Part shown: in pieces, positions 1 through 64,000 of the stretch
How the letters are laid out: each line of letters begins with the position of its first letter
Position numbering within the stretch: position 1 is the first letter of the stretch
Assembly: GCA_029865945.1 (NCBI GenBank)
Contig: JARXAH010000054.1
Span: 1-64,000, forward strand
Direction: 5' to 3'
Length of the DNA stretch: 64,000 bases
Source: Bacteriovoracaceae bacterium
GTDB lineage: Bacteria; Bdellovibrionota; Bacteriovoracia; Bacteriovoracales; Bacteriovoracaceae
Program-made: the position numbers and the translations under genes
Notes under the pieces: model-generated
What the model was told of the DNA's origin: nothing
What the model saw: the letters and a program-made list of their open reading frames with translations, nothing else
Databases searched by the model: none

Positions 1-129
1 GCAGCTCTCGCAGCAACTTTTGCTTGGGAAATTGTTTCTATGTATTTTTGTTTTCTCTTCACTTTATATTATGTGCCACAGAAAACTTCAAAGGCCCAGA
101 ATAAAATAAGGATTTTAAGAAATATTTAG
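1..129 (+). CDS. C-terminal end of a membrane protein (partial)
   Basis: The first frame of the plus strand is open from the window edge to a TAG at 127-129, giving 42 residues. They contain one hydrophobic segment (WEIVSMYFCFLFTLYYVP) followed by a short basic tail, as at the end of a transporter or permease. The gene starts before the window, so its family cannot be named. It converges on the MFS gene on the other strand. The stretch is short enough that an accidental open frame is possible. Confidence 0.4.
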   Translation, partial: AALAATFAWEIVSMYFCFLFTLYYVPQKTSKAQNKIRILRNI

Positions 130-185
130 TGGGTAGTTACAAATTAACAAAATAAGCAATCAAGAAAATGTATTAATTTATGGCG

Positions 186-1463
186 CTAAGTTTGAATAAT
201 ATTCTTTTCACCATTTTTCCTTGCTGCCATATAAAGATAGGCAACCAAGATCATTAACATGGACATGGTGGAAAATAATAATTCTCCGCCCCCCCATTGC
301 ATTAAAATCCCCCCTAGTGCTGGCCCTATGACAACTCCTGAATAACCAAGATTAGTTGTACCAAGATAGGCGCCCTTCATTTTGGCAGGAGCAAGAGTTT
401 CAATTATGAGATTTCCATTGGCAAAAACCACAATTTCACCGAGCGTCACAAAGAACATCGCCCAATAAAAGTGCAGGGGAATTTTAGCAAAACCAAAAAT
501 AAAATATCCCACTCCCCAAAGAAGGCAACTCATGGCACAAGATTTATTTAAGTCAAATTTTTTCGTGAACTTCAAAATAGGAAGGGTGCAAAGGACAACA
601 AGGATTCCATTGAGCGAAAGAAGTCGACCAAAAAGTTTTACGCCTTCATGGGAAAATAAATCTTTTAGGTGAAGCGTTAAGATCGAATCAATTTGAGAAA
701 AGGCCAAACTAAGTAAAAAGAAGGCAAGCAAATAAATCTGTAACGTTTTATCTCTCAATAATACACTCATGACATCTTTAAACTCGTGTGAAACCTTCTC
801 TCTTGCCTTCTCTTGGGCCTTCATTCCATATTTTTTAGAAAAAAATCTAAATGATAAAGCACTTAACAAATAAGCGAAGGAAGCAATTTGAAAACCAAGA
901 GCGGGGTAGCGAATCATTAAACTTGCACCAATCAACGGAGCAATGGCGGCCCCGATATTGATCGAAAAGTATCTTAAATGAAACGCAGATTTTTGAAGCT
1001 CGCCACTGGGGTCTTTGATGGTGCATAAATCAGATACTAAGGCCGCTGAGACGGGCTCAAAGGCAGCTCGTGCCAACCCGTTAAACGCCATCAGAATCGC
1101 AAACATGAACGTAGACGACGTGGAGGAAAAACCTAAAAAAACTGTGGACCACAAAATCAAAGACCAAAACAAAATTTGCCTTCTGCCCCAAAGATCGGAC
1201 AAATGACCCACATAAAATCCTGCAATGGTACCCACAAATGGCCCAACTCCCAGTACCACTCCAATGAGTGTGGGTGTATTTTCTGCATTTTCGTACATAC
1301 GAAGGGCGATAAAAGGCATCGCCAAAAAAAAGGCCCCGCGAGCAAAGGCCGTTTCAATAATCATGAACCAAACGAGAGGAGGAAAAGGATACTTTTTATA
1401 TATTCTAGTGATGATAAATTTCATAATTTGAATCAGAGGGGGTGAAAATTTTGATCGTTCCAT
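186..1463 (-). CDS. MFS transporter, 12-TM type
   Basis: Integral membrane transporter of the major facilitator superfamily; the substrate is unknown. The protein of up to 425 residues is hydrophobic throughout, with about 12 membrane segments. It carries the family's loop 2-3 motif as GHLSDLWGRR at residues 86-95, in the usual place after the second helix. The ATG at 1463 overlaps the preceding gene; an ATG at 1424 (412 aa) would leave an 8-base gap. Neither has a clear ribosome site, so translational coupling to the upstream binding-protein gene is likely. That neighbour resembles cobalamin or iron-chelate binding proteins, which hints at a metal or cofactor link, but MFS sequence alone does not show substrate. 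Confidence 0.85.
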   Translation of the reverse strand: MERSKFSPPLIQIMKFIITRIYKKYPFPPLVWFMIIETAFARGAFFLAMPFIALRMYENAENTPTLIGVVLGVGPFVGTIAGFYVGHLSDLWGRRQILFWSLILWSTVFLGFSSTSSTFMFAILMAFNGLARAAFEPVSAALVSDLCTIKDPSGELQKSAFHLRYFSINIGAAIAPLIGASLMIRYPALGFQIASFAYLLSALSFRFFSKKYGMKAQEKAREKVSHEFKDVMSVLLRDKTLQIYLLAFFLLSLAFSQIDSILTLHLKDLFSHEGVKLFGRLLSLNGILVVLCTLPILKFTKKFDLNKSCAMSCLLWGVGYFIFGFAKIPLHFYWAMFFVTLGEIVVFANGNLIIETLAPAKMKGAYLGTTNLGYSGVVIGPALGGILMQWGGGELLFSTMSMLMILVAYLYMAARKNGEKNIIQT

Positions 1464-2233
1464 TTTTGAAAAATCGCCACAAGAACATCTAGACCTGCAA
1501 GAATCGGCGCTGGTCCTGGCTGCAAAAAAATGGAGGGATCTAATTCAAAGAGCTGTTGATTTTTCAAGCAAGGTAATTCACTCCATTTTGTGCGTGAATA
1601 AATGGATTCACGATTCATGGATTTTCCGCACCAACAACTAAACATGATGTCAGGCATTTGAGATAAAACAAATTCAGGTGTGACGACTCGGTCCATTGAT
1701 TTAAAGTTTTGGGCAAGGTGGGAGGATATATTTTGTCCGCCACATAGCTCAATAATTTCATGACACCAGAGGATAGATGAAATATGAGGATTATCCCATT
1801 CTTCAAAATAAACTTTTGGTCTACGAGAAAAAGAAGATGTCAAGGCCGCAGCTTGTTCCATTTTTGAAACGAGTTGCTGAACAAGAAGTTGACCTGCTAT
1901 TTTGGCGTCCACCATAAAAGATAAAAGTTCTATGTATTGTAAAATTTCTTTTAGACTTCGATGATTGGAAATCCATACATTTTGTCCTCGATCAATCAGA
2001 TCGCGCGCCAAATTTTTTTGAACATCACTGTAACCAATAATGAGATCTGCTTTTAAATCGATAATCTCATCAATCTTGCCATTAATGAAATGACAAATTT
2101 GTGGATGATTTAACTTTGCTTCGGGAGGTCTTTGCACATAAGCTGATACGCCGACAATAAGATGTGACTTTCCAATGAGGTAAAGTGTTTCTACCGATTC
2201 TTCCGTAAGACAAATAATTCTCTCTAGGCCCAT
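1433..2233 (-). CDS. BtuF-like substrate-binding protein without signal peptide
   Basis: A 266-residue protein resembling the helical-backbone metal receptor family (BtuF/FhuD-type periplasmic binding proteins). The N-terminal half has the family pattern: RIICLTEESVETLYLIG, then GVSAY, then a DEIIDLKADLIIGY segment where family members read 'p..E.ilal.PDLVi'. A C-terminal domain follows the long helix. It starts directly with the mature-like domain and shows no signal peptide, so it probably stays in the cytoplasm, as other COG0614 stand-alone proteins do. It lies upstream of, and is probably coupled to, the MFS gene. A role in binding cobalamin or another corrinoid is inferred from family only; the B12-dependent mutase lies 22 kb away. 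Confidence 0.7.
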   Translation of the reverse strand: MGLERIICLTEESVETLYLIGKSHLIVGVSAYVQRPPEAKLNHPQICHFINGKIDEIIDLKADLIIGYSDVQKNLARDLIDRGQNVWISNHRSLKEILQYIELLSFMVDAKIAGQLLVQQLVSKMEQAAALTSSFSRRPKVYFEEWDNPHISSILWCHEIIELCGGQNISSHLAQNFKSMDRVVTPEFVLSQMPDIMFSCWCGKSMNRESIYSRTKWSELPCLKNQQLFELDPSIFLQPGPAPILAGLDVLVAIFQKWNDQNFHPL

Positions 2234-2288
2234 TGCTAAAGATTACACTGAGACTAATTTTAAGGAAATAGTTTTTAGTTCAGCATAA

Positions 2289-3008
2289 CTACTGCCAAGG
2301 AAAATTTCCTGAACAAAATAATCGGTTGGCAGCTTCAGTGTAACAACTCTTGGCGGCTTCGTTACAAAGAGTGGCAGAATTTGGTTGATTCGTACCTGTA
2401 TTGGTAGATTTCAAACAAGTGTTTCGGTAGTAATCAAACAACCCATCACAAGAAATCGGAGAAAGCTGAGCACTTTGACCATTCACTGAATTTAAAAATA
2501 TTTGAATAATAGACTGACAATCGGCGTATGCACCTAAGTTTTGCAAATCTTGAATTCTGGACTCCACTTTCTCTAAATAAACTCTACATTGCGCTTGATC
2601 GGGATTTGATAAGTCTAAAGCACAAAGATTTAATTGTTGTACCAAACCACTGAATAAAGATAAGAAATAATTTAAGACAACTTGATAATCCACTGAGGTT
2701 ACAGGTTGCTGCAAAAAATAACTAGATTTAATGTACACAGCGTCTGCAAATGAAAAAATTTCTTGATTAGAGAGACCATTTAAATTAACCGAGCTCATAC
2801 TTTTTAAATCCTGGGACATTTCAGTAAGCGCGGAGGATGATCCTTCATCATTGGCCGGACTCAGAGAATCGGAGGCCGGGATACGAGAGGAGGAAACAAG
2901 CTCAGAAACACCTTTTTGTCCACAGGAGCTAAGCAGGGCCAATGAGCTAAAAATAAAGATTAAATGATATAAAATTAAATTAAATTGAGATAAGAGAATT
3001 TTTTTCAC
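2289..3008 (-). CDS. Cysteine-containing lipoprotein, unknown function
   Basis: The 239-residue protein begins with a long signal sequence ending in the lipobox LLSSC (Cys29), so it should be lipidated. The body is Ser/Asn/Gln-rich and helical, with about nine further cysteines, several clustered in the last 90 residues, suggesting disulfides in the periplasm or outer membrane. Start is GTG at 3008 with GGGGAG upstream. I recognise no family. It is followed by a separate unit and preceded by a 194-base gap in which I see no gene. Confidence 0.65.
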   Translation of the reverse strand: MKKILLSQFNLILYHLIFIFSSLALLSSCGQKGVSELVSSSRIPASDSLSPANDEGSSSALTEMSQDLKSMSSVNLNGLSNQEIFSFADAVYIKSSYFLQQPVTSVDYQVVLNYFLSLFSGLVQQLNLCALDLSNPDQAQCRVYLEKVESRIQDLQNLGAYADCQSIIQIFLNSVNGQSAQLSPISCDGLFDYYRNTCLKSTNTGTNQPNSATLCNEAAKSCYTEAANRLFCSGNFPWQ

Positions 3009-3202
3009 TGGCTCCCCTAAAGTTCGCTGATTAGTAATAAAATTATAAAGGAATTAGAGAAATACCAGAAAAACGTAAAGAACCTAGATTAATTACAAGT
3101 ATTTATCTTTGTGAAATAAATAGGAAAATGGGAAAACTGCACCAAATTGTGGGCAGGCCGAAAATTAAGTTGCTAAAAAAATCAGTAGGGCCTACTCAAA
3201 AT

Positions 3203-3697
3203 TTATTCAAAATCTCTATCTAAAAGTGTTTTCCTTCCTTCACTCTTCGCCTTCATGGCGGCCCGATCAGTAAACGTTCTCACATGATCGGACAAGATTT
3301 TCATCACATTGGCAGAGGTATTAAGATCATGCTTATCTTTTACGAATTGCTTCAATTTTGAAGCTACAATTAATATGTCATCACTTGAATACGTCACTGC
3401 GGATGCAGGATTTGTTTGCTGACCGCTTTTGGGAGGAGTGATGACCACACGTCTAACTCCTGTTGGCGGTGCAGATTCGGCCAAAAAATTTGATTCTTCT
3501 TTTTTGGGAGAAATTCGGTCCTCTGACCAGGCACTTTTGTGATTTAAAATAGAATTATGAAGGCTCCAGCAATCTACGGAACAATAAGCAAATTTTTGGC
3601 ATGAAGCAATACCGCAAACTTGATACGTAGTCTGATAAGCAATCTCTTTCTTGCAGCTTCCACACTTTCGCCAGTAACTATGGGCGTTTGATTCCAT
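3203..3697 (-). CDS. Zinc-finger / histone-fold fusion protein
   Basis: A 164-residue cytosolic protein with two parts. Residues 12-53 hold a cysteine/histidine cluster, C12-x2-C15, C28-x4-C33, C39-x3-C43, H47 and H53, with the YCSVDCW...H core typical of MYND/HIT-type zinc fingers. Residues 54-103 are a low-complexity, proline/serine-containing linker. Residues 106-163 read as one histone fold: helix, strand loop (DLNTSAN), long central helix (MKILSDHVRTFTDRAAMKAK) and the closing signature GRKTLLDRD. That signature has the R, T(+2), D(+7) spacing of archaeal histones (GRKTIKAED in HMfB) and of the Bdellovibrio histone type. Start ATG at 3697 has AAGGTGG upstream. It stands alone as a transcription unit. 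A DNA- or nucleoid-binding role is inferred. Surveys of prokaryotic histones have described a zinc-finger class (ZZ histones), to which this may belong. Confidence 0.8.
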   Translation of the reverse strand: MESNAHSYWRKCGSCKKEIAYQTTYQVCGIASCQKFAYCSVDCWSLHNSILNHKSAWSEDRISPKKEESNFLAESAPPTGVRRVVITPPKSGQQTNPASAVTYSSDDILIVASKLKQFVKDKHDLNTSANVMKILSDHVRTFTDRAAMKAKSEGRKTLLDRDFE

Positions 3698-3834
3698 CTT
3701 TTTCCACCTTGTTATAATGATTACATTATATACTGACGCGGTTTTGATTTTCCATACACAGAAAGCATAGCATTCCAGTCAACCATGATGATTCAGTTTT
3801 GTTTTGGGTTTCCCTAAAATCTGTGAAACCTGCA

Positions 3835-4740
3835 TCAGTATATCTGGTTCAAAGATTCATTGAACTCTTTTAAATTCTTCAAATTTAAATCCTTACAAAA
3901 ATTTGGTCGTAAAGTATAAAAATATTTCTCACCATAGATATTTTCAAGAATGTCATTGGGTATCAATTTTTTACTTACTTTCAAATCCTGTATTTCCCTA
4001 TACTTTTTGCTAGCACAGTAAAAAGCAAGATGCGAAGGCAAATCCTTAATCTCAAATTTAAAATTGACTATTATATTTTTTTCTATTTCGTTTAACTTAT
4101 TCCATTCTATCATGATGGATTCCTTAATTACTTGATTCGTTAATTTTAAATTTAAAATAAAGTCTCTATCATCCAGTTTTTCTTTTGGAATCACATCAAC
4201 GATATCCTTCAAAATGAAATTCATTTCCTGAAGTTTATGTTCTTTATACATGTAATCCAAAGTATTCACGGCGATCCAGTATTCATAAGCGAGCGACTTT
4301 TTATAACTTTGTAAAAGTTCAGATTTTGTAAACGGCAGCTTCCATTTATGTTTAGATTTCATTTGATGAATTTGCAACTTAAGTACCCATGTTCCAAAGA
4401 CATTGAGATGAAAACTACTTTTAGGACATCTTAAGAATGCTGATAAATAAGACTGATATAAACTATCGTAGTCTACCTTAAATTTTTTAAGTTCTTGCTC
4501 CAAATGATCTCTTGCGACAGATAATGGGGTATCCCACTTCAAATTTTCGCAACTGTTGGTACCATTATTCTTATTAACTGGAATTGAATCAAGATAATGA
4601 GCATTATGTTTATTTTCATCCAGAAAGGTCTCAAATATACCTTTCTCTTTTTTGGCAACTTTACTCGTCGAGCAAGAACTGACGATAGCAGCTAAGATCA
4701 CAAAGATAGAAAATAAAAATACAGGGAATTGGATAAACAC
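3835..4740 (-). CDS. Lipoprotein, unknown function
   Basis: 301 residues beginning with a hydrophobic signal ending in VSSC (Cys23), hence a predicted lipoprotein. The rest is lysine-rich and largely helical with no motif I recognise. Start is GTG at 4740 with AAAGGGGT upstream. It diverges from the amidotransferase gene at 4850, with about 110 bases between, so a shared divergent promoter region is likely. Its AT content and lysine/asparagine richness are higher than those of the metabolic genes nearby, typical of fast-evolving surface proteins. Confidence 0.6.
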   Translation of the reverse strand: MFIQFPVFLFSIFVILAAIVSSCSTSKVAKKEKGIFETFLDENKHNAHYLDSIPVNKNNGTNSCENLKWDTPLSVARDHLEQELKKFKVDYDSLYQSYLSAFLRCPKSSFHLNVFGTWVLKLQIHQMKSKHKWKLPFTKSELLQSYKKSLAYEYWIAVNTLDYMYKEHKLQEMNFILKDIVDVIPKEKLDDRDFILNLKLTNQVIKESIMIEWNKLNEIEKNIIVNFKFEIKDLPSHLAFYCASKKYREIQDLKVSKKLIPNDILENIYGEKYFYTLRPNFCKDLNLKNLKEFNESLNQIY

Positions 4741-4849
4741 GATTGACCCCTTTGCCTTTTAAGTTCAATGAATGGAGACGAATAAAATTAGAATAAAAAT
4801 TTTACTTAGTTCTTACCCATTTCACAAAATCTATGTTAAGAAGATTGCG

Positions 4850-5770
4850 ATGAATCCTTCCCATTTTATCATTTTTATTTTTTTTATTCTAACCATTTTC
4901 CATGATTTTGATTCGGCATTTGGACAAGAATGTCAGACTCATTCTCCCATTAGAATCGCTTGCACACCGAATTATGGTTGTCCTTTAGAAGTAAAAAAGG
5001 CCATCAATATGGTCGCCAAAAAATTCAACTATAAAGTGAAATTTTTGGCCTTACACACAAAGTCCACTCCCCTCACTCCTGATAAATATGACGCCATTAT
5101 TTCCCCAGGAGGAAAAGATATTAATGTGAAGTATTATCAAGATTTTATTCAAGACCAAGGGTTAAAAAAGAAAACGATTGATTATTACGAAAAAACGAAA
5201 TCCCAACATACCACACCCCAATCACTGATGAGAGATGATTACGAATATATTTTTTTTAAAAATTATTTTTCTCCCTCTCATTCGGAATCCGAAAAATTTA
5301 ATAAAAAACCAGCACTCGGCATTTGTTATGGAAGTCAAATGATGGGTGTTGTCCACGGAATTCCCATTATTGCCGACATGAGATTATTTCTTGAATTACC
5401 TGCAAGTTACGATAAAAGAGATTTAATCAACACAAATTCCAACTCACTAATCGCTCAAGAATTAACTCATGCTGGCCTAAAAAGTAAAGGCCCTGAGCAG
5501 AGTTCAAGCTACTCATTTTTAGCTAGTGAAAATCATCATCAAACCCTTGATGTTAACTACGCCAACAGGATCTCAGATTTACATCAATCTCTTTTGCTTA
5601 TTGCGACCTCACATCATCACAAGGTTGTTGAAGGTATCCACTACCTTGATCGTCCGGCGTTAGGGATTCAATTTCATCCGGAACTCTTTGATCAAAATAA
5701 TATTGATTCCAAACAAGTGACCGAAGGTATTTTTGGTTGGTTGCTTGTTGAGGCATGTCGTCATAAGTAA
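4850..5770 (+). CDS. Exported class I glutamine amidotransferase / peptidase C26-like hydrolase
   Basis: 306 residues from the ATG at 4850, which has AAGAAG upstream; an earlier in-frame ATG at 4772 would add 26 residues in front of the signal peptide and is less likely. Residues 1-26 form a clear signal peptide (hydrophobic core, AFGQ). The rest is a class I glutamine amidotransferase fold: the DAIISPGG loop, nucleophile elbow GICYGSQ (Cys159) and the IQFHPE histidine-glutamate pair near the C-terminus. This matches gamma-glutamyl-GABA hydrolase/PuuD and gamma-glutamyl hydrolase families. The predicted activity is cleavage of gamma-glutamyl bonds. Most bacterial relatives are cytosolic, so export is notable. 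It stands alone downstream of a divergent lipoprotein gene. Confidence 0.78.
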   Translation: MNPSHFIIFIFFILTIFHDFDSAFGQECQTHSPIRIACTPNYGCPLEVKKAINMVAKKFNYKVKFLALHTKSTPLTPDKYDAIISPGGKDINVKYYQDFIQDQGLKKKTIDYYEKTKSQHTTPQSLMRDDYEYIFFKNYFSPSHSESEKFNKKPALGICYGSQMMGVVHGIPIIADMRLFLELPASYDKRDLINTNSNSLIAQELTHAGLKSKGPEQSSSYSFLASENHHQTLDVNYANRISDLHQSLLLIATSHHHKVVEGIHYLDRPALGIQFHPELFDQNNIDSKQVTEGIFGWLLVEACRHK

Positions 5771-5831
5771 ATATTCAGAAATTTGCGGTATAAAAGATGA
5801 AGCTTAGATTAACCTTAGATTGAAATGTTAA

Positions 5832-6095
5832 TTAAAGTTTTATGTCAATATAAGTAACGCCTTTGGCCAAAGAAGACGCTGGTCTCGCCACCTGTCCTTT
5901 GATCATGACTCTACCTTTCGCAAATAGTGCCTTTAGTGTACTGCGTGTGGTCTTCTTTAATTCCTCATTTTCACTTTGTTCTTGGAGCGCCTTAAGTAAA
6001 ATTTTATCCATTCTATTTTCTGCATAATCTAAATGCACAGTAATTCGAAAAGAATTTTCAGGTACCGGGGGAATACTGGCCACATTTTTTGTCAT
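5832..6095 (-). CDS. Small S4-like RNA-binding domain protein
   Basis: An 87-residue protein whose residues 25-86 follow the S4 RNA-binding pattern: a basic helix pair (MDKILLKAL...TTRSTLKALFAKGRV) followed by the strand motif MIKGQVARPASSLAKG and a final YIDI strand. This corresponds to the N-terminal S4 domain of RluD-type pseudouridine synthases without the catalytic domain. The ATG at 6095 has AGAGGATC in front. A role in binding structured RNA, for instance ribosomal RNA, is inferred. It is monocistronic and convergent with the preceding amidotransferase gene. Confidence 0.6.
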   Translation of the reverse strand: MTKNVASIPPVPENSFRITVHLDYAENRMDKILLKALQEQSENEELKKTTRSTLKALFAKGRVMIKGQVARPASSLAKGVTYIDIKL

Positions 6096-6342
6096 AATGA
6101 TCCTCTTTCTTATTTTACTTATTTTAGGGAATTTTTATTCTGCTCACACTATTTTGCTCACATGGTAGAACTGAGTTTACCTAAAGGTCACCTGGGCATT
6201 TCCATGGTGCGAAATTGACAAATGACCTAGATAGATAAAAATTCCTATCTGTTTTCTTACCCTTAATACGTTTTATAAGTACTTTTGTCAGCTAGTTTTC
6301 TATATATTTAAAATATAAAAAAAACAAAAAAGTGAGTTGGAA

Positions 6343-7086
6343 ATGGAAAATAATAATAAAGTGGCACTTGTGACTGGAGCGACTAGAGGACTTGGCCTGG
6401 GCGTGGCACAAAGACTGCTTTCTCAAAATCATACCGTTATACTTACTGGTAGAAATCCTATTCGCCTTGAACAGGTACTTATTGACTTAAAAAAAACTTC
6501 AGATTCAAAATCCATTTTCGCTTACGAACTTGATATGACTAATGTTGATCAGATGGAGGAAATGATTAAAAAAATTATTTTAGAGCACAACTCTATTGAT
6601 ATCTTAATCAATAACGCTGGAATTTTAATTGAGGGTGAAGAAAGAGTTTCAAATCCTACACAAAAAGCATTACCCCTTAGCAAGAAAGAAATTTTTCATA
6701 AAACATTTGAAACAAATACCATTGGGCCATTTCTTCTGGCCGAAATGATTCTACCCATGATGAAAAAAAATGGTTTTGGACGAATAGTAAATGTATCGTC
6801 TGGCATGGGTAGTCTAGAAAGTATGGGAAATGATTGGCCTGCTTACCGAAGTTCAAAAACGGCGCTCAATGCAGTGACCCGAATCTTAGCTTCTCAAATA
6901 AATCCTAAGGCCGAAGATATTTTAATTAACTCCGTTTGTCCTGGCTGGGTAAGAACTGATATGGGGGGTAAAAATGCCCCTAGGGCACTAGATCGAGGTG
7001 TTGATTCCATCGTGTGGGGTGCCTTACTTCCCAAAGATGGGCCTAATGGAGGATTTTTTAGAGACGGAAAACCCATTCGATTTTAA
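6343..7086 (+). CDS. Short-chain dehydrogenase/reductase (SDR)
   Basis: A classical SDR of 247 residues, expected to be a cytosolic NAD(P)-dependent oxidoreductase. The N-terminal TGATRGLGLG nucleotide-binding loop, the NNAG motif, the catalytic serine in VSSGMG and the YRSSK Tyr/Lys pair are all present and in order, followed by CPGWVRTDM. This type resembles carbonyl reductase-like SDRs; the substrate is not predictable. The ATG at 6343 is preferred over a TTG two codons upstream. The 240 bases before it are very AT-rich. It is monocistronic and ends close to the convergent ExbD/TolR gene. Confidence 0.88.
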   Translation: MENNNKVALVTGATRGLGLGVAQRLLSQNHTVILTGRNPIRLEQVLIDLKKTSDSKSIFAYELDMTNVDQMEEMIKKIILEHNSIDILINNAGILIEGEERVSNPTQKALPLSKKEIFHKTFETNTIGPFLLAEMILPMMKKNGFGRIVNVSSGMGSLESMGNDWPAYRSSKTALNAVTRILASQINPKAEDILINSVCPGWVRTDMGGKNAPRALDRGVDSIVWGALLPKDGPNGGFFRDGKPIRF

Positions 7087-7114
7087 GTTTTTTGAAGTTA
7101 CCAGTTTTAAAAAT

Positions 7115-7513
7115 CTATTTTTTATTGGTTATAAGAGAAATTTTTCTCAGCTCTAATTTTTGTAAAATATCTAAAACTTCAACAACTTTTTTATAAGCAA
7201 TACCTTCATCTGCGCGCACAAAAATAGATCCATCTTTATTAAAGGAACTTAATCTTGGCCCGAGTTCCGCCATGGTCACTTCTTCCCCATCGATGGCAAT
7301 GACATTTTCTTTGAGTTCAATAGTTTTATATTTTTTTTCTTCTGCTTTAGTGGCCTCCGAAGAAAACGCTGATGGCAAACTAAGTTTTAAGGCGAACCTG
7401 TCTTGCTTAAAAACTGTGGAGATCATGAAAAAGACTAATAATTGAAACACAATATCAATCAAGGCCGTGAGATCTAAGGAAGTGATTCCTTCTCTTCGCT
7501 TTTTTCTTGCCAT
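7115..7513 (-). CDS. ExbD/TolR-family energy transducer
   Basis: 132 residues with the standard ExbD/TolR build: a short basic N-terminus, one membrane helix containing the proton-path aspartate (LTALIDIVFQLLVFFM), then a periplasmic domain ending in a KKVVEVLDIL / LRKISLIT region. With the MotA/TolQ/ExbB homologue immediately upstream, it forms a proton-motive-force-driven channel that powers either outer-membrane transport or Tol-Pal envelope functions. No TonB, TolA or Pal gene is adjacent, so the client cannot be decided. ATG at 7513 has GAGAGGAA upstream; the gap to the preceding stop is 13 bases. Confidence 0.88.
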   Translation of the reverse strand: MARKKRREGITSLDLTALIDIVFQLLVFFMISTVFKQDRFALKLSLPSAFSSEATKAEEKKYKTIELKENVIAIDGEEVTMAELGPRLSSFNKDGSIFVRADEGIAYKKVVEVLDILQKLELRKISLITNKK

Positions 7514-7526
7514 GAAAATTTTCCTC

Positions 7527-8060
7527 TCAACCTAAAAAATATTTTTTAACCGCAGACTGCTCCAACTTAACTCCAATGGCATCGATAAATCCGATGGCGT
7601 AGTTGTAGGCAACTAAGTGAGGAATGGCGACGACGAGACCAGAAACAGTTGTAATAAGGGCGTAGGAAATTCCATTAGCAAACATGGAGGGGTCATCCAT
7701 TCCTGTTTTAGAAATCACCATGAATGCTTCTAAGATCCCAATGACGGTTCCAAGCAATCCGAGTAGCGGCCCAGTGGTTGCAATAATTTTTAGAGTGTTG
7801 GTGCCTTTTTCTAAATCTACGGTAAATCTTGAAACGTGATCTTTAAGGAGCGCTAATTTCATCTCCTCACTGGCCTGCTTATTTCCGACTTCTACTTTGA
7901 AGGATTCGACTAACTCGTTTGTTTTGTCAGAAAGGTGTCCATTGATTCTAAATAATTCCCAAAATTTTTGTCCGATCATGGAAACACCAATCACGTTAAT
8001 GATGAGTAACATCCATGTAATGCTTCCACCGCTATTTAGAAATTGAATCACTGCGCTCAT
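7527..8060 (-). CDS. MotA/TolQ/ExbB-family proton channel protein
   Basis: 177 residues from the ATG at 8060, chosen because AAGGGAG lies about nine bases upstream; a longer frame starts at 8099. It has the three-helix layout of ExbB/TolQ: an N-terminal helix (SITWMLLIINVIGVSMIG), a cytoplasmic stretch, then two helices carrying the family core (TTGPLLGLLGTVIGILEAF and ISYALITTVSGLVVAIP). It is somewhat shorter than typical TolQ. It is the partner of the ExbD/TolR gene just downstream, and its start overlaps the end of the dedA-like gene by 29 bases, implying coupled translation of all three. Confidence 0.9.
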   Translation of the reverse strand: MSAVIQFLNSGGSITWMLLIINVIGVSMIGQKFWELFRINGHLSDKTNELVESFKVEVGNKQASEEMKLALLKDHVSRFTVDLEKGTNTLKIIATTGPLLGLLGTVIGILEAFMVISKTGMDDPSMFANGISYALITTVSGLVVAIPHLVAYNYAIGFIDAIGVKLEQSAVKKYFLG

Positions 8061-8778
8061 AAATTTCGACTCCCTTCTTTTTGCGATACTTAAGAACAAA
8101 ATAGATGGCCAACGCGGCCGCCCCGATACTTAAGATTATAAGCTTAAATTCCTTAAAGCTCTTAATAATTTCCTCACCAAATGTGGCCACAAGAATCACT
8201 TGGGTGGGAACACTGATGGCCGCCACGACAAAATCCACTGCCAAAAATTTCCAAAGAGGTACTCCCAACATTCCACAAGAGAGGTGCCCAGGGAAGCGAA
8301 TGCCTGGCGTAAATCGAAAAATTCCAGCGGCCAAAGCACCATGCTTATCAAACAAAAGATTTATTTTTTTAAAAGTATTGGTGGTGAGCAACGCTTGATA
8401 AATTTGCTCAACCGAAGTTTCTGATTTTTTTTGTTGGGAATAGAATGAATATTTTATCCAAGCGATCAAATGAAAAATTTTTAGGCCGCGATATTTTCCT
8501 AGTAAATAAACAACCGTATCACTAAGCATCACCGCAAAAAAACAAATGAATGATAGTAAGTAGACATTAACCCCCATAGCACCCGGATAAGGAGGTGGAT
8601 AGTCGTCGGGATGATGGGCCATGTAAGCAACAATCCCGCTACTGACTAAGACCACTTCTTCGGGAAGAGGAAATCCAAACCCACTCATGAGCATAAAGAT
8701 GATGATAAATCCGTAAACCATTAGAGGGGAGTAGGCGTAGTTTACGAGGAAATCAAAAATGGCCTGTTCAGATAGCAT
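8032..8778 (-). CDS. DedA-family membrane protein
   Basis: A 248-residue integral membrane protein of the DedA (SNARE-associated/VTT) family, whose members act in lipid translocation and envelope homeostasis. Recognisable parts are the re-entrant motif GFPLPEEVVLVSSG near residue 33 and the conserved FRFTPGIRFPGHLSCGM segment after the long cytoplasmic loop. The latter matches the family pattern of a phenylalanine, arginine and proline followed by a glycine-rich turn. It is the first gene of a dedA-exbB-exbD-like unit. The ribosome site before 8778 is weak. Confidence 0.87.
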   Translation of the reverse strand: MLSEQAIFDFLVNYAYSPLMVYGFIIIFMLMSGFGFPLPEEVVLVSSGIVAYMAHHPDDYPPPYPGAMGVNVYLLSFICFFAVMLSDTVVYLLGKYRGLKIFHLIAWIKYSFYSQQKKSETSVEQIYQALLTTNTFKKINLLFDKHGALAAGIFRFTPGIRFPGHLSCGMLGVPLWKFLAVDFVVAAISVPTQVILVATFGEEIIKSFKEFKLIILSIGAAALAIYFVLKYRKKKGVEIYERSDSISK

Positions 8779-8984
8779 AAAAATTTTACTCGATGAAAGA
8801 AATCCGAGGCCTGTGACTAGAGATTAGCAAATGTCAGGATACCCGGCCACAGCAAACTCTGTAAAATGACCAAACTCTATCCCTAGAGATTTTCTTTTTT
8901 TTCTTTATGAGCTATGTTGACGATCCATGTTGACCATTCCTATTTTGGTACAGGAAAATAAAAATTTTAGAGGAGAAAATTAGT

Positions 8985-9476
8985 ATGAAATTCAAAATTA
9001 TGATCGCAGCTCTTTTTACAGGAATCTGCTTTTCATCAGCATTTGCACAAAATGTTATTGTGAGCGCCAACCTTGAAGTTCAAAGTCCCGAAGTAAAAGA
9101 TATGGTCGCAACCTTAACATCCAATGGTTGGAAAATTTTAAAGTACGGATCTCCAAATGCAACTAGCTGTGCAGAAGATATTACATTTGCATATAATGAA
9201 AATAATGATTGGTTAGTAGGAATTGGCCTAGATAATAAATTCGAATTTGATGTGAATTTTAAAAATTTTTCAATCACTCAAGGCACTTCAAGTTTATTAG
9301 TTGAGGCGACGATTACAAAAGAAAGTAACCCGCTTAATCCCAATATTAATTCCATCAGCGTCACTAACAATCGGACCCTCCAAGGCTTTTCGGCTACTAG
9401 AACATTGGTTTTTTCTGAAACAGTAGTAAAATTCCTCTCATCTGAAAGCGGAAACTGCACTTACGAAATTAGATAA
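8985..9476 (+). CDS. Small exported protein, unknown function
   Basis: 163 residues with a textbook signal peptide ending SSAFAQ (cleavage near residue 22). The mature part is beta-rich with two cysteines (SCAED near the middle and NCTYEI at the end) that could pair. Start ATG at 8985 follows AGAGGAGAAAA. It stands alone, and the 206 bases upstream hold no other gene. I recognise no family. Confidence 0.7.
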   Translation: MKFKIMIAALFTGICFSSAFAQNVIVSANLEVQSPEVKDMVATLTSNGWKILKYGSPNATSCAEDITFAYNENNDWLVGIGLDNKFEFDVNFKNFSITQGTSSLLVEATITKESNPLNPNINSISVTNNRTLQGFSATRTLVFSETVVKFLSSESGNCTYEIR

Positions 9477-9505
9477 TAAAATAATAATGATTAAGATTTC
9501 GGGTT

Positions 9506-12088
9506 TCATTTTTTTAAGGCCGTTGTATAAAAAATCGTTCGATAAATAATCAAAGATATTGTGGCAAGCACCGGAGCTTGCCACAAAATTTGCCCCCACG
9601 GCACATACAAAATTCCATCGAAGGCCTCATTGGCAATCGCTTTGCCGATAATGAGTGTGGAAGGATAAGCAATCAAAAAAGATCCTCCCACCAGCAAGAG
9701 AATTTCTGCGTAAAAAACTAATTTTATTTTCTTAAGCGTAAGGCCCGACAATTGTAAATAATGAATTTCTGATTTTGCTGATTGCAAGCGCTCCCGAATT
9801 AATACACTCACCACCATGAATGCAATAAATAAACTAAAGTATCCCAGTAGACTAAGTGCTTCGATGAGTAGTTGAGAAATTTTTTGCGCCTGCTGCAAAA
9901 CACCTTCTAATCTTACGGCCGCCGTACTCGGTGCCTGAATGGCCAACTTTTCTAAAAAGCGATTTTCAGAATCCCTATCCTTCTTTTTACTGACGGTGAG
10001 ATAAGTCATGGGAGCATCATCTAAGATTCCGTGTGGGACAGTAATAAAAAAATTGGGACGCAAACTGAGCCACTTCACACTTCTAAGATTTACGACTCGC
10101 CCTTTAAGGATGACCCCTTGAATATCAAAGCTGAGCTCATCTCCCACTTTTAATCCAAGGCGCTGAGCATAACGTTTCTCTAATGAAACGGGGGCGACCT
10201 TGGTTAAATCAGAATCTACTCTCTCTGGTAGGGCGACTCCTTCAACTATTGTTTCATAAGGAGACAACTTGGGCCTGATCGTCATATTGATGGAGCGAAA
10301 GCGAAATCTTTTTTCTTCCTCTCGCTCCCTTGCACCTATCCATTTATTGGTTTTCAGCTCCTGCTCCACTTCTCGCTCCATGTTAATTCCTTTTAAGGAA
10401 ATAATTTTTCCGCGAATAAGTGGTGAAAATTCTTCAAGGGTGATATTAAAATCTTGTGCCAATTGTTTCATCATGGAAATCTGATCTGGACGTATATCAA
10501 AGATAAACATGCCAGTGTCTTTGCCACCCGTTTCTAATTCTTTAGTGAAAGAAAAATCCAAAATTTTAAGCAAAAGTAGGAGCGTCACCCCAATCGTAAA
10601 AATAGAAAAAAAAGTAAGCGTGAGATTCCTTCGATATTGAAGCGAGCGAACCGCCAGGTACCAACTAAAGGATTTACCAGAAGGCAAATTCATTTTTTGG
10701 GTGAGTTTATTTTGCCACCATTTTAAAATAAGTTGGCCTAGAACAAAAATGAATCCACTGATAAAAACAAGCGCACCCAACAAGATCGAACTTAAAATAA
10801 GTGAGCGCGACAGCCAGACGGATACAAAAAATCCAAGGGCCACACTGATCACTAAAAATAATTTTCCTTGCCACCATTTTGTTTTTTTAGTCTCATCCTC
10901 GCGATCAAAAAGACTTCCATAAAGAGAGGATCCATAAATTTGAAAAATGGCGGTGCAATAAATACTCAATTGAAAGGCCACTAAGATGAAAGAAGAACTT
11001 AAAAAACTTTTTTGTGAGATCCCAAACAAAGTCCAGGGTGACAAATAAGGGATAGGAAAAAATTGCGGAAGCAAAGATAGCGCCGTAAGCGCCGTCCAAA
11101 GTGCCATAGGCAGAATCAGCACTGTTGGCAAAGTTAAAAAGAATATAACTGAGGTGAGCCAATCTCGCCGTTTAAGACCACTCATAATCATCAGCGCCCA
11201 ATCTCGCTTTCGCAATTGCAAGTAAGACCTAACTTGATAAGCGGCACCTAAGGCACTCAAGATAAAACAAATGAAGGCAACCAATCCCAGATAATCGCTC
11301 ACACTGCGAAAGACTTGGGCATTTTGTTCGTTGGCATCTTTAGGAAAGGAAATCCGTAGAGTAGGATCTGGCAACGAAAGATCCAGATTAGCCTTTAATT
11401 TTTTCTCAAAATCTTCGTTGTATAATTTTTGAAACGAGTTCTTAAGTAAATATTGCCTTTGATAAGTAAAACTATTTCCAGCTTCTTTTAATATTTTATC
11501 AGATAAGAATTTTTTGCTTCCATAGACAACAGGAAAGAAATTTAAGAATCGATAGCTCATCGCTAAATCTTCTTCTATAAATCCGGCGACTTTAAATTTT
11601 TCCCCGAGCAAGGTTACTTCTTGTCCTTGCACCAAATGATATTTATCTTTGGCCTCGATATAAAAAAAGAGCGACCGCTCATCGTGCAGTGAGCTCCATG
11701 GTTTGGCACCAGGGGCAAATTTCATCTTTTGATAAAAAGGCATTCCCTCACTTAACCACTTCACATTGAATAATTCGGACCCCACACTTCCTATATTGGA
11801 AAGCATGACTACTTGATCTCCCGATTTTTCTACGTAAGGCGCCATCACCTCATCCATCGTTTGGGACTCACCTTCACTAAAAAGTCTTCTGGCACTTAAT
11901 TCAACATCCGCACCCAGTAAAAGCTTAGACTCACTTCGAAACCGCTCTTGAATAAGTTCGCCAAAACCAATGACTAAAAACATGGCCACGAAACTAAAAA
12001 AATTTAAAAAGAGAAGTGAGATGAGAAATTTTTTATGCCTCAAAAAATCTAAAAACAGCAACCATAAATATCTTGGAAATATTTTCAT
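9506..12088 (-). CDS. ybbP: YbbP-type ABC transporter permease (FtsX/MacB-like)
   Basis: An 860-residue inner-membrane permease with an N-terminal membrane anchor, a large periplasmic region, two blocks of membrane helices and a C-terminal FtsX domain (helices from about residue 740 on). Length and layout match YbbP, the permease partner of the YbbA ATPase. The protein lies directly after a YbbA-like ATPase gene (8-base gap) and a TesA-like esterase, the same three genes that are neighbours in E. coli. The complex probably moves a lipidic or hydrophobic molecule out of the inner membrane; the substrate is not established. Confidence 0.85.
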   Translation of the reverse strand: MKIFPRYLWLLFLDFLRHKKFLISLLFLNFFSFVAMFLVIGFGELIQERFRSESKLLLGADVELSARRLFSEGESQTMDEVMAPYVEKSGDQVVMLSNIGSVGSELFNVKWLSEGMPFYQKMKFAPGAKPWSSLHDERSLFFYIEAKDKYHLVQGQEVTLLGEKFKVAGFIEEDLAMSYRFLNFFPVVYGSKKFLSDKILKEAGNSFTYQRQYLLKNSFQKLYNEDFEKKLKANLDLSLPDPTLRISFPKDANEQNAQVFRSVSDYLGLVAFICFILSALGAAYQVRSYLQLRKRDWALMIMSGLKRRDWLTSVIFFLTLPTVLILPMALWTALTALSLLPQFFPIPYLSPWTLFGISQKSFLSSSFILVAFQLSIYCTAIFQIYGSSLYGSLFDREDETKKTKWWQGKLFLVISVALGFFVSVWLSRSLILSSILLGALVFISGFIFVLGQLILKWWQNKLTQKMNLPSGKSFSWYLAVRSLQYRRNLTLTFFSIFTIGVTLLLLLKILDFSFTKELETGGKDTGMFIFDIRPDQISMMKQLAQDFNITLEEFSPLIRGKIISLKGINMEREVEQELKTNKWIGAREREEEKRFRFRSINMTIRPKLSPYETIVEGVALPERVDSDLTKVAPVSLEKRYAQRLGLKVGDELSFDIQGVILKGRVVNLRSVKWLSLRPNFFITVPHGILDDAPMTYLTVSKKKDRDSENRFLEKLAIQAPSTAAVRLEGVLQQAQKISQLLIEALSLLGYFSLFIAFMVVSVLIRERLQSAKSEIHYLQLSGLTLKKIKLVFYAEILLLVGGSFLIAYPSTLIIGKAIANEAFDGILYVPWGQILWQAPVLATISLIIYRTIFYTTALKK

Positions 12089-12096
12089 AGGGATTT

Positions 12097-12777
12097 CTAA
12101 AGCTTAATTTTTTGTAATTGACCGCTCACTAATTCGTATTGATGTTTCGTCGATTTTGCCAAATGTCTGTCATGAGTTACTAAAATAGTCGTGATACGTT
12201 TTTTATTCACCAATGAAAAAAATAAATCCATCACTTTTTTCCCCGTGTCCCTATCTAAACTTCCACTGGGCTCATCGGCGAGTACAATTTTTGGGCCGTG
12301 GACAAGGGACCTGGCGATGGCCACCCGCTGGCACTCTCCACCGCTCAATTGGGAAGGAAAATGATTTAAGCGGTGCGATAATCCCACTTCATTTAAAATG
12401 TTGACGGACATTTCCTTGGCCTCACTCATTCCCTGAATGACTGGGGAGAGCATGACATTTTCCAGCGCCGTCATAGATGAAATTAAATAATGTCCTTGAT
12501 AAATAATTCCCATATTTTTTGCGCGAAATTCAATTAAGGAATCGCCTTTGAACGCCTTCAATTTTTGATTCATGATGGAAACGTCACCCTGATCAGGAAA
12601 ATCTAGTCCAGCGGCCAGTGTGAGAAGGGTGGATTTACCTGAACCTGATGGCCCTAAGATAGCGCAATCGTCTCCTTCGGCCAATTCCCAATTTAAATCA
12701 TTGAGGATGGAAATTTTTCCTTCTCTCTCGGAAGGCGATGCGAATGATTTAAAAACTGAATGGAATTGAATCACCAT
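12097..12777 (-). CDS. ybbA: YbbA/LolD-like ABC transporter ATPase
   Basis: A 226-residue ABC ATPase with Walker A GPSGSGKS, the Q-loop in IYQGHYLIS, signature LSGGECQRVAIAR and Walker B IVLADEPSGSLD, then the switch histidine (LVTHDR). The LADEPSGSLD version is typical of the LolD/MacB/YbbA group. It drives the YbbP-like permease encoded just downstream. The start at 12777 overlaps the esterase stop by 7 bases and has AAAAGGAAA upstream, so the operon is coupled. Confidence 0.92.
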   Translation of the reverse strand: MVIQFHSVFKSFASPSEREGKISILNDLNWELAEGDDCAILGPSGSGKSTLLTLAAGLDFPDQGDVSIMNQKLKAFKGDSLIEFRAKNMGIIYQGHYLISSMTALENVMLSPVIQGMSEAKEMSVNILNEVGLSHRLNHFPSQLSGGECQRVAIARSLVHGPKIVLADEPSGSLDRDTGKKVMDLFFSLVNKKRITTILVTHDRHLAKSTKHQYELVSGQLQKIKL

Positions 12778-13412
12778 TTTCCTTTTGTTTTAAAATAATC
12801 ATAAAAAAAATTCGCTAATTTTTCATGGCCTATTTCATTGGGATGAATGCCATCGGCAAGATTTAATTCTTTTTTTAATACGATATCTGCCAAAGGGAAG
12901 GGAATTAAGGTGAAGGGTACTTCTTTACTTAACTCACGGTAAAGGGAATTCCATTCTTGGACTTTTACGGCCCCATAATTTTTGGGAATTTTTAACTCAA
13001 CTAAGTAAATTTCCATTTCTTCTTTAGGATATTTTTTTGCATAGAGATTCATTTCTTTGAGCGTCTCAAGTAAATTTTTTTTTGTCTCTTTGGCCGCAAT
13101 GGAGCGAAGTACGTCGTTACCACCTAAGAATAAAATCATTTTGTGAAAAATTTCAGGACGCTTGGCAATCCACTTAAATCGTTCTAATCCAGTTGCGGTC
13201 GTTGATCCGCTGATGGCCGAAACTACGACCTTGCCGTCCTTTCCTTCCTTCTTCCATTTTTGTTCCAGCAAACTGGTATAAGCTTTTTCCGTGGCAACAC
13301 CGTAACCTTCGGTAATGGAATCGCCAAGAAATAAAATATTTTTGGCCGCAAAAGAAAAATTATTCTTTCCACCTATTAAGATCAATAATAAAAATAAAAG
13401 AAAAATTTTCAA
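12771..13412 (-). CDS. tesA: SGNH esterase, TesA-like, exported
   Basis: A 213-residue SGNH hydrolase of the arylesterase/thioesterase I type, predicted periplasmic. It shows block I LFLGDSITEGYG (nucleophile Ser), block III GGNDVL and block V DGIHPNEIGH with the catalytic Asp/His. The best start is a TTG at 13412: it follows AGAGGAAA and lies two bases after the stop of the upstream gene, and it yields a clean signal peptide ending FSFAAK. An ATG at 13454 would run into the upstream gene and spoil the signal. Context with ybbA-ybbP matches the tesA region of other Proteobacteria, though there tesA is divergent. Confidence 0.85.
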   Translation of the reverse strand: MKIFLLFLLLILIGGKNNFSFAAKNILFLGDSITEGYGVATEKAYTSLLEQKWKKEGKDGKVVVSAISGSTTATGLERFKWIAKRPEIFHKMILFLGGNDVLRSIAAKETKKNLLETLKEMNLYAKKYPKEEMEIYLVELKIPKNYGAVKVQEWNSLYRELSKEVPFTLIPFPLADIVLKKELNLADGIHPNEIGHEKLANFFYDYFKTKGKW

Positions 13413-13413
13413 C

Positions 13414-13794
13414 TTATTTTCCTCTGATGAACATATTTTTGGGAGTCGTTTCATTTTTGGATCCTGTATCCTTAACCGTATTCGTATTAGCACTACTGGA
13501 AGCACCCTTTTGCTGTAATCTTTCCTCTAGCTCTGTCACTCGCTTCTTTAAATCATCAATTTCTACCAAGCGGCCCTTAATAAAATCTAAGCTTTTTTCA
13601 ATATCTGTGAGGCGATTTGTCTTTGTCTCCCCTCCCCCTCCATAAACTGTTTGGCCACGGGGATCGACTGGCTTTCCTGATCCAGATTCAAGTAAACTAA
13701 TTTGAGATTTAGCTAATGTGATGGATAGAGCAAATAAAACAAAAACGAGAATTCGTTGACCAATTAACTTGGATGTTGGATTCGTGAGCTTCAT
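13414..13794 (-). CDS. Exported coiled-coil protein, unknown function
   Basis: 126 residues: a signal sequence (hydrophobic core followed by LAKSQ), a glycine-rich turn (YGGGGE) and a heptad-rich helix (residues 60-95, IEKSLDFIKGRLVEIDDLKK onwards) predicted to be a coiled coil, then a Ser/Thr/Asn tail. Start ATG at 13794 with a strong GGGAGGT. It opens the tesA-ybbA-ybbP operon. Function is unknown; it may scaffold or oligomerise in the periplasm. Confidence 0.6.
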   Translation of the reverse strand: MKLTNPTSKLIGQRILVFVLFALSITLAKSQISLLESGSGKPVDPRGQTVYGGGGETKTNRLTDIEKSLDFIKGRLVEIDDLKKRVTELEERLQQKGASSSANTNTVKDTGSKNETTPKNMFIRGK

Positions 13795-13898
13795 ATTCTA
13801 AAACCTCCCTAAAATATTAGTATGAAGAGGAATCAACCAATTTACAAACGTTACGAGATCTACAAAAATAGGTTTAAGAGTATAAGTGAGAATCTTCT

Positions 13899-14288
13899 AT
13901 GCCTATGACATTGAATATCGGATTATTTTTTTTGCGCCTCATCCCCTCTGCCATCTTGATCATCAATCATGGGTGGCCAAAATTGTTACAATATCAGTCT
14001 TTTGCTTCTACCTTTCCAGATCCCTTGGGCCTGGGAAATTCCTTTAGCCTTACGCTTGCGATCATTGCTGAAGTGCTAGCGGCATTCTTTGTCCTCATCG
14101 GATTTTTCACTCGCGTATCGGCGCTATTGGTTTTTGTTACCATGCTAGTCGCTTTTGGAATCGTGCACGGCGCGGATATATTTGAGAAGCGCGAGCTAGC
14201 CGCGTTGTATGGGCTAATTTATTTTGTTATTCTGATCGCAGGGCCGGGTGGATGGTCGTTTGACTTTAAACAAGGAAGGAAATTTTAA
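13899..14288 (+). CDS. DoxX-family membrane protein
   Basis: 129 residues with four membrane helices. It follows the DoxX pattern: an N-terminal LRLIPSAILIINHGWPKL segment (glycine-tryptophan-x-K after the first helix), a central helix with AEVLAAFFVLIGFFTR, and a final helix ending in GPGGWSFD. DoxX-type proteins are linked to redox and thiosulfate or thiol stress functions. The stop overlaps the start of a 59-residue membrane peptide in a TAATG arrangement. Confidence 0.87.
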   Translation: MPMTLNIGLFFLRLIPSAILIINHGWPKLLQYQSFASTFPDPLGLGNSFSLTLAIIAEVLAAFFVLIGFFTRVSALLVFVTMLVAFGIVHGADIFEKRELAALYGLIYFVILIAGPGGWSFDFKQGRKF

Positions 14289-14467
14289 TGAATCAAATTC
14301 CAATTCAAATTACGTCTCATGCGAACTCTCCCGCAATCTTGAAAAGCTTCTTTCAGCAAAATTTTTTCTTTTTAATTTTAAAGATCATTGCCATGATCAT
14401 TGTGCTTCCGGGAATCTTATTGCCGCTCTTATTTGTCATTCTTTTCCCTTTTAACTGGATCCTCTAA
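14288..14467 (+). CDS. 59-residue membrane peptide coupled to DoxX
   Basis: The reading frame starts with the ATG that shares its first base with the DoxX stop (TAATG) and ends with TAA at 14465-14467, giving 59 residues. The peptide is MNQIPIQITS... with one long hydrophobic segment near the C-terminus (IIAMIIVLPGILLPLLFVIL). The stop-start overlap and a single well-formed helix argue for a real gene translated by re-initiation. It meets the TatT-like gene tail to tail with a 4-base overlap. No known family. Confidence 0.55.
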   Translation: MNQIPIQITSHANSPAILKSFFQQNFFFLILKIIAMIIVLPGILLPLLFVILFPFNWIL

Positions 14468-15366
14468 AAAAAGCTGTCCATTTTTTCCATCAAACGTTTT
14501 GCCTTCTCTTTCTCCATCAAGTTTTCGGGGTAGGATTCGTAGTCAGTGCTCAACTTAGATTCAATCACGCTTTTGAGAATCTGCTCAAAAAGTTTTTTGT
14601 CTTGCTTTTTCACCGCGTAAATCTGCGCCATGAGTACTCTCGTCGCCAAGTAGTAAGGATCAACCTTGATACTGCGATTAAAAAACAACATACTTTTAAA
14701 TAAGTCCCCACCAGCATAGTCAGGTAGAGTTCCGTAGTAGGCCCCCCAATAACGGTAGAGCGCACCATGGTGATAATCGGGATCAATCGCCTCAAGTCGA
14801 ATCGCCATATCTTTGATGAGATCTTTGTATTTGAGTTGGGAATTGACACCCGCATTGAGCGCCCACTTACCCACATTGGCCAAGTACCAATACAAGTGTC
14901 CAGTACTGCGGCGATCGAGACGTGCGAGCGCAGGAGAAAATGATCCCCGCTCTTCCACCGTTTTCACAAATCCAGGACTCAACGCCAATCCGCGCTCGGC
15001 CCACTCAGTCCCCTTTTTCCAGGCCTTCATTTTATCATCAAGCTTTGACTCATGATAATCGGCCAAGGTGTAATATCCCCTCGCTAAGTAAGTCGTAATC
15101 TCAAATCGATCCACATACTTTGGATTGGCGTCATTTTCTTTTATCGAATAATAAAGGGATTCAAAACTATAAAGCGAATTAATGAGGGCCTTCCGGTTGT
15201 AGCGCTTCTTCCAGCCTTCCATCGCCTCGAGGTAAACGCCTTCCATTTCCTTAGCGGAAACTAAATGTATTTCACCAGCCGTATTCCATCCCAGCTGACG
15301 ACTTGAGCAGCTTAATACTAGTAACATTAGTGGAAAAAGAAAAAATCGATGGAATGTTAATGTCAT
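14464..15366 (-). CDS. TatT-like TRAP-associated lipoprotein
   Basis: A 300-residue lipoprotein (signal ending LVLSC, Cys20) made of helical repeats in the style of tetratricopeptide proteins. It resembles the TatT component of TRAP transporters described in Treponema: the conserved LYWYLANVGKWA and HHGALYRYWGAYYG segments and a repeated helix pattern up to residue 290. TatT forms a periplasmic trimer that passes hydrophobic ligands to a TRAP permease. No TRAP permease gene is adjacent. Start ATG at 15366 with AGGGTA. Confidence 0.65.
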   Translation of the reverse strand: MTLTFHRFFLFPLMLLVLSCSSRQLGWNTAGEIHLVSAKEMEGVYLEAMEGWKKRYNRKALINSLYSFESLYYSIKENDANPKYVDRFEITTYLARGYYTLADYHESKLDDKMKAWKKGTEWAERGLALSPGFVKTVEERGSFSPALARLDRRSTGHLYWYLANVGKWALNAGVNSQLKYKDLIKDMAIRLEAIDPDYHHGALYRYWGAYYGTLPDYAGGDLFKSMLFFNRSIKVDPYYLATRVLMAQIYAVKKQDKKLFEQILKSVIESKLSTDYESYPENLMEKEKAKRLMEKMDSFF

Positions 15367-15400
15367 TTTTACCCTATTTCTTCAGAATAACGCGTCTCAC

Positions 15401-15429
15401 TTTAACCCACAACGAAGATTTTATATAAT
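15401..15429 (+). promoter_or_regulatory. Candidate sigma-70 promoter of rpsU
   Basis: A perfect TATAAT lies at 15424-15429. A poor -35 match (TTTAAC) sits 17 bases earlier. It is placed about 75 bases before the rpsU start, a reasonable distance. Judged by consensus only. Confidence 0.35.
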
Positions 15430-15502
15430 GCGCAAAGAAGAAATGTATGTTAGATTCACAATCTTAACTACCCTTGCTATGGAGAAGGAGCGTGATTAAA
15501 TC

Positions 15503-15733
15503 ATGAGCAAGAAAAATGACAACATTAAAATCGACATCGCCGACGGGATGATGGTTGAAAGAGCTCTCAAGAAATTTAAAAGAATGTGTGACTCTTATGG
15601 AATCGTAAAAGAATACCGTAAGCGTGAAGCTTTTATTAAGCCATCTGTTCGTTTAAAAGAAAAAGAGGAAGCTGCGGAAAAACGCCGCAAGAAAACTCTT
15701 GTTAAAATGATCAAATACAGCAAAAAAGTTTAA
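15503..15733 (+). CDS. rpsU: Ribosomal protein bS21
   Basis: A 76-residue basic protein of the 30S subunit, recognisable by VERALKKFKRMCDSYGIV and the KREAFIKPSVRLKEK segment, with an arginine/lysine-rich tail. bS21 sits at the platform near the anti-Shine-Dalgarno end of 16S rRNA and helps initiation. The start ATG at 15503 follows GGAGAAGGAG. It is a single-gene unit with its own candidate promoter and a strong terminator. Confidence 0.95.
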   Translation: MSKKNDNIKIDIADGMMVERALKKFKRMCDSYGIVKEYRKREAFIKPSVRLKEKEEAAEKRRKKTLVKMIKYSKKV

Positions 15734-15751
15734 TTATTTTATTTGTTTGAA

Positions 15752-15786
15752 GGCCCCGCAAGTAATACTGTCGGGGCCATTTTGTT
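15752..15786 (+). terminator. Rho-independent terminator of rpsU
   Basis: Perfect 7-base arms GGCCCCG (15752-15758) and CGGGGCC (15772-15778) enclose a 13-base loop and are followed by ATTTTGTT. It lies 18 bases after the rpsU stop and may also stop the convergent lipoprotein gene's antisense reading. Confidence 0.85.
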
Positions 15787-15804
15787 GGATCCGTTTTATC
15801 TTTT

Positions 15805-16566
15805 TTATTCTTTCACTTTAAATTTTGTACGCCTTTTATGATGCCCTCTCATGAAACGACTAAGATGATTGTAGGTATCGCCATCAACATCCATCGCTTC
15901 TGTATCTAACTCACTGCCTTGAGCGATATCGTAACTTTCAACCCAGTAACCATCAAGCATAAGACGAGAAAAAATCGGTCCTAAATCGACGAAAACGCCA
16001 AGCCCATTTTTCCCTGCTTCAGGTGACCAATAAAATCCGGCCATCACTGTCGTACCACCTAATTGAAACGGCTGAAAGTATTTGCTTGGAGTGTTTAGTT
16101 CAGCACCTAATTTATCTATCTCAGCAATCGGAATACTTAATCCCACTGCTTTTGAGGTTGCGGTGAGAGTCAAATAAATCTTAATTTTTTTGCCGGCCCC
16201 CGCTTCAAGAATGACAACTTCATTATCGCTAATTAGAGGAAGTGGTTCACCATTTGGTAGAACTGCTTGGTAGGCCCTAAGCTTTAATAATTCTGTTAAA
16301 TTAAGTCCTACGGCCACAAAGTCTGCGCCCAATTCCAAAGTTCCTACCAATCCTTTACCTGGATAATTGACCGGAAGCTTAAGCGCTGGAAGCGAGGTGT
16401 TTCCCATACTTAATTGGGTCTTCACATCAATCCAAATTTTCTCGGTCACAGGATCAATTCTTTCTTCCAAAGTCACTTTCGTGACCTTCACACTGTTTTT
16501 CCCACAGGACATAAACGAGAGGGCGAAAAAAAGTAAAAACAAGGCCTTTTTTCCATGATAAAACAT
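15805..16566 (-). CDS. Lipoprotein, beta-rich, unknown function
   Basis: 253 residues from the ATG at 16566, chosen because AAGGAGT lies just upstream; a longer frame to 16614 adds residues in front of the signal. The signal ends FMSC (Cys20), so a lipoprotein. The body alternates short hydrophobic stretches (VGTLELGADFVAVGLNL, ITLTATSKAVGLSIP) as in a beta-sandwich, with a histidine/arginine-rich tail (HKRRTKFK). No family recognised. Divergent from the isomerase-like gene at 16718. Confidence 0.65.
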   Translation of the reverse strand: MFYHGKKALFLLFFALSFMSCGKNSVKVTKVTLEERIDPVTEKIWIDVKTQLSMGNTSLPALKLPVNYPGKGLVGTLELGADFVAVGLNLTELLKLRAYQAVLPNGEPLPLISDNEVVILEAGAGKKIKIYLTLTATSKAVGLSIPIAEIDKLGAELNTPSKYFQPFQLGGTTVMAGFYWSPEAGKNGLGVFVDLGPIFSRLMLDGYWVESYDIAQGSELDTEAMDVDGDTYNHLSRFMRGHHKRRTKFKVKE

Positions 16567-16717
16567 AGGCACTCCTTTGCAGTTTGCAAATTGTTGACTT
16601 TCGGCCATAACCACAGAAGCAAGAAATATGGCAAAAATGTTATGTAATTCTTTAACGGCTAGGAATTTTTTTTACTGATTGACATATATGTTGAATTAAA
16701 AGAGGAAAAAATTTCCC

Positions 16718-17386
16718 ATGAAGCGCTCCCCCATTTATTTTGATTATGTCTCCCCGTACTCTTATTTTGTCTTTCATAAAATAAAAAATGATAAAAAGGA
16801 AAAGCAAAATTCCAGCGCCCTAGAATTTCAATACCTGCCCATTTTGCTAAGTTCGATTTTTACTTTTTGGGGGCAAAAGGCGCCGGCCGAAATTTTGCCC
16901 AAGCGACTTTTTTTATTTCGAGATGCTCTCAGGTACGCAAAGAAAAATGAAATTCCCTTTATCGTGCCACCTGAGCATCCTTTCAATTCTCTTTTGGCCC
17001 TGCGCATGAGTACCGAGAGCGTGGCCACCTCTTGTGACGTAGATCAGTACGCAGTGATTGAAGCGCTTTGGAATTATATTTGGAGACAAGGAAAAGATCT
17101 CAATCATCATGAAAAATTAGTGGAGTTTTTATCAGGGGAAAAATTGCCTGGCCAACAATTGTTGGATGCAAGTTTTAGTGGGGCGGCCAAATCAGAAATA
17201 AAACGCAACATGGACTTGGCCACCAAACAAGGAGTCTTTGGGGTCCCTACCATCATTGAAGACGAGGAATTATTTTGGGGAAATCAGGCCTGGGAAGATT
17301 TTCTAGAATTTAAAATAAATGGAAATATTGGTTTTAACCAAAAATACTATCAACAGTTAGTTTCAAATATTAAACGTGAATCTTAA
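16718..17386 (+). CDS. HCCA isomerase / DsbA-like oxidoreductase family protein
   Basis: A 222-residue protein of the DsbA-related 2-hydroxychromene-2-carboxylate isomerase family (kappa-class GST-like fold). The start FDYVSPYSYFVFHKI matches the family's 'yfDyvSPysYl' opening, where a serine replaces the CxxC of DsbA, and the end has GVFGVPTIIEDEELFWGNQ, the cis-proline and Phe-Trp-Gly hallmark. It probably acts as a glutathione-dependent isomerase or transferase in the cytosol; the substrate is unknown. ATG at 16718 follows AGAGGAAA. The next gene begins 19 bases after its stop. Confidence 0.85.
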   Translation: MKRSPIYFDYVSPYSYFVFHKIKNDKKEKQNSSALEFQYLPILLSSIFTFWGQKAPAEILPKRLFLFRDALRYAKKNEIPFIVPPEHPFNSLLALRMSTESVATSCDVDQYAVIEALWNYIWRQGKDLNHHEKLVEFLSGEKLPGQQLLDASFSGAAKSEIKRNMDLATKQGVFGVPTIIEDEELFWGNQAWEDFLEFKINGNIGFNQKYYQQLVSNIKRES

Positions 17387-17405
17387 GGCCTCGAAGGAGT
17401 CGTCC

Positions 17406-19046
17406 ATGATGAAAAAAGATTTACCCATCAATTTTCTCACTAAACATTTAATCAACACCATAAGTGAAACCAATGGCCTATCCCTTTCTGATACGCTGGA
17501 ACTTGCCTCCTTAGGGGCCGAACTAGAGGATAGAGCGCAAATAAAAAAGCAAATTCTGGAATTTAGGCATCTCTTGGCGGCTTACCACAATGACGAAGCC
17601 GATATCAAAACTTTACTGAATCACAAGGTCGCAGAATCCTTATTTTTCTTTTTTAAAAATTTTCCCAAAAATTATTTAGAAGAACATATCCACTTAACGG
17701 GATCACTGTCCGCAGATTTTTTACATCCAAGACTTCAAACGGTTTTAAAGGGGCCACATGGCAAAGCGGCCTTAGAGCAAATTAAAAAAATCTATGGAGA
17801 AGATGTCAAAATTGAAACGATCGACGATGTGCACGAACTCATTACGCTTAAAGACGATGAATTTTTTGATCGCTACTTACAAATTCTCTATCTCCCCAAA
17901 TTAATTTTAACGTCGAAAGCCGCGCACTTTGAGGCCAGCTATCACATGGCCGCCAAACTTTACCAGGAATTTAATGTAGGAATGATTCGCTTAAAATTTA
18001 CGCTGTCACGCGCTTCCAATAATGAACTTGATCAAATACCCGGACTAGAGAATTTATCAACGGAAGATGTGGTGATGGGACTCTATGAGGGTTTTAAGGC
18101 GTTTCAAAATGAGGTGCCACAATTTAAATTTATCTTATCACCCTCCTTTCGCAAAGAAGGAGATTTTTACGACTCCAAAAATTTTCCTTCAAAAAAAGAA
18201 CATTTCTTATCCCAAGTTAATGAGTTGTTAAGTTTAATTGAAAAGCATCCTGAGTTGAGTGAGTATTTGTGCGATGTAGATACCGTTGGCAATGAGCGCG
18301 ACCTTTATCGCAAGACCCATTTTTTAGATATGAAATTGGGTTTTAGGAAGTTGCAATTCAAAGGATTTTCGGTGAGGTCCCACCACGGTGAAACTTGGCA
18401 TACGTTGAAGAAGGGCGTTCAGGCCGTCGATAATGCGATGAATATTTGGCACATCGATACCCTTGAACACGGTCTCAGTCTTGGAATCAATCCCAATTTT
18501 TATTTTCACAGACTTTTTATTCGAGTGATGGAGCGCAATCAAAATAAAATTCCCGTAGATCCTAAAAGTGCGGATTACCGAGAATTAGTGGAAATGGATT
18601 GGGGCAAACACCACGCCATTTTTATAAAATTAACGAATGGTGAAATTCTCAGTAAAAGTGAGCAAACTTTATTTCTCAAGGTAAAATTTCATATCGCAAG
18701 GGAAATTGAACATTATCAGCATGATGTTTTAAATCGCATGCTGCAAAAAGATGTGGGGCTGGTGGCATTACCTTCTTCGAATAATAAACTCACGAATTTT
18801 TTCCCAGACTATAAAGATCATCCCTTTTCTTGGTGGGAAAAGAAAGGTGTTAAGTTGGGAATTGGAACAGACAATTACGTTACCTTGAATACTAATTACA
18901 TCAATGAAATGCTCATCATTTTATTTACTGATCCTTATAATTTAAAAATTACTAAATTATTAATGGTGGCAACTGGGGAAACTAGGCGCCCTTACGTAAG
19001 TCAGTTGCTGTGGAGGATGCGAGAAATGTTTTCATTTGAAGTTTAG
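17406..19046 (+). CDS. Adenosine-deaminase-like metal-dependent hydrolase
   Basis: A 546-residue protein resembling the adenosine/AMP deaminase branch of amidohydrolases. Metal-binding positions appear in the usual order: HIHLTGSL (H-x-H) after an N-terminal helical region, HHGETW, DTLEHG, and GIGTDNYVTLNT (late aspartate), preceded by the VALPSSNNKLT strand. It is much longer than bacterial adenosine deaminases (about 340 aa), with extra helical sequence at the N-terminus and between residues 380 and 440. Start ATG 17406 is chosen because AAGGAGT lies 5 bases upstream; an earlier start at 17376 overlaps the isomerase gene. It probably deaminates a purine or related base; specificity is not shown. 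Confidence 0.75.
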   Translation: MMKKDLPINFLTKHLINTISETNGLSLSDTLELASLGAELEDRAQIKKQILEFRHLLAAYHNDEADIKTLLNHKVAESLFFFFKNFPKNYLEEHIHLTGSLSADFLHPRLQTVLKGPHGKAALEQIKKIYGEDVKIETIDDVHELITLKDDEFFDRYLQILYLPKLILTSKAAHFEASYHMAAKLYQEFNVGMIRLKFTLSRASNNELDQIPGLENLSTEDVVMGLYEGFKAFQNEVPQFKFILSPSFRKEGDFYDSKNFPSKKEHFLSQVNELLSLIEKHPELSEYLCDVDTVGNERDLYRKTHFLDMKLGFRKLQFKGFSVRSHHGETWHTLKKGVQAVDNAMNIWHIDTLEHGLSLGINPNFYFHRLFIRVMERNQNKIPVDPKSADYRELVEMDWGKHHAIFIKLTNGEILSKSEQTLFLKVKFHIAREIEHYQHDVLNRMLQKDVGLVALPSSNNKLTNFFPDYKDHPFSWWEKKGVKLGIGTDNYVTLNTNYINEMLIILFTDPYNLKITKLLMVATGETRRPYVSQLLWRMREMFSFEV

Positions 19047-19537
19047 CTTTTTTTGATACCGGATAGATATTTAATATAGATAGTTTTTTTAACAGTGGCG
19101 ATCACTTCTCCGTGAATATCAAAAATGTCCACATCTGCATTCCAATAATACTTATCCCCATTTTTTGTACTCTCTTTAATGATCACCAGGTCTTCTGGCA
19201 AAATTTTAAAGTGGGCAAAGACTTTGGATCGACCAGGCCTAAGAAAATGAATTTCAGCACTGCGGTCCCAAATAATATAATTTTTTCCTAAAATGTGGAT
19301 TAGCATCAACATGTAGAAGGGATCCACCATCGCATAAAGCGATCCGCCAAATTGGGTTCCCACATAATTTTTGTTGTACCACTCAAAAGCGAGCGAAACA
19401 TTTATCTCACGGTAGTCGTTAGAAATTTTATCAATTCTGATTCCACTTCCTTTAAAAGGAAACCAAATATTCATCAATTTCTTAAGGCCTTGAGCGCCTA
19501 TATATTTTTGTAATTTTTTTAGAAGTGGGGCCGACAT
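19043..19537 (-). CDS. DUF4442-type hotdog-fold protein
   Basis: 164 residues with the hotdog fold seen in YiiD C-terminal domains and DUF4442 proteins: N-terminal helices with MNIWFPFKGSGI, then YVGTQFGGSLYAMVDPFYM where the GG...D region corresponds to the hotdog helix and active site, then strands SAEIHFLRPG and KVFAHFKI. A thioesterase or acyl-binding role is inferred. ATG at 19537 with GGAGGAG. It overlaps the deaminase-like gene's end by 4 bases. Confidence 0.75.
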   Translation of the reverse strand: MSAPLLKKLQKYIGAQGLKKLMNIWFPFKGSGIRIDKISNDYREINVSLAFEWYNKNYVGTQFGGSLYAMVDPFYMLMLIHILGKNYIIWDRSAEIHFLRPGRSKVFAHFKILPEDLVIIKESTKNGDKYYWNADVDIFDIHGEVIATVKKTIYIKYLSGIKKS

Positions 19538-19637
19538 AAAATAACTCCTCCATAAAATTTACCATTCACTTGTTTCCCATCAAAACTTAGTCTATCTTAT
19601 CTGACTTAAGTAAATAAAAATTTAGCGAGATACAAAA

Positions 19638-20066
19638 ATGAAAAATTATTCTGCGTTCAAAATCAGTTTCAGTTCACTATCACTATCCTTAGTACTTTTT
19701 TCTTGTGCGCACTACCCTGATGTTAGACCTGGGGCCAACGGCGTCCACTCTGTTATTGTCAAAGCTGATGATGTCAATGAAGGATCAAGAAATGCCCTTT
19801 CTCAGGCGAGTGATTATTGCGAAACGAAGAAAAAGGAAGCTGTCATCGTTTCAGAGAATAGTAAATATTCGGGAAGTATGGACGAAGGGAGTTATAAAAC
19901 CGCTAAGAAAATTAGCAAGGCCGCCAAAACTATTGGGCCTGCTGTATGGGGTGTGGGTGGCAAAACGGAATCTTCCGCAGGGGGCACGGTCGGAGTTGCT
20001 GGTGCGGCGGGTGATGAAATTCTTGGAGATGAGTACTCTGTCGAAATGAAATTTAGTTGCCAATAA
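19638..20066 (+). CDS. Small lipoprotein with glycine-rich segment
   Basis: 142 residues; signal ending LFSC (Cys23), so a lipoprotein. The middle reads like a lysine-rich domain with a conserved-looking SQASDYCETKKKEAVI region; the glycine/alanine-rich stretch (GGTVGVAGAAGDE) follows, and the protein ends EMKFSC with a second cysteine. Exported proteins of this build are common in Bdellovibrio-type genomes. Function unknown. The ribosome site is weak. Confidence 0.6.
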   Translation: MKNYSAFKISFSSLSLSLVLFSCAHYPDVRPGANGVHSVIVKADDVNEGSRNALSQASDYCETKKKEAVIVSENSKYSGSMDEGSYKTAKKISKAAKTIGPAVWGVGGKTESSAGGTVGVAGAAGDEILGDEYSVEMKFSCQ

Positions 20067-20092
20067 ACATTTAGTTGTCAAAATAAGTCTGA

Positions 20093-20113
20093 GGGCCACA
20101 CGACTAGTGGCCC
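20093..20113. terminator. Hairpin between convergent genes
   Basis: Perfect 7-base arms GGGCCAC and GTGGCCC with a 7-base loop lie midway between two converging genes. Neither side has a good T-run, so termination efficiency is doubtful. Confidence 0.5.
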
Positions 20114-20134
20114 GGCAGAATTACTCAAAATAAG

Positions 20135-21070
20135 TTAATAACGAATTAAGTATCCACTTCGAAATTCTTGAAAATTTCCATTATCATCAACCGATGAAGT
20201 GGCCTTAAAGGTTTGTCGCATACAATTCTTTTTCAAAGCATAATCATCTGCTGTTACTAAAAAAAGTTGCCCTGAAGAATTAAGAATCTTAGGCCTGCAA
20301 AAGTTTCCATTACTTAAAGAACATCCTGCACCATGATAAGAATCGTCATGAGACGGATCATTAATATAATTTGTGGTAAATATAAATTTTGCTCCCGCTT
20401 CGCTCAAATCACCTTCTACGGAAAGTCCAAATTTTTCTTTATCAGTAGTCAGATAGACTGTACCAGTAGAAGACATCTTGTAAGTTTTGAAAACGTAAGA
20501 GTCATAACTTTCGGCCTTTTGGGATTGGCCCACAAAATTTTTACCGTCAAGTCCTAAATACCAATTTGAACATTTCGTAAGTTTATTACAGTTTCGGTAT
20601 TGGTGGACTAAAGTATAGCGCCCGAGGTAGGCCTTTGAACTTCCCGAAGCAAAATAAGAGGCGGCATTACGGTCATCAACATTTTCGCCGCTACAACTTT
20701 GGTTATTAAACGGATCATTGTTAGTGACGGGTGTGGGTGCATGAGAACAAGTGGCGATTAATTGCAGCCGACAAATCCATTGAGAACTTTCATAGCTTGC
20801 ATGCTGCCACTGAAGGTACGACGATTCAACGCCACTTGCATTTCCGTTAGATCCACAGCGATTCATTGCTTCTGTTTTTGCCTTTTGATTGGCCAAAGCA
20901 CAGGCCAAATCTGAGGATTTATGGGTAGCTTCTGCATAAATACTCACACCACCAACATCGTTCATTGTTAGTGTATGAATTGAAGCAGCAATTACACCGC
21001 TAGAAAATAAAAACCCAATGAATACAAAGAATACAGGGACAATTTTAGAGCGCGTTAAATCTTTTAACAT
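20135..21070 (-). CDS. Exported cysteine-rich protein, unknown function
   Basis: 311 residues with a signal peptide ending SSGVIAAS. The mature protein has about 13 cysteines (for example CSNWYLG, CSLSNGNFC, CSHAP) and many aromatic/serine residues, suggesting a disulfide-stabilised beta protein exported to the periplasm or outside. ATG at 21070 follows AAAAGGAG. It diverges from the serine protease gene across 284 bases that hold no other gene. No family recognised. Confidence 0.6.
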   Translation of the reverse strand: MLKDLTRSKIVPVFFVFIGFLFSSGVIAASIHTLTMNDVGGVSIYAEATHKSSDLACALANQKAKTEAMNRCGSNGNASGVESSYLQWQHASYESSQWICRLQLIATCSHAPTPVTNNDPFNNQSCSGENVDDRNAASYFASGSSKAYLGRYTLVHQYRNCNKLTKCSNWYLGLDGKNFVGQSQKAESYDSYVFKTYKMSSTGTVYLTTDKEKFGLSVEGDLSEAGAKFIFTTNYINDPSHDDSYHGAGCSLSNGNFCRPKILNSSGQLFLVTADDYALKKNCMRQTFKATSSVDDNGNFQEFRSGYLIRY

Positions 21071-21354
21071 AGGATCTCCTTTTAAAAATTAAAATTTTTT
21101 GATCATTCTTATTAGCGGTGAACTAAAACCCATTGTCTACAGGTCTAGAGAGTGAGTCAGAATTTTTCCTTGGCAGGGTTGTCTTGCTTTCATCTTGCTT
21201 TTATCCGTTTTTCACGATGAGAAGTGAATACTTTTAAGACAGACCAATAAGAGAATCGACATCGCAACATTTCAAAATTGAAATTTTTACAACGTCGCCT
21301 CGAATCGCCAGAAAACTGGGAGATAATACAAAAGAACATCATCAGGAAAAATCA

Positions 21355-22977
21355 TTGAAAAATATCACGCCTACAAGGGCAATTTACTTATTTCTTCTGT
21401 TCTTATTAAACACCATGATGAGTTGTTCAGACCGTAACTCTAATCCGGCCCCTGTGGTCGGCCAATCTTCAGATGTTAAAAATGATGAAAAGGAAAATAA
21501 GGATAGCAATAAAACTAGCGAGAACCGAGAACAACAGAACGATAAAAATGGCCCTCGAAAAAATCCCACCAAAAGATTAAGTCCAGAGATGAAAACGAAT
21601 AATCCCAAAAATGATCAACCAGCACCCAATCAGAGTGATGAGGATTTCAAACAAACAGATTTTTATAAAGAGGCGTCAAGTACCGTCCTAGAAAAAGAAT
21701 CATTACCCGGTATGGGCGTACTACATTTTGAAGACAAAAATGTTAGTGATCAAATTCATCGTTGCAATTTATTTTTAGTGAGCAGCGATTTAGTGATGAC
21801 CAATGCTCATTGCGTATTTAATTTAAATGAAGGGTCTTCATGCAATAGAAAATTTTTATTCAACATAAAAATGAAAGAAGGCAGCGAGTTAAGGGGATGT
21901 AAAAAGATCATTGAAGTATCAGACTATGATCCCCAAAAAAGTCAAATCCCCGATTACGCTATTATTCAGCTTGATTCTCCCGTAAAAATGGAAAAGACCA
22001 GCTCCTTTAAAATTGCAAGAAACGGCATTCTACCTACGCAAAGTTTTACGATTCATAGCTTTGACGTTGATAGTATTTCGCAAAAGTATATTTTAGGTAA
22101 ATACAAAAAAAGCAGCTGCTCTCTTCTCATGCATAGTTTTCTTGCAAACTACCACGACGAAAAACTACCACTTGAAGCAAACAATCCAGAAAGTAATGTA
22201 AAGGGCGGGAGATCACTTGTTGTAAATTTTGCAAACCTAAACGAGAAAGATAATTGTCATTTGATTCAAGGAAATTCAGGATCTCCTGTTTTAAATTCCA
22301 AGGGAGAAGTCGTTGGAATCCTCTCGGGTAACTCAATTAACGAAGATATTGAATTGACTAAAAGGCAGATGGAGAGAGATCATCAACTAGAATTAAATAA
22401 TGCCGATTCTATTCCAATTTATGATCGCTTAAAAATTTATGAATCCTTTCGGCCACGCTATTTTACAACAAATTTTACCTGTTTAAAATTTCGAGAAGAT
22501 AAACTTAATACTACTTATCAATCTAAGTGGTGTGATAACTTTACCAAAGTTAAAAAAAATTCTTTGGGCGAAAACTTGGCAACTGTATATGAAAAGCAAC
22601 CTATAGAATATATCAATTATACCATTAATACTCTTGTCGACTTCAAGATAGCGACTTACTTAAATCCTTTCATGAAAAAATCTTTCCCTGGTGTAAAATT
22701 TCATTATGGACGTACGAATTTATCAAAAGCGCAAGAAATAGCTAACACAACCGATCTCTCCAAATTAAGTAAACAAAAAGACTATTTAGTTGTATTGCCA
22801 ATTTGCAAAGATAAGAATTTTTCCCAATCTGAATACTTGATGGAAGTTCCCATTTATCAAATTAGCTATGATGACATATTTGATACCTTCTTTAGGTATA
22901 CTCGAGAACCCATCATCGAAGACATCAAAGTGAATTATTTAAGATCAACGGCCAATCTTCCCTTTTGTACTGATTAA
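21355..22977 (+). CDS. Trypsin-like serine protease lipoprotein with extra C-terminal domain
   Basis: 540 residues from a TTG at 21355 (AGGA upstream). Residues 1-23 are a signal ending MMSC (Cys24), giving a lipoprotein. Residues 25-105 are an Asp/Glu/Lys/Asn-rich, disordered-looking linker. Residues 115-330 form a chymotrypsin/V8-like domain with His152 (TNAHC), Asp200 (DYAIIQL) and Ser308 (GNSGS). A C-terminal region of about 190 residues is unassigned and has four cysteines. The enzyme is predicted to be anchored at the cell surface or periplasmic face. Its end overlaps the meaB end by 33 bases, tail to tail. Confidence 0.82.
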   Translation: MKNITPTRAIYLFLLFLLNTMMSCSDRNSNPAPVVGQSSDVKNDEKENKDSNKTSENREQQNDKNGPRKNPTKRLSPEMKTNNPKNDQPAPNQSDEDFKQTDFYKEASSTVLEKESLPGMGVLHFEDKNVSDQIHRCNLFLVSSDLVMTNAHCVFNLNEGSSCNRKFLFNIKMKEGSELRGCKKIIEVSDYDPQKSQIPDYAIIQLDSPVKMEKTSSFKIARNGILPTQSFTIHSFDVDSISQKYILGKYKKSSCSLLMHSFLANYHDEKLPLEANNPESNVKGGRSLVVNFANLNEKDNCHLIQGNSGSPVLNSKGEVVGILSGNSINEDIELTKRQMERDHQLELNNADSIPIYDRLKIYESFRPRYFTTNFTCLKFREDKLNTTYQSKWCDNFTKVKKNSLGENLATVYEKQPIEYINYTINTLVDFKIATYLNPFMKKSFPGVKFHYGRTNLSKAQEIANTTDLSKLSKQKDYLVVLPICKDKNFSQSEYLMEVPIYQISYDDIFDTFFRYTREPIIEDIKVNYLRSTANLPFCTD

Positions 22978-23940
22978 TTCTTCATAAATCTCAGATGCAC
23001 TGATGGCCGGATTTTTTGAAAAATCCATTTTTGAACTTTGTTTTTCCCAAAAATTATTTAACCTACTCAAATATTTTTTTTCTACGATTTTTTTCACCCA
23101 AATTTGTTGCTGCCTTTTTCGATTATCAAGTAAATGATTTTTCTCATCGAAAAGTTTTAAGGAATCCACGGAATTTTCAAAATGATTCACCAACGGTGAT
23201 AGGCCTTGATCACTGGTCGATGATATCTTATAAATACTCGCATTTTTTGAGCCATGATTGAGTTGTCCACTCATTTGATAATGGAGAAAAGTTTGTTCTG
23301 CAGATCCCATATGAGTGGAATCGCACTTATTGATCAAAACGACGTCGGCCAATTCAATTACCCCGCGCTTCATTCCTTGTAAATCATCTCCTTGCCCAGG
23401 TGCCACTAATAACCAAAACCAATCCACCATGGAAGCGAGATCAGATTCTGATTGTCCAACTCCTACAGATTCTACAAAAATATAATGAAATCCAAAGGCC
23501 TTAAGAAGCAAAATAACTTCTCTTGTTGATGGATTCACACCGCCTAGGGAATTGAGTGATGAAGAAGGACGAATATAGCAGTGAGGATGATTAGCGAGAT
23601 CATGCATCCTGGTTTTATCACCCAAAATACTACCACCCGTTAGAGAGGAGCTGGGATCAATACTTAGGACCGCCATTTTTTGATTTTTAGCTAATAAATA
23701 TTTTCCTAATTGATTAATGAACGTACTTTTTCCGACTCCGGGGGGGCCGCTGACTCCAATGACGACAGATTCCTTTTGATAGGGCCAACATAATTCTACA
23801 ATTTTTTGAGCTATACTTTCGTCTCGCTCTAAAGTGCTCTCTAAATAGGTAATCGCTTTTGATAAGGTGGGCCTATCGGTCAATTTCATATTTGAAGCGA
23901 ATTGAGAAATCCAGTCACCGTCCTTATTTGGATTGGACAT
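22945..23940 (-). CDS. meaB: MeaB/ArgK-type GTPase, methylmalonyl-CoA mutase chaperone
   Basis: A 331-residue G-protein that loads and protects adenosylcobalamin in methylmalonyl-CoA mutase. P-loop GPPGVGKST, the MeaB signature [21 protein letters not shown], and base-specificity NKCD are all present. The ATG at 23940 sits inside the end of the mutase gene (17-base overlap), the usual arrangement for this pair; a longer frame to 24015 would extend further into the mutase and is unlikely. Last gene of the mutase operon. Confidence 0.92.
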
Positions 23941-25975
23941 ACATTTCCAATCGATCAAGTAATTCGAGGGCCGCATCTGGGATAACGGTACCAGGCCCAA
24001 ATACACTCCAAACACCCATCGCTTTTAAAGGGGCCACATCTTGGGGGGGAATGACGCCGCCCACGACGATTCCGATATCTTCACGCTTAAAATGTTTAAG
24101 GGAAAGTTTCAATTCTGGAACGAGACTCATGTGCCCGGCGGCAAGGGAACTTACTCCCACCATATGAACATCATTTTCCATCGCCTGCTTAGCCACTTCA
24201 TTGGGCGTTTGAAAGAGCGGCCCAATATCAACATCAAAACCTAAGTCAGCAAAGGCAGAAGCAATAACTTTTTGGCCGCGGTCGTGCCCATCTTGGCCCA
24301 TTTTTGCTAGTAAAATCCGAGGTCGTCTTCCACTTTTCTTAGAAAATTCTTCACACCTATTTCTCACTAATTGAACATTTTTCTTCCACTCTTCACCAGA
24401 CGAACTATCACCATCCTGCGCATTCATATCAACTCCTGAACTTCCCACATAGACGCCACGTAAGGCATTTCCTGATTGCTCAAAGCGGCCATAAATTTTT
24501 TCTAGGGCGTAGGAAACTTCTCCCACCGTTGCACCGGCCCGAACACAAGAAAGTGTTTGCTCTAGAAGATTTCCCTTAATCTTTTTCGTGGCCACGGCGC
24601 TCAATTTTTGTAACTCATCCATCACTATCTTGGAATCGCGACTAATCTTTAGTTTTTTTATTCTCTCAATTTGTTTTTCTCGAACCGCGGCATTATCGAT
24701 TTTCAAAACATGGATAGTTTCTTTATAACTGGTTTTATATTTATTCACTCCAACAACGACTTGCTTACCTTGATCAATTTGCGATTGTATTTTGGCGGCC
24801 GATTCTTCAATGCGCATTTTTGGAATTCCGGCCTCAATGGCCTTGCTCATCCCGCCGTATTTTTCAATTTCTAAAAATATTTTTTTAGATTTATCAATTA
24901 ACTCTTCCGTTAATTTCTCTACTTCAATACTTCCGCTCCAAGGATCAATCACATGACAAGCTTCGGTTTCTTGTTGCAAAAATATTTGGGTATCTCGAGC
25001 AATGCGCGCCGAATAAGGACTGGGAAGCGCCAGCGCCTCATCTAATGAATTAGTATGAAGGGATTGAGTTCCTCCGTGTACCGCGGCCATCGCTTCAATT
25101 TGAGTTCTCGCAATATTATTTTGAATCGATTGTGCCGTTAAACTCCATCCGCTGGTTTGGCAGTGGGCCCTAAGCGCCAAGGACTTACTATTTTTTGATC
25201 CAAATGATTCCACTATTTCTGTCCACAAAATTCGCGCCGCCCGCATCTTAGCAATCTCTAAAAAATAATTCATGCCGATGCCCCAAAAGAATGAAAGCCT
25301 TGGCGCAAAGTCATCAATTTTTAAACCTGCTTCGATTCCTGTTTTTAGGTACTCTTTTCCATCCGCCAGCGTGTAGGCCAATTCCAACTCTGCGCTCGCG
25401 CCCGCTTCTTGCATGTGATAACCAGAGATGGAGATGGAATTAAACTTTGGCATGTGCTGAGCAGTAAAAGAAAAAATATCAGAAATGATACGAAGGGATG
25501 GGGATGGTGGGTAAATATAAGTGTTGCGCACCATGAATTCTTTTAAAATATCATTTTGAATGGTTCCACTTAAATCAGATAATTTTACTCCTTGTCTTTC
25601 TGCCGCCAAAATATACAAGGCCAATATAGGTAACACGGCCCCATTCATGGTCATGGAGACACTCATTTGATTGAGGGGAATTTTATCAAATAATATTTCC
25701 ATATCTAAGATGGAATCAATGGCCACACCGGCCATTCCTACGTCTCCCGTGACTCGAGGATGATCAGAATCATATCCACGGTGGGTTGCTAAATCGAAGG
25801 CAACGGATAGACCTTTTTGTCCTTGCGCCAAATTTTTAAGATAAAACGCATTACTCTCCTCTGCGGTTGAAAATCCGGCGTACTGCCGAATCGTCCAAGG
25901 CTTGGAGAGATACATTGAGGCGTAGGGGCCATGCAAAAAGGGAGGAACTCCGGGGAATTGATTTTTTAAATTCAT
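23924..25975 (-). CDS. mutB: Methylmalonyl-CoA mutase large (catalytic) subunit
   Basis: 683 residues. The N-terminal barrel starts with the characteristic [18 protein letters not shown] and contains [30 protein letters not shown] and [18 protein letters not shown]. The C-terminal cobalamin-binding domain has GQDGHDRG with the axial His564. It converts (R)-methylmalonyl-CoA and succinyl-CoA into each other using adenosylcobalamin. It overlaps the small-subunit gene by 4 bases (ATGA), so the subunits are made together. The pathway is likely propionate and branched-chain amino acid or odd-chain fatty acid breakdown. Confidence 0.96.
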
Positions 25976-27399
25976 AATCCGTATTCCTTAAAAATTTTTG
26001 CATCTTCCTTTCGTTCAAGATGAACAAAATCGATCCAAAATTTAAGGGAAGAAATCTTTCGGTGAATCGGAAAAATGTTGGGAGGCAAAGTAACTCCACT
26101 CAATTCCCCTGCTACGATCATAGTATTTTCGGTGCTCCACGATACTTGAGAGTAAGTTTCATCACTTCCACACAGGACAAGAAAATTTTCATGCACTTGC
26201 TTCAATTTTGAAACGTCGACCACTGACTCTAAAAATTCTAACGAAACTCCGATGGCCTTAAAAAAATTTTCCGTAAAACTTATTCTTGGTCCTAAGCCGG
26301 CCTTTGGGCCGATGATGATCGCCTTCCAGGGAAGATCCCTTAATCCACAGGCCATAGATGCTGATCTTAATTTCTCCCAATCCTGGGAAAAATTTTCTAT
26401 TTTAAAATCATCAGGTTTAAAGGCGTAATCATCGCTAAGATCGATAAAGTCATTCACGCCACTTAAGATAATTTTTTTCGTTTGAATTTGATTTACTCGA
26501 AATTCCCAGTCTTCTTGAACCCATGTTTTCATGAGTTCTTCTTTTTTTTCTTGTTTTGATTTCTCGCTTAACTCGATTAAATTGATGGCCGACTGATAAA
26601 TGCGATCACTTTGAGCTTCAATAAAGTTTGTTCCTGCTACAAATTTTTGATTGACGTGGGTTTCCTCTTTGAGCACCAAATACTGAGTTAACAAGGACTC
26701 TAATTTTTCTTCAACCCACAAAACCTCTTGGCCCGCTTTTTTATCTAACCAAGGGTCGGTGATTTCTATAAAATCCACTTCACACAAGAGGGTCGAAATC
26801 AAACAGGCATTGATGCGCAAGATGTTTAAATGCTCTGCATAGTACGTAAAAAAACGTTTATTGATTGCCACATAAAGTTTAGGATTTTTTTCCCCTGGGA
26901 CTTTAAATTTTTCTTGAATTTTTTTCCATGCCGCAATTTTCGCCACGTTGATCAATGAGTAAGGGGAGAGAGTAAGAACAATGGTGGAAAAATTATTCCT
27001 AAATTGATTCATGTAAGCATGAGCAAGTTCTAGAGATGGGCCGCACTTAGTTTGCTCTCTGTATTTAGTCCCATTTAAATAAGATTTCAGTTCTAAATCA
27101 GCATCAGAATCCAAATCTCCAAGAGCATATTTTTTCTTCCATTGCTGCTTTTTTTCTGCCTTTAATTCTGACTGATAAAGAGAATTCAAAATAAGTTTCG
27201 CATCACTATTGAAACCCTCAGAAGAATGAAAAGGTTCGCTTGCGCTTCCATAAAAAACATCGTTGATTAAACGATGATCCCAAGGAGGCACAGAAACTTG
27301 AGAAGATTTCCAGTGAGAAGAAAGTTGAGGTGAGGCCTTGTCCCACCATTCTTGATATTGATCTTTATCGAATGATGATCCACCCACACTCACGCTCAT
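25972..27399 (-). CDS. mutA: Methylmalonyl-CoA mutase small subunit
   Basis: 475 residues, a MutA-type subunit with a barrel-like N-terminal domain but without a cobalamin-ligand motif: no DxHxxG is present in the C-terminal Rossmann-like part. It opens with [10 protein letters not shown], a tryptophan-rich start like that of the small subunit. Its gene is followed by mutB in a 4-base overlap and preceded by a methyltransferase gene's stop only 9 bases upstream of its own start on this strand's other side. It is thought to stabilise the catalytic subunit. Sequence conservation is weaker than in mutB, as expected for this subunit. Confidence 0.85.
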
Positions 27400-27408
27400 A
27401 TTAAACTA

Positions 27409-28221
27409 CTATTTTAGAGCGGCCAAATAGGCCACCCAAGAGAGGCAATTTTCTACTTCATTTTTATAAGGACTAAAGACTCCATTTCCCCCGCCCTCAT
27501 CGTCATCCCCTTCCCAGTAAGGAGTGACACGGCGAAAACCCACTTCTTGCAATAAATCTCGAAGCTCTGGCATCGTCCAAAGTCGCCAATCATAAGTGAA
27601 AACATTCACTAATTTTTTTCTACCCTTCGGACGAAAATGAATGGCATAAAAAGATTCTTGGGTGACAGGATCAAATTTTTGGCAATCCCAATAATAAATA
27701 AAATCTTTGTGCTCGGTTTCTTCTTCGCACACGGATTGCGCTTCCACGCCACCGAACAAATCGATCACAAAAAGCGAACCCGCCGGAAGGCCATCGTAAA
27801 CTTTTTTAAAGTATTGCTTCATGAGATCGCGAGTTTTAAAAATAAAATAAGAAAAATTTAAGGCCACCACCATATCGGCCGTAGAATAAGGAACTTCAAG
27901 GACATTTCCTTTCAACATTTGGACTTGTTTTTTTTCTTTGATGCTCAATTTTTCAAAGTGATGAATCATCCCATAATTGAGTGGCACTTCATCTAAGTCG
28001 ACTCCCAAGGATGAAAAAGCAGTCCCTTGCTTGGCCCATTCACAAGCAAGTAGGCCGGTTCCGCAAAAATCTTCCCGCAAGACTTTGGAGTGTTTACCTC
28101 GCTCAATTTTACTTATGTGCTGAAGCGTTTCAATTTCACCCGGTGCATTTTGAACGGCCTCTTCGTATAAAGAATACTTGGTATTAACGGTAATTAAATT
28201 CAGAGGCCGCTTATCTTTCAT
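27409..28221 (-). CDS. Class I SAM-dependent methyltransferase
   Basis: 270 residues from the ATG at 28221; a GTG at 28248 in the same frame overlaps the protease gene and cannot be excluded. The SAM-binding core is clear: motif I EDFCGTGLLACEWA, the acidic end of strand 2 (GVDLDE), and the motif near VVALNFSYF. The tail has acidic/glycine-rich EGDDDEGGGNGVF. The substrate is unknown. It lies between the tail-specific protease and the mutase genes, all on one strand with short gaps, so it is probably co-transcribed. Confidence 0.82.
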   Translation of the reverse strand: MKDKRPLNLITVNTKYSLYEEAVQNAPGEIETLQHISKIERGKHSKVLREDFCGTGLLACEWAKQGTAFSSLGVDLDEVPLNYGMIHHFEKLSIKEKKQVQMLKGNVLEVPYSTADMVVALNFSYFIFKTRDLMKQYFKKVYDGLPAGSLFVIDLFGGVEAQSVCEEETEHKDFIYYWDCQKFDPVTQESFYAIHFRPKGRKKLVNVFTYDWRLWTMPELRDLLQEVGFRRVTPYWEGDDDEGGGNGVFSPYKNEVENCLSWVAYLAALK

Positions 28222-28234
28222 GATCTTTATCTCG

Positions 28235-30445
28235 CTATTTTTTTGCACTCAAATTATCCACTAAAATATTCATCGATTCTTCGATATAAGCATCTTTTTG
28301 TAAAGACTCTGTTAACCGCTCAAAGCGTTCCTTATCTTCTGTTTTTGTTAATTTAAGCGCAGAAGTTACTTTGATATTTTGATCAGGCTTTAGATCGTCA
28401 AACTCTTTTGATTTAAGACGAATAAGCTCACGTTCCGACCAAAATTTTTCTAAATTTAGAGATCGTAAAGTGGCATCTTTGCGCTCTTTGTACCATTCCA
28501 CGCTACTTAAAATATGCTTAAATTTTTCACTCTTTTTCATTCGCTCCTGACTCTTTTGCGTGAGATCTTTTCGGTCATAAGTAAATTTTTTCCAGCTACT
28601 AAATTCTACTGGCGCGACCTGTCCCCAAGGCAAAGAATAATCTAAGAATCGCTCGCCCTTTTCCAGAACACTCATCGGATCAGGGAGAATGATATCTGGC
28701 GTAACACCTTTATACTGAGTTGATCCACCTGTAATTCGGTAAAATTTTTGAATGGTAATTTTAAGTGCTCCAAACGGTGAATAAACTTTTGCGATGGGAG
28801 GAATCACGGAATCAAAATCCACTACTTGTTGAACCGTACCTTTTCCGTGCGTGTGATCACCACCCACAACAAGGGATCTTCCATAATCTTGCAAGGCGGC
28901 CGCAACAATTTCTGATGCGGAAGCGCTGTTGGCATTCACCATGGTTATCATTGGTTTATCAAATGATATTTCTGGATCATCATTTTTTAAAACTTCTACA
29001 CTTCCCGTGCTGGCCTTAACTTGGACAATTGGCCCCTTTCCAATAAATAAACCCGACATCATGTTGGCATCAATAAGAGCACCACCACCATTATTTCTTA
29101 AATCTAAAATGAGCGCATTCACACCAGCTTTATTTAAATCCACCAACGCTTTTCTCATGTCATCAGTACAATTGCGGCCATTTCGATTGGCAAAGTCGCG
29201 ATAAAATTTTGGAAGAGTGACATAACCAATTTTATACGGGGAATCTTTTTTCTCTAATATTGTGGACTTCACATAGGATTCTTCAAGAGAAACAACGTCA
29301 CGTTTCAATTCCACAATGGTCATCATTCCATCAGGCTTCTTAACGGTGAGCTTAACCACGGTTCCTTTCTTTCCTCTAATTAACTTAACGGCATCTTGAA
29401 TGCGCATGTTGACGATATCGACTGGTTCATCATTGGCCTGCCCGACTTTTAAGATGACATCATCTTTATCAAGTTGCTTTGATTTCCATGCCACACTTCC
29501 TGGAATAATTTCTTCCACCTTAATGTACGGGCCATCTTCCCGCAGCAAAGCTCCAATTCCTTCCAATTTTCCAGACATATCAATATCAAAATCATCTTTT
29601 TCTTCTGGAACCATGTAGTAAGTATGAGGGTCAAAAACTTCCGTGATGGAGTTATAAAATTTATCTAATTGATAATCGCGTTTTTTGTTCTGCGTTTCTA
29701 ATCTAGAAAATATTTTTTGATAATTTTTTGTGACCTCGTCTGTGGCCTTGGCGATTAACTGTTCTTGAGTTAACTTAACGACTTTTTTATTTTTCTTTTC
29801 TTTTTCTTTTTTAGCTTTTTCTTGCTCTTTTTCTTTTTCTGTTTTTGATCTTCTTCCTTTTTTTACGTCTTCAGGAAAATCTTGTTCTTCTTTGGCATCG
29901 GCGTAGCGTCCCATAACTTCAAGTTGCAGCATTTTTTCCCAATAGGATTTTAGCTCTTCTTCAGTCTTTAGAAATTCCCTCTTATCTGGATCCGTTTCAA
30001 CGGAAGCTACCTGCTTAAAATCAAAAGGCTTTTTAAGACGATCCATCGCATAGGTTTTGATCATCTTGTAGCGTTTATCTAGCAAATCAAAGGCCTCTGT
30101 CACGATGGTTAACTTTCCGGCCATGAGTGAGTCATCCATTTCTTTGCGATATTTTTCTAATTGTTTCACATCTGATAAGAGAAGAAATTGCTTACCAAAA
30201 TCTAATTTTTTAATAAATTCCAGAAAGGATTTTTGTGACAAATCGTCATCTAGTTTCATTTTTGAAAGGTGCATGGTTTCTAATGCCCCTTTAAGCAACC
30301 CCCCCAACATCATTTCTCGACTGTACTCTGAGGTGAATTCCTCATTCGCACTCGTTGATTTCTTTTCATCTTCTCTGGAGTAGGCACTGGTGTGTACCAC
30401 GGATAACAAGAGGATCCACAAAATCCACGGACGAAATAAATTCAT
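28235..30445 (-). CDS. prc: Tail-specific protease (Prc/CtpA, family S41)
   Basis: 736 residues with a signal peptide (LLLSVVHTSAYS), so periplasmic. An N-terminal helical region with a lysine/glutamate-rich insertion near residues 200-225 precedes a PDZ domain (about 300-390, IGALLREDGPYIKVEEIIPGS) and the S41 catalytic domain with Ser509 in SASASE and Lys535 in HGKGT, spaced as in E. coli Tsp. A C-terminal domain of 200 residues follows as in Tsp. It degrades periplasmic proteins marked by exposed hydrophobic C-termini and acts in envelope and peptidoglycan hydrolase control. ATG at 30445 follows AGGAAA. Confidence 0.93.
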   Translation of the reverse strand: MNLFRPWILWILLLSVVHTSAYSREDEKKSTSANEEFTSEYSREMMLGGLLKGALETMHLSKMKLDDDLSQKSFLEFIKKLDFGKQFLLLSDVKQLEKYRKEMDDSLMAGKLTIVTEAFDLLDKRYKMIKTYAMDRLKKPFDFKQVASVETDPDKREFLKTEEELKSYWEKMLQLEVMGRYADAKEEQDFPEDVKKGRRSKTEKEKEQEKAKKEKEKKNKKVVKLTQEQLIAKATDEVTKNYQKIFSRLETQNKKRDYQLDKFYNSITEVFDPHTYYMVPEEKDDFDIDMSGKLEGIGALLREDGPYIKVEEIIPGSVAWKSKQLDKDDVILKVGQANDEPVDIVNMRIQDAVKLIRGKKGTVVKLTVKKPDGMMTIVELKRDVVSLEESYVKSTILEKKDSPYKIGYVTLPKFYRDFANRNGRNCTDDMRKALVDLNKAGVNALILDLRNNGGGALIDANMMSGLFIGKGPIVQVKASTGSVEVLKNDDPEISFDKPMITMVNANSASASEIVAAALQDYGRSLVVGGDHTHGKGTVQQVVDFDSVIPPIAKVYSPFGALKITIQKFYRITGGSTQYKGVTPDIILPDPMSVLEKGERFLDYSLPWGQVAPVEFSSWKKFTYDRKDLTQKSQERMKKSEKFKHILSSVEWYKERKDATLRSLNLEKFWSERELIRLKSKEFDDLKPDQNIKVTSALKLTKTEDKERFERLTESLQKDAYIEESMNILVDNLSAKK

Positions 30446-30667
30446 AAATTTTTCCTATTCATGTTGAGGCATGGTTAAAGAATGAAAATACCAAAGATTT
30501 CCATTATGTTACTCTCCTTATTTTAATGGCAACAGGAATTCTTGCCAAAGAGAATTCTGAGCAAAGTGTACCGTTGGAATTTTATGGTGACTGTGCGATC
30601 TTGCGTCTGTTATAAATTTGACTATATTAGTTATTGTTCAATCGATGTCTTTGATGGGGATGAAATT

Positions 30668-31084
30668 TTGAAAAAAATGCTTGTTGATCACTTGGGAATT
30701 GGTGTTTCTGCCCTCTGTCTTATCCATTGTTTGTTTTTACCTTTGGTGATTATATTTTTTCCGGCCATTAAACTGGCGACGAGCGGAATAGACGCACACT
30801 TTCACGAAATCCTTTTTTTCTTGATTCTCATTATCAGTTTGCTCAGCTTTATCCCGACCTAACTCAAATCGAAAAAAACGTTATTCATGATTAACCCCAT
30901 TATCGCACTGACCCTCATGAGTGTTGCTCACTTTGGCTCGGAATTTGGATTTTTCGGGGTTTCTAGTTTGCCGGAAATTCTACTCACGTCGTCGGGTGGA
31001 TTATTTTTAATTTATACGCATTACCGAAATATTCGTTATTGCAGAGAATGCAAAACGAAGCATCATCATTCTACAACCAATTAA
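30668..31084 (+). pseudogene. MerC-like membrane protein gene broken by an in-frame stop
   Basis: One continuous frame from a TTG at 30668 (or ATG 30677) to the TAA at 31082 encodes a MerC-domain protein, except for one TAA at 30860-30862 after FIPT. Before the stop are the MerC hallmarks HLGIGVSALCLIHCLFLP, with the CxxHC metal motif. After it, in the same frame, come the conserved later helices (PEILLTSSGGLFLIYTHYRN) and a cysteine/histidine-rich end (CRECKTKHHH). An ancestral CAA or similar codon is the simplest explanation, so this is a nonsense mutation or a base-calling error. MerC proteins bind and move mercury or other thiophilic metal ions. The end overlaps the convergent DUF523 gene by 4 bases. 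Confidence 0.75.
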
Positions 31085-31587
31085 GATAAATTGGATTCTA
31101 TTTGAGCAAGAAATCGATCAGCTTCCTCGATCTGTGTCTCAGCAAAAACTTCAATACCATTTTGTTTAAGTAGTGAGCTTGTTACTCCTTGTCCCACTAT
31201 TTTTTTTCCAGAAAAAGAACCATCGTAAATAAAATTAGCTCCACACGAAGGACTACCCTCTTTGAGTATGGCGATTTTAATTTTATGATCAACAATGATT
31301 TTCAACGCATTCTGTGCTCCCAAAATAAACAAATCGCTGTAGTCTTGATGGTCTTTTTTTACTACTTTCGCTTTACCACTAAGGACTGCGCTCCCTCCTC
31401 CCTCACCAGAAATTTCCGAGGGTGGCCGAGGAACTGAAAACCCTGCTGATACTTCTGGGCACAGAGATACAATCCTTCCCTCATTTTTCCACTTTTCCAT
31501 AATACTACTTATGACAAGAGCGTCTCCACCATGGTAGCGAACTTTTTCCCCTAATAAACATGAACTAATAAATATTTTTTCCATCAT
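31081..31587 (-). CDS. DUF523 family protein
   Basis: 168 residues from the ATG at 31587 (a second ATG follows directly; a longer frame reaches 31623 but has no ribosome site). It shows the DUF523 features: ISSCLLGEKVRYHGG at the N-terminus, LCPEVSAGFSVPRPPSEI, and AILKEGSPSCGANFIYDGSF, with invariant-looking cysteines in SSCLLG, LCPE and PSCG. The cysteine set suggests metal or Fe-S binding. Function in the family is not established. Confidence 0.85.
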   Translation of the reverse strand: MMEKIFISSCLLGEKVRYHGGDALVISSIMEKWKNEGRIVSLCPEVSAGFSVPRPPSEISGEGGGSAVLSGKAKVVKKDHQDYSDLFILGAQNALKIIVDHKIKIAILKEGSPSCGANFIYDGSFSGKKIVGQGVTSSLLKQNGIEVFAETQIEEADRFLAQIESNLS

Positions 31588-31737
31588 CAAAATTGTATAT
31601 GAGAGCAAACTAGTGGGCCACAACTGGCTTCAGTTCGCTTTTTTGATGCGAAAATATAGACTGCCAAAGATGAAAAAGATGTTGATAAAATTACGATTTT
31701 GCTATCTGGAATTTAGAATAACTAGAAACTTAAGTGA

Positions 31738-31803
31738 GGCCACATTTCAATTGCCTCAAGTTTTTCGGTAAGTAATAAAAAGTTCATGCACCTGCAAAGC
31801 TAG
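31738..31803 (-). repeat. Decayed copy of the ORF6N gene leader (copy A)
   Basis: Read on the minus strand, this 66-base segment matches 32669-32734. 26 of the first 29 bases are identical, followed by ATTACTTACCGAAAA against ATGACTAACCGAAAA and then a weaker match up to a shared GGCC. In copy A the start codon is ATT and the frame has early stops, so it is a non-coding relic. It lies just after the exported-protein gene at 31808. Nothing else is seen in the 150 bases between it and the DUF523 gene. Confidence 0.6.
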
Positions 31804-31807
31804 AAAA

Positions 31808-32110
31808 TTATTTCCAAACGCCATGCTTAAATACACCACTAGCTTTGTTTCCATCTGATTTATAGGTATATTTTGTCTTTACTACATGGGCGCCTGGTTC
31901 TGTCATTAGAATGATGAATTCGGATTTTTGTCCTTTGCTTGCTTCATCTCTACATCGTTCTTCACTGAAACTATCTTTAAACGTAATTTTAGCTGATCTT
32001 ACTGAACCTTGGTCATCTCTAGGAATCCACCAAGTGTCGAATCGACATGAATTAGTCGCAAGAACTGACAATGATCCAAGTGACAACAATCCAATCAAAA
32101 TTTTTTTCAT
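31808..32110 (-). CDS. Small exported protein, unknown function
   Basis: 100 residues: signal peptide (LIGLLSLGSLSVLAT), then a basic, aromatic-containing domain with two cysteines (SCRFDTWW and ERCRDEA). Start ATG at 32110 with AAAAGGAAA upstream. It stands alone in a gene-poor AT-rich patch next to the ORF6N relic. Function unknown. Confidence 0.6.
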   Translation of the reverse strand: MKKILIGLLSLGSLSVLATNSCRFDTWWIPRDDQGSVRSAKITFKDSFSEERCRDEASKGQKSEFIILMTEPGAHVVKTKYTYKSDGNKASGVFKHGVWK

Positions 32111-32322
32111 AATTTATTTTTCCTTTTTTCGTGAATCTTTTACGGGATGAATAACATTCCCTACTTGAAAGGAAAAGTTAAATTTGAAATTTTTAGCTCT
32201 GAAATCTAATGATGAAAATAAATGAATTGGTTTTTCTATTTGATTGATTCAATGAGTTTAATAAACTGATGACAGAAATTTTCTATAAATCTGGGCTTAA
32301 AAAAAATTAAAGCTTTTGAAAT

Positions 32323-32707
32323 TTAGGGTTTTATTTTTAAACCTATCTTTTTTCTGGTTGAAGGTAAATTAGTCAATCCACTTTCCAAATCATCAAGGCG
32401 TTCGAACACGATTTTAAACTTCGCCGTTTTCTGTCAAAAGCAGAGGGAGTTTTACTTTTCCGCCTCAACCATTTTTTGAAGACACAGATTGTGACTTCAA
32501 AAAATCCTATTCTGCTTGAGTTAATTGAAACATAAAATAATCGGGAAATCGGTTTATATTTCTTCTTACTGCTTGATTTAAAACTTTGGTATCAATCCCA
32601 TTAAGTTTTGCTATATCACTATCAAGTATTACTTTATAACCACGGATCAGATAAATCATTTCCTTTATGGCCGTTATTTCAATTTCAACACGTTTTCGGT
32701 TAGTCAT
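32323..32707 (-). pseudogene. Decayed ORF6N-domain gene
   Basis: The first 66 codons from the ATG at 32707 give an ORF6N domain: LIRGYKVILDSDIAKLNGID, then TKVLNQAVRRNINRFPDYFMFQLTQAE. A TAG then interrupts, but the same frame goes on with DFLKSQSVSSKNG, a TGA, and GGKVKLPLLLTENGEV, which follow the family pattern (SQ..tS...GG..r.lP..fTE.GV). After a frame change, the last piece (FERLDDLESGLTNLPS ... KKIGLKIKP) matches the family's 'RLDdLE' end. The gene has therefore lost function through two stops and an indel. ORF6N domains occur in phage and mobile-element proteins and are thought to bind DNA. Confidence 0.75.
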
Positions 32708-32734
32708 AAAAAGTTCATGCTATTGCAAAGCTAG
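32669..32734 (-). repeat. ORF6N gene leader (copy B)
   Basis: This copy spans the end of the neighbouring exported-protein gene (its TAG is inside), a 23-base leader and the first dozen codons of the ORF6N gene. It matches copy A at 31738-31803 in the same orientation, 931 bases away. Confidence 0.6.
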
Positions 32735-33159
32735 TGAATGTTAGAAAAATTACCACCAAATTCTATCGTATTTTTTGAATAGTTGTATGTGGCCTTATGA
32801 AAAAGTTTTAATTTATCACCATCAATTGAAACATTTACAACTACGTCGGCCTGACCATTGTTCCATGCTAATTTTAAATTATTTCCGTCAATGGTTCCGA
32901 CAGGGCCGTTATTTACAGATAAGACGTTTCTCCCTTGGACACTAAAATTAGCATTAAATCCCATTTGAAAACCACATATTGAGGGATAGTAAAGTATAAC
33001 GTTACTGCTAGTTGCTTCAAAATAAATCTCTTCCTGATCACAATTAATTCTATTATTTAAATTTTTTTGAAAATAAGCTTTTCCAACCCAAGTATTCGAT
33101 GGTTCTGCAAAAGACAGCAACGGAAAACACAATATAATAATCCATTCAATTAATTTCAT
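32731..33159 (-). CDS. Small exported beta-rich protein
   Basis: 142 residues with signal peptide LCFPLLSFAEP. The mature part reads as alternating strands with many asparagines (INCDQEEIYFEAT, SICGFQMGFNANF, NNGPVGTIDGNN) and two cysteines, like a compact beta-sandwich. ATG at 33159 has GGAGAT upstream. Its stop lies in the repeat copy B. The 239 bases upstream contain no gene. No family recognised. Confidence 0.6.
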   Translation of the reverse strand: MKLIEWIIILCFPLLSFAEPSNTWVGKAYFQKNLNNRINCDQEEIYFEATSSNVILYYPSICGFQMGFNANFSVQGRNVLSVNNGPVGTIDGNNLKLAWNNGQADVVVNVSIDGDKLKLFHKATYNYSKNTIEFGGNFSNIH

Positions 33160-33398
33160 ACTTCTATCTCCAAAGAACAGTTTTTCAATCGAAAAAAGGT
33201 AACATTAAGAGGGTGGAAGTTAAATTTAAATTAATTAAATGTAAGAGAAAAATAATTACAAACTTTAATTCAGTTGAGAGGTATGTTGCCAATAAAAAAT
33301 AAATGACCGTCACAGTCTAAAATTTACAATGCACCCAAAAAATCAAAAACTAATTTGTATTTAAAAATAAAATTTGGAAGGAAAAAAATCCGAAAAAA

Positions 33399-33647
33399 CT
33401 ATTTTTTCTTGGCGTATTTTTTCATGAAGCGATCAACACGGCCTTCTGTATCCATTACTCTTTGAGTTCCGGTAAAGAAAGGATGTGATGCACTTGAGAT
33501 ATCACACTTATAAAGAGGGTACTCTTTGCCATCTTCCCAAGTAACTTTTTCTGAAGTCTTTACTGTTGAACCAATGATCACAGAAAAGTTTGCACTTAAA
33601 TCTTGAAATACTACTGGTCGGTAATTTGGGTGAATGTCTTTTTTCAT
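33399..33647 (-). CDS. rpmE2: Ribosomal protein bL31, type B (zinc-free)
   Basis: 82 residues: [20 protein letters not shown] opening and the [18 protein letters not shown] motif followed by a basic end. The zinc-binding CxxC pair of type A bL31 is absent, so this is the zinc-independent paralogue. In many bacteria that form is induced under zinc shortage by Zur; no Zur box was identified by eye here. ATG at 33647 with GAGGATC. Confidence 0.95.
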
Positions 33648-33744
33648 GAGATCCTCGTCATAATAAATTCAATAACTAAACAGAGATTATAGTCCAGCTG
33701 CGCTTTAGCGTCAACGCCGGATTAAAAAATTTGTAGAGATTACT

Positions 33745-36327
33745 CTATTTTCCTTTCGTCTTTTTCATAAATGGGAGGGCATCTTTTAATTCCCATTTCT
33801 TTAATATCTCTTCGTTGCGCATTTCTTGAGGTAGGGAAAAATTACTCACCCCTGATTTCAAATAGGGGCCATATTTTCCGACATACAACGCCACTTTCTT
33901 ATTGGACGCTGGGTCTTTCCCCAAATCCTTGAGCATCGTTGCCCCTCGAGACGCCACTTTGGGCTGCGCTAAAATTTCCAACGCCTCATCTAAAGTGACG
34001 GTGTGAACATTGAGAATTTTTCCTAAGGACCGAAACTCTCCATCACAAGCAACGTACGGCCCAAAGCGACCGTTGTTAGCGAGCACAGGTTTTTTGCTTT
34101 CCGGGTGCAGCCCCAACTCTCTTGGAAGGGATAACAAATTGAGCGCTTGCTCCAAGGTAATCGTCGCCGGTGTCAGTGGAGGGGTGATGCTGGCGCGCCT
34201 AGGTTTCACGTCTTTGGCCGCCTCAGGATCCACTTCACCCAGTTGTACGTAGGCACCAAAACGTCCAAGCAAGCAGTAAACATTTTTACCACTCTTGGGA
34301 TCAACCCCAATCGGTGTTGGCCCTTTTTTACTGTGCTCAATCATCTCCGTTATATTTTCGGCGGTGATGTCGGCGGGTGCCACGTCTTCAGGAATGGAGG
34401 CGTGCACTTCTTCTTTCGTTTTCTTATCAATGGTCACCACGTAGGGGCCGTAGCGTCCGATTTTTAATTCCACTATTTTATCAAGCTGCGGCAAACGCAC
34501 CGTTCGGCTCTGCTCAGGTTTAATGGATTTTTCTTGGGCCTGAACTTTTTTCTGAAGTCCTTTAGGCCCACTATAAAATTGTTTCAAGTAAGCGAGGGAT
34601 TCTTTTTTTCCTTCTGCAATTTCATCTAACATATTTTCCATTTCAGAAGTGAAACTATAATCAATTAGGTCTTGAAAGTAATCTTCGAGAAGTTGAGTGA
34701 CAGCAAAACCCGTGAGTGTGGGAATGAGGGAACTTCCATCTTTGCGAACATAGCCACGCTCAATGATGGTTCCAATGATCGATGCGTAGGTGGAAGGACG
34801 GCCGATGCCTTCTTTTTCTAAGCGCTGAATGAGTGACGCTTCTGAGTAACGTGCTGGCGGCTTTGTTTCATGAAACGCAGGAATCAATTTTTCTAAATTT
34901 AATTTTTCTCCCACCTTCATGGCAGGCAGCGTGACTTCTTGGTCTTCGAGTGCCGCTTCCGGATCATCGCTTCCTTCGACATAAACACGCAAGAAACCCG
35001 CAAATTCAATTCGCGATCCATAGGCCGCCAATTCAAAATCTCCGGCCTTAATTTTCACGGTCATATTTTTTTTATGGCAACGCTCCATTTGGCAGGCCAT
35101 GGTTCGTTTCCAAATTAATTCATAGAGAGTTTTTTCTCTGCCACTCATACCGATGTCATCAGGGTGCAAAAACTCTACGCCTGCGGGACGTATGGCTTCG
35201 TGAGCTTCTTGCGCACCTTTATTTTTGGAAGAAAAATAGCGCACTTCTTTGGAGAGAAATTGTTTTCCGTAAAGTTTTTCAACGGCCGTGCGGGCCGCAT
35301 TGGTTGCTTCACTTGAGAGAGTGGGAGAATCGGTTCTCATGTAAGTGATCAAGCCTTCCTCATAGAGCTTTTGGGCCACTCGCATAGTATCTCGCGCTGT
35401 CCAACCCAACTTACGGTTGGCCTCTTGTTGAAGAGATGACGTGATAAAAGGGATGGAAGGATTAGAGTAGACGTCTCGCTCCTCCACATCACTAACCGTG
35501 AACGTTTCATTTTTGATCTTATTTAACTGAGTATCAATGGTATCTTTGGCAAGGATGATATATTTATCGGCCTTATCTTTGGGTATGAGTCCAGTGAGTT
35601 CATCAAAATCTTTTCCGGTGGCCACGCGCTTGGGGCCAACCATTTGCAATTTAGCAGGAAATTGTTCTTTGGAAGTTTTCGTTGCGGGAAAAAGTTGCGC
35701 GGTAATGGACGCGTAATCGGCTTTTCGAAAAGCAATGCGCTCGCGTTCGCGCTCCACGATCATTTTTACACCGGTCGATTGCACGCGTCCTGCCGAGAGG
35801 CCATAAGCAATTTTTTTCCATAGAAGTGGCGAGAGAGTATATCCATAGAGACGATCAAGAATTCGGCGCGCTTCCTGCGCACGCACCAAAGACACATCAA
35901 GTTCGCGGGTATTTTTAAGGGCCTTTTGAATCGCATCTTTGGTGATTTCGTGAAACACCATGCGCTTAACGGGGACTTTTGGTTTGAGTAGCTCAATGAC
36001 GTGCCAAGAAATACTTTCTCCCTCTCTGTCCTCATCGGTCGCGAGATAGATAATGTCGACATCTTTGGCGAGGGCCTTGAGTTCGCGAACGCGCTTAGTT
36101 TTATCTTTGGGTATTATATAGAGGGGCTCGAAATTTTCTTCGACGTTGACCCCTAGTTTTGCCCACTCAGTTTTCTTGAGTGCGAGCGGGATGTCCGATG
36201 AAGACTGAGGAAGATCGCGCACGTGACCAAAGCTGGCCTCGATTCGATAATTCTTTCCCAAGAATTTCTTAATGGTATTGGCCTTGGTGGGTGACTCAAC
36301 AATGACGAGGGCCTTTTCAACGGACAT
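33745..36327 (-). CDS. topA: DNA topoisomerase I
   Basis: 860 residues, type IA topoisomerase that relaxes negative supercoils. The N-terminal Toprim domain (VIVESPTKANTIKKFLG, then DEDREGE with the metal-binding acidic triad) is followed by the catalytic domain with the active tyrosine in LITYMRTDSP. The C-terminus has several repeats of the GRYGPYV / GKNVYCLLGRFGAYVQLG type in place of zinc-ribbon cysteines, the form common in Deltaproteobacteria-like and Gram-positive groups. ATG at 36327 follows GGAGT. Confidence 0.97.
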   Translation of the reverse strand: MSVEKALVIVESPTKANTIKKFLGKNYRIEASFGHVRDLPQSSSDIPLALKKTEWAKLGVNVEENFEPLYIIPKDKTKRVRELKALAKDVDIIYLATDEDREGESISWHVIELLKPKVPVKRMVFHEITKDAIQKALKNTRELDVSLVRAQEARRILDRLYGYTLSPLLWKKIAYGLSAGRVQSTGVKMIVERERERIAFRKADYASITAQLFPATKTSKEQFPAKLQMVGPKRVATGKDFDELTGLIPKDKADKYIILAKDTIDTQLNKIKNETFTVSDVEERDVYSNPSIPFITSSLQQEANRKLGWTARDTMRVAQKLYEEGLITYMRTDSPTLSSEATNAARTAVEKLYGKQFLSKEVRYFSSKNKGAQEAHEAIRPAGVEFLHPDDIGMSGREKTLYELIWKRTMACQMERCHKKNMTVKIKAGDFELAAYGSRIEFAGFLRVYVEGSDDPEAALEDQEVTLPAMKVGEKLNLEKLIPAFHETKPPARYSEASLIQRLEKEGIGRPSTYASIIGTIIERGYVRKDGSSLIPTLTGFAVTQLLEDYFQDLIDYSFTSEMENMLDEIAEGKKESLAYLKQFYSGPKGLQKKVQAQEKSIKPEQSRTVRLPQLDKIVELKIGRYGPYVVTIDKKTKEEVHASIPEDVAPADITAENITEMIEHSKKGPTPIGVDPKSGKNVYCLLGRFGAYVQLGEVDPEAAKDVKPRRASITPPLTPATITLEQALNLLSLPRELGLHPESKKPVLANNGRFGPYVACDGEFRSLGKILNVHTVTLDEALEILAQPKVASRGATMLKDLGKDPASNKKVALYVGKYGPYLKSGVSNFSLPQEMRNEEILKKWELKDALPFMKKTKGK

Positions 36328-36463
36328 AACAGTACTCCATATTCAGATACTCAAAGATATACCTATCATCATTAAGGCCTAAGGCCCAGTGATTTGGCAA
36401 AACTTGTTTTTTTATCCGAAAATTAATTTTAGTTTTAATATGAGCGGGGTTTTAAACAGAATT

Positions 36464-36479
36464 AGGGGCCGAAGCCCCT
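36464..36479 (-). terminator. Hairpin with UUCG loop after the 36519 gene
   Basis: Perfect 6-base arms AGGGGC/GCCCCT around a four-base loop that reads TTCG on the minus strand, 40 bases past the stop at 36519. The T-run that follows is poor, so it may be a processing or stability hairpin. Confidence 0.6.
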
Positions 36480-36518
36480 TTCGTCAAGAAAATTATTAGA
36501 ATTAAATGATATGGTTTT

Positions 36519-36992
36519 CTAAATTTTTAAAAATTTAGTTTGTTTATTAAAGTTAGGAACACTTGGTTTTATATAATAACTACTTTTTGTCGTAGGATCA
36601 GTCCTGTAACAACTAGACATCAAATATTGAGACAGATCAACTTGATCATCACCAACAGACAAGCTAAATTCCCCGTTTTCGTATAAACCATTAACATCCT
36701 CTCTCAAAGATAATTCATGGAAATGCTTCTTTGCTTGTCTATTTTTCCAACATTTTATATCAATTGTGTTCATTACTTTTTTTGATTCAGCTTCACCTAA
36801 AACAAAAAGTACTCCGCCCATCACCATAATACTATTTGATTGTCTTTCAAAACCATTTCCTGCAAGAAATCCCGCCGCTGCTGAAAACACAACTAATCCA
36901 AAATTTTGAGTAAAAATTAAGGCAGATTGGGCCTTTTGGATTGGCGCCATAAGCACAGATAGCAAAAGTAACATTTGAATAACAGTTTTCAT
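36519..36992 (-). CDS. Small exported or membrane protein, unknown function
   Basis: 157 residues. Residues 1-24 form a signal-like segment (LLLLSVLMAPIQKAQSA), and two further hydrophobic stretches follow (NFGLVVFSAAAGFLAGNG and SIMVMGGVLFVLGEA), so it may be an inner-membrane protein. The rest is soluble with two cysteines. Its ATG shares one base with the stop of the gene upstream (TAATG), so both are translated together. No family recognised. Confidence 0.65.
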   Translation of the reverse strand: MKTVIQMLLLLSVLMAPIQKAQSALIFTQNFGLVVFSAAAGFLAGNGFERQSNSIMVMGGVLFVLGEAESKKVMNTIDIKCWKNRQAKKHFHELSLREDVNGLYENGEFSLSVGDDQVDLSQYLMSSCYRTDPTTKSSYYIKPSVPNFNKQTKFLKI

Positions 36993-38392
36993 TATAGACT
37001 CCCTGGGTTATTAAAATTAATGAAGCTTGATAAATATTTTTTTACTTCACCTTCGTTTTTATATTTTTTCATAATTTCTTGCCCGCTAAATTTGAACAGC
37101 ACGCTAGAACTACTATTCAAAGAAACATCATTAACATTGATTATCACACCATCTGGATTACTTCCGATGGTAGGAAAAAAAGTAATTTTATTTTCCCCTT
37201 TGGTTATGAAACTACATGGAAAATATATTTTTGTGTCTTGTTCTCTTGATGACAAAGAACCAATCATTTGGTCATTGATGTAAGCAGCAAATCCGTCAAT
37301 TTGTGTTTCATAATTTAAATCTATCGAACAATCTTTTCTTTCTCCGTGAGCTTTAATATTTGGTGATCGTTTAAAAGTATTCGCTACTTTTTTATACGAA
37401 GAGTTAGGCAAATAATCTTTAAGTTGATCTTTATATCGAGAAGCTGGTTCATAAAATACAACCTCGTAATTCTTATTATTTAATTCATAAGTTTCAACTA
37501 AACTACGACCTGCACAGACATAAAGAATAATTCTCTTTAGTGACAGAGGCATATTTGCAAAAAAAGAAGAGGGAAATACTCCCTTCATTGCGTCAGTAAG
37601 AAAAGTGACATCAGCTTTACCATCGCTATCTTCAGATACAATTTTAGAGTGTGAATGAATAAAAATCTCTGATGGTTTTCTTTTACTAACAATTGCATGA
37701 ATCGAGTTAATACTTTGATTTTCAATTACTTCCCACCCATTCTTGATTAAGAAAGGTTTAATTTTTTTGTACGCCCTTTCGAAAATTTTATAACCCTTAG
37801 CATCTGCCTCTTTATCCAATAAAGTCTTTTGATTATTTAAGATTGAGGAAGCATCTTCTAAAACGTGAAAATTCCCCTCATCTTCGCTTAGCATCGTTAG
37901 ACATATAGCCTTATTCTTCGCATTTTGGGATTTTCCAAGTCTTTGAGTAAAACCATTTTCGCGAAACAATCGGCTTATTAAATTTAACTTACCGTGAATT
38001 TTTTTTAATTTATTTTTTTCACTTTCTGTCAAAACCGCCAAATTAAAATTAACAAATGCAAGTTTAAGACTATCGTTAGTGCCCAATTCAGTTTTTTCAA
38101 AATCGGTTAACTCATTATCCATAAATTTATCATCGACAATTTCATTTGCACTTTGTTCCGTAACAAATGATTTAGGAGAAAATATATAATCAAACAGAAA
38201 CCGATAATTAGAAAAATATTTTTTAATACTAGGTTTAGATTTCTTTTTATTTTCAAGCTTCTCTTTTTTGGTTTCTAAACTTTCTTCGGAAAAGTGAAAT
38301 TCACACCACTTCCCCATGGAACTGGCCAACGCAAAATTACTTTGAAACATGACTGCGGTGACGATGAATGTGTAAATGATCATTTTATTCAT
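36992..38392 (-). CDS. Exported protein, unknown function
   Basis: 466 residues with a signal peptide ending FALASS. The middle contains an alpha/beta region with KRKPSEIFIHSHSK and LKRIILYVCAGRSLVETYEL, where a strand is followed by Cys-Ala-Gly, a turn that occurs in some caspase-like or hydrolase folds but is not decisive. The last 120 residues look beta-rich (IYFPCSFITKGENKITFF). The start ATG at 38392 has a weak site. It forms a two-gene unit with the 36519 gene. I recognise no family. Confidence 0.62.
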   Translation of the reverse strand: MNKMIIYTFIVTAVMFQSNFALASSMGKWCEFHFSEESLETKKEKLENKKKSKPSIKKYFSNYRFLFDYIFSPKSFVTEQSANEIVDDKFMDNELTDFEKTELGTNDSLKLAFVNFNLAVLTESEKNKLKKIHGKLNLISRLFRENGFTQRLGKSQNAKNKAICLTMLSEDEGNFHVLEDASSILNNQKTLLDKEADAKGYKIFERAYKKIKPFLIKNGWEVIENQSINSIHAIVSKRKPSEIFIHSHSKIVSEDSDGKADVTFLTDAMKGVFPSSFFANMPLSLKRIILYVCAGRSLVETYELNNKNYEVVFYEPASRYKDQLKDYLPNSSYKKVANTFKRSPNIKAHGERKDCSIDLNYETQIDGFAAYINDQMIGSLSSREQDTKIYFPCSFITKGENKITFFPTIGSNPDGVIINVNDVSLNSSSSVLFKFSGQEIMKKYKNEGEVKKYLSSFINFNNPGSL

Positions 38393-38620
38393 ACTAATAA
38401 ACCTATTATTTATTCTATAAAAAATTCACAATCCCTATGTTTCAACTTTGATAAGTTTACCACGTCTCCCCATATGCTGATTTTCGCTGGATTGATTTAA
38501 GGTAATAATTACTAGTGTGAAAAAAAATGATACAGTTTGAGATGTTGATTAAAAAATCAGGTGTAAAATCCCATAGCGATTGTAAATTTTTTGGGCATGC
38601 TAAGTGATGATAAACTCATT

Positions 38621-38650
38621 AAAAGAAGGGAGCATGCTGAACATGCCCCC
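38621..38650 (-). terminator. Terminator of glnN
   Basis: On the minus strand: GGGG, GCATG, a 5-base loop, CATGC, CCC with one bulge, followed by TTCTTTT. It lies 19 bases after the glnN stop. Confidence 0.7.
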
Positions 38651-38668
38651 TACATAAGAAAAACAAAA

Positions 38669-40858
38669 TTATCTTAAGAACAATAAGTCAAAATAACTAG
38701 GTAGCGGCCAATAAGATTCTGGAATAGAATCCTCAAGAACGTTACACTCTGTTGCTATCTTCTCCACAAGCGGCATGATTTCGTTCGCAATTTTCTTCGC
38801 CACTTCTTCTTCAGTCCCGTGGTGAGTTTTGGCCCAGGTATCATTTAATTGCTTATAAATCCCATCGATTTCTTTTAAGTGATGAGCGAGCGACGTTAAG
38901 CGAGATAACTCCACATCGGCCGGGCATGAAATTTCTTTCGAATGATAAACTGTTTGAGCAAGTTCATTTTTGTAAGCAAAGGCGGCCGGAAGCACAAAGC
39001 GGTCCACTAACTTTTTCATCCCTTGAACTTCGATGGAACGGTATTTAATGTAGCGCTCGAGGGATACGTTGTTGAGAGAATGCAACTCACTTTCCGTGAA
39101 TACATTTTGAGTCGTTAAGAATTCATGATTCTTTTTCTCACCAAACGCAATGAGGGAATCGGGAGTCGTTCGGTAATTAGGAAGGCCTCGTTTCTCTGCT
39201 TCTTTTACCCAATCAGATGAATAGCCATCACCATTGAATACGATCGCTTTACATTCTTTGTAGATTTCTTTGGTTAATTTTTGAAGCGCTTCTTGAATTT
39301 TTAATCCACTACTTAAATAAGTTTCAAGTTTTGTCGTTGCAGCAGCAAAACTATCTGAAACGGCCGCATTGAGCACGGCGAGTGGAAGACCAATAGATGC
39401 GCTTGAACCTACCGCGCGAAATTCAAATTTATTTCCTGTGAACGCAAAAGGGGAAGTTCGGTTGCGATCGGTATTGTCTTTGAGAAGATTGGCGAGCTGA
39501 TTCGCGCCCAAATCTAAAATTTTTTGCTCTTCAGGAGTGTAAGCGTGATCAGCTATGAGTGTTTCTAAAATTTTTGTAAGCGTATCTCCTAGAAAAACGG
39601 AGATGATGGACGGCGGCGCTTCGTTGGCCCCAAGTCGGTGATCATTGCTGTGTGAAGCAATGGAGGCGCGAAGTGCAATGGAGCGCTTAAATACCGCCTG
39701 ACAAACCACGGCCACAATCGCAAGAAAGGTGGTGTTTTCATGGGGCGTTTTACTTGGCTCTAAAAGATTTCGTCCCTTGTTATCACTCATGGACCAATTT
39801 AAATGCTTTCCACTTCCGTTAATTCCTTTGAATGGTTTTTCATGGAGCATACATAGAAATCCGTGACGATCGGCCACCTGACGAAGAGTCGACATCACTA
39901 ATTTATTTTGATCATTGGCCACATTGGCTTCCGTAAAGATGGGCGCCAATTCAAATTGACCAGGTGCTACTTCATTGTGACGAGTTTTGGCAGGAATACC
40001 TAGTCGGTACAATTCAATTTCTACGTCTTGCATGAAGGCGAGTACGCGGTCAGGAATCGTTCCAAAATAATGATCTTCTAATTGCTGATTTCTGGAAGTT
40101 AAACTTCCAATCAAACTTCGGCCAGTCATGATGATATCTTCTCGGTCCTGCGCAAAAATTTTATCAACTAAAAAATATTCTTGCTCCACACCGCAAGTAA
40201 CTTGCACATGATCCACATCTTTAAAACCGGCAGTGGTTAAAAATTTGGTCGCATTTTTTCCAAGCGAGTTATTTGAGCGAATGAGAGGAGTTTTCGCATC
40301 GAGAGCGTCTCCATGATAGGAAACAAATGCGGTAGGAATATAGAGCGTTTTTCCATTAAGGCCATCACGAATGAAGATGGGAGAAGTTAAGTCCCAAGTC
40401 GTGTATCCACGAGCTTCGAAAGTACTGCGCGTCCCACCGCTTGGGAAAGAAGAAGCGTCTGGTTCACCTTGTATCAATTGTGAAGCGCTCAGTTTTTCAA
40501 TGGGTCGACCGGCCTCAATGGATAAAAACGAATCATGCTTTTCTGCTGTATCCCCTGTGAGAGGCTGAAACCAGTGACAAAAGTGAGTTACCCCTTTTTC
40601 TAAGGCCCAATCAAGAACCACACCGGCCACATCATTGGCCATTTCTTTGGTGAGTGTTTTTTTTCCTGAAAGTACGTCGCCCAGAGCTTCTCTCGTTTCT
40701 TTTTTTAGAGATTTACTCTCCAATACGTAAAATACATTTTCCCCGTAGTACTGACTAATTTTAAGGGGACGGCCTTGTGGCCCTGCCGGCACTTGTCTTT
40801 CCAGCGGTCTTCTTAGGGCGATGGATTTTCTTGAGTCTTTTTTCCAGGTTTGGTTCAT
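38669..40858 (-). CDS. glnN: Glutamine synthetase, type III
   Basis: 729 residues from the ATG at 40858, which follows AAAGGAGT; the frame is open further to 40888. The length, far above the about 450 of GS I, and motifs such as TSPIFIRDG, FLVD, KTRHNEVAPGQFELAPI, GINGSGKHLNWSMSD and RTSPFAFTGNKFEFRAVGSS identify the GlnN/GSIII family. It makes glutamine from glutamate and ammonia with ATP in the cytosol. The gene is alone, with its own terminator; no GlnK or sigma-54 promoter was seen near it. Confidence 0.96.
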   Translation of the reverse strand: MNQTWKKDSRKSIALRRPLERQVPAGPQGRPLKISQYYGENVFYVLESKSLKKETREALGDVLSGKKTLTKEMANDVAGVVLDWALEKGVTHFCHWFQPLTGDTAEKHDSFLSIEAGRPIEKLSASQLIQGEPDASSFPSGGTRSTFEARGYTTWDLTSPIFIRDGLNGKTLYIPTAFVSYHGDALDAKTPLIRSNNSLGKNATKFLTTAGFKDVDHVQVTCGVEQEYFLVDKIFAQDREDIIMTGRSLIGSLTSRNQQLEDHYFGTIPDRVLAFMQDVEIELYRLGIPAKTRHNEVAPGQFELAPIFTEANVANDQNKLVMSTLRQVADRHGFLCMLHEKPFKGINGSGKHLNWSMSDNKGRNLLEPSKTPHENTTFLAIVAVVCQAVFKRSIALRASIASHSNDHRLGANEAPPSIISVFLGDTLTKILETLIADHAYTPEEQKILDLGANQLANLLKDNTDRNRTSPFAFTGNKFEFRAVGSSASIGLPLAVLNAAVSDSFAAATTKLETYLSSGLKIQEALQKLTKEIYKECKAIVFNGDGYSSDWVKEAEKRGLPNYRTTPDSLIAFGEKKNHEFLTTQNVFTESELHSLNNVSLERYIKYRSIEVQGMKKLVDRFVLPAAFAYKNELAQTVYHSKEISCPADVELSRLTSLAHHLKEIDGIYKQLNDTWAKTHHGTEEEVAKKIANEIMPLVEKIATECNVLEDSIPESYWPLPSYFDLLFLR

Positions 40859-40988
40859 CAGTAACTCCTTTGGGTAGGTGTGTAGCACTAGATATACTAA
40901 ATATTAATTTCAAAATAAGTAAATTTACAGACGCATGCAAGGAACATGGATATAATAGCGTTCTTAGACAAGAAAAAGAACAACTTCC

Positions 40989-42737
40989 ATGAAATTTTTT
41001 CTACGAAAATGGGTAGAGCTCAACGCTTCGATCCCCATGAGAAATTCAAAAAAAATTAGGCCGTTTTGGCATATTTTGAGAGTGATATTTAAGACCTACC
41101 CCAAAGATTTGGGCCTGGGAATTTTATTTCTCATGGCCATCAACACAATTGAAATGTCTCAGCCCATTTTTTTAAAGAAGATAGTCGACAAGATAACTCA
41201 GACAACGAACTGGCAAATTCAAGACTATTTTTTCCCTATTGGGTTATTATTTATGGCCTATCTTGGAATGAGTATTGCTCGTTGGCTTTGGAGATATTTC
41301 TTACTTCGGGCCGCAAGAATGATTGAAAGTCACACGCGACTTCTCATCATGCAAACCACGTCCTTGACCCCCTATTGGGAGCTAAATAAAGTAAGCACCG
41401 GAAGTCGCATCAGTGAATTAAGTTACGACGTCACCGTCTTACAAACTTATATCGCTCCTGGACTCATTATTCTTTGTGATATTTTTATTTACATACCGCT
41501 CATATCATCTGTCATCTATTGGCAAGTGGGCCCTCAAGGTCTTTGGATCTGTTTGCCCTATTTATTTCTCACTTTTTTTTCCATCGTTGCATCGACCAAA
41601 ATGCGAAAATATTTTCAAAATTTATCCCACGATTATTCTTCCCTAAGTACATTATCATTCGAAGACATCAGCGGAATAAAATTCTTTAGATCTCATCAGC
41701 TATTTGCTCACAGATTTGACAGCTACAAAAATCTCGTTGGAAAAACCTTAAAGTGGAATAGAAAAATCAATCAATGGCAAATCTTTTTGGAAGGTTTCGT
41801 GGTGATTGCATTATTTCTCGCTCTGGCGATTTTATTTTTTAGTGCTTTTTACCATCCACACCTATATACCGTTGGATCCATGGCGCTTTGTGTTGCTTTA
41901 ATGGATCGACTTACCTTTCCCTTTCTTGCCTTCTCCCACTACCTAGGATTTCATCACAAATTGGCCGGAAGTGCTCCGAGACTTCTTCCCTATTTTATCA
42001 AGTGGCAAAAGGAAGCGTCGCTTAAGTCCAACGCGATAGGAGATGAAAAAATAAGTTTCCAGCAAATAAAAATAAAAGAGCTTCGTATCAAAAATGATGA
42101 CGAATCCTTGCTTCTTTATGTTCCTTCCTTTGAATTAAATCTTGGCGATCGCGTGGGGGTCGCTGGAAAAATTGGAAGTGGTAAATCTCTATTTTTAAAA
42201 TTGCTAAGTGGTATCATCCCTGAGTCCCAACTTTCTTATGAAGAATTTACCTTTAACGGAAAACCTTTTTATCCTCACGGAGTTCAGGTCCTTCCCTCTC
42301 TTTTGGGTTATTGCCCACAAAATGCACAAATATTTGAATCCACCATTGAGCGAAATATTGTCCTTCATCGCCCCTACGACTTAAACAAATTAAATGAATG
42401 TATCAACGCTTCAGAAATGAAACAAGATCTCCAATCTTGGAAAAATCAACTTCTCACGGAAGTGGGAGAAAAAGGGATTACCATTTCAGGGGGGCAAAAA
42501 CAGCGCTTAGCGTTGGCAAGAGTTCTCTACGGAACACCGTCTCTCTTTTTATGGGATGACATTGTCTCTGCACTAGACCACGCCACCGAAGAAAAAATCA
42601 TGAAAAACTTGCTTGCCCAAAAATATCCTTCGGCCATGGTTCTTGCCACTCACAGGACCAGTGCCTTGGCCGGACTAGACTCCTATTTTGAAATTGAAAA
42701 TAAAACACTCATTCAAAAGGGAAAATATGGAATCTAA
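40989..42737 (+). CDS. ABC exporter half with degenerate catalytic site
   Basis: 582 residues: six membrane helices in the N-terminal half (residues about 35-320), then an ATPase domain with Walker A GKIGSGKS, signature ISGGQKQRLALAR and Walker B LFLWDDIVSALD. The residue after the Walker B aspartate is Asp rather than the catalytic Glu, as in the MdlA/YheI (BmrC) half of heterodimeric exporters. It pairs with the gene that overlaps it by 11 bases. Such exporters move drugs, lipids or peptides outwards; the cargo here is unknown. The start at 40989 has no strong ribosome site, and an ATG at 41037 is possible. Confidence 0.88.
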   Translation: MKFFLRKWVELNASIPMRNSKKIRPFWHILRVIFKTYPKDLGLGILFLMAINTIEMSQPIFLKKIVDKITQTTNWQIQDYFFPIGLLFMAYLGMSIARWLWRYFLLRAARMIESHTRLLIMQTTSLTPYWELNKVSTGSRISELSYDVTVLQTYIAPGLIILCDIFIYIPLISSVIYWQVGPQGLWICLPYLFLTFFSIVASTKMRKYFQNLSHDYSSLSTLSFEDISGIKFFRSHQLFAHRFDSYKNLVGKTLKWNRKINQWQIFLEGFVVIALFLALAILFFSAFYHPHLYTVGSMALCVALMDRLTFPFLAFSHYLGFHHKLAGSAPRLLPYFIKWQKEASLKSNAIGDEKISFQQIKIKELRIKNDDESLLLYVPSFELNLGDRVGVAGKIGSGKSLFLKLLSGIIPESQLSYEEFTFNGKPFYPHGVQVLPSLLGYCPQNAQIFESTIERNIVLHRPYDLNKLNECINASEMKQDLQSWKNQLLTEVGEKGITISGGQKQRLALARVLYGTPSLFLWDDIVSALDHATEEKIMKNLLAQKYPSAMVLATHRTSALAGLDSYFEIENKTLIQKGKYGI

Positions 42738-44472
42738 TCCTTTTGTCTTAAATGAAAATGAGAAAAAATATTTTATTAAACTAAGTGATGGTAGTTTTTG
42801 GAAAATTTTATTGGAATCCATTAACGATGTTAAATTTTTGCTTCCCTATTTTCGGTTAAATACGAGACTAATCATTCTTTCTTTTCTCTCGTTTTTACTT
42901 GGATCATTTTCTTTATTTTTAATTCCTAGATTAATCGGAAGACTCATCGATTCCTATAGCAGTGTTGTCATCACGCAAAAAGAAAAATTTTTTCAGCTCT
43001 TTTTCATCCTCGCTGTTTTATTTATCGCAAGAATCATTTTTGAAGGCCTCTTTAAATATCTATTCGTAGTCGTTGGCCAAAGGGTTTCGAGGAAACTGAG
43101 AGAAGATGTGTTTTATAAAATTTACCGGACGCCGCAAATCTTTTTTGATCTCAATGCGGCGCCTAGGGTTTTAAGTCGCGCGGTTAATGACATCACTCAA
43201 ACGGAATCTATCTTAAATGTAAGTGTGTTTAGTATTTTTAAAGATTTGACCATGGTCTTTGGTGCCGTCGTCAGTGCTTTTTTTATTTCGCCCTGGATGG
43301 CGCTTCCCATGTCCGTGGTGCTATTTATTCTTCTCTACGCTTTGGCCTATATTTCTGCTCAGGGCCGAGTTAATAATTTAAGAACAAGGTCGCTTGCCGC
43401 TAAAAAAAATGCCTCCCTCTCTGATTATATGAATAATCAAGAATCCGTCATCGCTCATCAGTGGTCACCGTTTATTACTCAAAATTTTACAAGATTAAAT
43501 AAACTCTTTTACCTTCTCCACAGTGCTGCTCTTATTCGGTGGGCCACTTTTACGGCCATTCATGCGATTAGTATTGGATTTATCCAGTGCAGTTTATTAC
43601 TTCTAGGGGTTTATTTTATCTCTCAGCACCGTTTAAGTGTAGGGGAACTGGTTTCTTGTATTAGTTATTCGGCGATGATGTTTTCCCCCTTTTTTGATCT
43701 CTCAACTAAAGTGCAAGAAATCCTCAGTGGCCTTGCTTCCTTGGGACGGCTCAGTGATTTTTTTAATGTTCCTGATTCAGTCAATCAATTAAAGTCTGGC
43801 GCCTCATCAACAAATCGTGAGACATGGTGGAAAGCGCCCATCGAAATTAAATTTAAAGATGTTTATTTTACCCACGGTGATAACGATATTTTATTTGAAA
43901 ATTACTCCCTTACTTTTGAAGCAGGTAAGGCAACCGCCATTATGGGACGCACAGGTAGTGGAAAAACCACGCTGATCAATTTACTTTTGCGTTTATACCC
44001 TTTGAAATCTGGGAAAATTTTACTCAATGGAACTTCAGTCGATGATTTTGATTACGAAGAATTTTACGCCAAGATCGCCTACGTCTCTCAAGATCTCTTT
44101 GTTTTCAGAGGGTCAATTAGAGACAATCTCAAATTAGGCCTGGAAATGAGTGATGAGATCATTCTTGAAACGCTACGCAAACTGCAATTTCCTATCGAAA
44201 ATTTTGAAAATGGTTTGGATTTTAAAGTGACCATGTTTGGCCAAGAAATCTCTACCGGGCAAAAACAACTTATTATGCTCGCAAGAATTTTATTAAAACA
44301 CCCCAGCATCATTATTCTCGACGAAGGAACGGCCCACCTTGATGGAAATACGGAATCCAGTTTCTATCAACAACTGCGTTTTCATTTTCCCAATATTACG
44401 ATGCTAGTCGTTGCCCACCGGGAGGCCACCTTAAAATATGTCGACCACATTGTGCACCTCGATCAAAGGTGA
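42727..44472 (+). CDS. ABC exporter half, MdlB/YheH-like
   Basis: 581 residues from the ATG at 42727; an earlier frame start lies inside the first exporter gene. Six membrane helices are followed by an ATPase domain with Walker A GRTGSGKT, Walker B IIILDEGTAHLD (catalytic Glu present) and the divergent signature ISTGQKQLIMLAR. The STGQ form is typical of the MdlB/YheH (BmrD) half. Together with the preceding protein it should form a heterodimer with one complete and one degenerate ATP site. The stop is followed 10 bases later by a PPTase-like gene. Confidence 0.88.
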   Translation: MESNPFVLNENEKKYFIKLSDGSFWKILLESINDVKFLLPYFRLNTRLIILSFLSFLLGSFSLFLIPRLIGRLIDSYSSVVITQKEKFFQLFFILAVLFIARIIFEGLFKYLFVVVGQRVSRKLREDVFYKIYRTPQIFFDLNAAPRVLSRAVNDITQTESILNVSVFSIFKDLTMVFGAVVSAFFISPWMALPMSVVLFILLYALAYISAQGRVNNLRTRSLAAKKNASLSDYMNNQESVIAHQWSPFITQNFTRLNKLFYLLHSAALIRWATFTAIHAISIGFIQCSLLLLGVYFISQHRLSVGELVSCISYSAMMFSPFFDLSTKVQEILSGLASLGRLSDFFNVPDSVNQLKSGASSTNRETWWKAPIEIKFKDVYFTHGDNDILFENYSLTFEAGKATAIMGRTGSGKTTLINLLLRLYPLKSGKILLNGTSVDDFDYEEFYAKIAYVSQDLFVFRGSIRDNLKLGLEMSDEIILETLRKLQFPIENFENGLDFKVTMFGQEISTGQKQLIMLARILLKHPSIIILDEGTAHLDGNTESSFYQQLRFHFPNITMLVVAHREATLKYVDHIVHLDQR

Positions 44473-44482
44473 CGTAGAATTT

Positions 44483-44986
44483 ATGATTTCTCACCACTGG
44501 TTAAAAGAAGGAAGTGTGCAAGTTTTGATTTCTGTACTGAACTCAAGCGAGGCGTTGATTTCTAAACAACGACAACAGGAATTAAAAGATCAAAATTTAA
44601 AAACTCTTTTGTCCGACAATCATTTGAATTTAAGCTACGATGAATTTTTTAATTTAAAATCAGTTCCTGAAAAACAAATTTCCTTAAGTCACACAGAAAA
44701 TGTTTGCGTATCATTCATGACACAAAAATCCAGTACCCATTTTTATGGCATTGATATTGAATCAAGTGATCGAAAGATTTCGCCAAGAGTAGAGCAGTGG
44801 ATTTTGAGAAACCATGCTCTTCATTCTGATCCTTTGATCGCATGGATACGATGGGAAGCCTACTTCAAGGCAAATGCAAAACTAAAAGAATTTAATAGTG
44901 ATGAAAAAAAAATTATTCCCCAATTTGAAGAAATCTATTTTAAGCGATTTTGTATTTGTCTTTGCTTACTTCAAGATATTGACTAG
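44483..44986 (+). CDS. 4'-phosphopantetheinyl-transferase-like protein (divergent)
   Basis: 167 residues from the ATG at 44483 (AAGGTGA upstream, covering the stop of the exporter gene). It has the Sfp-type order: SLSHTEN, then YGIDIESSDR (the G-I/V-D-x-E magnesium site), then WIRWEAYFKA in place of the usual W-x-x-K-E-A-x-x-K. The lysine of the KEA motif is replaced by tryptophan, while Glu and the second Lys remain. It may transfer phosphopantetheine to a carrier protein, or may have changed function. It sits third in the exporter operon. The protein is short for the Sfp family. Confidence 0.55.
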   Translation: MISHHWLKEGSVQVLISVLNSSEALISKQRQQELKDQNLKTLLSDNHLNLSYDEFFNLKSVPEKQISLSHTENVCVSFMTQKSSTHFYGIDIESSDRKISPRVEQWILRNHALHSDPLIAWIRWEAYFKANAKLKEFNSDEKKIIPQFEEIYFKRFCICLCLLQDID

Positions 44987-45606
44987 ATGACATCCTCTTT
45001 ATCAGATTCAAATAGAGGAACTTTATCTTGGATAGATTTTTTTTCTATTGAGGGTTGGTTATTTTGTTCTTTCCAAGGAAAGGATACTTCGATGGCGCCA
45101 TCTTTTTGTGCAATTTTACTATTGGATTGATCTAAATCAGCTGGGACATTTTGAGTGTATTCAAAACGCTGAACACCTCCGATTTTTTGCTCTCCTTTGA
45201 TGGTAATATATCCACCTTTAACTTCAATCTTTAATTCCGTTTTTTTATCTTTGGGCCTTATTTCCAATACTCGTCCCTTTTTTTCGTTGCGCCACTTCAT
45301 GTCATATAAATTTCCTGAACTCGCGTCACTATCAAGACTAAACGCTTGAAAAAAAGAAGACTCCGATTTCCCAAGAGAACTTCTCAGATCTTCAAAATCT
45401 TTAAAAAGCGATTTATCGCCGAAATCCTTCATCATTTCTTGTCGCATTTTTTTAATTTGATTTAAGATTTTAGAAAGATCCGGGGAATCAAAGAAGTCAT
45501 TGTTTATAGTATCATTTGGATCTAACTTGTCCTTATTAACGACGTTTGCTCGTACAGAGTTTGTAGTGATAAAAGAAATTAAAACAACTAAAAAAAATCT
45601 TTTCAT
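44983..45606 (-). CDS. Exported Hsp20/alpha-crystallin-like protein
   Basis: 207 residues with a signal peptide (VVLISFITTNSVRA). Residues 30-90 are helical and charged. Residues 105-185 look like an alpha-crystallin domain: KTELKIEVKGGYITIKGEQK, then FEYTQNVPADLDQSNSKIAQKDGAIEVSFPW, the last part matching the Hsp20 pattern 'f...~lP..vd...~~A...~GvL~v..P'. The C-terminal IXI-like tail is not obvious. Most small heat-shock proteins are cytosolic, so this would be a periplasmic holdase. ATG at 45606 has GAGGAA. It diverges from the DsbD-like gene. Confidence 0.7.
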   Translation of the reverse strand: MKRFFLVVLISFITTNSVRANVVNKDKLDPNDTINNDFFDSPDLSKILNQIKKMRQEMMKDFGDKSLFKDFEDLRSSLGKSESSFFQAFSLDSDASSGNLYDMKWRNEKKGRVLEIRPKDKKTELKIEVKGGYITIKGEQKIGGVQRFEYTQNVPADLDQSNSKIAQKDGAIEVSFPWKEQNNQPSIEKKSIQDKVPLFESDKEDVI

Positions 45607-45760
45607 AAATTCCTCGCCATTAATTTATCATAATTCATTTTCTTTTATCATTTGTTATTCAAAAGCAAAAATTGAGTCAATTATTACCTTATTCTTTTTG
45701 TGTTAAGTGACGTCCTCATGTAAATTAGAATTACTAAACTTATAAAAACTGGATAAATCA

Positions 45761-47923
45761 ATGAAATTTAGTCGGACTTTTACGGCGATCTATACTTTAC
45801 TCAGTTTACTCCTCATCTATCCCACTTATGCTCAAAAAGGCGACGAATTAGTATCTCTTATTCCTTACCACTTTGTTGTACCGAATAACGAGGGGAATGG
45901 AAAATTTTCGAACACTCACCTCTTAGCGATGAAGTTAACAATCCAACCAGGGTGGCACATTTATTTTCATAACCCGGGTGACTCAGGACTTAGGACGGAA
46001 TTTAAATTTGCGCCTAATTCCTTTACGTTGGCGTCTTGGCCAATGCCCGAAACCTTTAAAGAAGCCGGTGATCTATGGACTTTCGGCCATCATGATGAAA
46101 GTGTGTTCTTTTTTTCACCGACCTTAGATATTGGTAAAATTAAAAGTATCAACTTTGAAACCATATACCTTATATGCAAAGATTTGTGCATCCCTGGTAA
46201 AAAATCCCTCGGTGTTGATTTTGCCAATCTTAAGGCAGAAACCAATGCTGAAATTTTAAATTATTGGGAAATGACTCCCCTTCCCTCTAACGATCTTCCG
46301 TTAGGTTTCAAATATGAAATCACAGCGGCCTCTCCAGAGGCGAAAGATGAATTGTGGCTCAAGTATGAGATACCCTACTCCTCAAAATTTTTAGATTTTA
46401 AAAATCACAATTTAGTGGTTCCTCATAATAAGCCGGCCTATGGTTGGGGCCATGAAGAATTGAAATTTGATGAAAAAAATAAGCTCATCCGTGGTTTAAT
46501 AAAAATTTCTTGGGATGGAAAATATCAAGACCCAGTTCAGCCAACTCCGGGAGTGGGAAAATTATCTGCCGCCACAGAATTTTCGATCAATTTAAATTAT
46601 TATCCGAGGCCCATTGTTTTAAAGCTTCCCCTTACATCCATCGCACCTTTTGATGAGGCGCAGTGGAAAAATTTTCAAAAATTACCAAAGATAACCGACG
46701 AAAAAATCGCGTCTCAATCGACAGAATCGACTTCTCTTTTTTTAATGATATTCTTTGCCTTCCTTGGTGGCCTCATTCTTAACTTCATGCCCTGCGTGCT
46801 GCCTGTGATCACTTTAAAATTTTTTCAACTGGTAAAATCTACCAGTAAACCTAATAAAGATTTTTACTTGCATAATTTTTGGTACTCCCTTGGCGTCATC
46901 GGATCGATGTTAGTTTTGGCCTGTACCATCATTTCATTAAAATCCGTCGGCCATTCCATCGGTTGGGGATTTCAAATGCAATCACCAGGTTTCGTTTTTG
47001 TCATGTTGGGCGTTCTCTTTACCATGACCTTGAATTTGTTTGGCCTCTTTGAATGGAAATTAATTGGCGGCAATTTAACGAAAATTAATTTTCAGCACGA
47101 TCACCTCAACCATTTTTGGAGTGGAGTATTAACGGCCGCGCTCTCAACTCCTTGCTCTGCACCTATCTTAGGTTCGGCCCTCACATTCGCATTCTCTCAA
47201 GAAAATTTTCTTATTTTGGTTATCTTCTTTTTTATTGGATTGGGGCTATCCTTTCCTTTTGCGCTCATCTCCCTCTTTCCCTCAATTCTAAAATTTTTTC
47301 CAAAACCTGGTGCTTGGATGGAGCTGCTAAAATATTTCCTTGGCCTCAGTATGCTTCTCTCAACTTTTTGGCTTTTTGATGTGCTCATCGAACTTTTAAG
47401 AGAACAAGATGCGTTTTGGCAACTAACCACTCTCATGGGATCTATTTTTTTTATTATCTTTATTTGGAAGAAAAAAAAAGACTATCCCAAAACTATTTTG
47501 ATTTTCTCAAGCCTTCTTTTAAGTTATTCAATTAATACTTCCTATCAATTAATGTCCCCAAAAGAGAACAGCAACATTTCGTCAAACTGGATTCGTTTCA
47601 ATAATGAAGCTGAAAAAGAATTGCGAACTTCTCAACAACTCGCGTTTATAGATTTTACCGCTAAGTGGTGTATTACCTGCCAAGTTAATAAAAAATTGGT
47701 GATGGAAACCCATGACTTTCAAGAATTTGCCAAGTCGATTAGCATGAAAACTTACCGCGCGGATTGGACGAATCAAGATCCGTGGATTACAGAATTTTTA
47801 AAAAGTCATGGGGCCGTTAGTGTGCCGGCCTATTTTGTTATCAAAGGTGATCAAACAATCTTCATCGGGGAGACGATTTCCATTAATGGGCTTGATCAAA
47901 AAATCAAAGAGAATCATCTTTGA
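45761..47923 (+). CDS. DsbD/ScsB-family thiol:disulfide interchange protein
   Basis: 720 residues in three parts. First, a signal peptide (LLIYPTYAQ) and a periplasmic N-terminal domain of about 290 residues with cysteines in LICKDLCIPGK, as in the DsbD alpha/ScsB domain. Second, about eight membrane helices containing the cysteine pair in NFMPCVLP and TPCSAPILG. Third, a C-terminal thioredoxin domain with WCITC. Electrons pass from cytosolic thioredoxin through the membrane cysteines to periplasmic proteins. The long N-terminal domain fits ScsB-like proteins linked to copper tolerance and disulfide isomerisation. It diverges from the exported Hsp20-like gene. Confidence 0.9.
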   Translation: MKFSRTFTAIYTLLSLLLIYPTYAQKGDELVSLIPYHFVVPNNEGNGKFSNTHLLAMKLTIQPGWHIYFHNPGDSGLRTEFKFAPNSFTLASWPMPETFKEAGDLWTFGHHDESVFFFSPTLDIGKIKSINFETIYLICKDLCIPGKKSLGVDFANLKAETNAEILNYWEMTPLPSNDLPLGFKYEITAASPEAKDELWLKYEIPYSSKFLDFKNHNLVVPHNKPAYGWGHEELKFDEKNKLIRGLIKISWDGKYQDPVQPTPGVGKLSAATEFSINLNYYPRPIVLKLPLTSIAPFDEAQWKNFQKLPKITDEKIASQSTESTSLFLMIFFAFLGGLILNFMPCVLPVITLKFFQLVKSTSKPNKDFYLHNFWYSLGVIGSMLVLACTIISLKSVGHSIGWGFQMQSPGFVFVMLGVLFTMTLNLFGLFEWKLIGGNLTKINFQHDHLNHFWSGVLTAALSTPCSAPILGSALTFAFSQENFLILVIFFFIGLGLSFPFALISLFPSILKFFPKPGAWMELLKYFLGLSMLLSTFWLFDVLIELLREQDAFWQLTTLMGSIFFIIFIWKKKKDYPKTILIFSSLLLSYSINTSYQLMSPKENSNISSNWIRFNNEAEKELRTSQQLAFIDFTAKWCITCQVNKKLVMETHDFQEFAKSISMKTYRADWTNQDPWITEFLKSHGAVSVPAYFVIKGDQTIFIGETISINGLDQKIKENHL

Positions 47924-47929
47924 TCAAAC

Positions 47930-48643
47930 TCAATCATTCAGTAGAAGCGCTTCATTCCATAACTGTTCTCTCATCTGAAGCGCATCCTGACCGGCCAAAT
48001 AGGCAAGCTGCTTTAGTCGATCATCATTTCCCGTGAGAAGATTAAGACATTTGAGGGCGAGCGGGCCGTGCTCTCCACTATCAATTTCAATATGCCTCTC
48101 TAAATAATAAATCAAAGTGGGCGCCGGGACTTGTTCTTGCTTCAGTATTGAAACGATCGCTTCAAACATATCTGGAATTAATTTTTCTCTTCCATAAAAA
48201 AAGTTGGCCGCGACTTCCACCACGTGTCCACTCATCGCCACCTTAAGGTTGTGCTCGACAAATTTTCTCGCCCCTTTAGGAATATAAACCGTGTCTCCGC
48301 TACTTACGTAATTGCGAATTTCTTTGGTGCTTGCCCCCACTTCTTCCATGCCCTTGAGATAGAGCTCGAAATGAGAAATAGGACGCCCGTCAGGGCCAAG
48401 GTCACTCTCCTCCCCCAAAACAATTTGATTAATTAAACGCACCATCTCCGTGGGATAAATAGAAGGTTTCCAGGGTAGCTCAACACAAGTGATGTGCCTT
48501 TGCAGCGACTTAAGTAAGCTCATGAAATCCCAAACAGCAAAGACATGAAAACGCATAAAATTTTGCAGCCGCTCTAGATTGCTTAAAGTCTGATAGACGG
48601 GGTGGTGAGTGAGTTCATTTTGCTTGAATAGTATTTGGTCCAT
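47930..48643 (-). CDS. DUF3050 (heme-oxygenase-fold) protein
   Basis: 237 residues from the ATG at 48643; a GTG two codons earlier is possible. The DUF3050 features are present: HPVYQTL, FMRFHVFAVWDFMSLLKSLQ, RLINQIVLGEESD and SHFELYLKGMEEVGA. All are conserved histidine- and glutamate-bearing segments of a helical bundle like that of heme oxygenase or TenA. Function in the family is unsettled; metal or cofactor binding is possible. It is tail to tail with the DsbD-like gene (6-base gap). Confidence 0.82.
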   Translation of the reverse strand: MDQILFKQNELTHHPVYQTLSNLERLQNFMRFHVFAVWDFMSLLKSLQRHITCVELPWKPSIYPTEMVRLINQIVLGEESDLGPDGRPISHFELYLKGMEEVGASTKEIRNYVSSGDTVYIPKGARKFVEHNLKVAMSGHVVEVAANFFYGREKLIPDMFEAIVSILKQEQVPAPTLIYYLERHIEIDSGEHGPLALKCLNLLTGNDDRLKQLAYLAGQDALQMREQLWNEALLLND

Positions 48644-48727
48644 GGTCACCTACTTCAATCTTGGACATAGTCTTGAACTTAATCTTTGGACGACAAAGTT
48701 TTTAACGTCTCTATGTCCATTAATTTA

Positions 48728-50113
48728 TCATCCATTTGTCGTTGGTGCAAACTTAGATTCAAAGCGGTACATGGTTTTAATGTAAGGCACAAATTCGTCA
48801 CTCTTTAAGATCCAATTACAACCTTGACCGTTGGCGGGCTGGACCGGATCCATTTTTGCCGATGGTTGCCTTAAAATTTTTTTCGTTTTTTCAGAGCAGG
48901 GATTCGTGTCATGAATCCGCACTTCGCACTGCTTTGTCGTTCCCACAATATTTAAAGCGTGAGCAACTGTTGGAAGATCACTGCCTTCAGGACTGGGTAC
49001 GAAAATAGTAACTAGTAGAGGATTGGCCCAAAAAGAATTTTCAAAATAATTTTTAGGTAAATATTTCATTTGAAAGTAATAACTGAAAATCTTTTCTTGC
49101 AAATTAGATTTAGCTGAATAAGTTTGATAACCATAATTAACTTCACGATCTTGAACACTTCTTTTTCCATAGGCCTTGGCGGGAGCACAAAGGGAATCGG
49201 CCAGAGCAAATTGCATCACTGGATAGAGCGTTTTATTCGCTAAATTTTTTTGACTAAATAGCTGGGAAATAGATCGCATTCGTCTATCTCCAAAAAATTG
49301 AGAGGCCCTTTGAATAATTTGATTCACTGAATTTTGCGGATCAGAAAAAATAATGATGGAATCATCAAGTTCCACATTTCTTGCAATACATCGAAAGCAA
49401 TTATTTAATTTATTTTTCCACTGCGCACTCGTGTAAGTATCTCTGTCCCCCATCCCAACGTCATCCTGGCAAGCATTCTCCCCGGTGGTCCCTGGTGATA
49501 TGCAACTCCAATAGGACTTAGTTACATCTTCAAAAATCTCGGCCAATTTTGATTCAAAGTTTTCTAAATTAAATTCCCCAAGAGAATCCGAAAAAAAATA
49601 CGACCAAACTTTTTGTGGGAGGCAAACGCCGCGAGCATTGATATCTGAAATGAGAGTGGGAATTTCGTCGTTATAAGTTCCATCTAAAAATTCGGTGGGC
49701 CCTGAAACCCTGTTCTCCATTTTGATCACACGATTGGCCAATATTTCACTGGATTGATTTCGAAGTGAAAGAAGTGAAGTTAAGACTCCAGATCCCTCCT
49801 CCATGAACATATTGGACACCGCTGAGAAAGCGCAGGTTCCATAGTGTTGCGCCCCCGGGCGACTATTCCAAAAAACGGAGTAAAGAACAAACCCATTATC
49901 TAGTTTCGGCCCAAAATTAAAAAGATTAATATCTGCGCATAGGGAGTCGGAGGAAGAAGAGGAAGAAGAGGAAGAAGAGGAAGAAGAATATTCAAGAAAC
50001 GAAGTATTTTTAGCTTGTGCCCATGAATGACTATTCAGAAAGCTACAAAAAAAAATTAAAAACAAAAACAAAAAAGCAAAGTTTGTAAAAAAATGGCCAT
50101 TTTTTTTTTGCAT
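48728..50113 (-). CDS. Exported papain-like cysteine protease candidate with polyserine tract
   Basis: 461 residues from the ATG at 50113, which has CAAGGAAAA upstream. Codons 2-4 are inside a run of ten A's. After the signal peptide (FLNSHSWAQA) comes a polyserine tract of 13 serines. The core contains YGTCAFSAVSNMF, a strong echo of the papain nucleophile region (GtCwaFs), followed much later by VAHALNIVG (catalytic His candidate) and IHDTNPC (Asn candidate). This order matches C1-type peptidases. There are several other cysteines. It is exported and could be a hydrolase used outside the cell. Exact family membership is uncertain. Confidence 0.55.
   Translation of the reverse strand: MQKKNGHFFTNFAFLFLFLIFFCSFLNSHSWAQAKNTSFLEYSSSSSSSSSSSSSDSLCADINLFNFGPKLDNGFVLYSVFWNSRPGAQHYGTCAFSAVSNMFMEEGSGVLTSLLSLRNQSSEILANRVIKMENRVSGPTEFLDGTYNDEIPTLISDINARGVCLPQKVWSYFFSDSLGEFNLENFESKLAEIFEDVTKSYWSCISPGTTGENACQDDVGMGDRDTYTSAQWKNKLNNCFRCIARNVELDDSIIIFSDPQNSVNQIIQRASQFFGDRRMRSISQLFSQKNLANKTLYPVMQFALADSLCAPAKAYGKRSVQDREVNYGYQTYSAKSNLQEKIFSYYFQMKYLPKNYFENSFWANPLLVTIFVPSPEGSDLPTVAHALNIVGTTKQCEVRIHDTNPCSEKTKKILRQPSAKMDPVQPANGQGCNWILKSDEFVPYIKTMYRFESKFAPTTNG
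49951..49986 (-). repeat. Four perfect 9-bp repeats encoding polyserine
   Basis: The 9-base unit AGGAAGAAG (plus strand) is repeated exactly four times. It lies in the coding frame and each unit gives three serine codons, so slippage changes tract length by three residues without a frameshift. Confidence 0.8.
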
Positions 50114-50260
50114 TTTTCCTTGATCCCGATTTGATTGCGTCTTTAAGATGTGAAATATGCAACGAATTGACACTCATTGAAACCTTATAATTTCTTACAC
50201 GAGTAATTCTTATTAGTTTCTTAACAAACAAGAGTTCGAGGAAATAAAGGAATTAAAAAA

Positions 50261-50821
50261 TTAAAAAAGCTGGGAGTAACCTTTTTCTTCAGGACGAATT
50301 CCTTGAGCGTAGCGAATCAAATCGATCACTTCGCGAGCACAACCTTCGCCGCCCACTCGGTAGCAAACATAATCGACCGATTCTTGAATTTCCATGCTTG
50401 CGTGAGTGACGGTGGCACTAAAACCTACTTTTCTAAGCACTGGTAAATCAAAAAATTCATCTCCCAGATAAGCAATTTCTTCATCCTTTACTTTGGCGAG
50501 TGTTTTGATTTCTTCATAGGCAGGAATTTTATCTTCATTGCCCAATCGAACGTAATCTAATTTTAAAAGATCGCATCTTTTTTTTAATCCAATGCTGCTG
50601 CCACCAGAGATAATTCCTACTTTGAAGCCGGCCTTCATCATCATCTTCATTCCATATCCGTCGATGGTTTGAAACATTCGGTTAAAGCCCATCTCGTCAC
50701 TTTGATAGTAAATTTTTCCATCTGTAAGTATGCCGTCCACATCAAATAAGATGACTTTTATTTTTTCTAATTTAGTTTTATGAAATTTGGCAATGGCGCG
50801 AAAATCTATTCTTGGGGACAT
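50261..50821 (-). CDS. kdsC: KDO-8-phosphate phosphatase
   Basis: 186 residues, HAD-family phosphatase with the DxDxx nucleophile in LFDVDGILTDG, the SGG motif in GIISGGSS, and AYLGDEFFDLPVL for the late aspartates. This is the short C0-type form typical of KdsC, which removes the phosphate of 3-deoxy-D-manno-octulosonate 8-phosphate. Last gene in the kdsB-pyrG-kdsA-kdsC group; ATG at 50821 with AGGAGT. Confidence 0.93.
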   Translation of the reverse strand: MSPRIDFRAIAKFHKTKLEKIKVILFDVDGILTDGKIYYQSDEMGFNRMFQTIDGYGMKMMMKAGFKVGIISGGSSIGLKKRCDLLKLDYVRLGNEDKIPAYEEIKTLAKVKDEEIAYLGDEFFDLPVLRKVGFSATVTHASMEIQESVDYVCYRVGGEGCAREVIDLIRYAQGIRPEEKGYSQLF

Positions 50822-50848
50822 GGAAAGTACTCCTATAATTTAATCCGA

Positions 50849-51667
50849 TTATTGTTCAAGAGCGAGAAAAGGATGTTGCTCAGACCACAATTTTAACTCA
50901 ACCAACTCTCCTACTAATTGCACGATATGTTGTAATGGCAATTGAGTCGTGGAATCTGAGAGAGCTTTCGAAGGATTGGGGTGGGCCTCCATAAATAAAC
51001 CATCACATCCTGCGGCCACGGCCGCTCTTGCCAGTCTTGGAATGGCAGGCCTTGCTCCTCCCGTCGATTTCCCAAGAGATCCTGGTCTTTGCGCAGAGTG
51101 TGTGGCATCAAAAATAACTTTCACTCCTAATTCCTGCACGACTGCAAAGGAAGTCATATCCACCACGAGATAATTATATCCAAAAGATGAACCGCGTTCG
51201 GTGATATAAATTTGATGTTTATTTAAGATGGGAGTTACTTTTTCTACAATATTTTTTACTTCCCAAGGAGAAAGAAATTGTCCCTTTTTTACGTTGAGTA
51301 GGCGCTTATGTTTTGCGCACGCCTGGGCGGCGCCGACCACTAAATCGGTTTGCCGACACAAAAATGCAGGAATTTGCAATACATCCACCACTTCGGCCGC
51401 GGCCAACAATTGATTTTCTTCATGAACGTCCGTGATCGTTGGAAGTTGATATTCTTTTTTCACCATCTCTAGCATTTTTAATCCGGCCTCCAATCCTGGG
51501 CCTCTGTAGGAATCATAACCACTGCGATTGGCCTTATCAAAACTTCCTTTAAAATAAACTTGAATATGATTTTTATGAATGGATTGCAGCTTCACTAATA
51601 CTTCGGCAACTTCACGAACTAGTGCTTCACTCTCTAATACGCAGGGGCCAATAAAAAAAGGTGTCAT
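50849..51667 (-). CDS. kdsA: KDO-8-phosphate synthase
   Basis: 272 residues, condensing phosphoenolpyruvate with arabinose-5-phosphate. Landmarks are FFIGPCVLESEALV, YFKGSFDKANRSG, TDVHEENQ, LNVKKGQFLSPWE, TERGSSFGYNYLVVDM, FDATHSAQRPG and FMEAHPNPSKALSD. The start ATG at 51667 lies one base after the pyrG stop, so translation is coupled. Confidence 0.96.
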   Translation of the reverse strand: MTPFFIGPCVLESEALVREVAEVLVKLQSIHKNHIQVYFKGSFDKANRSGYDSYRGPGLEAGLKMLEMVKKEYQLPTITDVHEENQLLAAAEVVDVLQIPAFLCRQTDLVVGAAQACAKHKRLLNVKKGQFLSPWEVKNIVEKVTPILNKHQIYITERGSSFGYNYLVVDMTSFAVVQELGVKVIFDATHSAQRPGSLGKSTGGARPAIPRLARAAVAAGCDGLFMEAHPNPSKALSDSTTQLPLQHIVQLVGELVELKLWSEQHPFLALEQ

Positions 51668-51668
51668 A

Positions 51669-53294
51669 TTATTTTTTCTCCGAGCTGGCCTGTAAAAAAC
51701 TGGCGAAGAGGGGATGCGGTTTCATGAGCTTGGATTTAAATTCTGGGTGATATTGGCATCCAATAAAATACGGATGATCTTTTAATTCTGTAATCTCTAC
51801 TAAATTTAATTTTTGATTTAGGCCGGAAAAAACCAAACCGAATTCTTGCAATTTTTCTCGGTACTTATTATTGACTTCCAGACGGTGACGATGGCGCTCA
51901 GAAATCATCGGAGCATCGTAGATTTTTTTCGCAAGGGTGTGATCACTAATTTCACATTCGTAAGCACCGAGTCGCATGGTGGCCCCCTTCGGGCCCTTAT
52001 CAGATTGGCCGACTAAATAATGAATAACCAAATCGCCATCGCTATTAAATTCTTGAGACGTTGCTTTTTTGATTCCGCCGAATCGTGCCACTTCGATGAT
52101 GGCCAATTGCATTCCTAAGCAAATTCCCAGGTAAGGAATTTTTTGGGTGCGAGCGATACGAATGGCATTGATTTTTCCTTCTGTCCCTCTCGATCCAAAC
52201 CCACCAGGAACTAAGATGCCTTGATGAGTCGAAAATTTTTGAATTAATTCTTTATCACTTAAATTTTCTAAGGACTCTGCATCCATATAATCAATAATTA
52301 ATTTTGATTTAAGTGAAGTGGCCGCGTGAAAGAGGGATTCACTTAAGGATTTATAAGACTCTTTAAGTCCCATATATTTTCCGACCATCGCAATTTTAAT
52401 TTCTTTTTCTGGATGTTCCGCGTTGTACACCAATTGCTGAAGCCCACTCATGTCTGGTGTGGGTGTCCAAATATTGAGGAGCTCAACAATTTTGGAATCC
52501 ATGCCTTGGTCGTGCAAAAGCAAGGGAACACGAGCGATAAAAGGTTGATCCGTCGATTCATAAACACAATTTTTGGGAACGTTACAAAAGAGCGCGATCT
52601 TATCTCGTATGTCTTCGCCCACTGTTCGATCTGAGCGGCATAAAATGATGTGAGGAAAAAGTCCAAGAGAGCGCAATTCTTTTACAGAGTGCTGAGCAGG
52701 TTTTGATTTTAACTCTCCGGCCGCAGAAATATAAGGAACTAAAACTAAGTGAACAAAAAGCACGTGCTCTGGGCCCACATCATGAGCAAACTGGCGAATG
52801 GCCTCTAAGAATGGTTGGGATTCAATATCACCGACTGTCCCGCCAATTTCTCCAATAAGTAAATCCACATCTTCGGCCGCTAAATGAATGCGGCGTTTGA
52901 TTTCATCAGTAATGTGAGGAACAACTTGGACGGTGTTTCCTAAATATTTACCTACCCGCTCATTTTCAATCACTTTTAAATAAATTTGACCGGTGGTAAA
53001 ATTATTTCGTTTCATTAATGAAAGCGATGTAAAACGCTCATAGTGTCCAAGGTCTAGATCTGTTTCTGCACCATCATCTGTCACAAAAACTTCGCCATGC
53101 TCAATGGGACTCATGGTGCCAGGATCTACATTAATATAAGGATCCATCTTGAGCATGTTGATTTTTAATCCACGGCGCTCGAGTAAAAAAGCGATGGAAG
53201 CGGCCGCCAGCCCTTTTCCCAGTGAGCTAGTGACGCCACCGGTGATGAAAATATATTTTTTTACTTTACCTGTTTGACTATTGTTACTTGCCAT
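51669..53294 (-). CDS. pyrG: CTP synthase
   Basis: 541 residues with the two expected domains: an amidoligase starting ITGGVTSSLGKGLAAASI, with the GTVGDIES and PFLEAIRQF segments, and a class I glutamine amidotransferase with the GICLGMQ nucleophile and YHPEF. It makes CTP from UTP, glutamine and ATP. Its placement among the KDO genes links CTP supply to KdsB, which uses CTP. Confidence 0.97.
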   Translation of the reverse strand: MASNNSQTGKVKKYIFITGGVTSSLGKGLAAASIAFLLERRGLKINMLKMDPYINVDPGTMSPIEHGEVFVTDDGAETDLDLGHYERFTSLSLMKRNNFTTGQIYLKVIENERVGKYLGNTVQVVPHITDEIKRRIHLAAEDVDLLIGEIGGTVGDIESQPFLEAIRQFAHDVGPEHVLFVHLVLVPYISAAGELKSKPAQHSVKELRSLGLFPHIILCRSDRTVGEDIRDKIALFCNVPKNCVYESTDQPFIARVPLLLHDQGMDSKIVELLNIWTPTPDMSGLQQLVYNAEHPEKEIKIAMVGKYMGLKESYKSLSESLFHAATSLKSKLIIDYMDAESLENLSDKELIQKFSTHQGILVPGGFGSRGTEGKINAIRIARTQKIPYLGICLGMQLAIIEVARFGGIKKATSQEFNSDGDLVIHYLVGQSDKGPKGATMRLGAYECEISDHTLAKKIYDAPMISERHRHRLEVNNKYREKLQEFGLVFSGLNQKLNLVEITELKDHPYFIGCQYHPEFKSKLMKPHPLFASFLQASSEKK

Positions 53295-53309
53295 AAATTT
53301 CTCTCTTTA

Positions 53310-54053
53310 TTATTTTTTTAATGCGTTTTCGACTCGGGCAATATCATCTTTCACATCCACGCTAATCAACCGATCTTGGGTCGTCACGGCACCAATGGTT
53401 TTTTTCGCTTCTAAAATTCGAAGCTGCTCTAGAGACTCTGATTTCTCCAGCCAAGAGGTGGGAAGTTTTGCAAAATTTAATAAAACTTCCGGACGATAAG
53501 AATATAAACCGAGATGTTGATACCATTGAATGGCCGCTTGAGGGTCACGGTAAAAAGGAATGGGTGATCTGGAAAAATAGTGGCACTCACCACTGGTGGG
53601 AGTAAAGGCGACTTTCACTGTTTGAGGCGAATGATACTCCTCTAAATCTTGTTGTCTGGGTACCACAGCCGTGGCGACATCAAAGGAGGTCTTCAGGTGA
53701 AATTCTGCCAAACTTAAAATGAGTGAACTCTTCATGAGAGGTTCATCACCTTGGGCATTGATAATTAAATCCCATTTTTTTAAAGGTTTAAAATGGCGCT
53801 CATAAGCGAGGGCAATTCGCTCAGTTCCGGTCATCACATCGTCATCGACTCGCACAGATTTTCCACCGTTGCGTTTCACTTCTGATTCGATGTCCAAATG
53901 ATCGGTGACAATGACGGTCTCAAGTTCGGGGTGCATTAAATTTTTAACCATGTGTCCCACCATCGAATTATTTCCGATCTTGGCGAGAGGTTTGGCCGGA
54001 AGCCGAGTGGAGCCATAGCGGGCCGGAACTAAAACAAGAACATGAGGGTGCAT
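53310..54053 (-). CDS. kdsB: CMP-KDO synthetase
   Basis: 247 residues, a nucleotidyltransferase that activates KDO with CTP for lipid A core assembly. Motifs: LVPARYGSTRLPAKPLAKIG, NAQGDEPLM and YFSRSPIPFYRD, then HLGLYSYR. It heads the kdsB-pyrG-kdsA-kdsC group and diverges from the glutathione peroxidase gene. Start ATG at 54053 with AAGGTC. Confidence 0.96.
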   Translation of the reverse strand: MHPHVLVLVPARYGSTRLPAKPLAKIGNNSMVGHMVKNLMHPELETVIVTDHLDIESEVKRNGGKSVRVDDDVMTGTERIALAYERHFKPLKKWDLIINAQGDEPLMKSSLILSLAEFHLKTSFDVATAVVPRQQDLEEYHSPQTVKVAFTPTSGECHYFSRSPIPFYRDPQAAIQWYQHLGLYSYRPEVLLNFAKLPTSWLEKSESLEQLRILEAKKTIGAVTTQDRLISVDVKDDIARVENALKK

Positions 54054-54166
54054 AGAGAGACCTTTAAAATGTATGTTTGGGAGCTTCTTAGACTTTTCTA
54101 GATTAATAGATCAGACTACATTTGACTATCAAACTATCTCAAAGTGACAGAGTCACAGGAGGAACG

Positions 54167-54664
54167 ATGAACGATCCTAAAACGAATTCGATCTACGATT
54201 TCCAAGTAAAAAACGCCCAGGGCGATCTTGTTTCCTTATCTAACTTTAAAGGAAAAGTGCTTCTTATCGTCAATGTGGCCAGTAAATGTGGGTACACTAA
54301 TCAGTATGAGGGATTAGAGCTGTTGCAAAAAGAATATGCCCAAAAAGATTTTTCCGTGCTGGCCTTTCCTTGCAATCAATTTGGAGGACAAGAACCTGGA
54401 AGCGATACCGAAATTCAATCCTTTTGCCAACTCACCTACCATACAACTTTCCCGGTGCTTGCTAAAATTGATGTGAATGGAAGCGCGGCCGATCCACTCT
54501 ATAGTTTCTTAAAAGCAAAATTGCCAGGCCTGCTGGGTACAGAAATGGTGAAGTGGAATTTTACAAAATTCTTAGTCGATAAAAATGGTCAACCGGTAAA
54601 ACGTTTTGCCCCGCAAGATACACCTCTGTCCATCAAGAGCGAAATTGAGATATTATTGAAATAA
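54167..54664 (+). CDS. Glutathione peroxidase (cysteine type)
   Basis: 165 residues from the ATG at 54167, preceded by CACAGGAGGAA; the longer frame from 54122 lacks such a site. It has NVASKCGYT with the peroxidatic Cys41, the LAFPCNQFGGQEPG segment (Gln in its expected place) and VKWNFTKFLVD with the tryptophan/asparagine of the active centre. The codon at position 41 is a true cysteine codon, so no selenocysteine. No signal peptide: cytosolic. It is followed by two exported-protein genes in TAATG and overlapping linkage. Confidence 0.92.
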   Translation: MNDPKTNSIYDFQVKNAQGDLVSLSNFKGKVLLIVNVASKCGYTNQYEGLELLQKEYAQKDFSVLAFPCNQFGGQEPGSDTEIQSFCQLTYHTTFPVLAKIDVNGSAADPLYSFLKAKLPGLLGTEMVKWNFTKFLVDKNGQPVKRFAPQDTPLSIKSEIEILLK

Positions 54665-55050
54665 TGAAATGTTTTTTCTTTTACTTTATTTTATTTTTTC
54701 TCGCGCCAATGTCCTTGAGCATTGGCGATGAACAAATGGAACAGGTTGAGCAGGAAAAAGTAAGTGAGGAAGAAGCGCTGCAAACTAATTTGAAAAAACC
54801 CATGTCTGGTGAGTGCCGATATCAATACGATCGTTTACTCGCGTTTCAAAAACTAAAAGACAAAGCAACGTCCGTAGTGCAAAGAGCTGCTGAGATGCTT
54901 GCCCAAGGAAAATACAAAAATGATCAGGCCAAAGAAAAAATTAATATGACTCACACTAATACTAAATTAAAATTAGACAAAATTTCATCAGATACTACTC
55001 AATTAAAAGAAAAAATGGTGAAACTAGGATGCCCAGGTGTCACTATTTAA
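54664..55050 (+). CDS. Exported helical protein, unknown function
   Basis: 128 residues. A signal peptide (FFLAPMSLSI) precedes a charged, predominantly helical mature part (VQRAAEMLAQ, LKLDKISSDTTQLKEKM) with two cysteines. The ATG shares a base with the glutathione peroxidase stop (TAATG), so its translation is coupled to it. No family recognised. Confidence 0.62.
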   Translation: MKCFFFYFILFFLAPMSLSIGDEQMEQVEQEKVSEEEALQTNLKKPMSGECRYQYDRLLAFQKLKDKATSVVQRAAEMLAQGKYKNDQAKEKINMTHTNTKLKLDKISSDTTQLKEKMVKLGCPGVTI

Positions 55051-55831
55051 AATTTTATGTTTTCTTTTCGTTGGCCTTGTTCTGACGAATTGCGCGCTAT
55101 TTACCAAGGAAGAATCTGGTCGTGGCAAAAAAGGAAAAGATCCTTTTCGTCTCAACACCCAGTCTTACAGCAATTCGGGAAAATTAAATGTCATTCTCAT
55201 GATGGATCCTTTAGTTGGCCTAGAGTATTTACCAGAACTACTTAATGAAAGAATGAAAGGATTTTTTTACGCCCTAAAGGAGTACACTGAGTACCAGGCC
55301 TATGTTACGACACCTTCCATGGCCTCGAAAGGAATACCGATCACTCAAGATTCTGATCTAAGTAAAATTGATTTTACTCCCATGATAAACCAAAAAAATA
55401 CAACCGCCGGGCCGCGCTTAAGTAAAGCTCTCCATCTTTACGAAGAAGGAATTTCTCAAAAATTTTTTCAAAAGAAACAAGATCTCATCATCGTTATCGT
55501 ATCCACTAAAGATGATACCCATTGGTCTATGCCTCAAGTACTTGGGCCGCTGAGGGAAACATGGCCAGCTGATTTAAAAACATTGATGGATTTAAAAGAT
55601 AAACTAAAGCAGACAGAACATAGTTTAAGATTGATCACTTTTGTTCCCCATGGGAACTGCCTTCACAAATGGCAGATTGCAAGTCGGTTGATGTACGCGT
55701 CGAGTTTAAATTATTTTGGTGATATTAAGGGTGACGAGTGGAAAGAGTCAGCGGACAGTGTTGATTTATGTTCGCTTGATTTTCAACAATTTTTTATTTC
55801 CTTAAATGAAGAGATCAAATATCGAGAGTAA
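55037..55831 (+). CDS. Lipoprotein with a possible vWA-like fold
   Basis: 264 residues from a GTG at 55037, overlapping the preceding gene by 14 bases. The signal ends LTNC (Cys19), a lipoprotein. A strand pattern LNVILMMDP ... LIIVIVSTKDD ... LRLITFVP resembles a von Willebrand A-type core, but the MIDAS residues (DxSxS) are missing and the assignment is tentative. Third gene in the glutathione peroxidase unit. Confidence 0.6.
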   Translation: MSLFKILCFLFVGLVLTNCALFTKEESGRGKKGKDPFRLNTQSYSNSGKLNVILMMDPLVGLEYLPELLNERMKGFFYALKEYTEYQAYVTTPSMASKGIPITQDSDLSKIDFTPMINQKNTTAGPRLSKALHLYEEGISQKFFQKKQDLIIVIVSTKDDTHWSMPQVLGPLRETWPADLKTLMDLKDKLKQTEHSLRLITFVPHGNCLHKWQIASRLMYASSLNYFGDIKGDEWKESADSVDLCSLDFQQFFISLNEEIKYRE

Positions 55832-55838
55832 AAAATGA

Positions 55839-56669
55839 CTATTGGATTTCACTAATGACAAATTTTTGCTTACCAAAAAGTTCTTTTTCATTATCAACAT
55901 ACTGTTTTGCTGCCTTGGAAGATTCAAACACTCCTAAGCTAACTCGGTACCAAGTTTTACTCTTAACATCAACTTCATTAATGAGTGGCCGATAACCCTT
56001 GGTTAAAAAACCCTCCGCAAAAGTTTGTGCATCAGAGAGCGTCTTATAAGAACCTAGTTGAATAGTGTACTTTCCAATAAAACTGGGATCGGGAGTAAGA
56101 AAGGCCTTATCTTTATTGACTCCTTTTTCTGCAGATTCTGGCGCTAAGATTGTATCACTCTTTTTCTTGGCTTCAGGTTCATTAAGTTTACTTGTACTTG
56201 GTTCAGTCGCCTCTTTTTCGTCTTCAATATTTTTTGCACTTACTTTTTCAAATTCATCTTGTAATTTTTTAAAAGTAGTTTCATCAATATCGTCTTTATT
56301 GGCAGAAGAGGGTTCGCTGTCCGCCTTCTGAGATTCAGCAGCATGCTCTGTTTTATGACCAGTATCTTTTGACTCGTTTTTTTCTTTAGCGACATGGGAA
56401 TCATGCTCCTCGCCCGCAGGTACGTCCTCTAGCTGCTCTTCTTTTTGAGACTTCAATTCTACCGGGTGAATATTATCTGAAGGAAGTGCGGGGTGAGGTA
56501 TCGTTGATGAAACGTTGGCAGCCAGTTCCATGGTTTGTTTTTTGCCGAGACGCATCCCCAAAATAAATGAGGTAACCGTCATCACGATAAAAAAGAAAAA
56601 AAGTAAGACCAATTCCGTTCGCTCAAAGACAAATACTCGGCCGCTAGTTTTTTTTGATGGTATATTCAT
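55839..56669 (-). CDS. SPOR-domain membrane protein
   Basis: 276 residues: a basic N-terminus, one membrane helix (residues 20-42, LLFFFFIVMTVTSFILGMRLG), a long Glu/Lys/Ser-rich linker, and a C-terminal SPOR domain (about 198-275) with YTIQLGSYKTLSDAQTFAEG and YRVSLGVFESSKAAKQYV. SPOR domains bind denuded peptidoglycan at division sites. Its partner is not evident. It lies back to back with the Flp pilin gene. The convergent lipoprotein gene ends 7 bases away. Confidence 0.85.
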   Translation of the reverse strand: MNIPSKKTSGRVFVFERTELVLLFFFFIVMTVTSFILGMRLGKKQTMELAANVSSTIPHPALPSDNIHPVELKSQKEEQLEDVPAGEEHDSHVAKEKNESKDTGHKTEHAAESQKADSEPSSANKDDIDETTFKKLQDEFEKVSAKNIEDEKEATEPSTSKLNEPEAKKKSDTILAPESAEKGVNKDKAFLTPDPSFIGKYTIQLGSYKTLSDAQTFAEGFLTKGYRPLINEVDVKSKTWYRVSLGVFESSKAAKQYVDNEKELFGKQKFVISEIQ

Positions 56670-56823
56670 ATGCTTTTATTTTAAAAGGTTCATTTCTTAT
56701 CAGCAACCCTTTGTCTCATATTTGTTGAACTTATCTTTCGGCCGACTACTTTTCTTTTCTTTAAAACCTTCGAAATCTATCCTGCCCGTCTCTCAACTTA
56801 GCTTTCAACGAAAGGAAAAAACG

Positions 56824-56994
56824 ATGAAAAAAGAAACTTTGGATCAATCAGGGCAAAGTATTATGGAATACGTCATCCTCACAGGCCTGATCGGCTTACT
56901 GGCGATGGCGGTGGTTAAGCAATTTGGGTCCACCTTAAAAACTAAAATTCAGCAATCGACTGATGCCATCAATAAAACGATCACCATTAATTAA
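56824..56994 (+). CDS. flp: Flp-type type IVb pilin
   Basis: A 56-residue prepilin. The leader ends G10, and the mature end is Q-S-I-M-E5-Y6, with the Glu-Tyr pair that defines Flp pilins processed by a type IV prepilin peptidase. The hydrophobic segment VILTGLIGLLAMAVV follows, and then a short polar tail. ATG at 56824 follows CGAAAGGAAAA. It opens the pilus locus at 56.8-61.4 kb. The 154 bases upstream separate it from the divergent SPOR gene. Confidence 0.9.
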   Translation: MKKETLDQSGQSIMEYVILTGLIGLLAMAVVKQFGSTLKTKIQQSTDAINKTITIN

Positions 56995-57015
56995 CAATAA
57001 ATATTCGTCTTTTCT

Positions 57016-57255
57016 ATGGGTATATTATGGGAGTTTGTAGTCGCCATTTCCATCTTGATGACCCTTGGGCCTTGGATCATCAAGAAAGAAAAAGAAATCC
57101 TATGCAGGCAACTGCAGTCTATTCAGAGCGAGCGCCTTGGGATTGTTTCGATGGCGCAAGTACAATTGAAGTTTCCACTTCCAGCTTCATTTCTGATACG
57201 AGACTGTCCGCCACCGCCAAGACCTCTCAGTGCGAAATATCCCAAGATTCAGTAG
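57016..57255 (+). CDS. Small membrane protein in the Tad locus
   Basis: 79 residues with a membrane segment at the N-terminus (LWEFVVAISILMTLGPWII) then a basic, Gln-rich region and a proline-rich end. It starts 22 bases after flp. No clear ribosome site is seen. It may be a pilus-assembly subunit, possibly a TadE/F-like pseudopilin, but no known family is matched. Most of its length lies over the start region of the next gene in another frame. Confidence 0.5.
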   Translation: MGILWEFVVAISILMTLGPWIIKKEKEILCRQLQSIQSERLGIVSMAQVQLKFPLPASFLIRDCPPPPRPLSAKYPKIQ

Positions 57256-57839
57256 TAAATAGTGGTAGCTCTCAAAGGGGATCGATTAGTTTTTGGGGGC
57301 TTATTCTTCTTCTTTGTAGCGCAGGCCTCATTCTCTTTGGCCTTTATCAAATTTTAAAATCTAAAAAAGATCTCCATCACCTGCAGTCGCTCTTTTCTTG
57401 TGCCTATGGATATTCGGTTTTAATGAGAAGCAAGATCGAGCGCATGCACGCCATGACTAAGAAAATAGTGTGGATACGCAAGGCCGAATTGGCAGCGAAA
57501 TCCATTCCCTTGCCACCGTCTCAGGCGGCCGCGAAAACGTTAGAAGCTAGTCGAATCATTCTTGAAACTTTGCAAAATGGTTTTATTCAAATGTCCAATG
57601 CCGATTTGATGAAATATCAAATTTCCTCGTGTCGAAGGATTCATTGGATGCATGGCCCACCGTTGGGGCTCAACGGATTTAAAATTGAGCGAGATAAAAT
57701 TTTGCGATTCCCACTATTAAAACAAAATTGGTCTACTTGCATGAAGCATTTTGAACACTCAATCAAGATGGATCAAAAACAAATTCCTACCTTTTATCTG
57801 AAAAGTATTTATGGAACGTCCCATGTGCCATGTCTTTGA
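57102..57839 (+). CDS. Pseudopilin-like protein in the Tad locus (start uncertain)
   Basis: 245 residues if the ATG at 57102 is used. Residues 59-64 read SQRGSISFWG followed by a 20-residue helix (LILLLCSAGLILFGLYQIL), the pattern of a prepilin leader and hydrophobic segment but with Trp in place of Glu at position 5, as in some minor pseudopilins. No ATG, GTG or TTG occurs between 57102 and that point, so the leader would be unusually long. The remainder is basic with six cysteines. The first part overlaps the 57016 gene in another frame. It may be a minor pilin. Confidence 0.5.
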   Translation: MQATAVYSERAPWDCFDGASTIEVSTSSFISDTRLSATAKTSQCEISQDSVVNSGSSQRGSISFWGLILLLCSAGLILFGLYQILKSKKDLHHLQSLFSCAYGYSVLMRSKIERMHAMTKKIVWIRKAELAAKSIPLPPSQAAAKTLEASRIILETLQNGFIQMSNADLMKYQISSCRRIHWMHGPPLGLNGFKIERDKILRFPLLKQNWSTCMKHFEHSIKMDQKQIPTFYLKSIYGTSHVPCL

Positions 57840-58113
57840 TGAAGAGGAAAGTGTAGGCCAGAAAGGACACGTCTACCTAGAAATGGTCTTAATTTTAAGT
57901 TTCTTATTTTCTTTTACGTGGATGGCGTATTTAACCCAGAGGCATTTACATGAAAATTTTGTGGAATCTCAAATTAAATTTAGTCGAGAAATTAAAGAAT
58001 ATGACCGGTGGAAATCACCAGGCCATTTTTCGCAAAGGGAAAAGGAATTTGGGAATCATTTTGATCGCCTTCGTCGTCAGTTGGATCGGACTTCAACTCC
58101 TAAGTCCTTCTGA
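57811..58113 (+). CDS. TadE-like pseudopilin
   Basis: 100 residues. The leader ends G19 and the next residues are HVYLE, giving Glu at mature position 5, followed by a hydrophobic helix MVLILSFLFSFTWMAYLT. This is the TadE/F-type minor pilin pattern. The rest is a charged helix with many arginines. It overlaps both neighbours. The ATG at 58001 inside its end starts the next gene. Confidence 0.65.
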   Translation: MERPMCHVFDEEESVGQKGHVYLEMVLILSFLFSFTWMAYLTQRHLHENFVESQIKFSREIKEYDRWKSPGHFSQREKEFGNHFDRLRRQLDRTSTPKSF

Positions 58114-58486
58114 ACAGCTGCCTGAAGTGCAGAAGGCACCAGAAAAAATGGAGTTACAGAAAAATGAAAAGATTTTAAAAGTTTCGGCCACAGTACCTTT
58201 TGAAATTCATGTTGGCGAATGGATTTGTATCAAAAATGAAAATGACCAAACCGTTATCGATCGAGCGCGCTTACTAAAAAAAATAACAGATGAAGGATCT
58301 GAGGAATCTCAAATGGTGCAGGTTTCCATGCTGTGGCTAGCGGTCAAATCGTCGACCACTTTTTCTTCAAAAATTTTGCATACTCCCCTATTGGCGCTGC
58401 CTTGGAGCGATGAATCAAATAAGGGCCCACCCAAAAAAATAGTGAGAAGAAAATCCTCGTCCATGGCAGAGGAAATTCAACTTTAA
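58001..58486 (+). CDS. CpaB/RcpC-like pilus assembly protein (tentative)
   Basis: 161 residues: a short basic N-terminus, one membrane helix (NLGIILIAFVVSWIGLQLL), then a mostly polar periplasmic part with IHVGEWICIKNENDQTV and VQVSMLWLAVKSS. These two stretches echo the latter half of CpaB (a G-D/E-basic strand turn, and 'Vtlav.p..a'), but the SAF-type start is not obvious. Position, between pilins and secretin, is where cpaB sits in Tad loci. The gene overlaps the TadE-like gene by 113 bases. Confidence 0.4.
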   Translation: MTGGNHQAIFRKGKRNLGIILIAFVVSWIGLQLLSPSEQLPEVQKAPEKMELQKNEKILKVSATVPFEIHVGEWICIKNENDQTVIDRARLLKKITDEGSEESQMVQVSMLWLAVKSSTTFSSKILHTPLLALPWSDESNKGPPKKIVRRKSSSMAEEIQL

Positions 58487-58511
58487 ACACATCAAAACAG
58501 AAGGAAATGAT

Positions 58512-58859
58512 ATGAAAAACAAAAGTCTTTTACTGCTGGCGGCGATTTTATTTTGCGGACAAGCTTTGGGAGGGAACCAAACTTGGACAAAAAGTAAAAT
58601 ATTTATTCTTCACGAGCCCTCTGGACAGGCGCGATATGCAGCACGAATTGCCTCAAAAATGATGAGAATAAAATCCCATGTACCTAACATTTTTATTGCT
58701 GAGCTAGAAACCAGGAGCTGTCGCTCGCTAGATAAAAGTCTTTCGAATGTGGATTGGTATCTGGTCTTGTGCGTGGATAAAAAACGAAAACTCAACGTGC
58801 TGCGTTTCAGGAGAGAACCATTCTACTCTTTGTTCTCTCCCTACTGGTCAAAAAACTAA
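58512..58859 (+). CDS. Small exported protein in the Tad locus
   Basis: 115 residues, signal peptide ending QALGGN, then a basic domain with three cysteines or fewer (RSC, LVLC). Start ATG at 58512 has AGAAGGAAAT upstream. It lies between the CpaB-like gene and the secretin gene, where some loci carry rcpB/cpaD, but no family was recognised. Confidence 0.55.
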   Translation: MKNKSLLLLAAILFCGQALGGNQTWTKSKIFILHEPSGQARYAARIASKMMRIKSHVPNIFIAELETRSCRSLDKSLSNVDWYLVLCVDKKRKLNVLRFRREPFYSLFSPYWSKN

Positions 58860-58881
58860 TCAAAAAAATTACGGGAGATGT

Positions 58882-60360
58882 ATGGCAAACTTAGGTGTAG
58901 TTCCCTTATTGCGATTCGCCGCTTTTCTCTTAGAGCCGGCCTTTTTTGCTTTGTTTTTTCTTACGATAGTTGTGCGTTTTGTACATGATGCCATAAAAAA
59001 CCTCAAATTTTTGAATCATTCTAATGCGCCAGTATGTCAGATAATGGGCAAGGCCGTCAAAATGTATTGCAATTTTTATAGGATTTGGGCGCCACTTTTT
59101 GGATTTTTTATCCTGAACGTCCAAGGGGTGAATGGTAAAGAACAGGGCGCTCCAGACGGGCCGCAAGTTCTGCTGCTCGCGAAAGGAGAAATGCAAGAAA
59201 TTCCCTTAACAGGCAAAGTTCAATACTCGGTTGGAAACAAAGAGGTCTTGCGAGTTAAGTACCTTTCCCAAAATCATAGCTTGGCGATCAAGGCACAAGC
59301 GTTGGGCCAGACGGAAGTGGTCATCTGGAAAAATAAAAAGGCCAAACACATTTTGTGCTACGTCATTTCCAAAAAAGCTCAACTTCAATCCGCACAAATG
59401 ATGGATTATTTGAAAGATACTTCCTTGAGAGGAGACCTTAAGGGAGAACATATCTGGGTGGAAGGAAGGGTGCATGATTGGAATGATTTCGAGAGAGTGG
59501 TGGCGATGAAAAATTTTTCTAAAAATGCGAGTTTCAAACAAGTCGTATTGGATTCAAAATTTCAGTCGCTGCTTCGCACTCAAATTTACGAAAATTTTTT
59601 TCAGTTCTCGATTAATTTAAACAAGTGCGATTTAAAGCGCGTCTCGGAGCTCAATTGCTACATTAAGCACGCAGGAAACATTCCCGTAGAATTGGGCCAG
59701 GCGATGAAAGAAATGGGAATAAAAATTATTAATTTGGGTGATGATGATATTGATAAAAATTTTAAATTAAAGTTAAGGCTTATTCAGTTTGCTAGAACTG
59801 ATGGGCAAAATCTCACGGTGGGTGTCGATCACTTTCAAGGAAAAGTCGACGATCTCCTCAATCGTCCATGGAAACATATCTTATCCGCCAATGAGTCACT
59901 TTTGAGCGAACAAAATACTGAGATGAGTCTACTGGCGGAACCGCTTCTGCAGCTGAGTATAGGGCAACCACAAGAAATTCGCATTGGCACAGAATTTCCC
60001 TTTATCAGACAGGTGAACGCACAAACAAGCGATACTAGTTGGAAATTTGCTGGATTAATAATAAAAGTCACCCTAGAAAAAATTCATCAAAAATTGCGTT
60101 TAACTTTCATGACCTCACACACTCAGTGGGATGGCCAAAAAATTCAAGGCAATGAAGGTCAAGGAAGTGTTTTTTTGAGGGCCGGAAAAAGTGGGGAGAT
60201 ATTATTTCAACTACCCTACGAATTCAAACGAAAGACGGTGGAGCGAATGCCTATCCTGGGTAGCATTCCTTTCCTTGGAAGATTATTTACGGGCCCCAAT
60301 ACAGAAATTACCAAAAATCAGATTTGGGCACTGGCCACTCTTAAGCGAGTGGAAGATTAA
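58882..60360 (+). CDS. cpaC: Tad pilus secretin (CpaC/RcpA-like)
   Basis: 492 residues from the ATG at 58882 (GGGAGA upstream). The last 120 residues match the secretin core: GTEFPFIRQVNAQ, FAGLIIKVTLEKI and the closing RMPILGSIPFLGRLF. Before it are the CpaC-type N-terminal domains, including QVLLLAKGEMQEIPLTG and SLAIKAQALGQTEVVIWK. The N-terminus has two hydrophobic stretches: one near residue 20 and a signal-like one near residue 70 (WAPLFGFFILNVQG). Starts at 59044 or 59062 would give a normal signal peptide but lack ribosome sites. It forms the outer-membrane pore of the pilus. Confidence 0.82.
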   Translation: MANLGVVPLLRFAAFLLEPAFFALFFLTIVVRFVHDAIKNLKFLNHSNAPVCQIMGKAVKMYCNFYRIWAPLFGFFILNVQGVNGKEQGAPDGPQVLLLAKGEMQEIPLTGKVQYSVGNKEVLRVKYLSQNHSLAIKAQALGQTEVVIWKNKKAKHILCYVISKKAQLQSAQMMDYLKDTSLRGDLKGEHIWVEGRVHDWNDFERVVAMKNFSKNASFKQVVLDSKFQSLLRTQIYENFFQFSINLNKCDLKRVSELNCYIKHAGNIPVELGQAMKEMGIKIINLGDDDIDKNFKLKLRLIQFARTDGQNLTVGVDHFQGKVDDLLNRPWKHILSANESLLSEQNTEMSLLAEPLLQLSIGQPQEIRIGTEFPFIRQVNAQTSDTSWKFAGLIIKVTLEKIHQKLRLTFMTSHTQWDGQKIQGNEGQGSVFLRAGKSGEILFQLPYEFKRKTVERMPILGSIPFLGRLFTGPNTEITKNQIWALATLKRVED

Positions 60361-60361
60361 T

Positions 60362-61405
60362 ATGAATTTAGAAAATATAAACTTAAATGACTTCCGAAAA
60401 CTTTTTTATCATGCGTTTCAGAGAGGAGAAATTTTGCGACTGGGCGATATTTTTCCTTACGAAGTTCCTCTAGATATTAAGGAATGGTATCAAGAAATAA
60501 AAGAACAGCAATTTTTATGGAAAAATTTGGACAAAAAAAATATTCAAGAAATTAATTTCCATGACTGGGGATGTGTGGAATGTATCACAAGTGAAGCGAA
60601 GACGAGGCTTGAGATCCCAAAGAATTTAAGCTGGGAGGATTTGGAATTGAGTTTTCAGCTACTTTGTTATCAAAATGGAAATTCATGGAATTTTAAACGG
60701 CCTTTTGCCAGTTTCGGAATCGGTTATGGAAGTGGGGGGCCAACAAGTGGACGCTCAAGGATTACCTTACTTCACTCCTCTCTTTCGCCAAATAAAAAAT
60801 GGAAGGCCTTTATTCGATTTTTGCAATCACCTCAAAGTTCGGCAGGGCCAACGTATCAATCTTGGATTGAAGACAAAAAAAATATCTTGATTGCTGGCCC
60901 TACCAGGTCTGGTAAAACTACTTTTTTAAAAAATTTAATTCAAGATATTGCGCAAAGTGATCACTTACTTATCATTGAAGATACCCATGAACTTTTTGTG
61001 AGGCACGAAAAAACAACTTATATGCTCACGCAAGATGTGAGTGATCCTGAAGTTCAGCATCAACAATTGAAAGAATTTTGCTCCTACGCCATGCGAATTT
61101 CTCCGGACCGAATTGTGTTGGGAGAAATGAGGGGAAGAGAAGTTGAGGCGTTTTTGCTACTCATGAATTCGGGGCATAGAGGCATGATGAGTACCATTCA
61201 CAGTAATTCGGCGGTGGATGCGATTCATAGAGCGGCGATGCTTTTGTGCCTGTTTCAAAAAGGGAACGCTATGGGTTATGACCAGGCCTTAAAGTTTGTC
61301 GCCAAAAATATTGATATTGTGGTTTACATGGAGCAACTGCAGATTAAAGAAAAAATTAGAATTATTGGTTGCGATAAAGGGCAAGTATTTTTTGAAACGT
61401 TGTAG
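60362..61405 (+). CDS. cpaF: CpaF/TadA-type pilus ATPase
   Basis: 347 residues from the ATG at 60362, one base after the secretin stop; the upstream frame runs back into the secretin gene. Secretion ATPase motifs are present: Walker A GPTRSGKT (179-186), IIEDTHELF (Asp box), RIVLGEMRGREVEAF (Walker B) and STIHSNSA (His box). It is shorter than typical CpaF (about 450), with a reduced N-terminal domain. It powers pilus extension or retraction in TadA fashion. No TadB/TadC platform gene follows; the next gene is on the opposite strand. Confidence 0.88.
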   Translation: MNLENINLNDFRKLFYHAFQRGEILRLGDIFPYEVPLDIKEWYQEIKEQQFLWKNLDKKNIQEINFHDWGCVECITSEAKTRLEIPKNLSWEDLELSFQLLCYQNGNSWNFKRPFASFGIGYGSGGPTSGRSRITLLHSSLSPNKKWKAFIRFLQSPQSSAGPTYQSWIEDKKNILIAGPTRSGKTTFLKNLIQDIAQSDHLLIIEDTHELFVRHEKTTYMLTQDVSDPEVQHQQLKEFCSYAMRISPDRIVLGEMRGREVEAFLLLMNSGHRGMMSTIHSNSAVDAIHRAAMLLCLFQKGNAMGYDQALKFVAKNIDIVVYMEQLQIKEKIRIIGCDKGQVFFETL

Positions 61406-61460
61406 CTAAATTAAGAATTTGAAGATGCGGCATAATGATTATACTCATATGAAAAAAATT

Positions 61461-61820
61461 TTAAGCTACCAAGTTCTTGAGAAATTCAGATAATTCATTA
61501 TTAAATTTTTTGATGAGATTCTTATTTTTCGAACTTACAATAAGGGAAAAGTAGTGGCCAAGTAGTGAATCCACTTTAAACTTGGATATTTGGCAATGAA
61601 GAATTCTACTTACTACTGATGGGCCAACACCTAAAATCTGGGCCAGCTCTAGATTGGAAAAATTGTGCTCACGTTTAAATAAAAGAATTGCTTGGCAGAT
61701 GTTAAATTTCATCTTGTCGATAGGTGAAGCAGACTTATCAATGAGCTGTGTTGCCTTAATTTTACCGGACTTTATCTTGTCCAAAACTTTAAAAATTCTT
61801 TCTTGGTTGGGATAACTCAA
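61461..61820 (-). CDS. XRE-type HTH protein, probable antitoxin
   Basis: 119 residues. A helix-turn-helix spans about 53-80: FSNLELAQILGVGPSVVSRILHC, of the Cro/C1 type, with a fitting length for HigA-like antitoxins. A short lysine-rich helix follows. Its start overlaps the end of the 61817 gene by 4 bases (ATGA-type). The preceding gene may be its toxin. The gene probably binds and represses its own promoter; a palindrome lies upstream of the pair. Confidence 0.7.
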   Translation of the reverse strand: MSYPNQERIFKVLDKIKSGKIKATQLIDKSASPIDKMKFNICQAILLFKREHNFSNLELAQILGVGPSVVSRILHCQISKFKVDSLLGHYFSLIVSSKNKNLIKKFNNELSEFLKNLVA

Positions 61821-62182
61821 TGGACACCTCGCTTAATCTGGAAAAATGTTATGATTCCACAAATACTTGGCTCCTTGTGATCAATGCAAAAAACCATACG
61901 GTATATTATCATCTTATCGAAGAAGGATTTATCCACAACGAAATATTCCCAGCCATCGTCGAAATTAAATTCGATTTCCATCCCATTGAGAGATTCAAAA
62001 AATCTAATAATATCTTCAATCACAAAAGTCGACCGTGCCTTTTGACCATATCCTTTCTTAGGATCCAGGCCGTAGTTAATGTGCTTCAGATCTATTTCTA
62101 TTCTCTCAATAACGAAGGAATTAATAATCGTCGGACGAATCGATCGGAGAATCAAGCCGCCTGGTTTCATTGGTAAATCCAA
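61817..62182 (-). CDS. Probable toxin partner of the HTH protein
   Basis: 121 residues from a TTG at 62182, with an ATG four codons later. No catalytic motif is evident. The central part (KARSTFVIEDIIRFFESL and WEYFVVDKSFF) and the ending strand pair (MIIYRMVFCIDHKEPSICGI, then ITFFQIKR) recall the beta-sheet core of RelE/barnase-like nucleases, with a KK-x-Y segment before it. This is a suggestion only. Pairing with an HTH gene of typical antitoxin size in a 4-base overlap is the main argument for a toxin-antitoxin module. Confidence 0.5.
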   Translation of the reverse strand: MDLPMKPGGLILRSIRPTIINSFVIERIEIDLKHINYGLDPKKGYGQKARSTFVIEDIIRFFESLNGMEIEFNFDDGWEYFVVDKSFFDKMIIYRMVFCIDHKEPSICGIITFFQIKRGVH

Positions 62183-62196
62183 ATCTAAAATAGCAT

Positions 62197-62216
62197 AATT
62201 GACAAAAAAGTCAATT
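62197..62216. promoter_or_regulatory. Palindromic operator candidate for the toxin-antitoxin-like pair
   Basis: Perfect 7-base arms AATTGAC and GTCAATT are separated by six A's (plus strand), 14 bases before the first gene's start. The position suits autorepression by the HTH protein. On the minus strand the arms include TTGACT, a possible -35 element. Confidence 0.5.
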
Positions 62217-62532
62217 AAATTGCCTTAAAAATCAATCATTTTCTAATTAATTCCCTGCCATTTATACTCATTGGAATTTGGTTTTCAGGGTAGCGAGATG
62301 AATTGCTATGGGCCTTAAAAATTTATCCCTATCTACATGAATGAAAAAAACTGCATGAGAGAGGAAAAAAAATGCTGGCACAAAACTGCGTAACTGGGTG
62401 TTTGCAACAATCTCCCTGATCTCCAAATTTCCCATTTTCTGAGCGGAAGTTGACTAAGTTTCAAGAATTAGTTACCAATCAAAGATAAGCTTTTTAAGTT
62501 TTAAAAAGTAAAACTATGTAATGGGAGCTTAA
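62217..62532. other. Intergenic stretch, no gene seen
   Basis: 316 bases, AT-rich, with stop codons in all frames. It contains the promoter regions of both divergent units. The only landmark is GGGAGC before the ATG at 62533. Confidence 0.6.
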
Positions 62533-63288
62533 ATGAAATTATTAATTGCTTTACTGACAATATTTGCGACTCACTCAGCACTTGCTTTGCCTGTCCCTTG
62601 TCGAGTGTTGTGCACCACTTTATACAGTACAAACCAAGAAATTGTCCAAACTCTACGATCTTATATTTGGAGCGGAGTCTCTGATGGGTATAGACTTTAT
62701 ATTCAAAAGGGGAATCAAAAAAAAGTTGCTAAATTTCTCGTACCGCGAAACGATAACCCCCAAAAAAGGTTTGATTTTAAGACGAAGAATAGCGCCTACG
62801 TACAAAATGGTGACCCCTTCAATGAAATGGATACGTTGGTGATAAATGAGGAAACCTACGATAGCGTTATTGCAGAAATCTCAGAAAGTTATGAAATAGT
62901 GGATTTTGCTTCCTTTAAGGAAAGTTATATTAAACATGTCCAACAAAAAATGGATCCGAAGAATAAACACTACGAAGCATGTAAAATTGTTTACTACACG
63001 CTTACAGGGAATGTGATTAAAGAAAACTTACTAAATAATGAATCTTACAAAGATAATTTAATTCGATTTATTGGCACTACCAATGAATCAAACAGTATTT
63101 CAATTTATGCTGATTGGCATGCTGTTTCTAATGGTCCTTTTAATGCCGGACCGCAAGAAACATTTTTCTCTGTTTTTGATCAATCCCTTATTGATTTCAA
63201 AAATTGGATAATCGTACCTCCAAGTAAAATAAAAAAATTCGCCCAAAATCGCCTAAGCGAGTATAAAAACGCAGGTGTATGTGAATAA
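62533..63288 (+). CDS. Exported protein, unknown function
   Basis: 251 residues with signal peptide ATHSALALP. The mature part holds cysteines near the start (VPCRVLCTTLY), one in the middle (YEACKIV) and one at the end (GVCE), and many tyrosine/asparagine residues. It ends with a helix of basic character. Start ATG at 62533 follows GGGAGC. It is alone and next to non-coding sequence. No family recognised. Confidence 0.65.
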   Translation: MKLLIALLTIFATHSALALPVPCRVLCTTLYSTNQEIVQTLRSYIWSGVSDGYRLYIQKGNQKKVAKFLVPRNDNPQKRFDFKTKNSAYVQNGDPFNEMDTLVINEETYDSVIAEISESYEIVDFASFKESYIKHVQQKMDPKNKHYEACKIVYYTLTGNVIKENLLNNESYKDNLIRFIGTTNESNSISIYADWHAVSNGPFNAGPQETFFSVFDQSLIDFKNWIIVPPSKIKKFAQNRLSEYKNAGVCE

Positions 63289-63679
63289 TTTTAGTAAATC
63301 CTAAAAACTAATTTTCTATTACAACAAATAGTGAAAATAAGGTACGAAGAAACCTCTTTTACGATTTCAAAAATGAAATTTTTAGTAGACGCTCCTATAG
63401 TTAAATTCAAATGAATCACGGAAAATTTATCGTTTTTATATTAATAAAAAATGTATTTCGTTAGAGCAAAAAGTAAAAGTGGTTAACGGTTAGCGGGTAA
63501 AGTTGCAGGCCCATTATAAATTCCATGATTTTAATCCCAGGTTTCTAGAAAAGGGATTCACTCTTCAATCTATACTGTTGCAGGTTTAGTTTTTTATAGA
63601 TGGGTCCGATTGAAAAATGAGAATTGAAAGAGAGGTCGAAGCGCCGAGAAGTCGAATTGCACCACCTACCCGTGGTGCC

Positions 63680-63705
63680 GGCACCAAGCTTAGGCACCAA
63701 GCTTA
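63680..63705. repeat. Tandem 13-bp repeat
   Basis: GGCACCAAGCTTA occurs twice, end to end and identical. Its first six bases also form the right half of the palindrome GGTGCCGGCACC at 63674-63685. Confidence 0.85.
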
Positions 63706-63710
63706 TAAAT

Positions 63711-63731
63711 TTTTTATAGGGCCTATAAAAA
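63711..63731. promoter_or_regulatory. 21-bp perfect palindrome
   Basis: Arms TTTTTATAGG and CCTATAAAAA flank a single G. It is about 80 bases before the start of the last gene, so an operator or a recombination-type site is possible. A hairpin with a one-base loop would be sterically poor, which favours a protein-binding site. Confidence 0.5.
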
Positions 63732-63812
63732 GGTGGGCAATATCTAAAGTTGATTTGATTAAAATACATAAATGGAATTTAATCAGGGCTAACGTTTATA
63801 AAGGAGGCCCAA

Positions 63813-64000
63813 ATGATTAAAGTTACTCTTTTTGTTATTATGAATTTTTTGATTTCTATTAGTGTTTTTGCTGAATGTGGAAAAGTTCAACAACTAGAAG
63901 CAACAAGTTCCAATCAGGCTCATAATTCAATCGGGTCCGATAGCTTTGTGAATACAATTAATTTTTTGCCCGAAAATAATACAACTGCTGCTAATATAAC
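63813..64000 (+). CDS. Exported protein, partial (runs off the window)
   Basis: The ATG at 63813 has a strong AAGGAGG five bases upstream. The first 20 residues form a signal peptide (VIMNFLISISVFAEC), with a cysteine close after the cleavage site; the open frame continues to the end of the window. The visible 62 residues are polar, with many Asn and Ser. No family can be assigned. Confidence 0.7.
   Translation, partial: MIKVTLFVIMNFLISISVFAECGKVQQLEATSSNQAHNSIGSDSFVNTINFLPENNTTAANI

Follow-up and report, generated by a model that had tools for sequence, protein, structure and literature searches.

A zinc-finger histone of a Bacteriovoracaceae bacterium: an HBb-like histone fold joined to a finger that also occurs on its own

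What does a bacterium do with a histone fold that is joined to a zinc finger? The question is raised by one gene in the window, i.e. the whole stretch of 64,000 nucleotides analysed here, which belongs to a genome of 3.08 Mb in 103 contigs. The initial annotation had placed this gene at 3203-3697 without giving a strand. According to the ORF list and the translation these coordinates are exact, the gene lies on the minus strand, starts with ATG and has an intact frame; the plus strand of 3203-3697 is rich in stops. The gene and its putative signals are:

3203 to 3697, minus strand: zinc-finger ('ZZ') histone gene, 164 amino acids plus stop, from the ORF list and translation, with full-length relatives in Bdellovibrionota and Myxococcota
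3704 to 3710 (read 3710 to 3704), minus strand: Shine-Dalgarno sequence aaggtgg, read directly, 6 nt 5' of the ATG
3725 to 3754, minus strand: promoter-like site TGGAAA-18-TATAAT from a consensus scan, with 10 of 12 matches
3175 to 3196, minus strand: short palindrome AGTAGGCCCTACT then GATTTTTTT, a possible terminator, read directly

The TATAAT hexamer is located at 3730-3725 on the minus strand; the consensus scan yielded no more sites than shuffled sequence, and the TGGAAA-18-TATAAT site is suggestive only. The palindrome at 3175-3196 was not called in the terminator scan.

The combination of the two domains is known. 'ZZ histones' were defined by Schwab et al. 2024 (PMC11390915) as proteins with an N-terminal C4 + C2H2 finger and a C-terminal bacterial-dimer-like fold close to HBb, and the initial annotation had rightly stated that zinc-finger histones are listed in surveys with their function unknown. 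Because the window gene has the ligand and histone-fold features of ZZ histones, its product is a divergent new member of this published class; the class itself is not new, and the individual gene is ordinary within it. The published example, D0LYE7 from Haliangium, agrees with the window protein in the first four spacings between ligands and in the closing H-x5-H, whereas in the window protein and most of its family there are four residues fewer between the fourth and the fifth ligand. The legend of Fig. 4 in PMC11390915 gives C53 of D0LYE7 as a ligand where the family spacing predicts C55, probably a numbering slip. In the literature we found no zinc, DNA-binding or dimer experiments on any ZZ histone. 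The ZZ histone of B. bacteriovorus is presumably Bd3044. Hocher et al. 2023 (PMC10627809) describe Bd3044 as a second histone that is longer and less conserved. In a FEMS review the deletion of Bd3044 is said to be lethal (PMC11318664); the main text of the primary paper, PMC10627809, does not support this, as its deletion attempts concern bd0055 alone.

How much of a histone has been retained in the C-terminal part? The following elements can be recognized:

3209 to 3379, minus strand: alpha3-type histone fold, residues 107-163, from phmmer to HBb, AlphaFold2 and Foldseek
3212 to 3235, minus strand: L2 loop and closing motif R155-K-T157-LLDR-D162, with R155, T157 and D162 invariant in 71 sequences

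The invariant triplet is the R-x-T-x4-D closing motif of histones that the initial annotation had singled out, and the homology to the Bdellovibrio histone proposed there is borne out as well. In phmmer, residues 107-163 match HBb of Bdellovibrio bacteriovorus (8cmp) with an E-value of 6e-8, and the best solved-structure matches in Foldseek are HBb, with TM-scores of 0.83-0.88 by target length. In the suggested check against histone families, the histone region also matches archaeal HTkC (9f2c, E 0.0012); the Pfam archaeal-histone model stays below cut-off with the isolated domain (E 0.073). The match of our histone profile to HBb in the PDB is circular, HBb being a row of that profile, and was excluded as homology evidence. 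With the 71-sequence alignment, AlphaFold2 predicts helices 112-123, 129-152 and 160-163 (12, 24 and 4 residues), i.e. the expected order of helix, long helix and helix, here of the alpha3 type. A doublet histone of 155 residues, which combines two alpha3-like folds in one chain, is encoded on a separate contig of the window's own genome (C6, L004:6116-6583).

In HBb, the residues with most DNA contacts are N22, R57, S9, T53, T8, S24, K10, K12, K52 and K16 (Hu et al., PMC11317129). In the phmmer alignment they correspond, in the same order, to N126, R161, S113, T157, A112, S128, K114, K116, K156 and K120, i.e. nine of the ten are identical in the window protein and only T8 is replaced (A112). 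Within the 71 full-length proteins S128 and T157 are conserved to 100%, S113 to 99%, K116 and R161 to 97% and N126 to 93%; position 114 is always Lys or Arg, position 156 is Lys in 79% (Arg in 10%) and position 120 is mostly basic. K114, K116 and K120 also supply the basic residues of helix alpha1 expected at positions 11, 13 and 17 of the bacterial-dimer profile. Because nine of the ten HBb DNA-contact residues are identical, a DNA-bending dimer is the likely activity, and from the sequence we infer that the histone part dimerizes and very likely retains DNA binding and bending; the contact residues may instead owe their conservation to folding. HBb (Bd0055), a bacterial dimer histone, has the same histone fold and these contacts, but consists of the histone fold alone, whereas the window protein adds a finger and a linker. 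The two types also differ in amount, as in B. bacteriovorus HBb is abundant and the ZZ histone beside it shows low expression and is scarce (PMC11390915).

The N-terminal part is occupied by the finger:

3506 to 3673, minus strand: zinc-finger module, residues 9-64, from ligand conservation in 71 sequences and AlphaFold2 pLDDT of about 93-97

The eight Cys/His ligands that had been read from residues 12-53 are present as six Cys followed by two His (C12, C15, C28, C33, C39, C43, H47 and H53; 3539-3664, minus strand), spaced as CxxC, then C-x4-C, then C-x3-C-x3-H-x5-H. In the alignment of 71 full-length proteins seven of them are invariant and C39 is Cys in 97%, and the ligands are followed by a conserved extension, A-x-S/A-x-E/D-x3-P. 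Chance or artefact is ruled out as an explanation by the conservation across the 71 proteins. AlphaFold2 predicts the finger confidently (pLDDT about 95 within the full protein and 93 when folded alone) and places the sixth Cys and the first His on its single helix. From the ligands we infer that the finger binds zinc.

To which family does this finger belong? With the eukaryotic ZZ domain (PF00569) it would share two zinc sites of the C4 + C2H2 type, as reported in PMC11390915, but the ZZ domain has CxxC as its third Cys pair and lacks the helical C-x3-H. Pfam ZZ is missing from the 25 families that were listed for the 79 fingers at E-values up to 1, as well as from the 20 families found for 20 members at E-values up to 5. 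The weak Pfam matches of the 79 fingers include FCS/MYM, VATC, FLZ, HIT, MYND, C1 and the uncharacterised DUF7576; zf-HIT (PF04438) appears in 7 of the 79, below its curated cut-off, zf-MYND (PF01753) scores 12.1 bits with the window finger against a curated cut-off of 22.7, and FLZ, an FCS-type finger, reaches E-values of 6e-4 and 8e-4 in two close relatives. An NCBIfam scan returned nothing relevant. In a Foldseek search with the finger a TRASH domain ranks first, followed by MYND domains, and HIT (Bcd1) has the highest target TM-score among the matches listed (0.58), whereas the ZZ domains listed have lower probabilities of at most 0.16; none of these matches is significant, and the nearest folds, MYND, TRASH/MYM and HIT, are all weak. 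Cytochrome c3, the main match of the finger profile against solved structures, was rejected, the match being due to Cys spacing. Like the zf-HIT, zf-MYND and FCS-type treble clefs, the finger has the signature [FY]-C-S-x-x-C, carries the sixth Cys and the next His on one helix and gives weak profile and fold matches to them; unlike them, it has a His as the last ligand and C-x4-C as the second ligand pair, and it scores below their curated cut-offs. Thus, although all assignments are non-significant, the finger spacing fits the HIT/MYND/FCS treble clefs better than the published label 'ZZ'. The MYND/HIT-like ligand order (CxxC ... C-x3-C-x3-H) given in the initial annotation is a fair description by spacing, the accompanying fold and profile matches being weak and non-significant. 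The label 'ZZ' is doubtful and should be held loosely, neither ZZ nor MYND/HIT being proven.

Between the two domains lies a flexible linker, as had been supposed:

3383 to 3505, minus strand: linker, residues 65-105, with low pLDDT, mostly disordered in the model and varying in length among relatives
3446 to 3454, minus strand: short basic linker motif R82-R83-V84, family consensus P-x-R-R-I

AlphaFold2 gives a pLDDT of 48-73 over residues 71-110. A motif R[RKI][ILVM] is found in 46 of the 71 linkers, and five relatives in the window's family (L060-L064) have kept the histone fold and a P-R-R-I-L-V linker motif, with the finger absent from the same ORF. The motif could hold the finger against the histone fold, a packing that a monomer model would not reveal.

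Based on these features we speculate, giving the idea an even chance, that the ZZ histone is a DNA-bending dimer whose tethered fingers dock on a partner other than a histone, i.e. a scarce and targeted architectural protein. The histone folds would pair as in HBb, and the dimer would bind and bend DNA of any sequence, contacting it via S113, K114, K116, K120, N126, S128, K156, T157 and R161. Each subunit would carry a zinc-stabilised treble-clef finger on a flexible tether of roughly 40 residues, and the dimer would therefore present two fingers beside the bent DNA. As an independent docking module, the finger would tie the DNA-bound dimer to its non-histone partner, which may be a protein or a nucleic acid, and the ZZ histone would act as a targeted architectural factor rather than in bulk packaging. 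The main rival, which we consider unlikely though far from negligible, is that the finger itself binds DNA or RNA and makes a second, possibly structure-specific contact, which would make the ZZ histone a nucleoid protein of two modules that has no protein partner. The finger is indeed basic, the median of K+R minus D+E being +4.5 in fused and +5 in stand-alone fingers, but the window's own finger has only +2. Its conserved non-ligand residues include W9, R/K10, K16 and R54/K54, and the weak, non-significant fold matches include treble clefs of ribosomal protein L24e. Moreover, MYND, HIT and ZZ fingers are mostly protein-binding, which counts against a finger that contacts nucleic acids.

In profile searches the finger was found in 174 of 369 genomes of the window's phylum, Bdellovibrionota, nearly always in one copy. 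In the phylum to which the myxobacterium Paraliomyxa belongs, 58 of 189 genomes have it. Named relatives are mainly from Bdellovibrionota and Myxococcota, and the search for orthologs with the same domain order recovered full-length relatives across both phyla. No relative was found in viral contigs, plasmids or phages, and on this ground a mobile origin was ruled out. Apart from the histone fold, no domain was found fused to the finger, which otherwise stands alone. At one locus (L073 of G083, 2-1108) the finger ORF continues in frame, from where the histone fold would begin, into a sequence resembling a methyltransferase, which is probably a deletion or an assembly join. Four ZZ-histone copies of the phylum (G091, G357, G034 and G190) contain an internal stop codon, which may point to decay of the gene in some lineages.

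Stand-alone finger proteins of 65-138 amino acids were read directly in at least 24 Bdellovibrionota genomes; with three further genomes assigned by position, the finger and the sole histone being on different contigs, a lone finger occurs in at least 27 of the 174 finger-bearing genomes. Myxococcota have stand-alone fingers, too, in two genomes as a second copy beside the fused protein. A tree was built from 171 fingers, of which 134 are fused and 37 have no recognised histone fold attached; a few of these 37 are truncated by a contig end or irregular (L073, for example). Its well-supported branches require at least five switches between fused and unfused states, the tree having few columns and being poorly resolved. 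As either domain has been lost repeatedly, the union of finger and histone could be of little importance. In genus g125 all six genomes, five of them at least 91% complete, have a lone finger, and none of the six gives a match to the alpha3 histone profile, CBFD_NFYB_HMF or DUF1931. The g125 fingers differ by up to 16% at non-synonymous sites, synonymous sites are mostly saturated, and dN/dS is 0.09-0.13 where measurable. Judged from these substitutions, the g125 finger is under purifying selection and has a role that needs no detectable histone.

These lone fingers bear on three readings. It is improbable, in our estimation, that the finger is the working part of the fused protein and the histone fold a dispensable dimerization device: the lone finger does persist, under purifying selection, in several families and in histone-free genomes, but in the fused proteins the histone fold has retained its DNA-contact residues, and the five relatives mentioned above lack the finger and still have histone fold and linker motif. 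A finger that recognises the tails of other histones, in the manner of certain eukaryotic ZZ domains, we hold to be very improbable. The idea follows from the name, as eukaryotic ZZ domains bind H3 tails, and it was considered in PMC11390915, where it was thought unlikely, a second histone being found in only half of the proteomes. In addition, the Pfam matches listed for the 79 fingers do not include ZZ, and the argument against a tail reader is strengthened because the finger is under selection in g125, where no histone is detectable. For the same reason the partner of the finger need not be a histone. We give a little less than an even chance to the idea that the finger forms a separate prokaryotic treble-clef family with a partner of its own and a role wider than its union with a histone. 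As a docking module it would in some bacteria bring a DNA-bending histone to this partner and in others work alone, also in a lineage without detectable histone.

Do the gene neighbours name the partner? The window copy is adjoined by two lipoprotein-like ORFs, which do not recur next to the gene in 20 relatives from the same family, and among 98 loci no convincing phylum-wide conserved neighbour was found. In 17 genomes from five genera of the window's family (f1) a gene for an NMNAT-like nucleotidyltransferase lies on the same strand next to the ZZ histone, at distances from -41 to +19 nt, i.e. the genes overlap or abut, and in some genomes this neighbour is fused to NUDIX (loci L214-L232; L005-L032, family f1). 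This pairing is a lead toward NAD metabolism, but not proof, and a ZZ histone that works together with NAD metabolism via this gene seems to us a long shot: the pairing is absent beside the window gene, whose genome has the homologue elsewhere (L234:1312-2295, beside an sfsA-like gene), it was not seen outside the window's family, and unrelated genes are often joined in bacterial operons. In genus g36 (L009, L016, L019 and L023) a gene for a protein with a Lys/Ala-rich H1-like tail and a SWIB domain follows 67-86 nt downstream of the ZZ histone; such a chromatin-type protein fits a chromatin setting and counts in favour of the proposed docking dimer, but is not proof. In family f14 (L154-L162) a membrane pyrophosphatase-like gene is next to the lone finger in all nine genomes that have such a finger. 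The neighbours name no partner of the finger.

Taken together, three points are new here: the HBb-type DNA surface is intact, the name 'ZZ' is doubtful, and the finger also exists free-standing. Research on bacterial histones is young, and ZZ histones are without known function. With the retained DNA contacts and the free-standing fingers, the combination of histone and zinc finger can be taken apart into two modules, each open to testing, and the histone-free genus g125 provides a natural test of the role of the finger without a histone.
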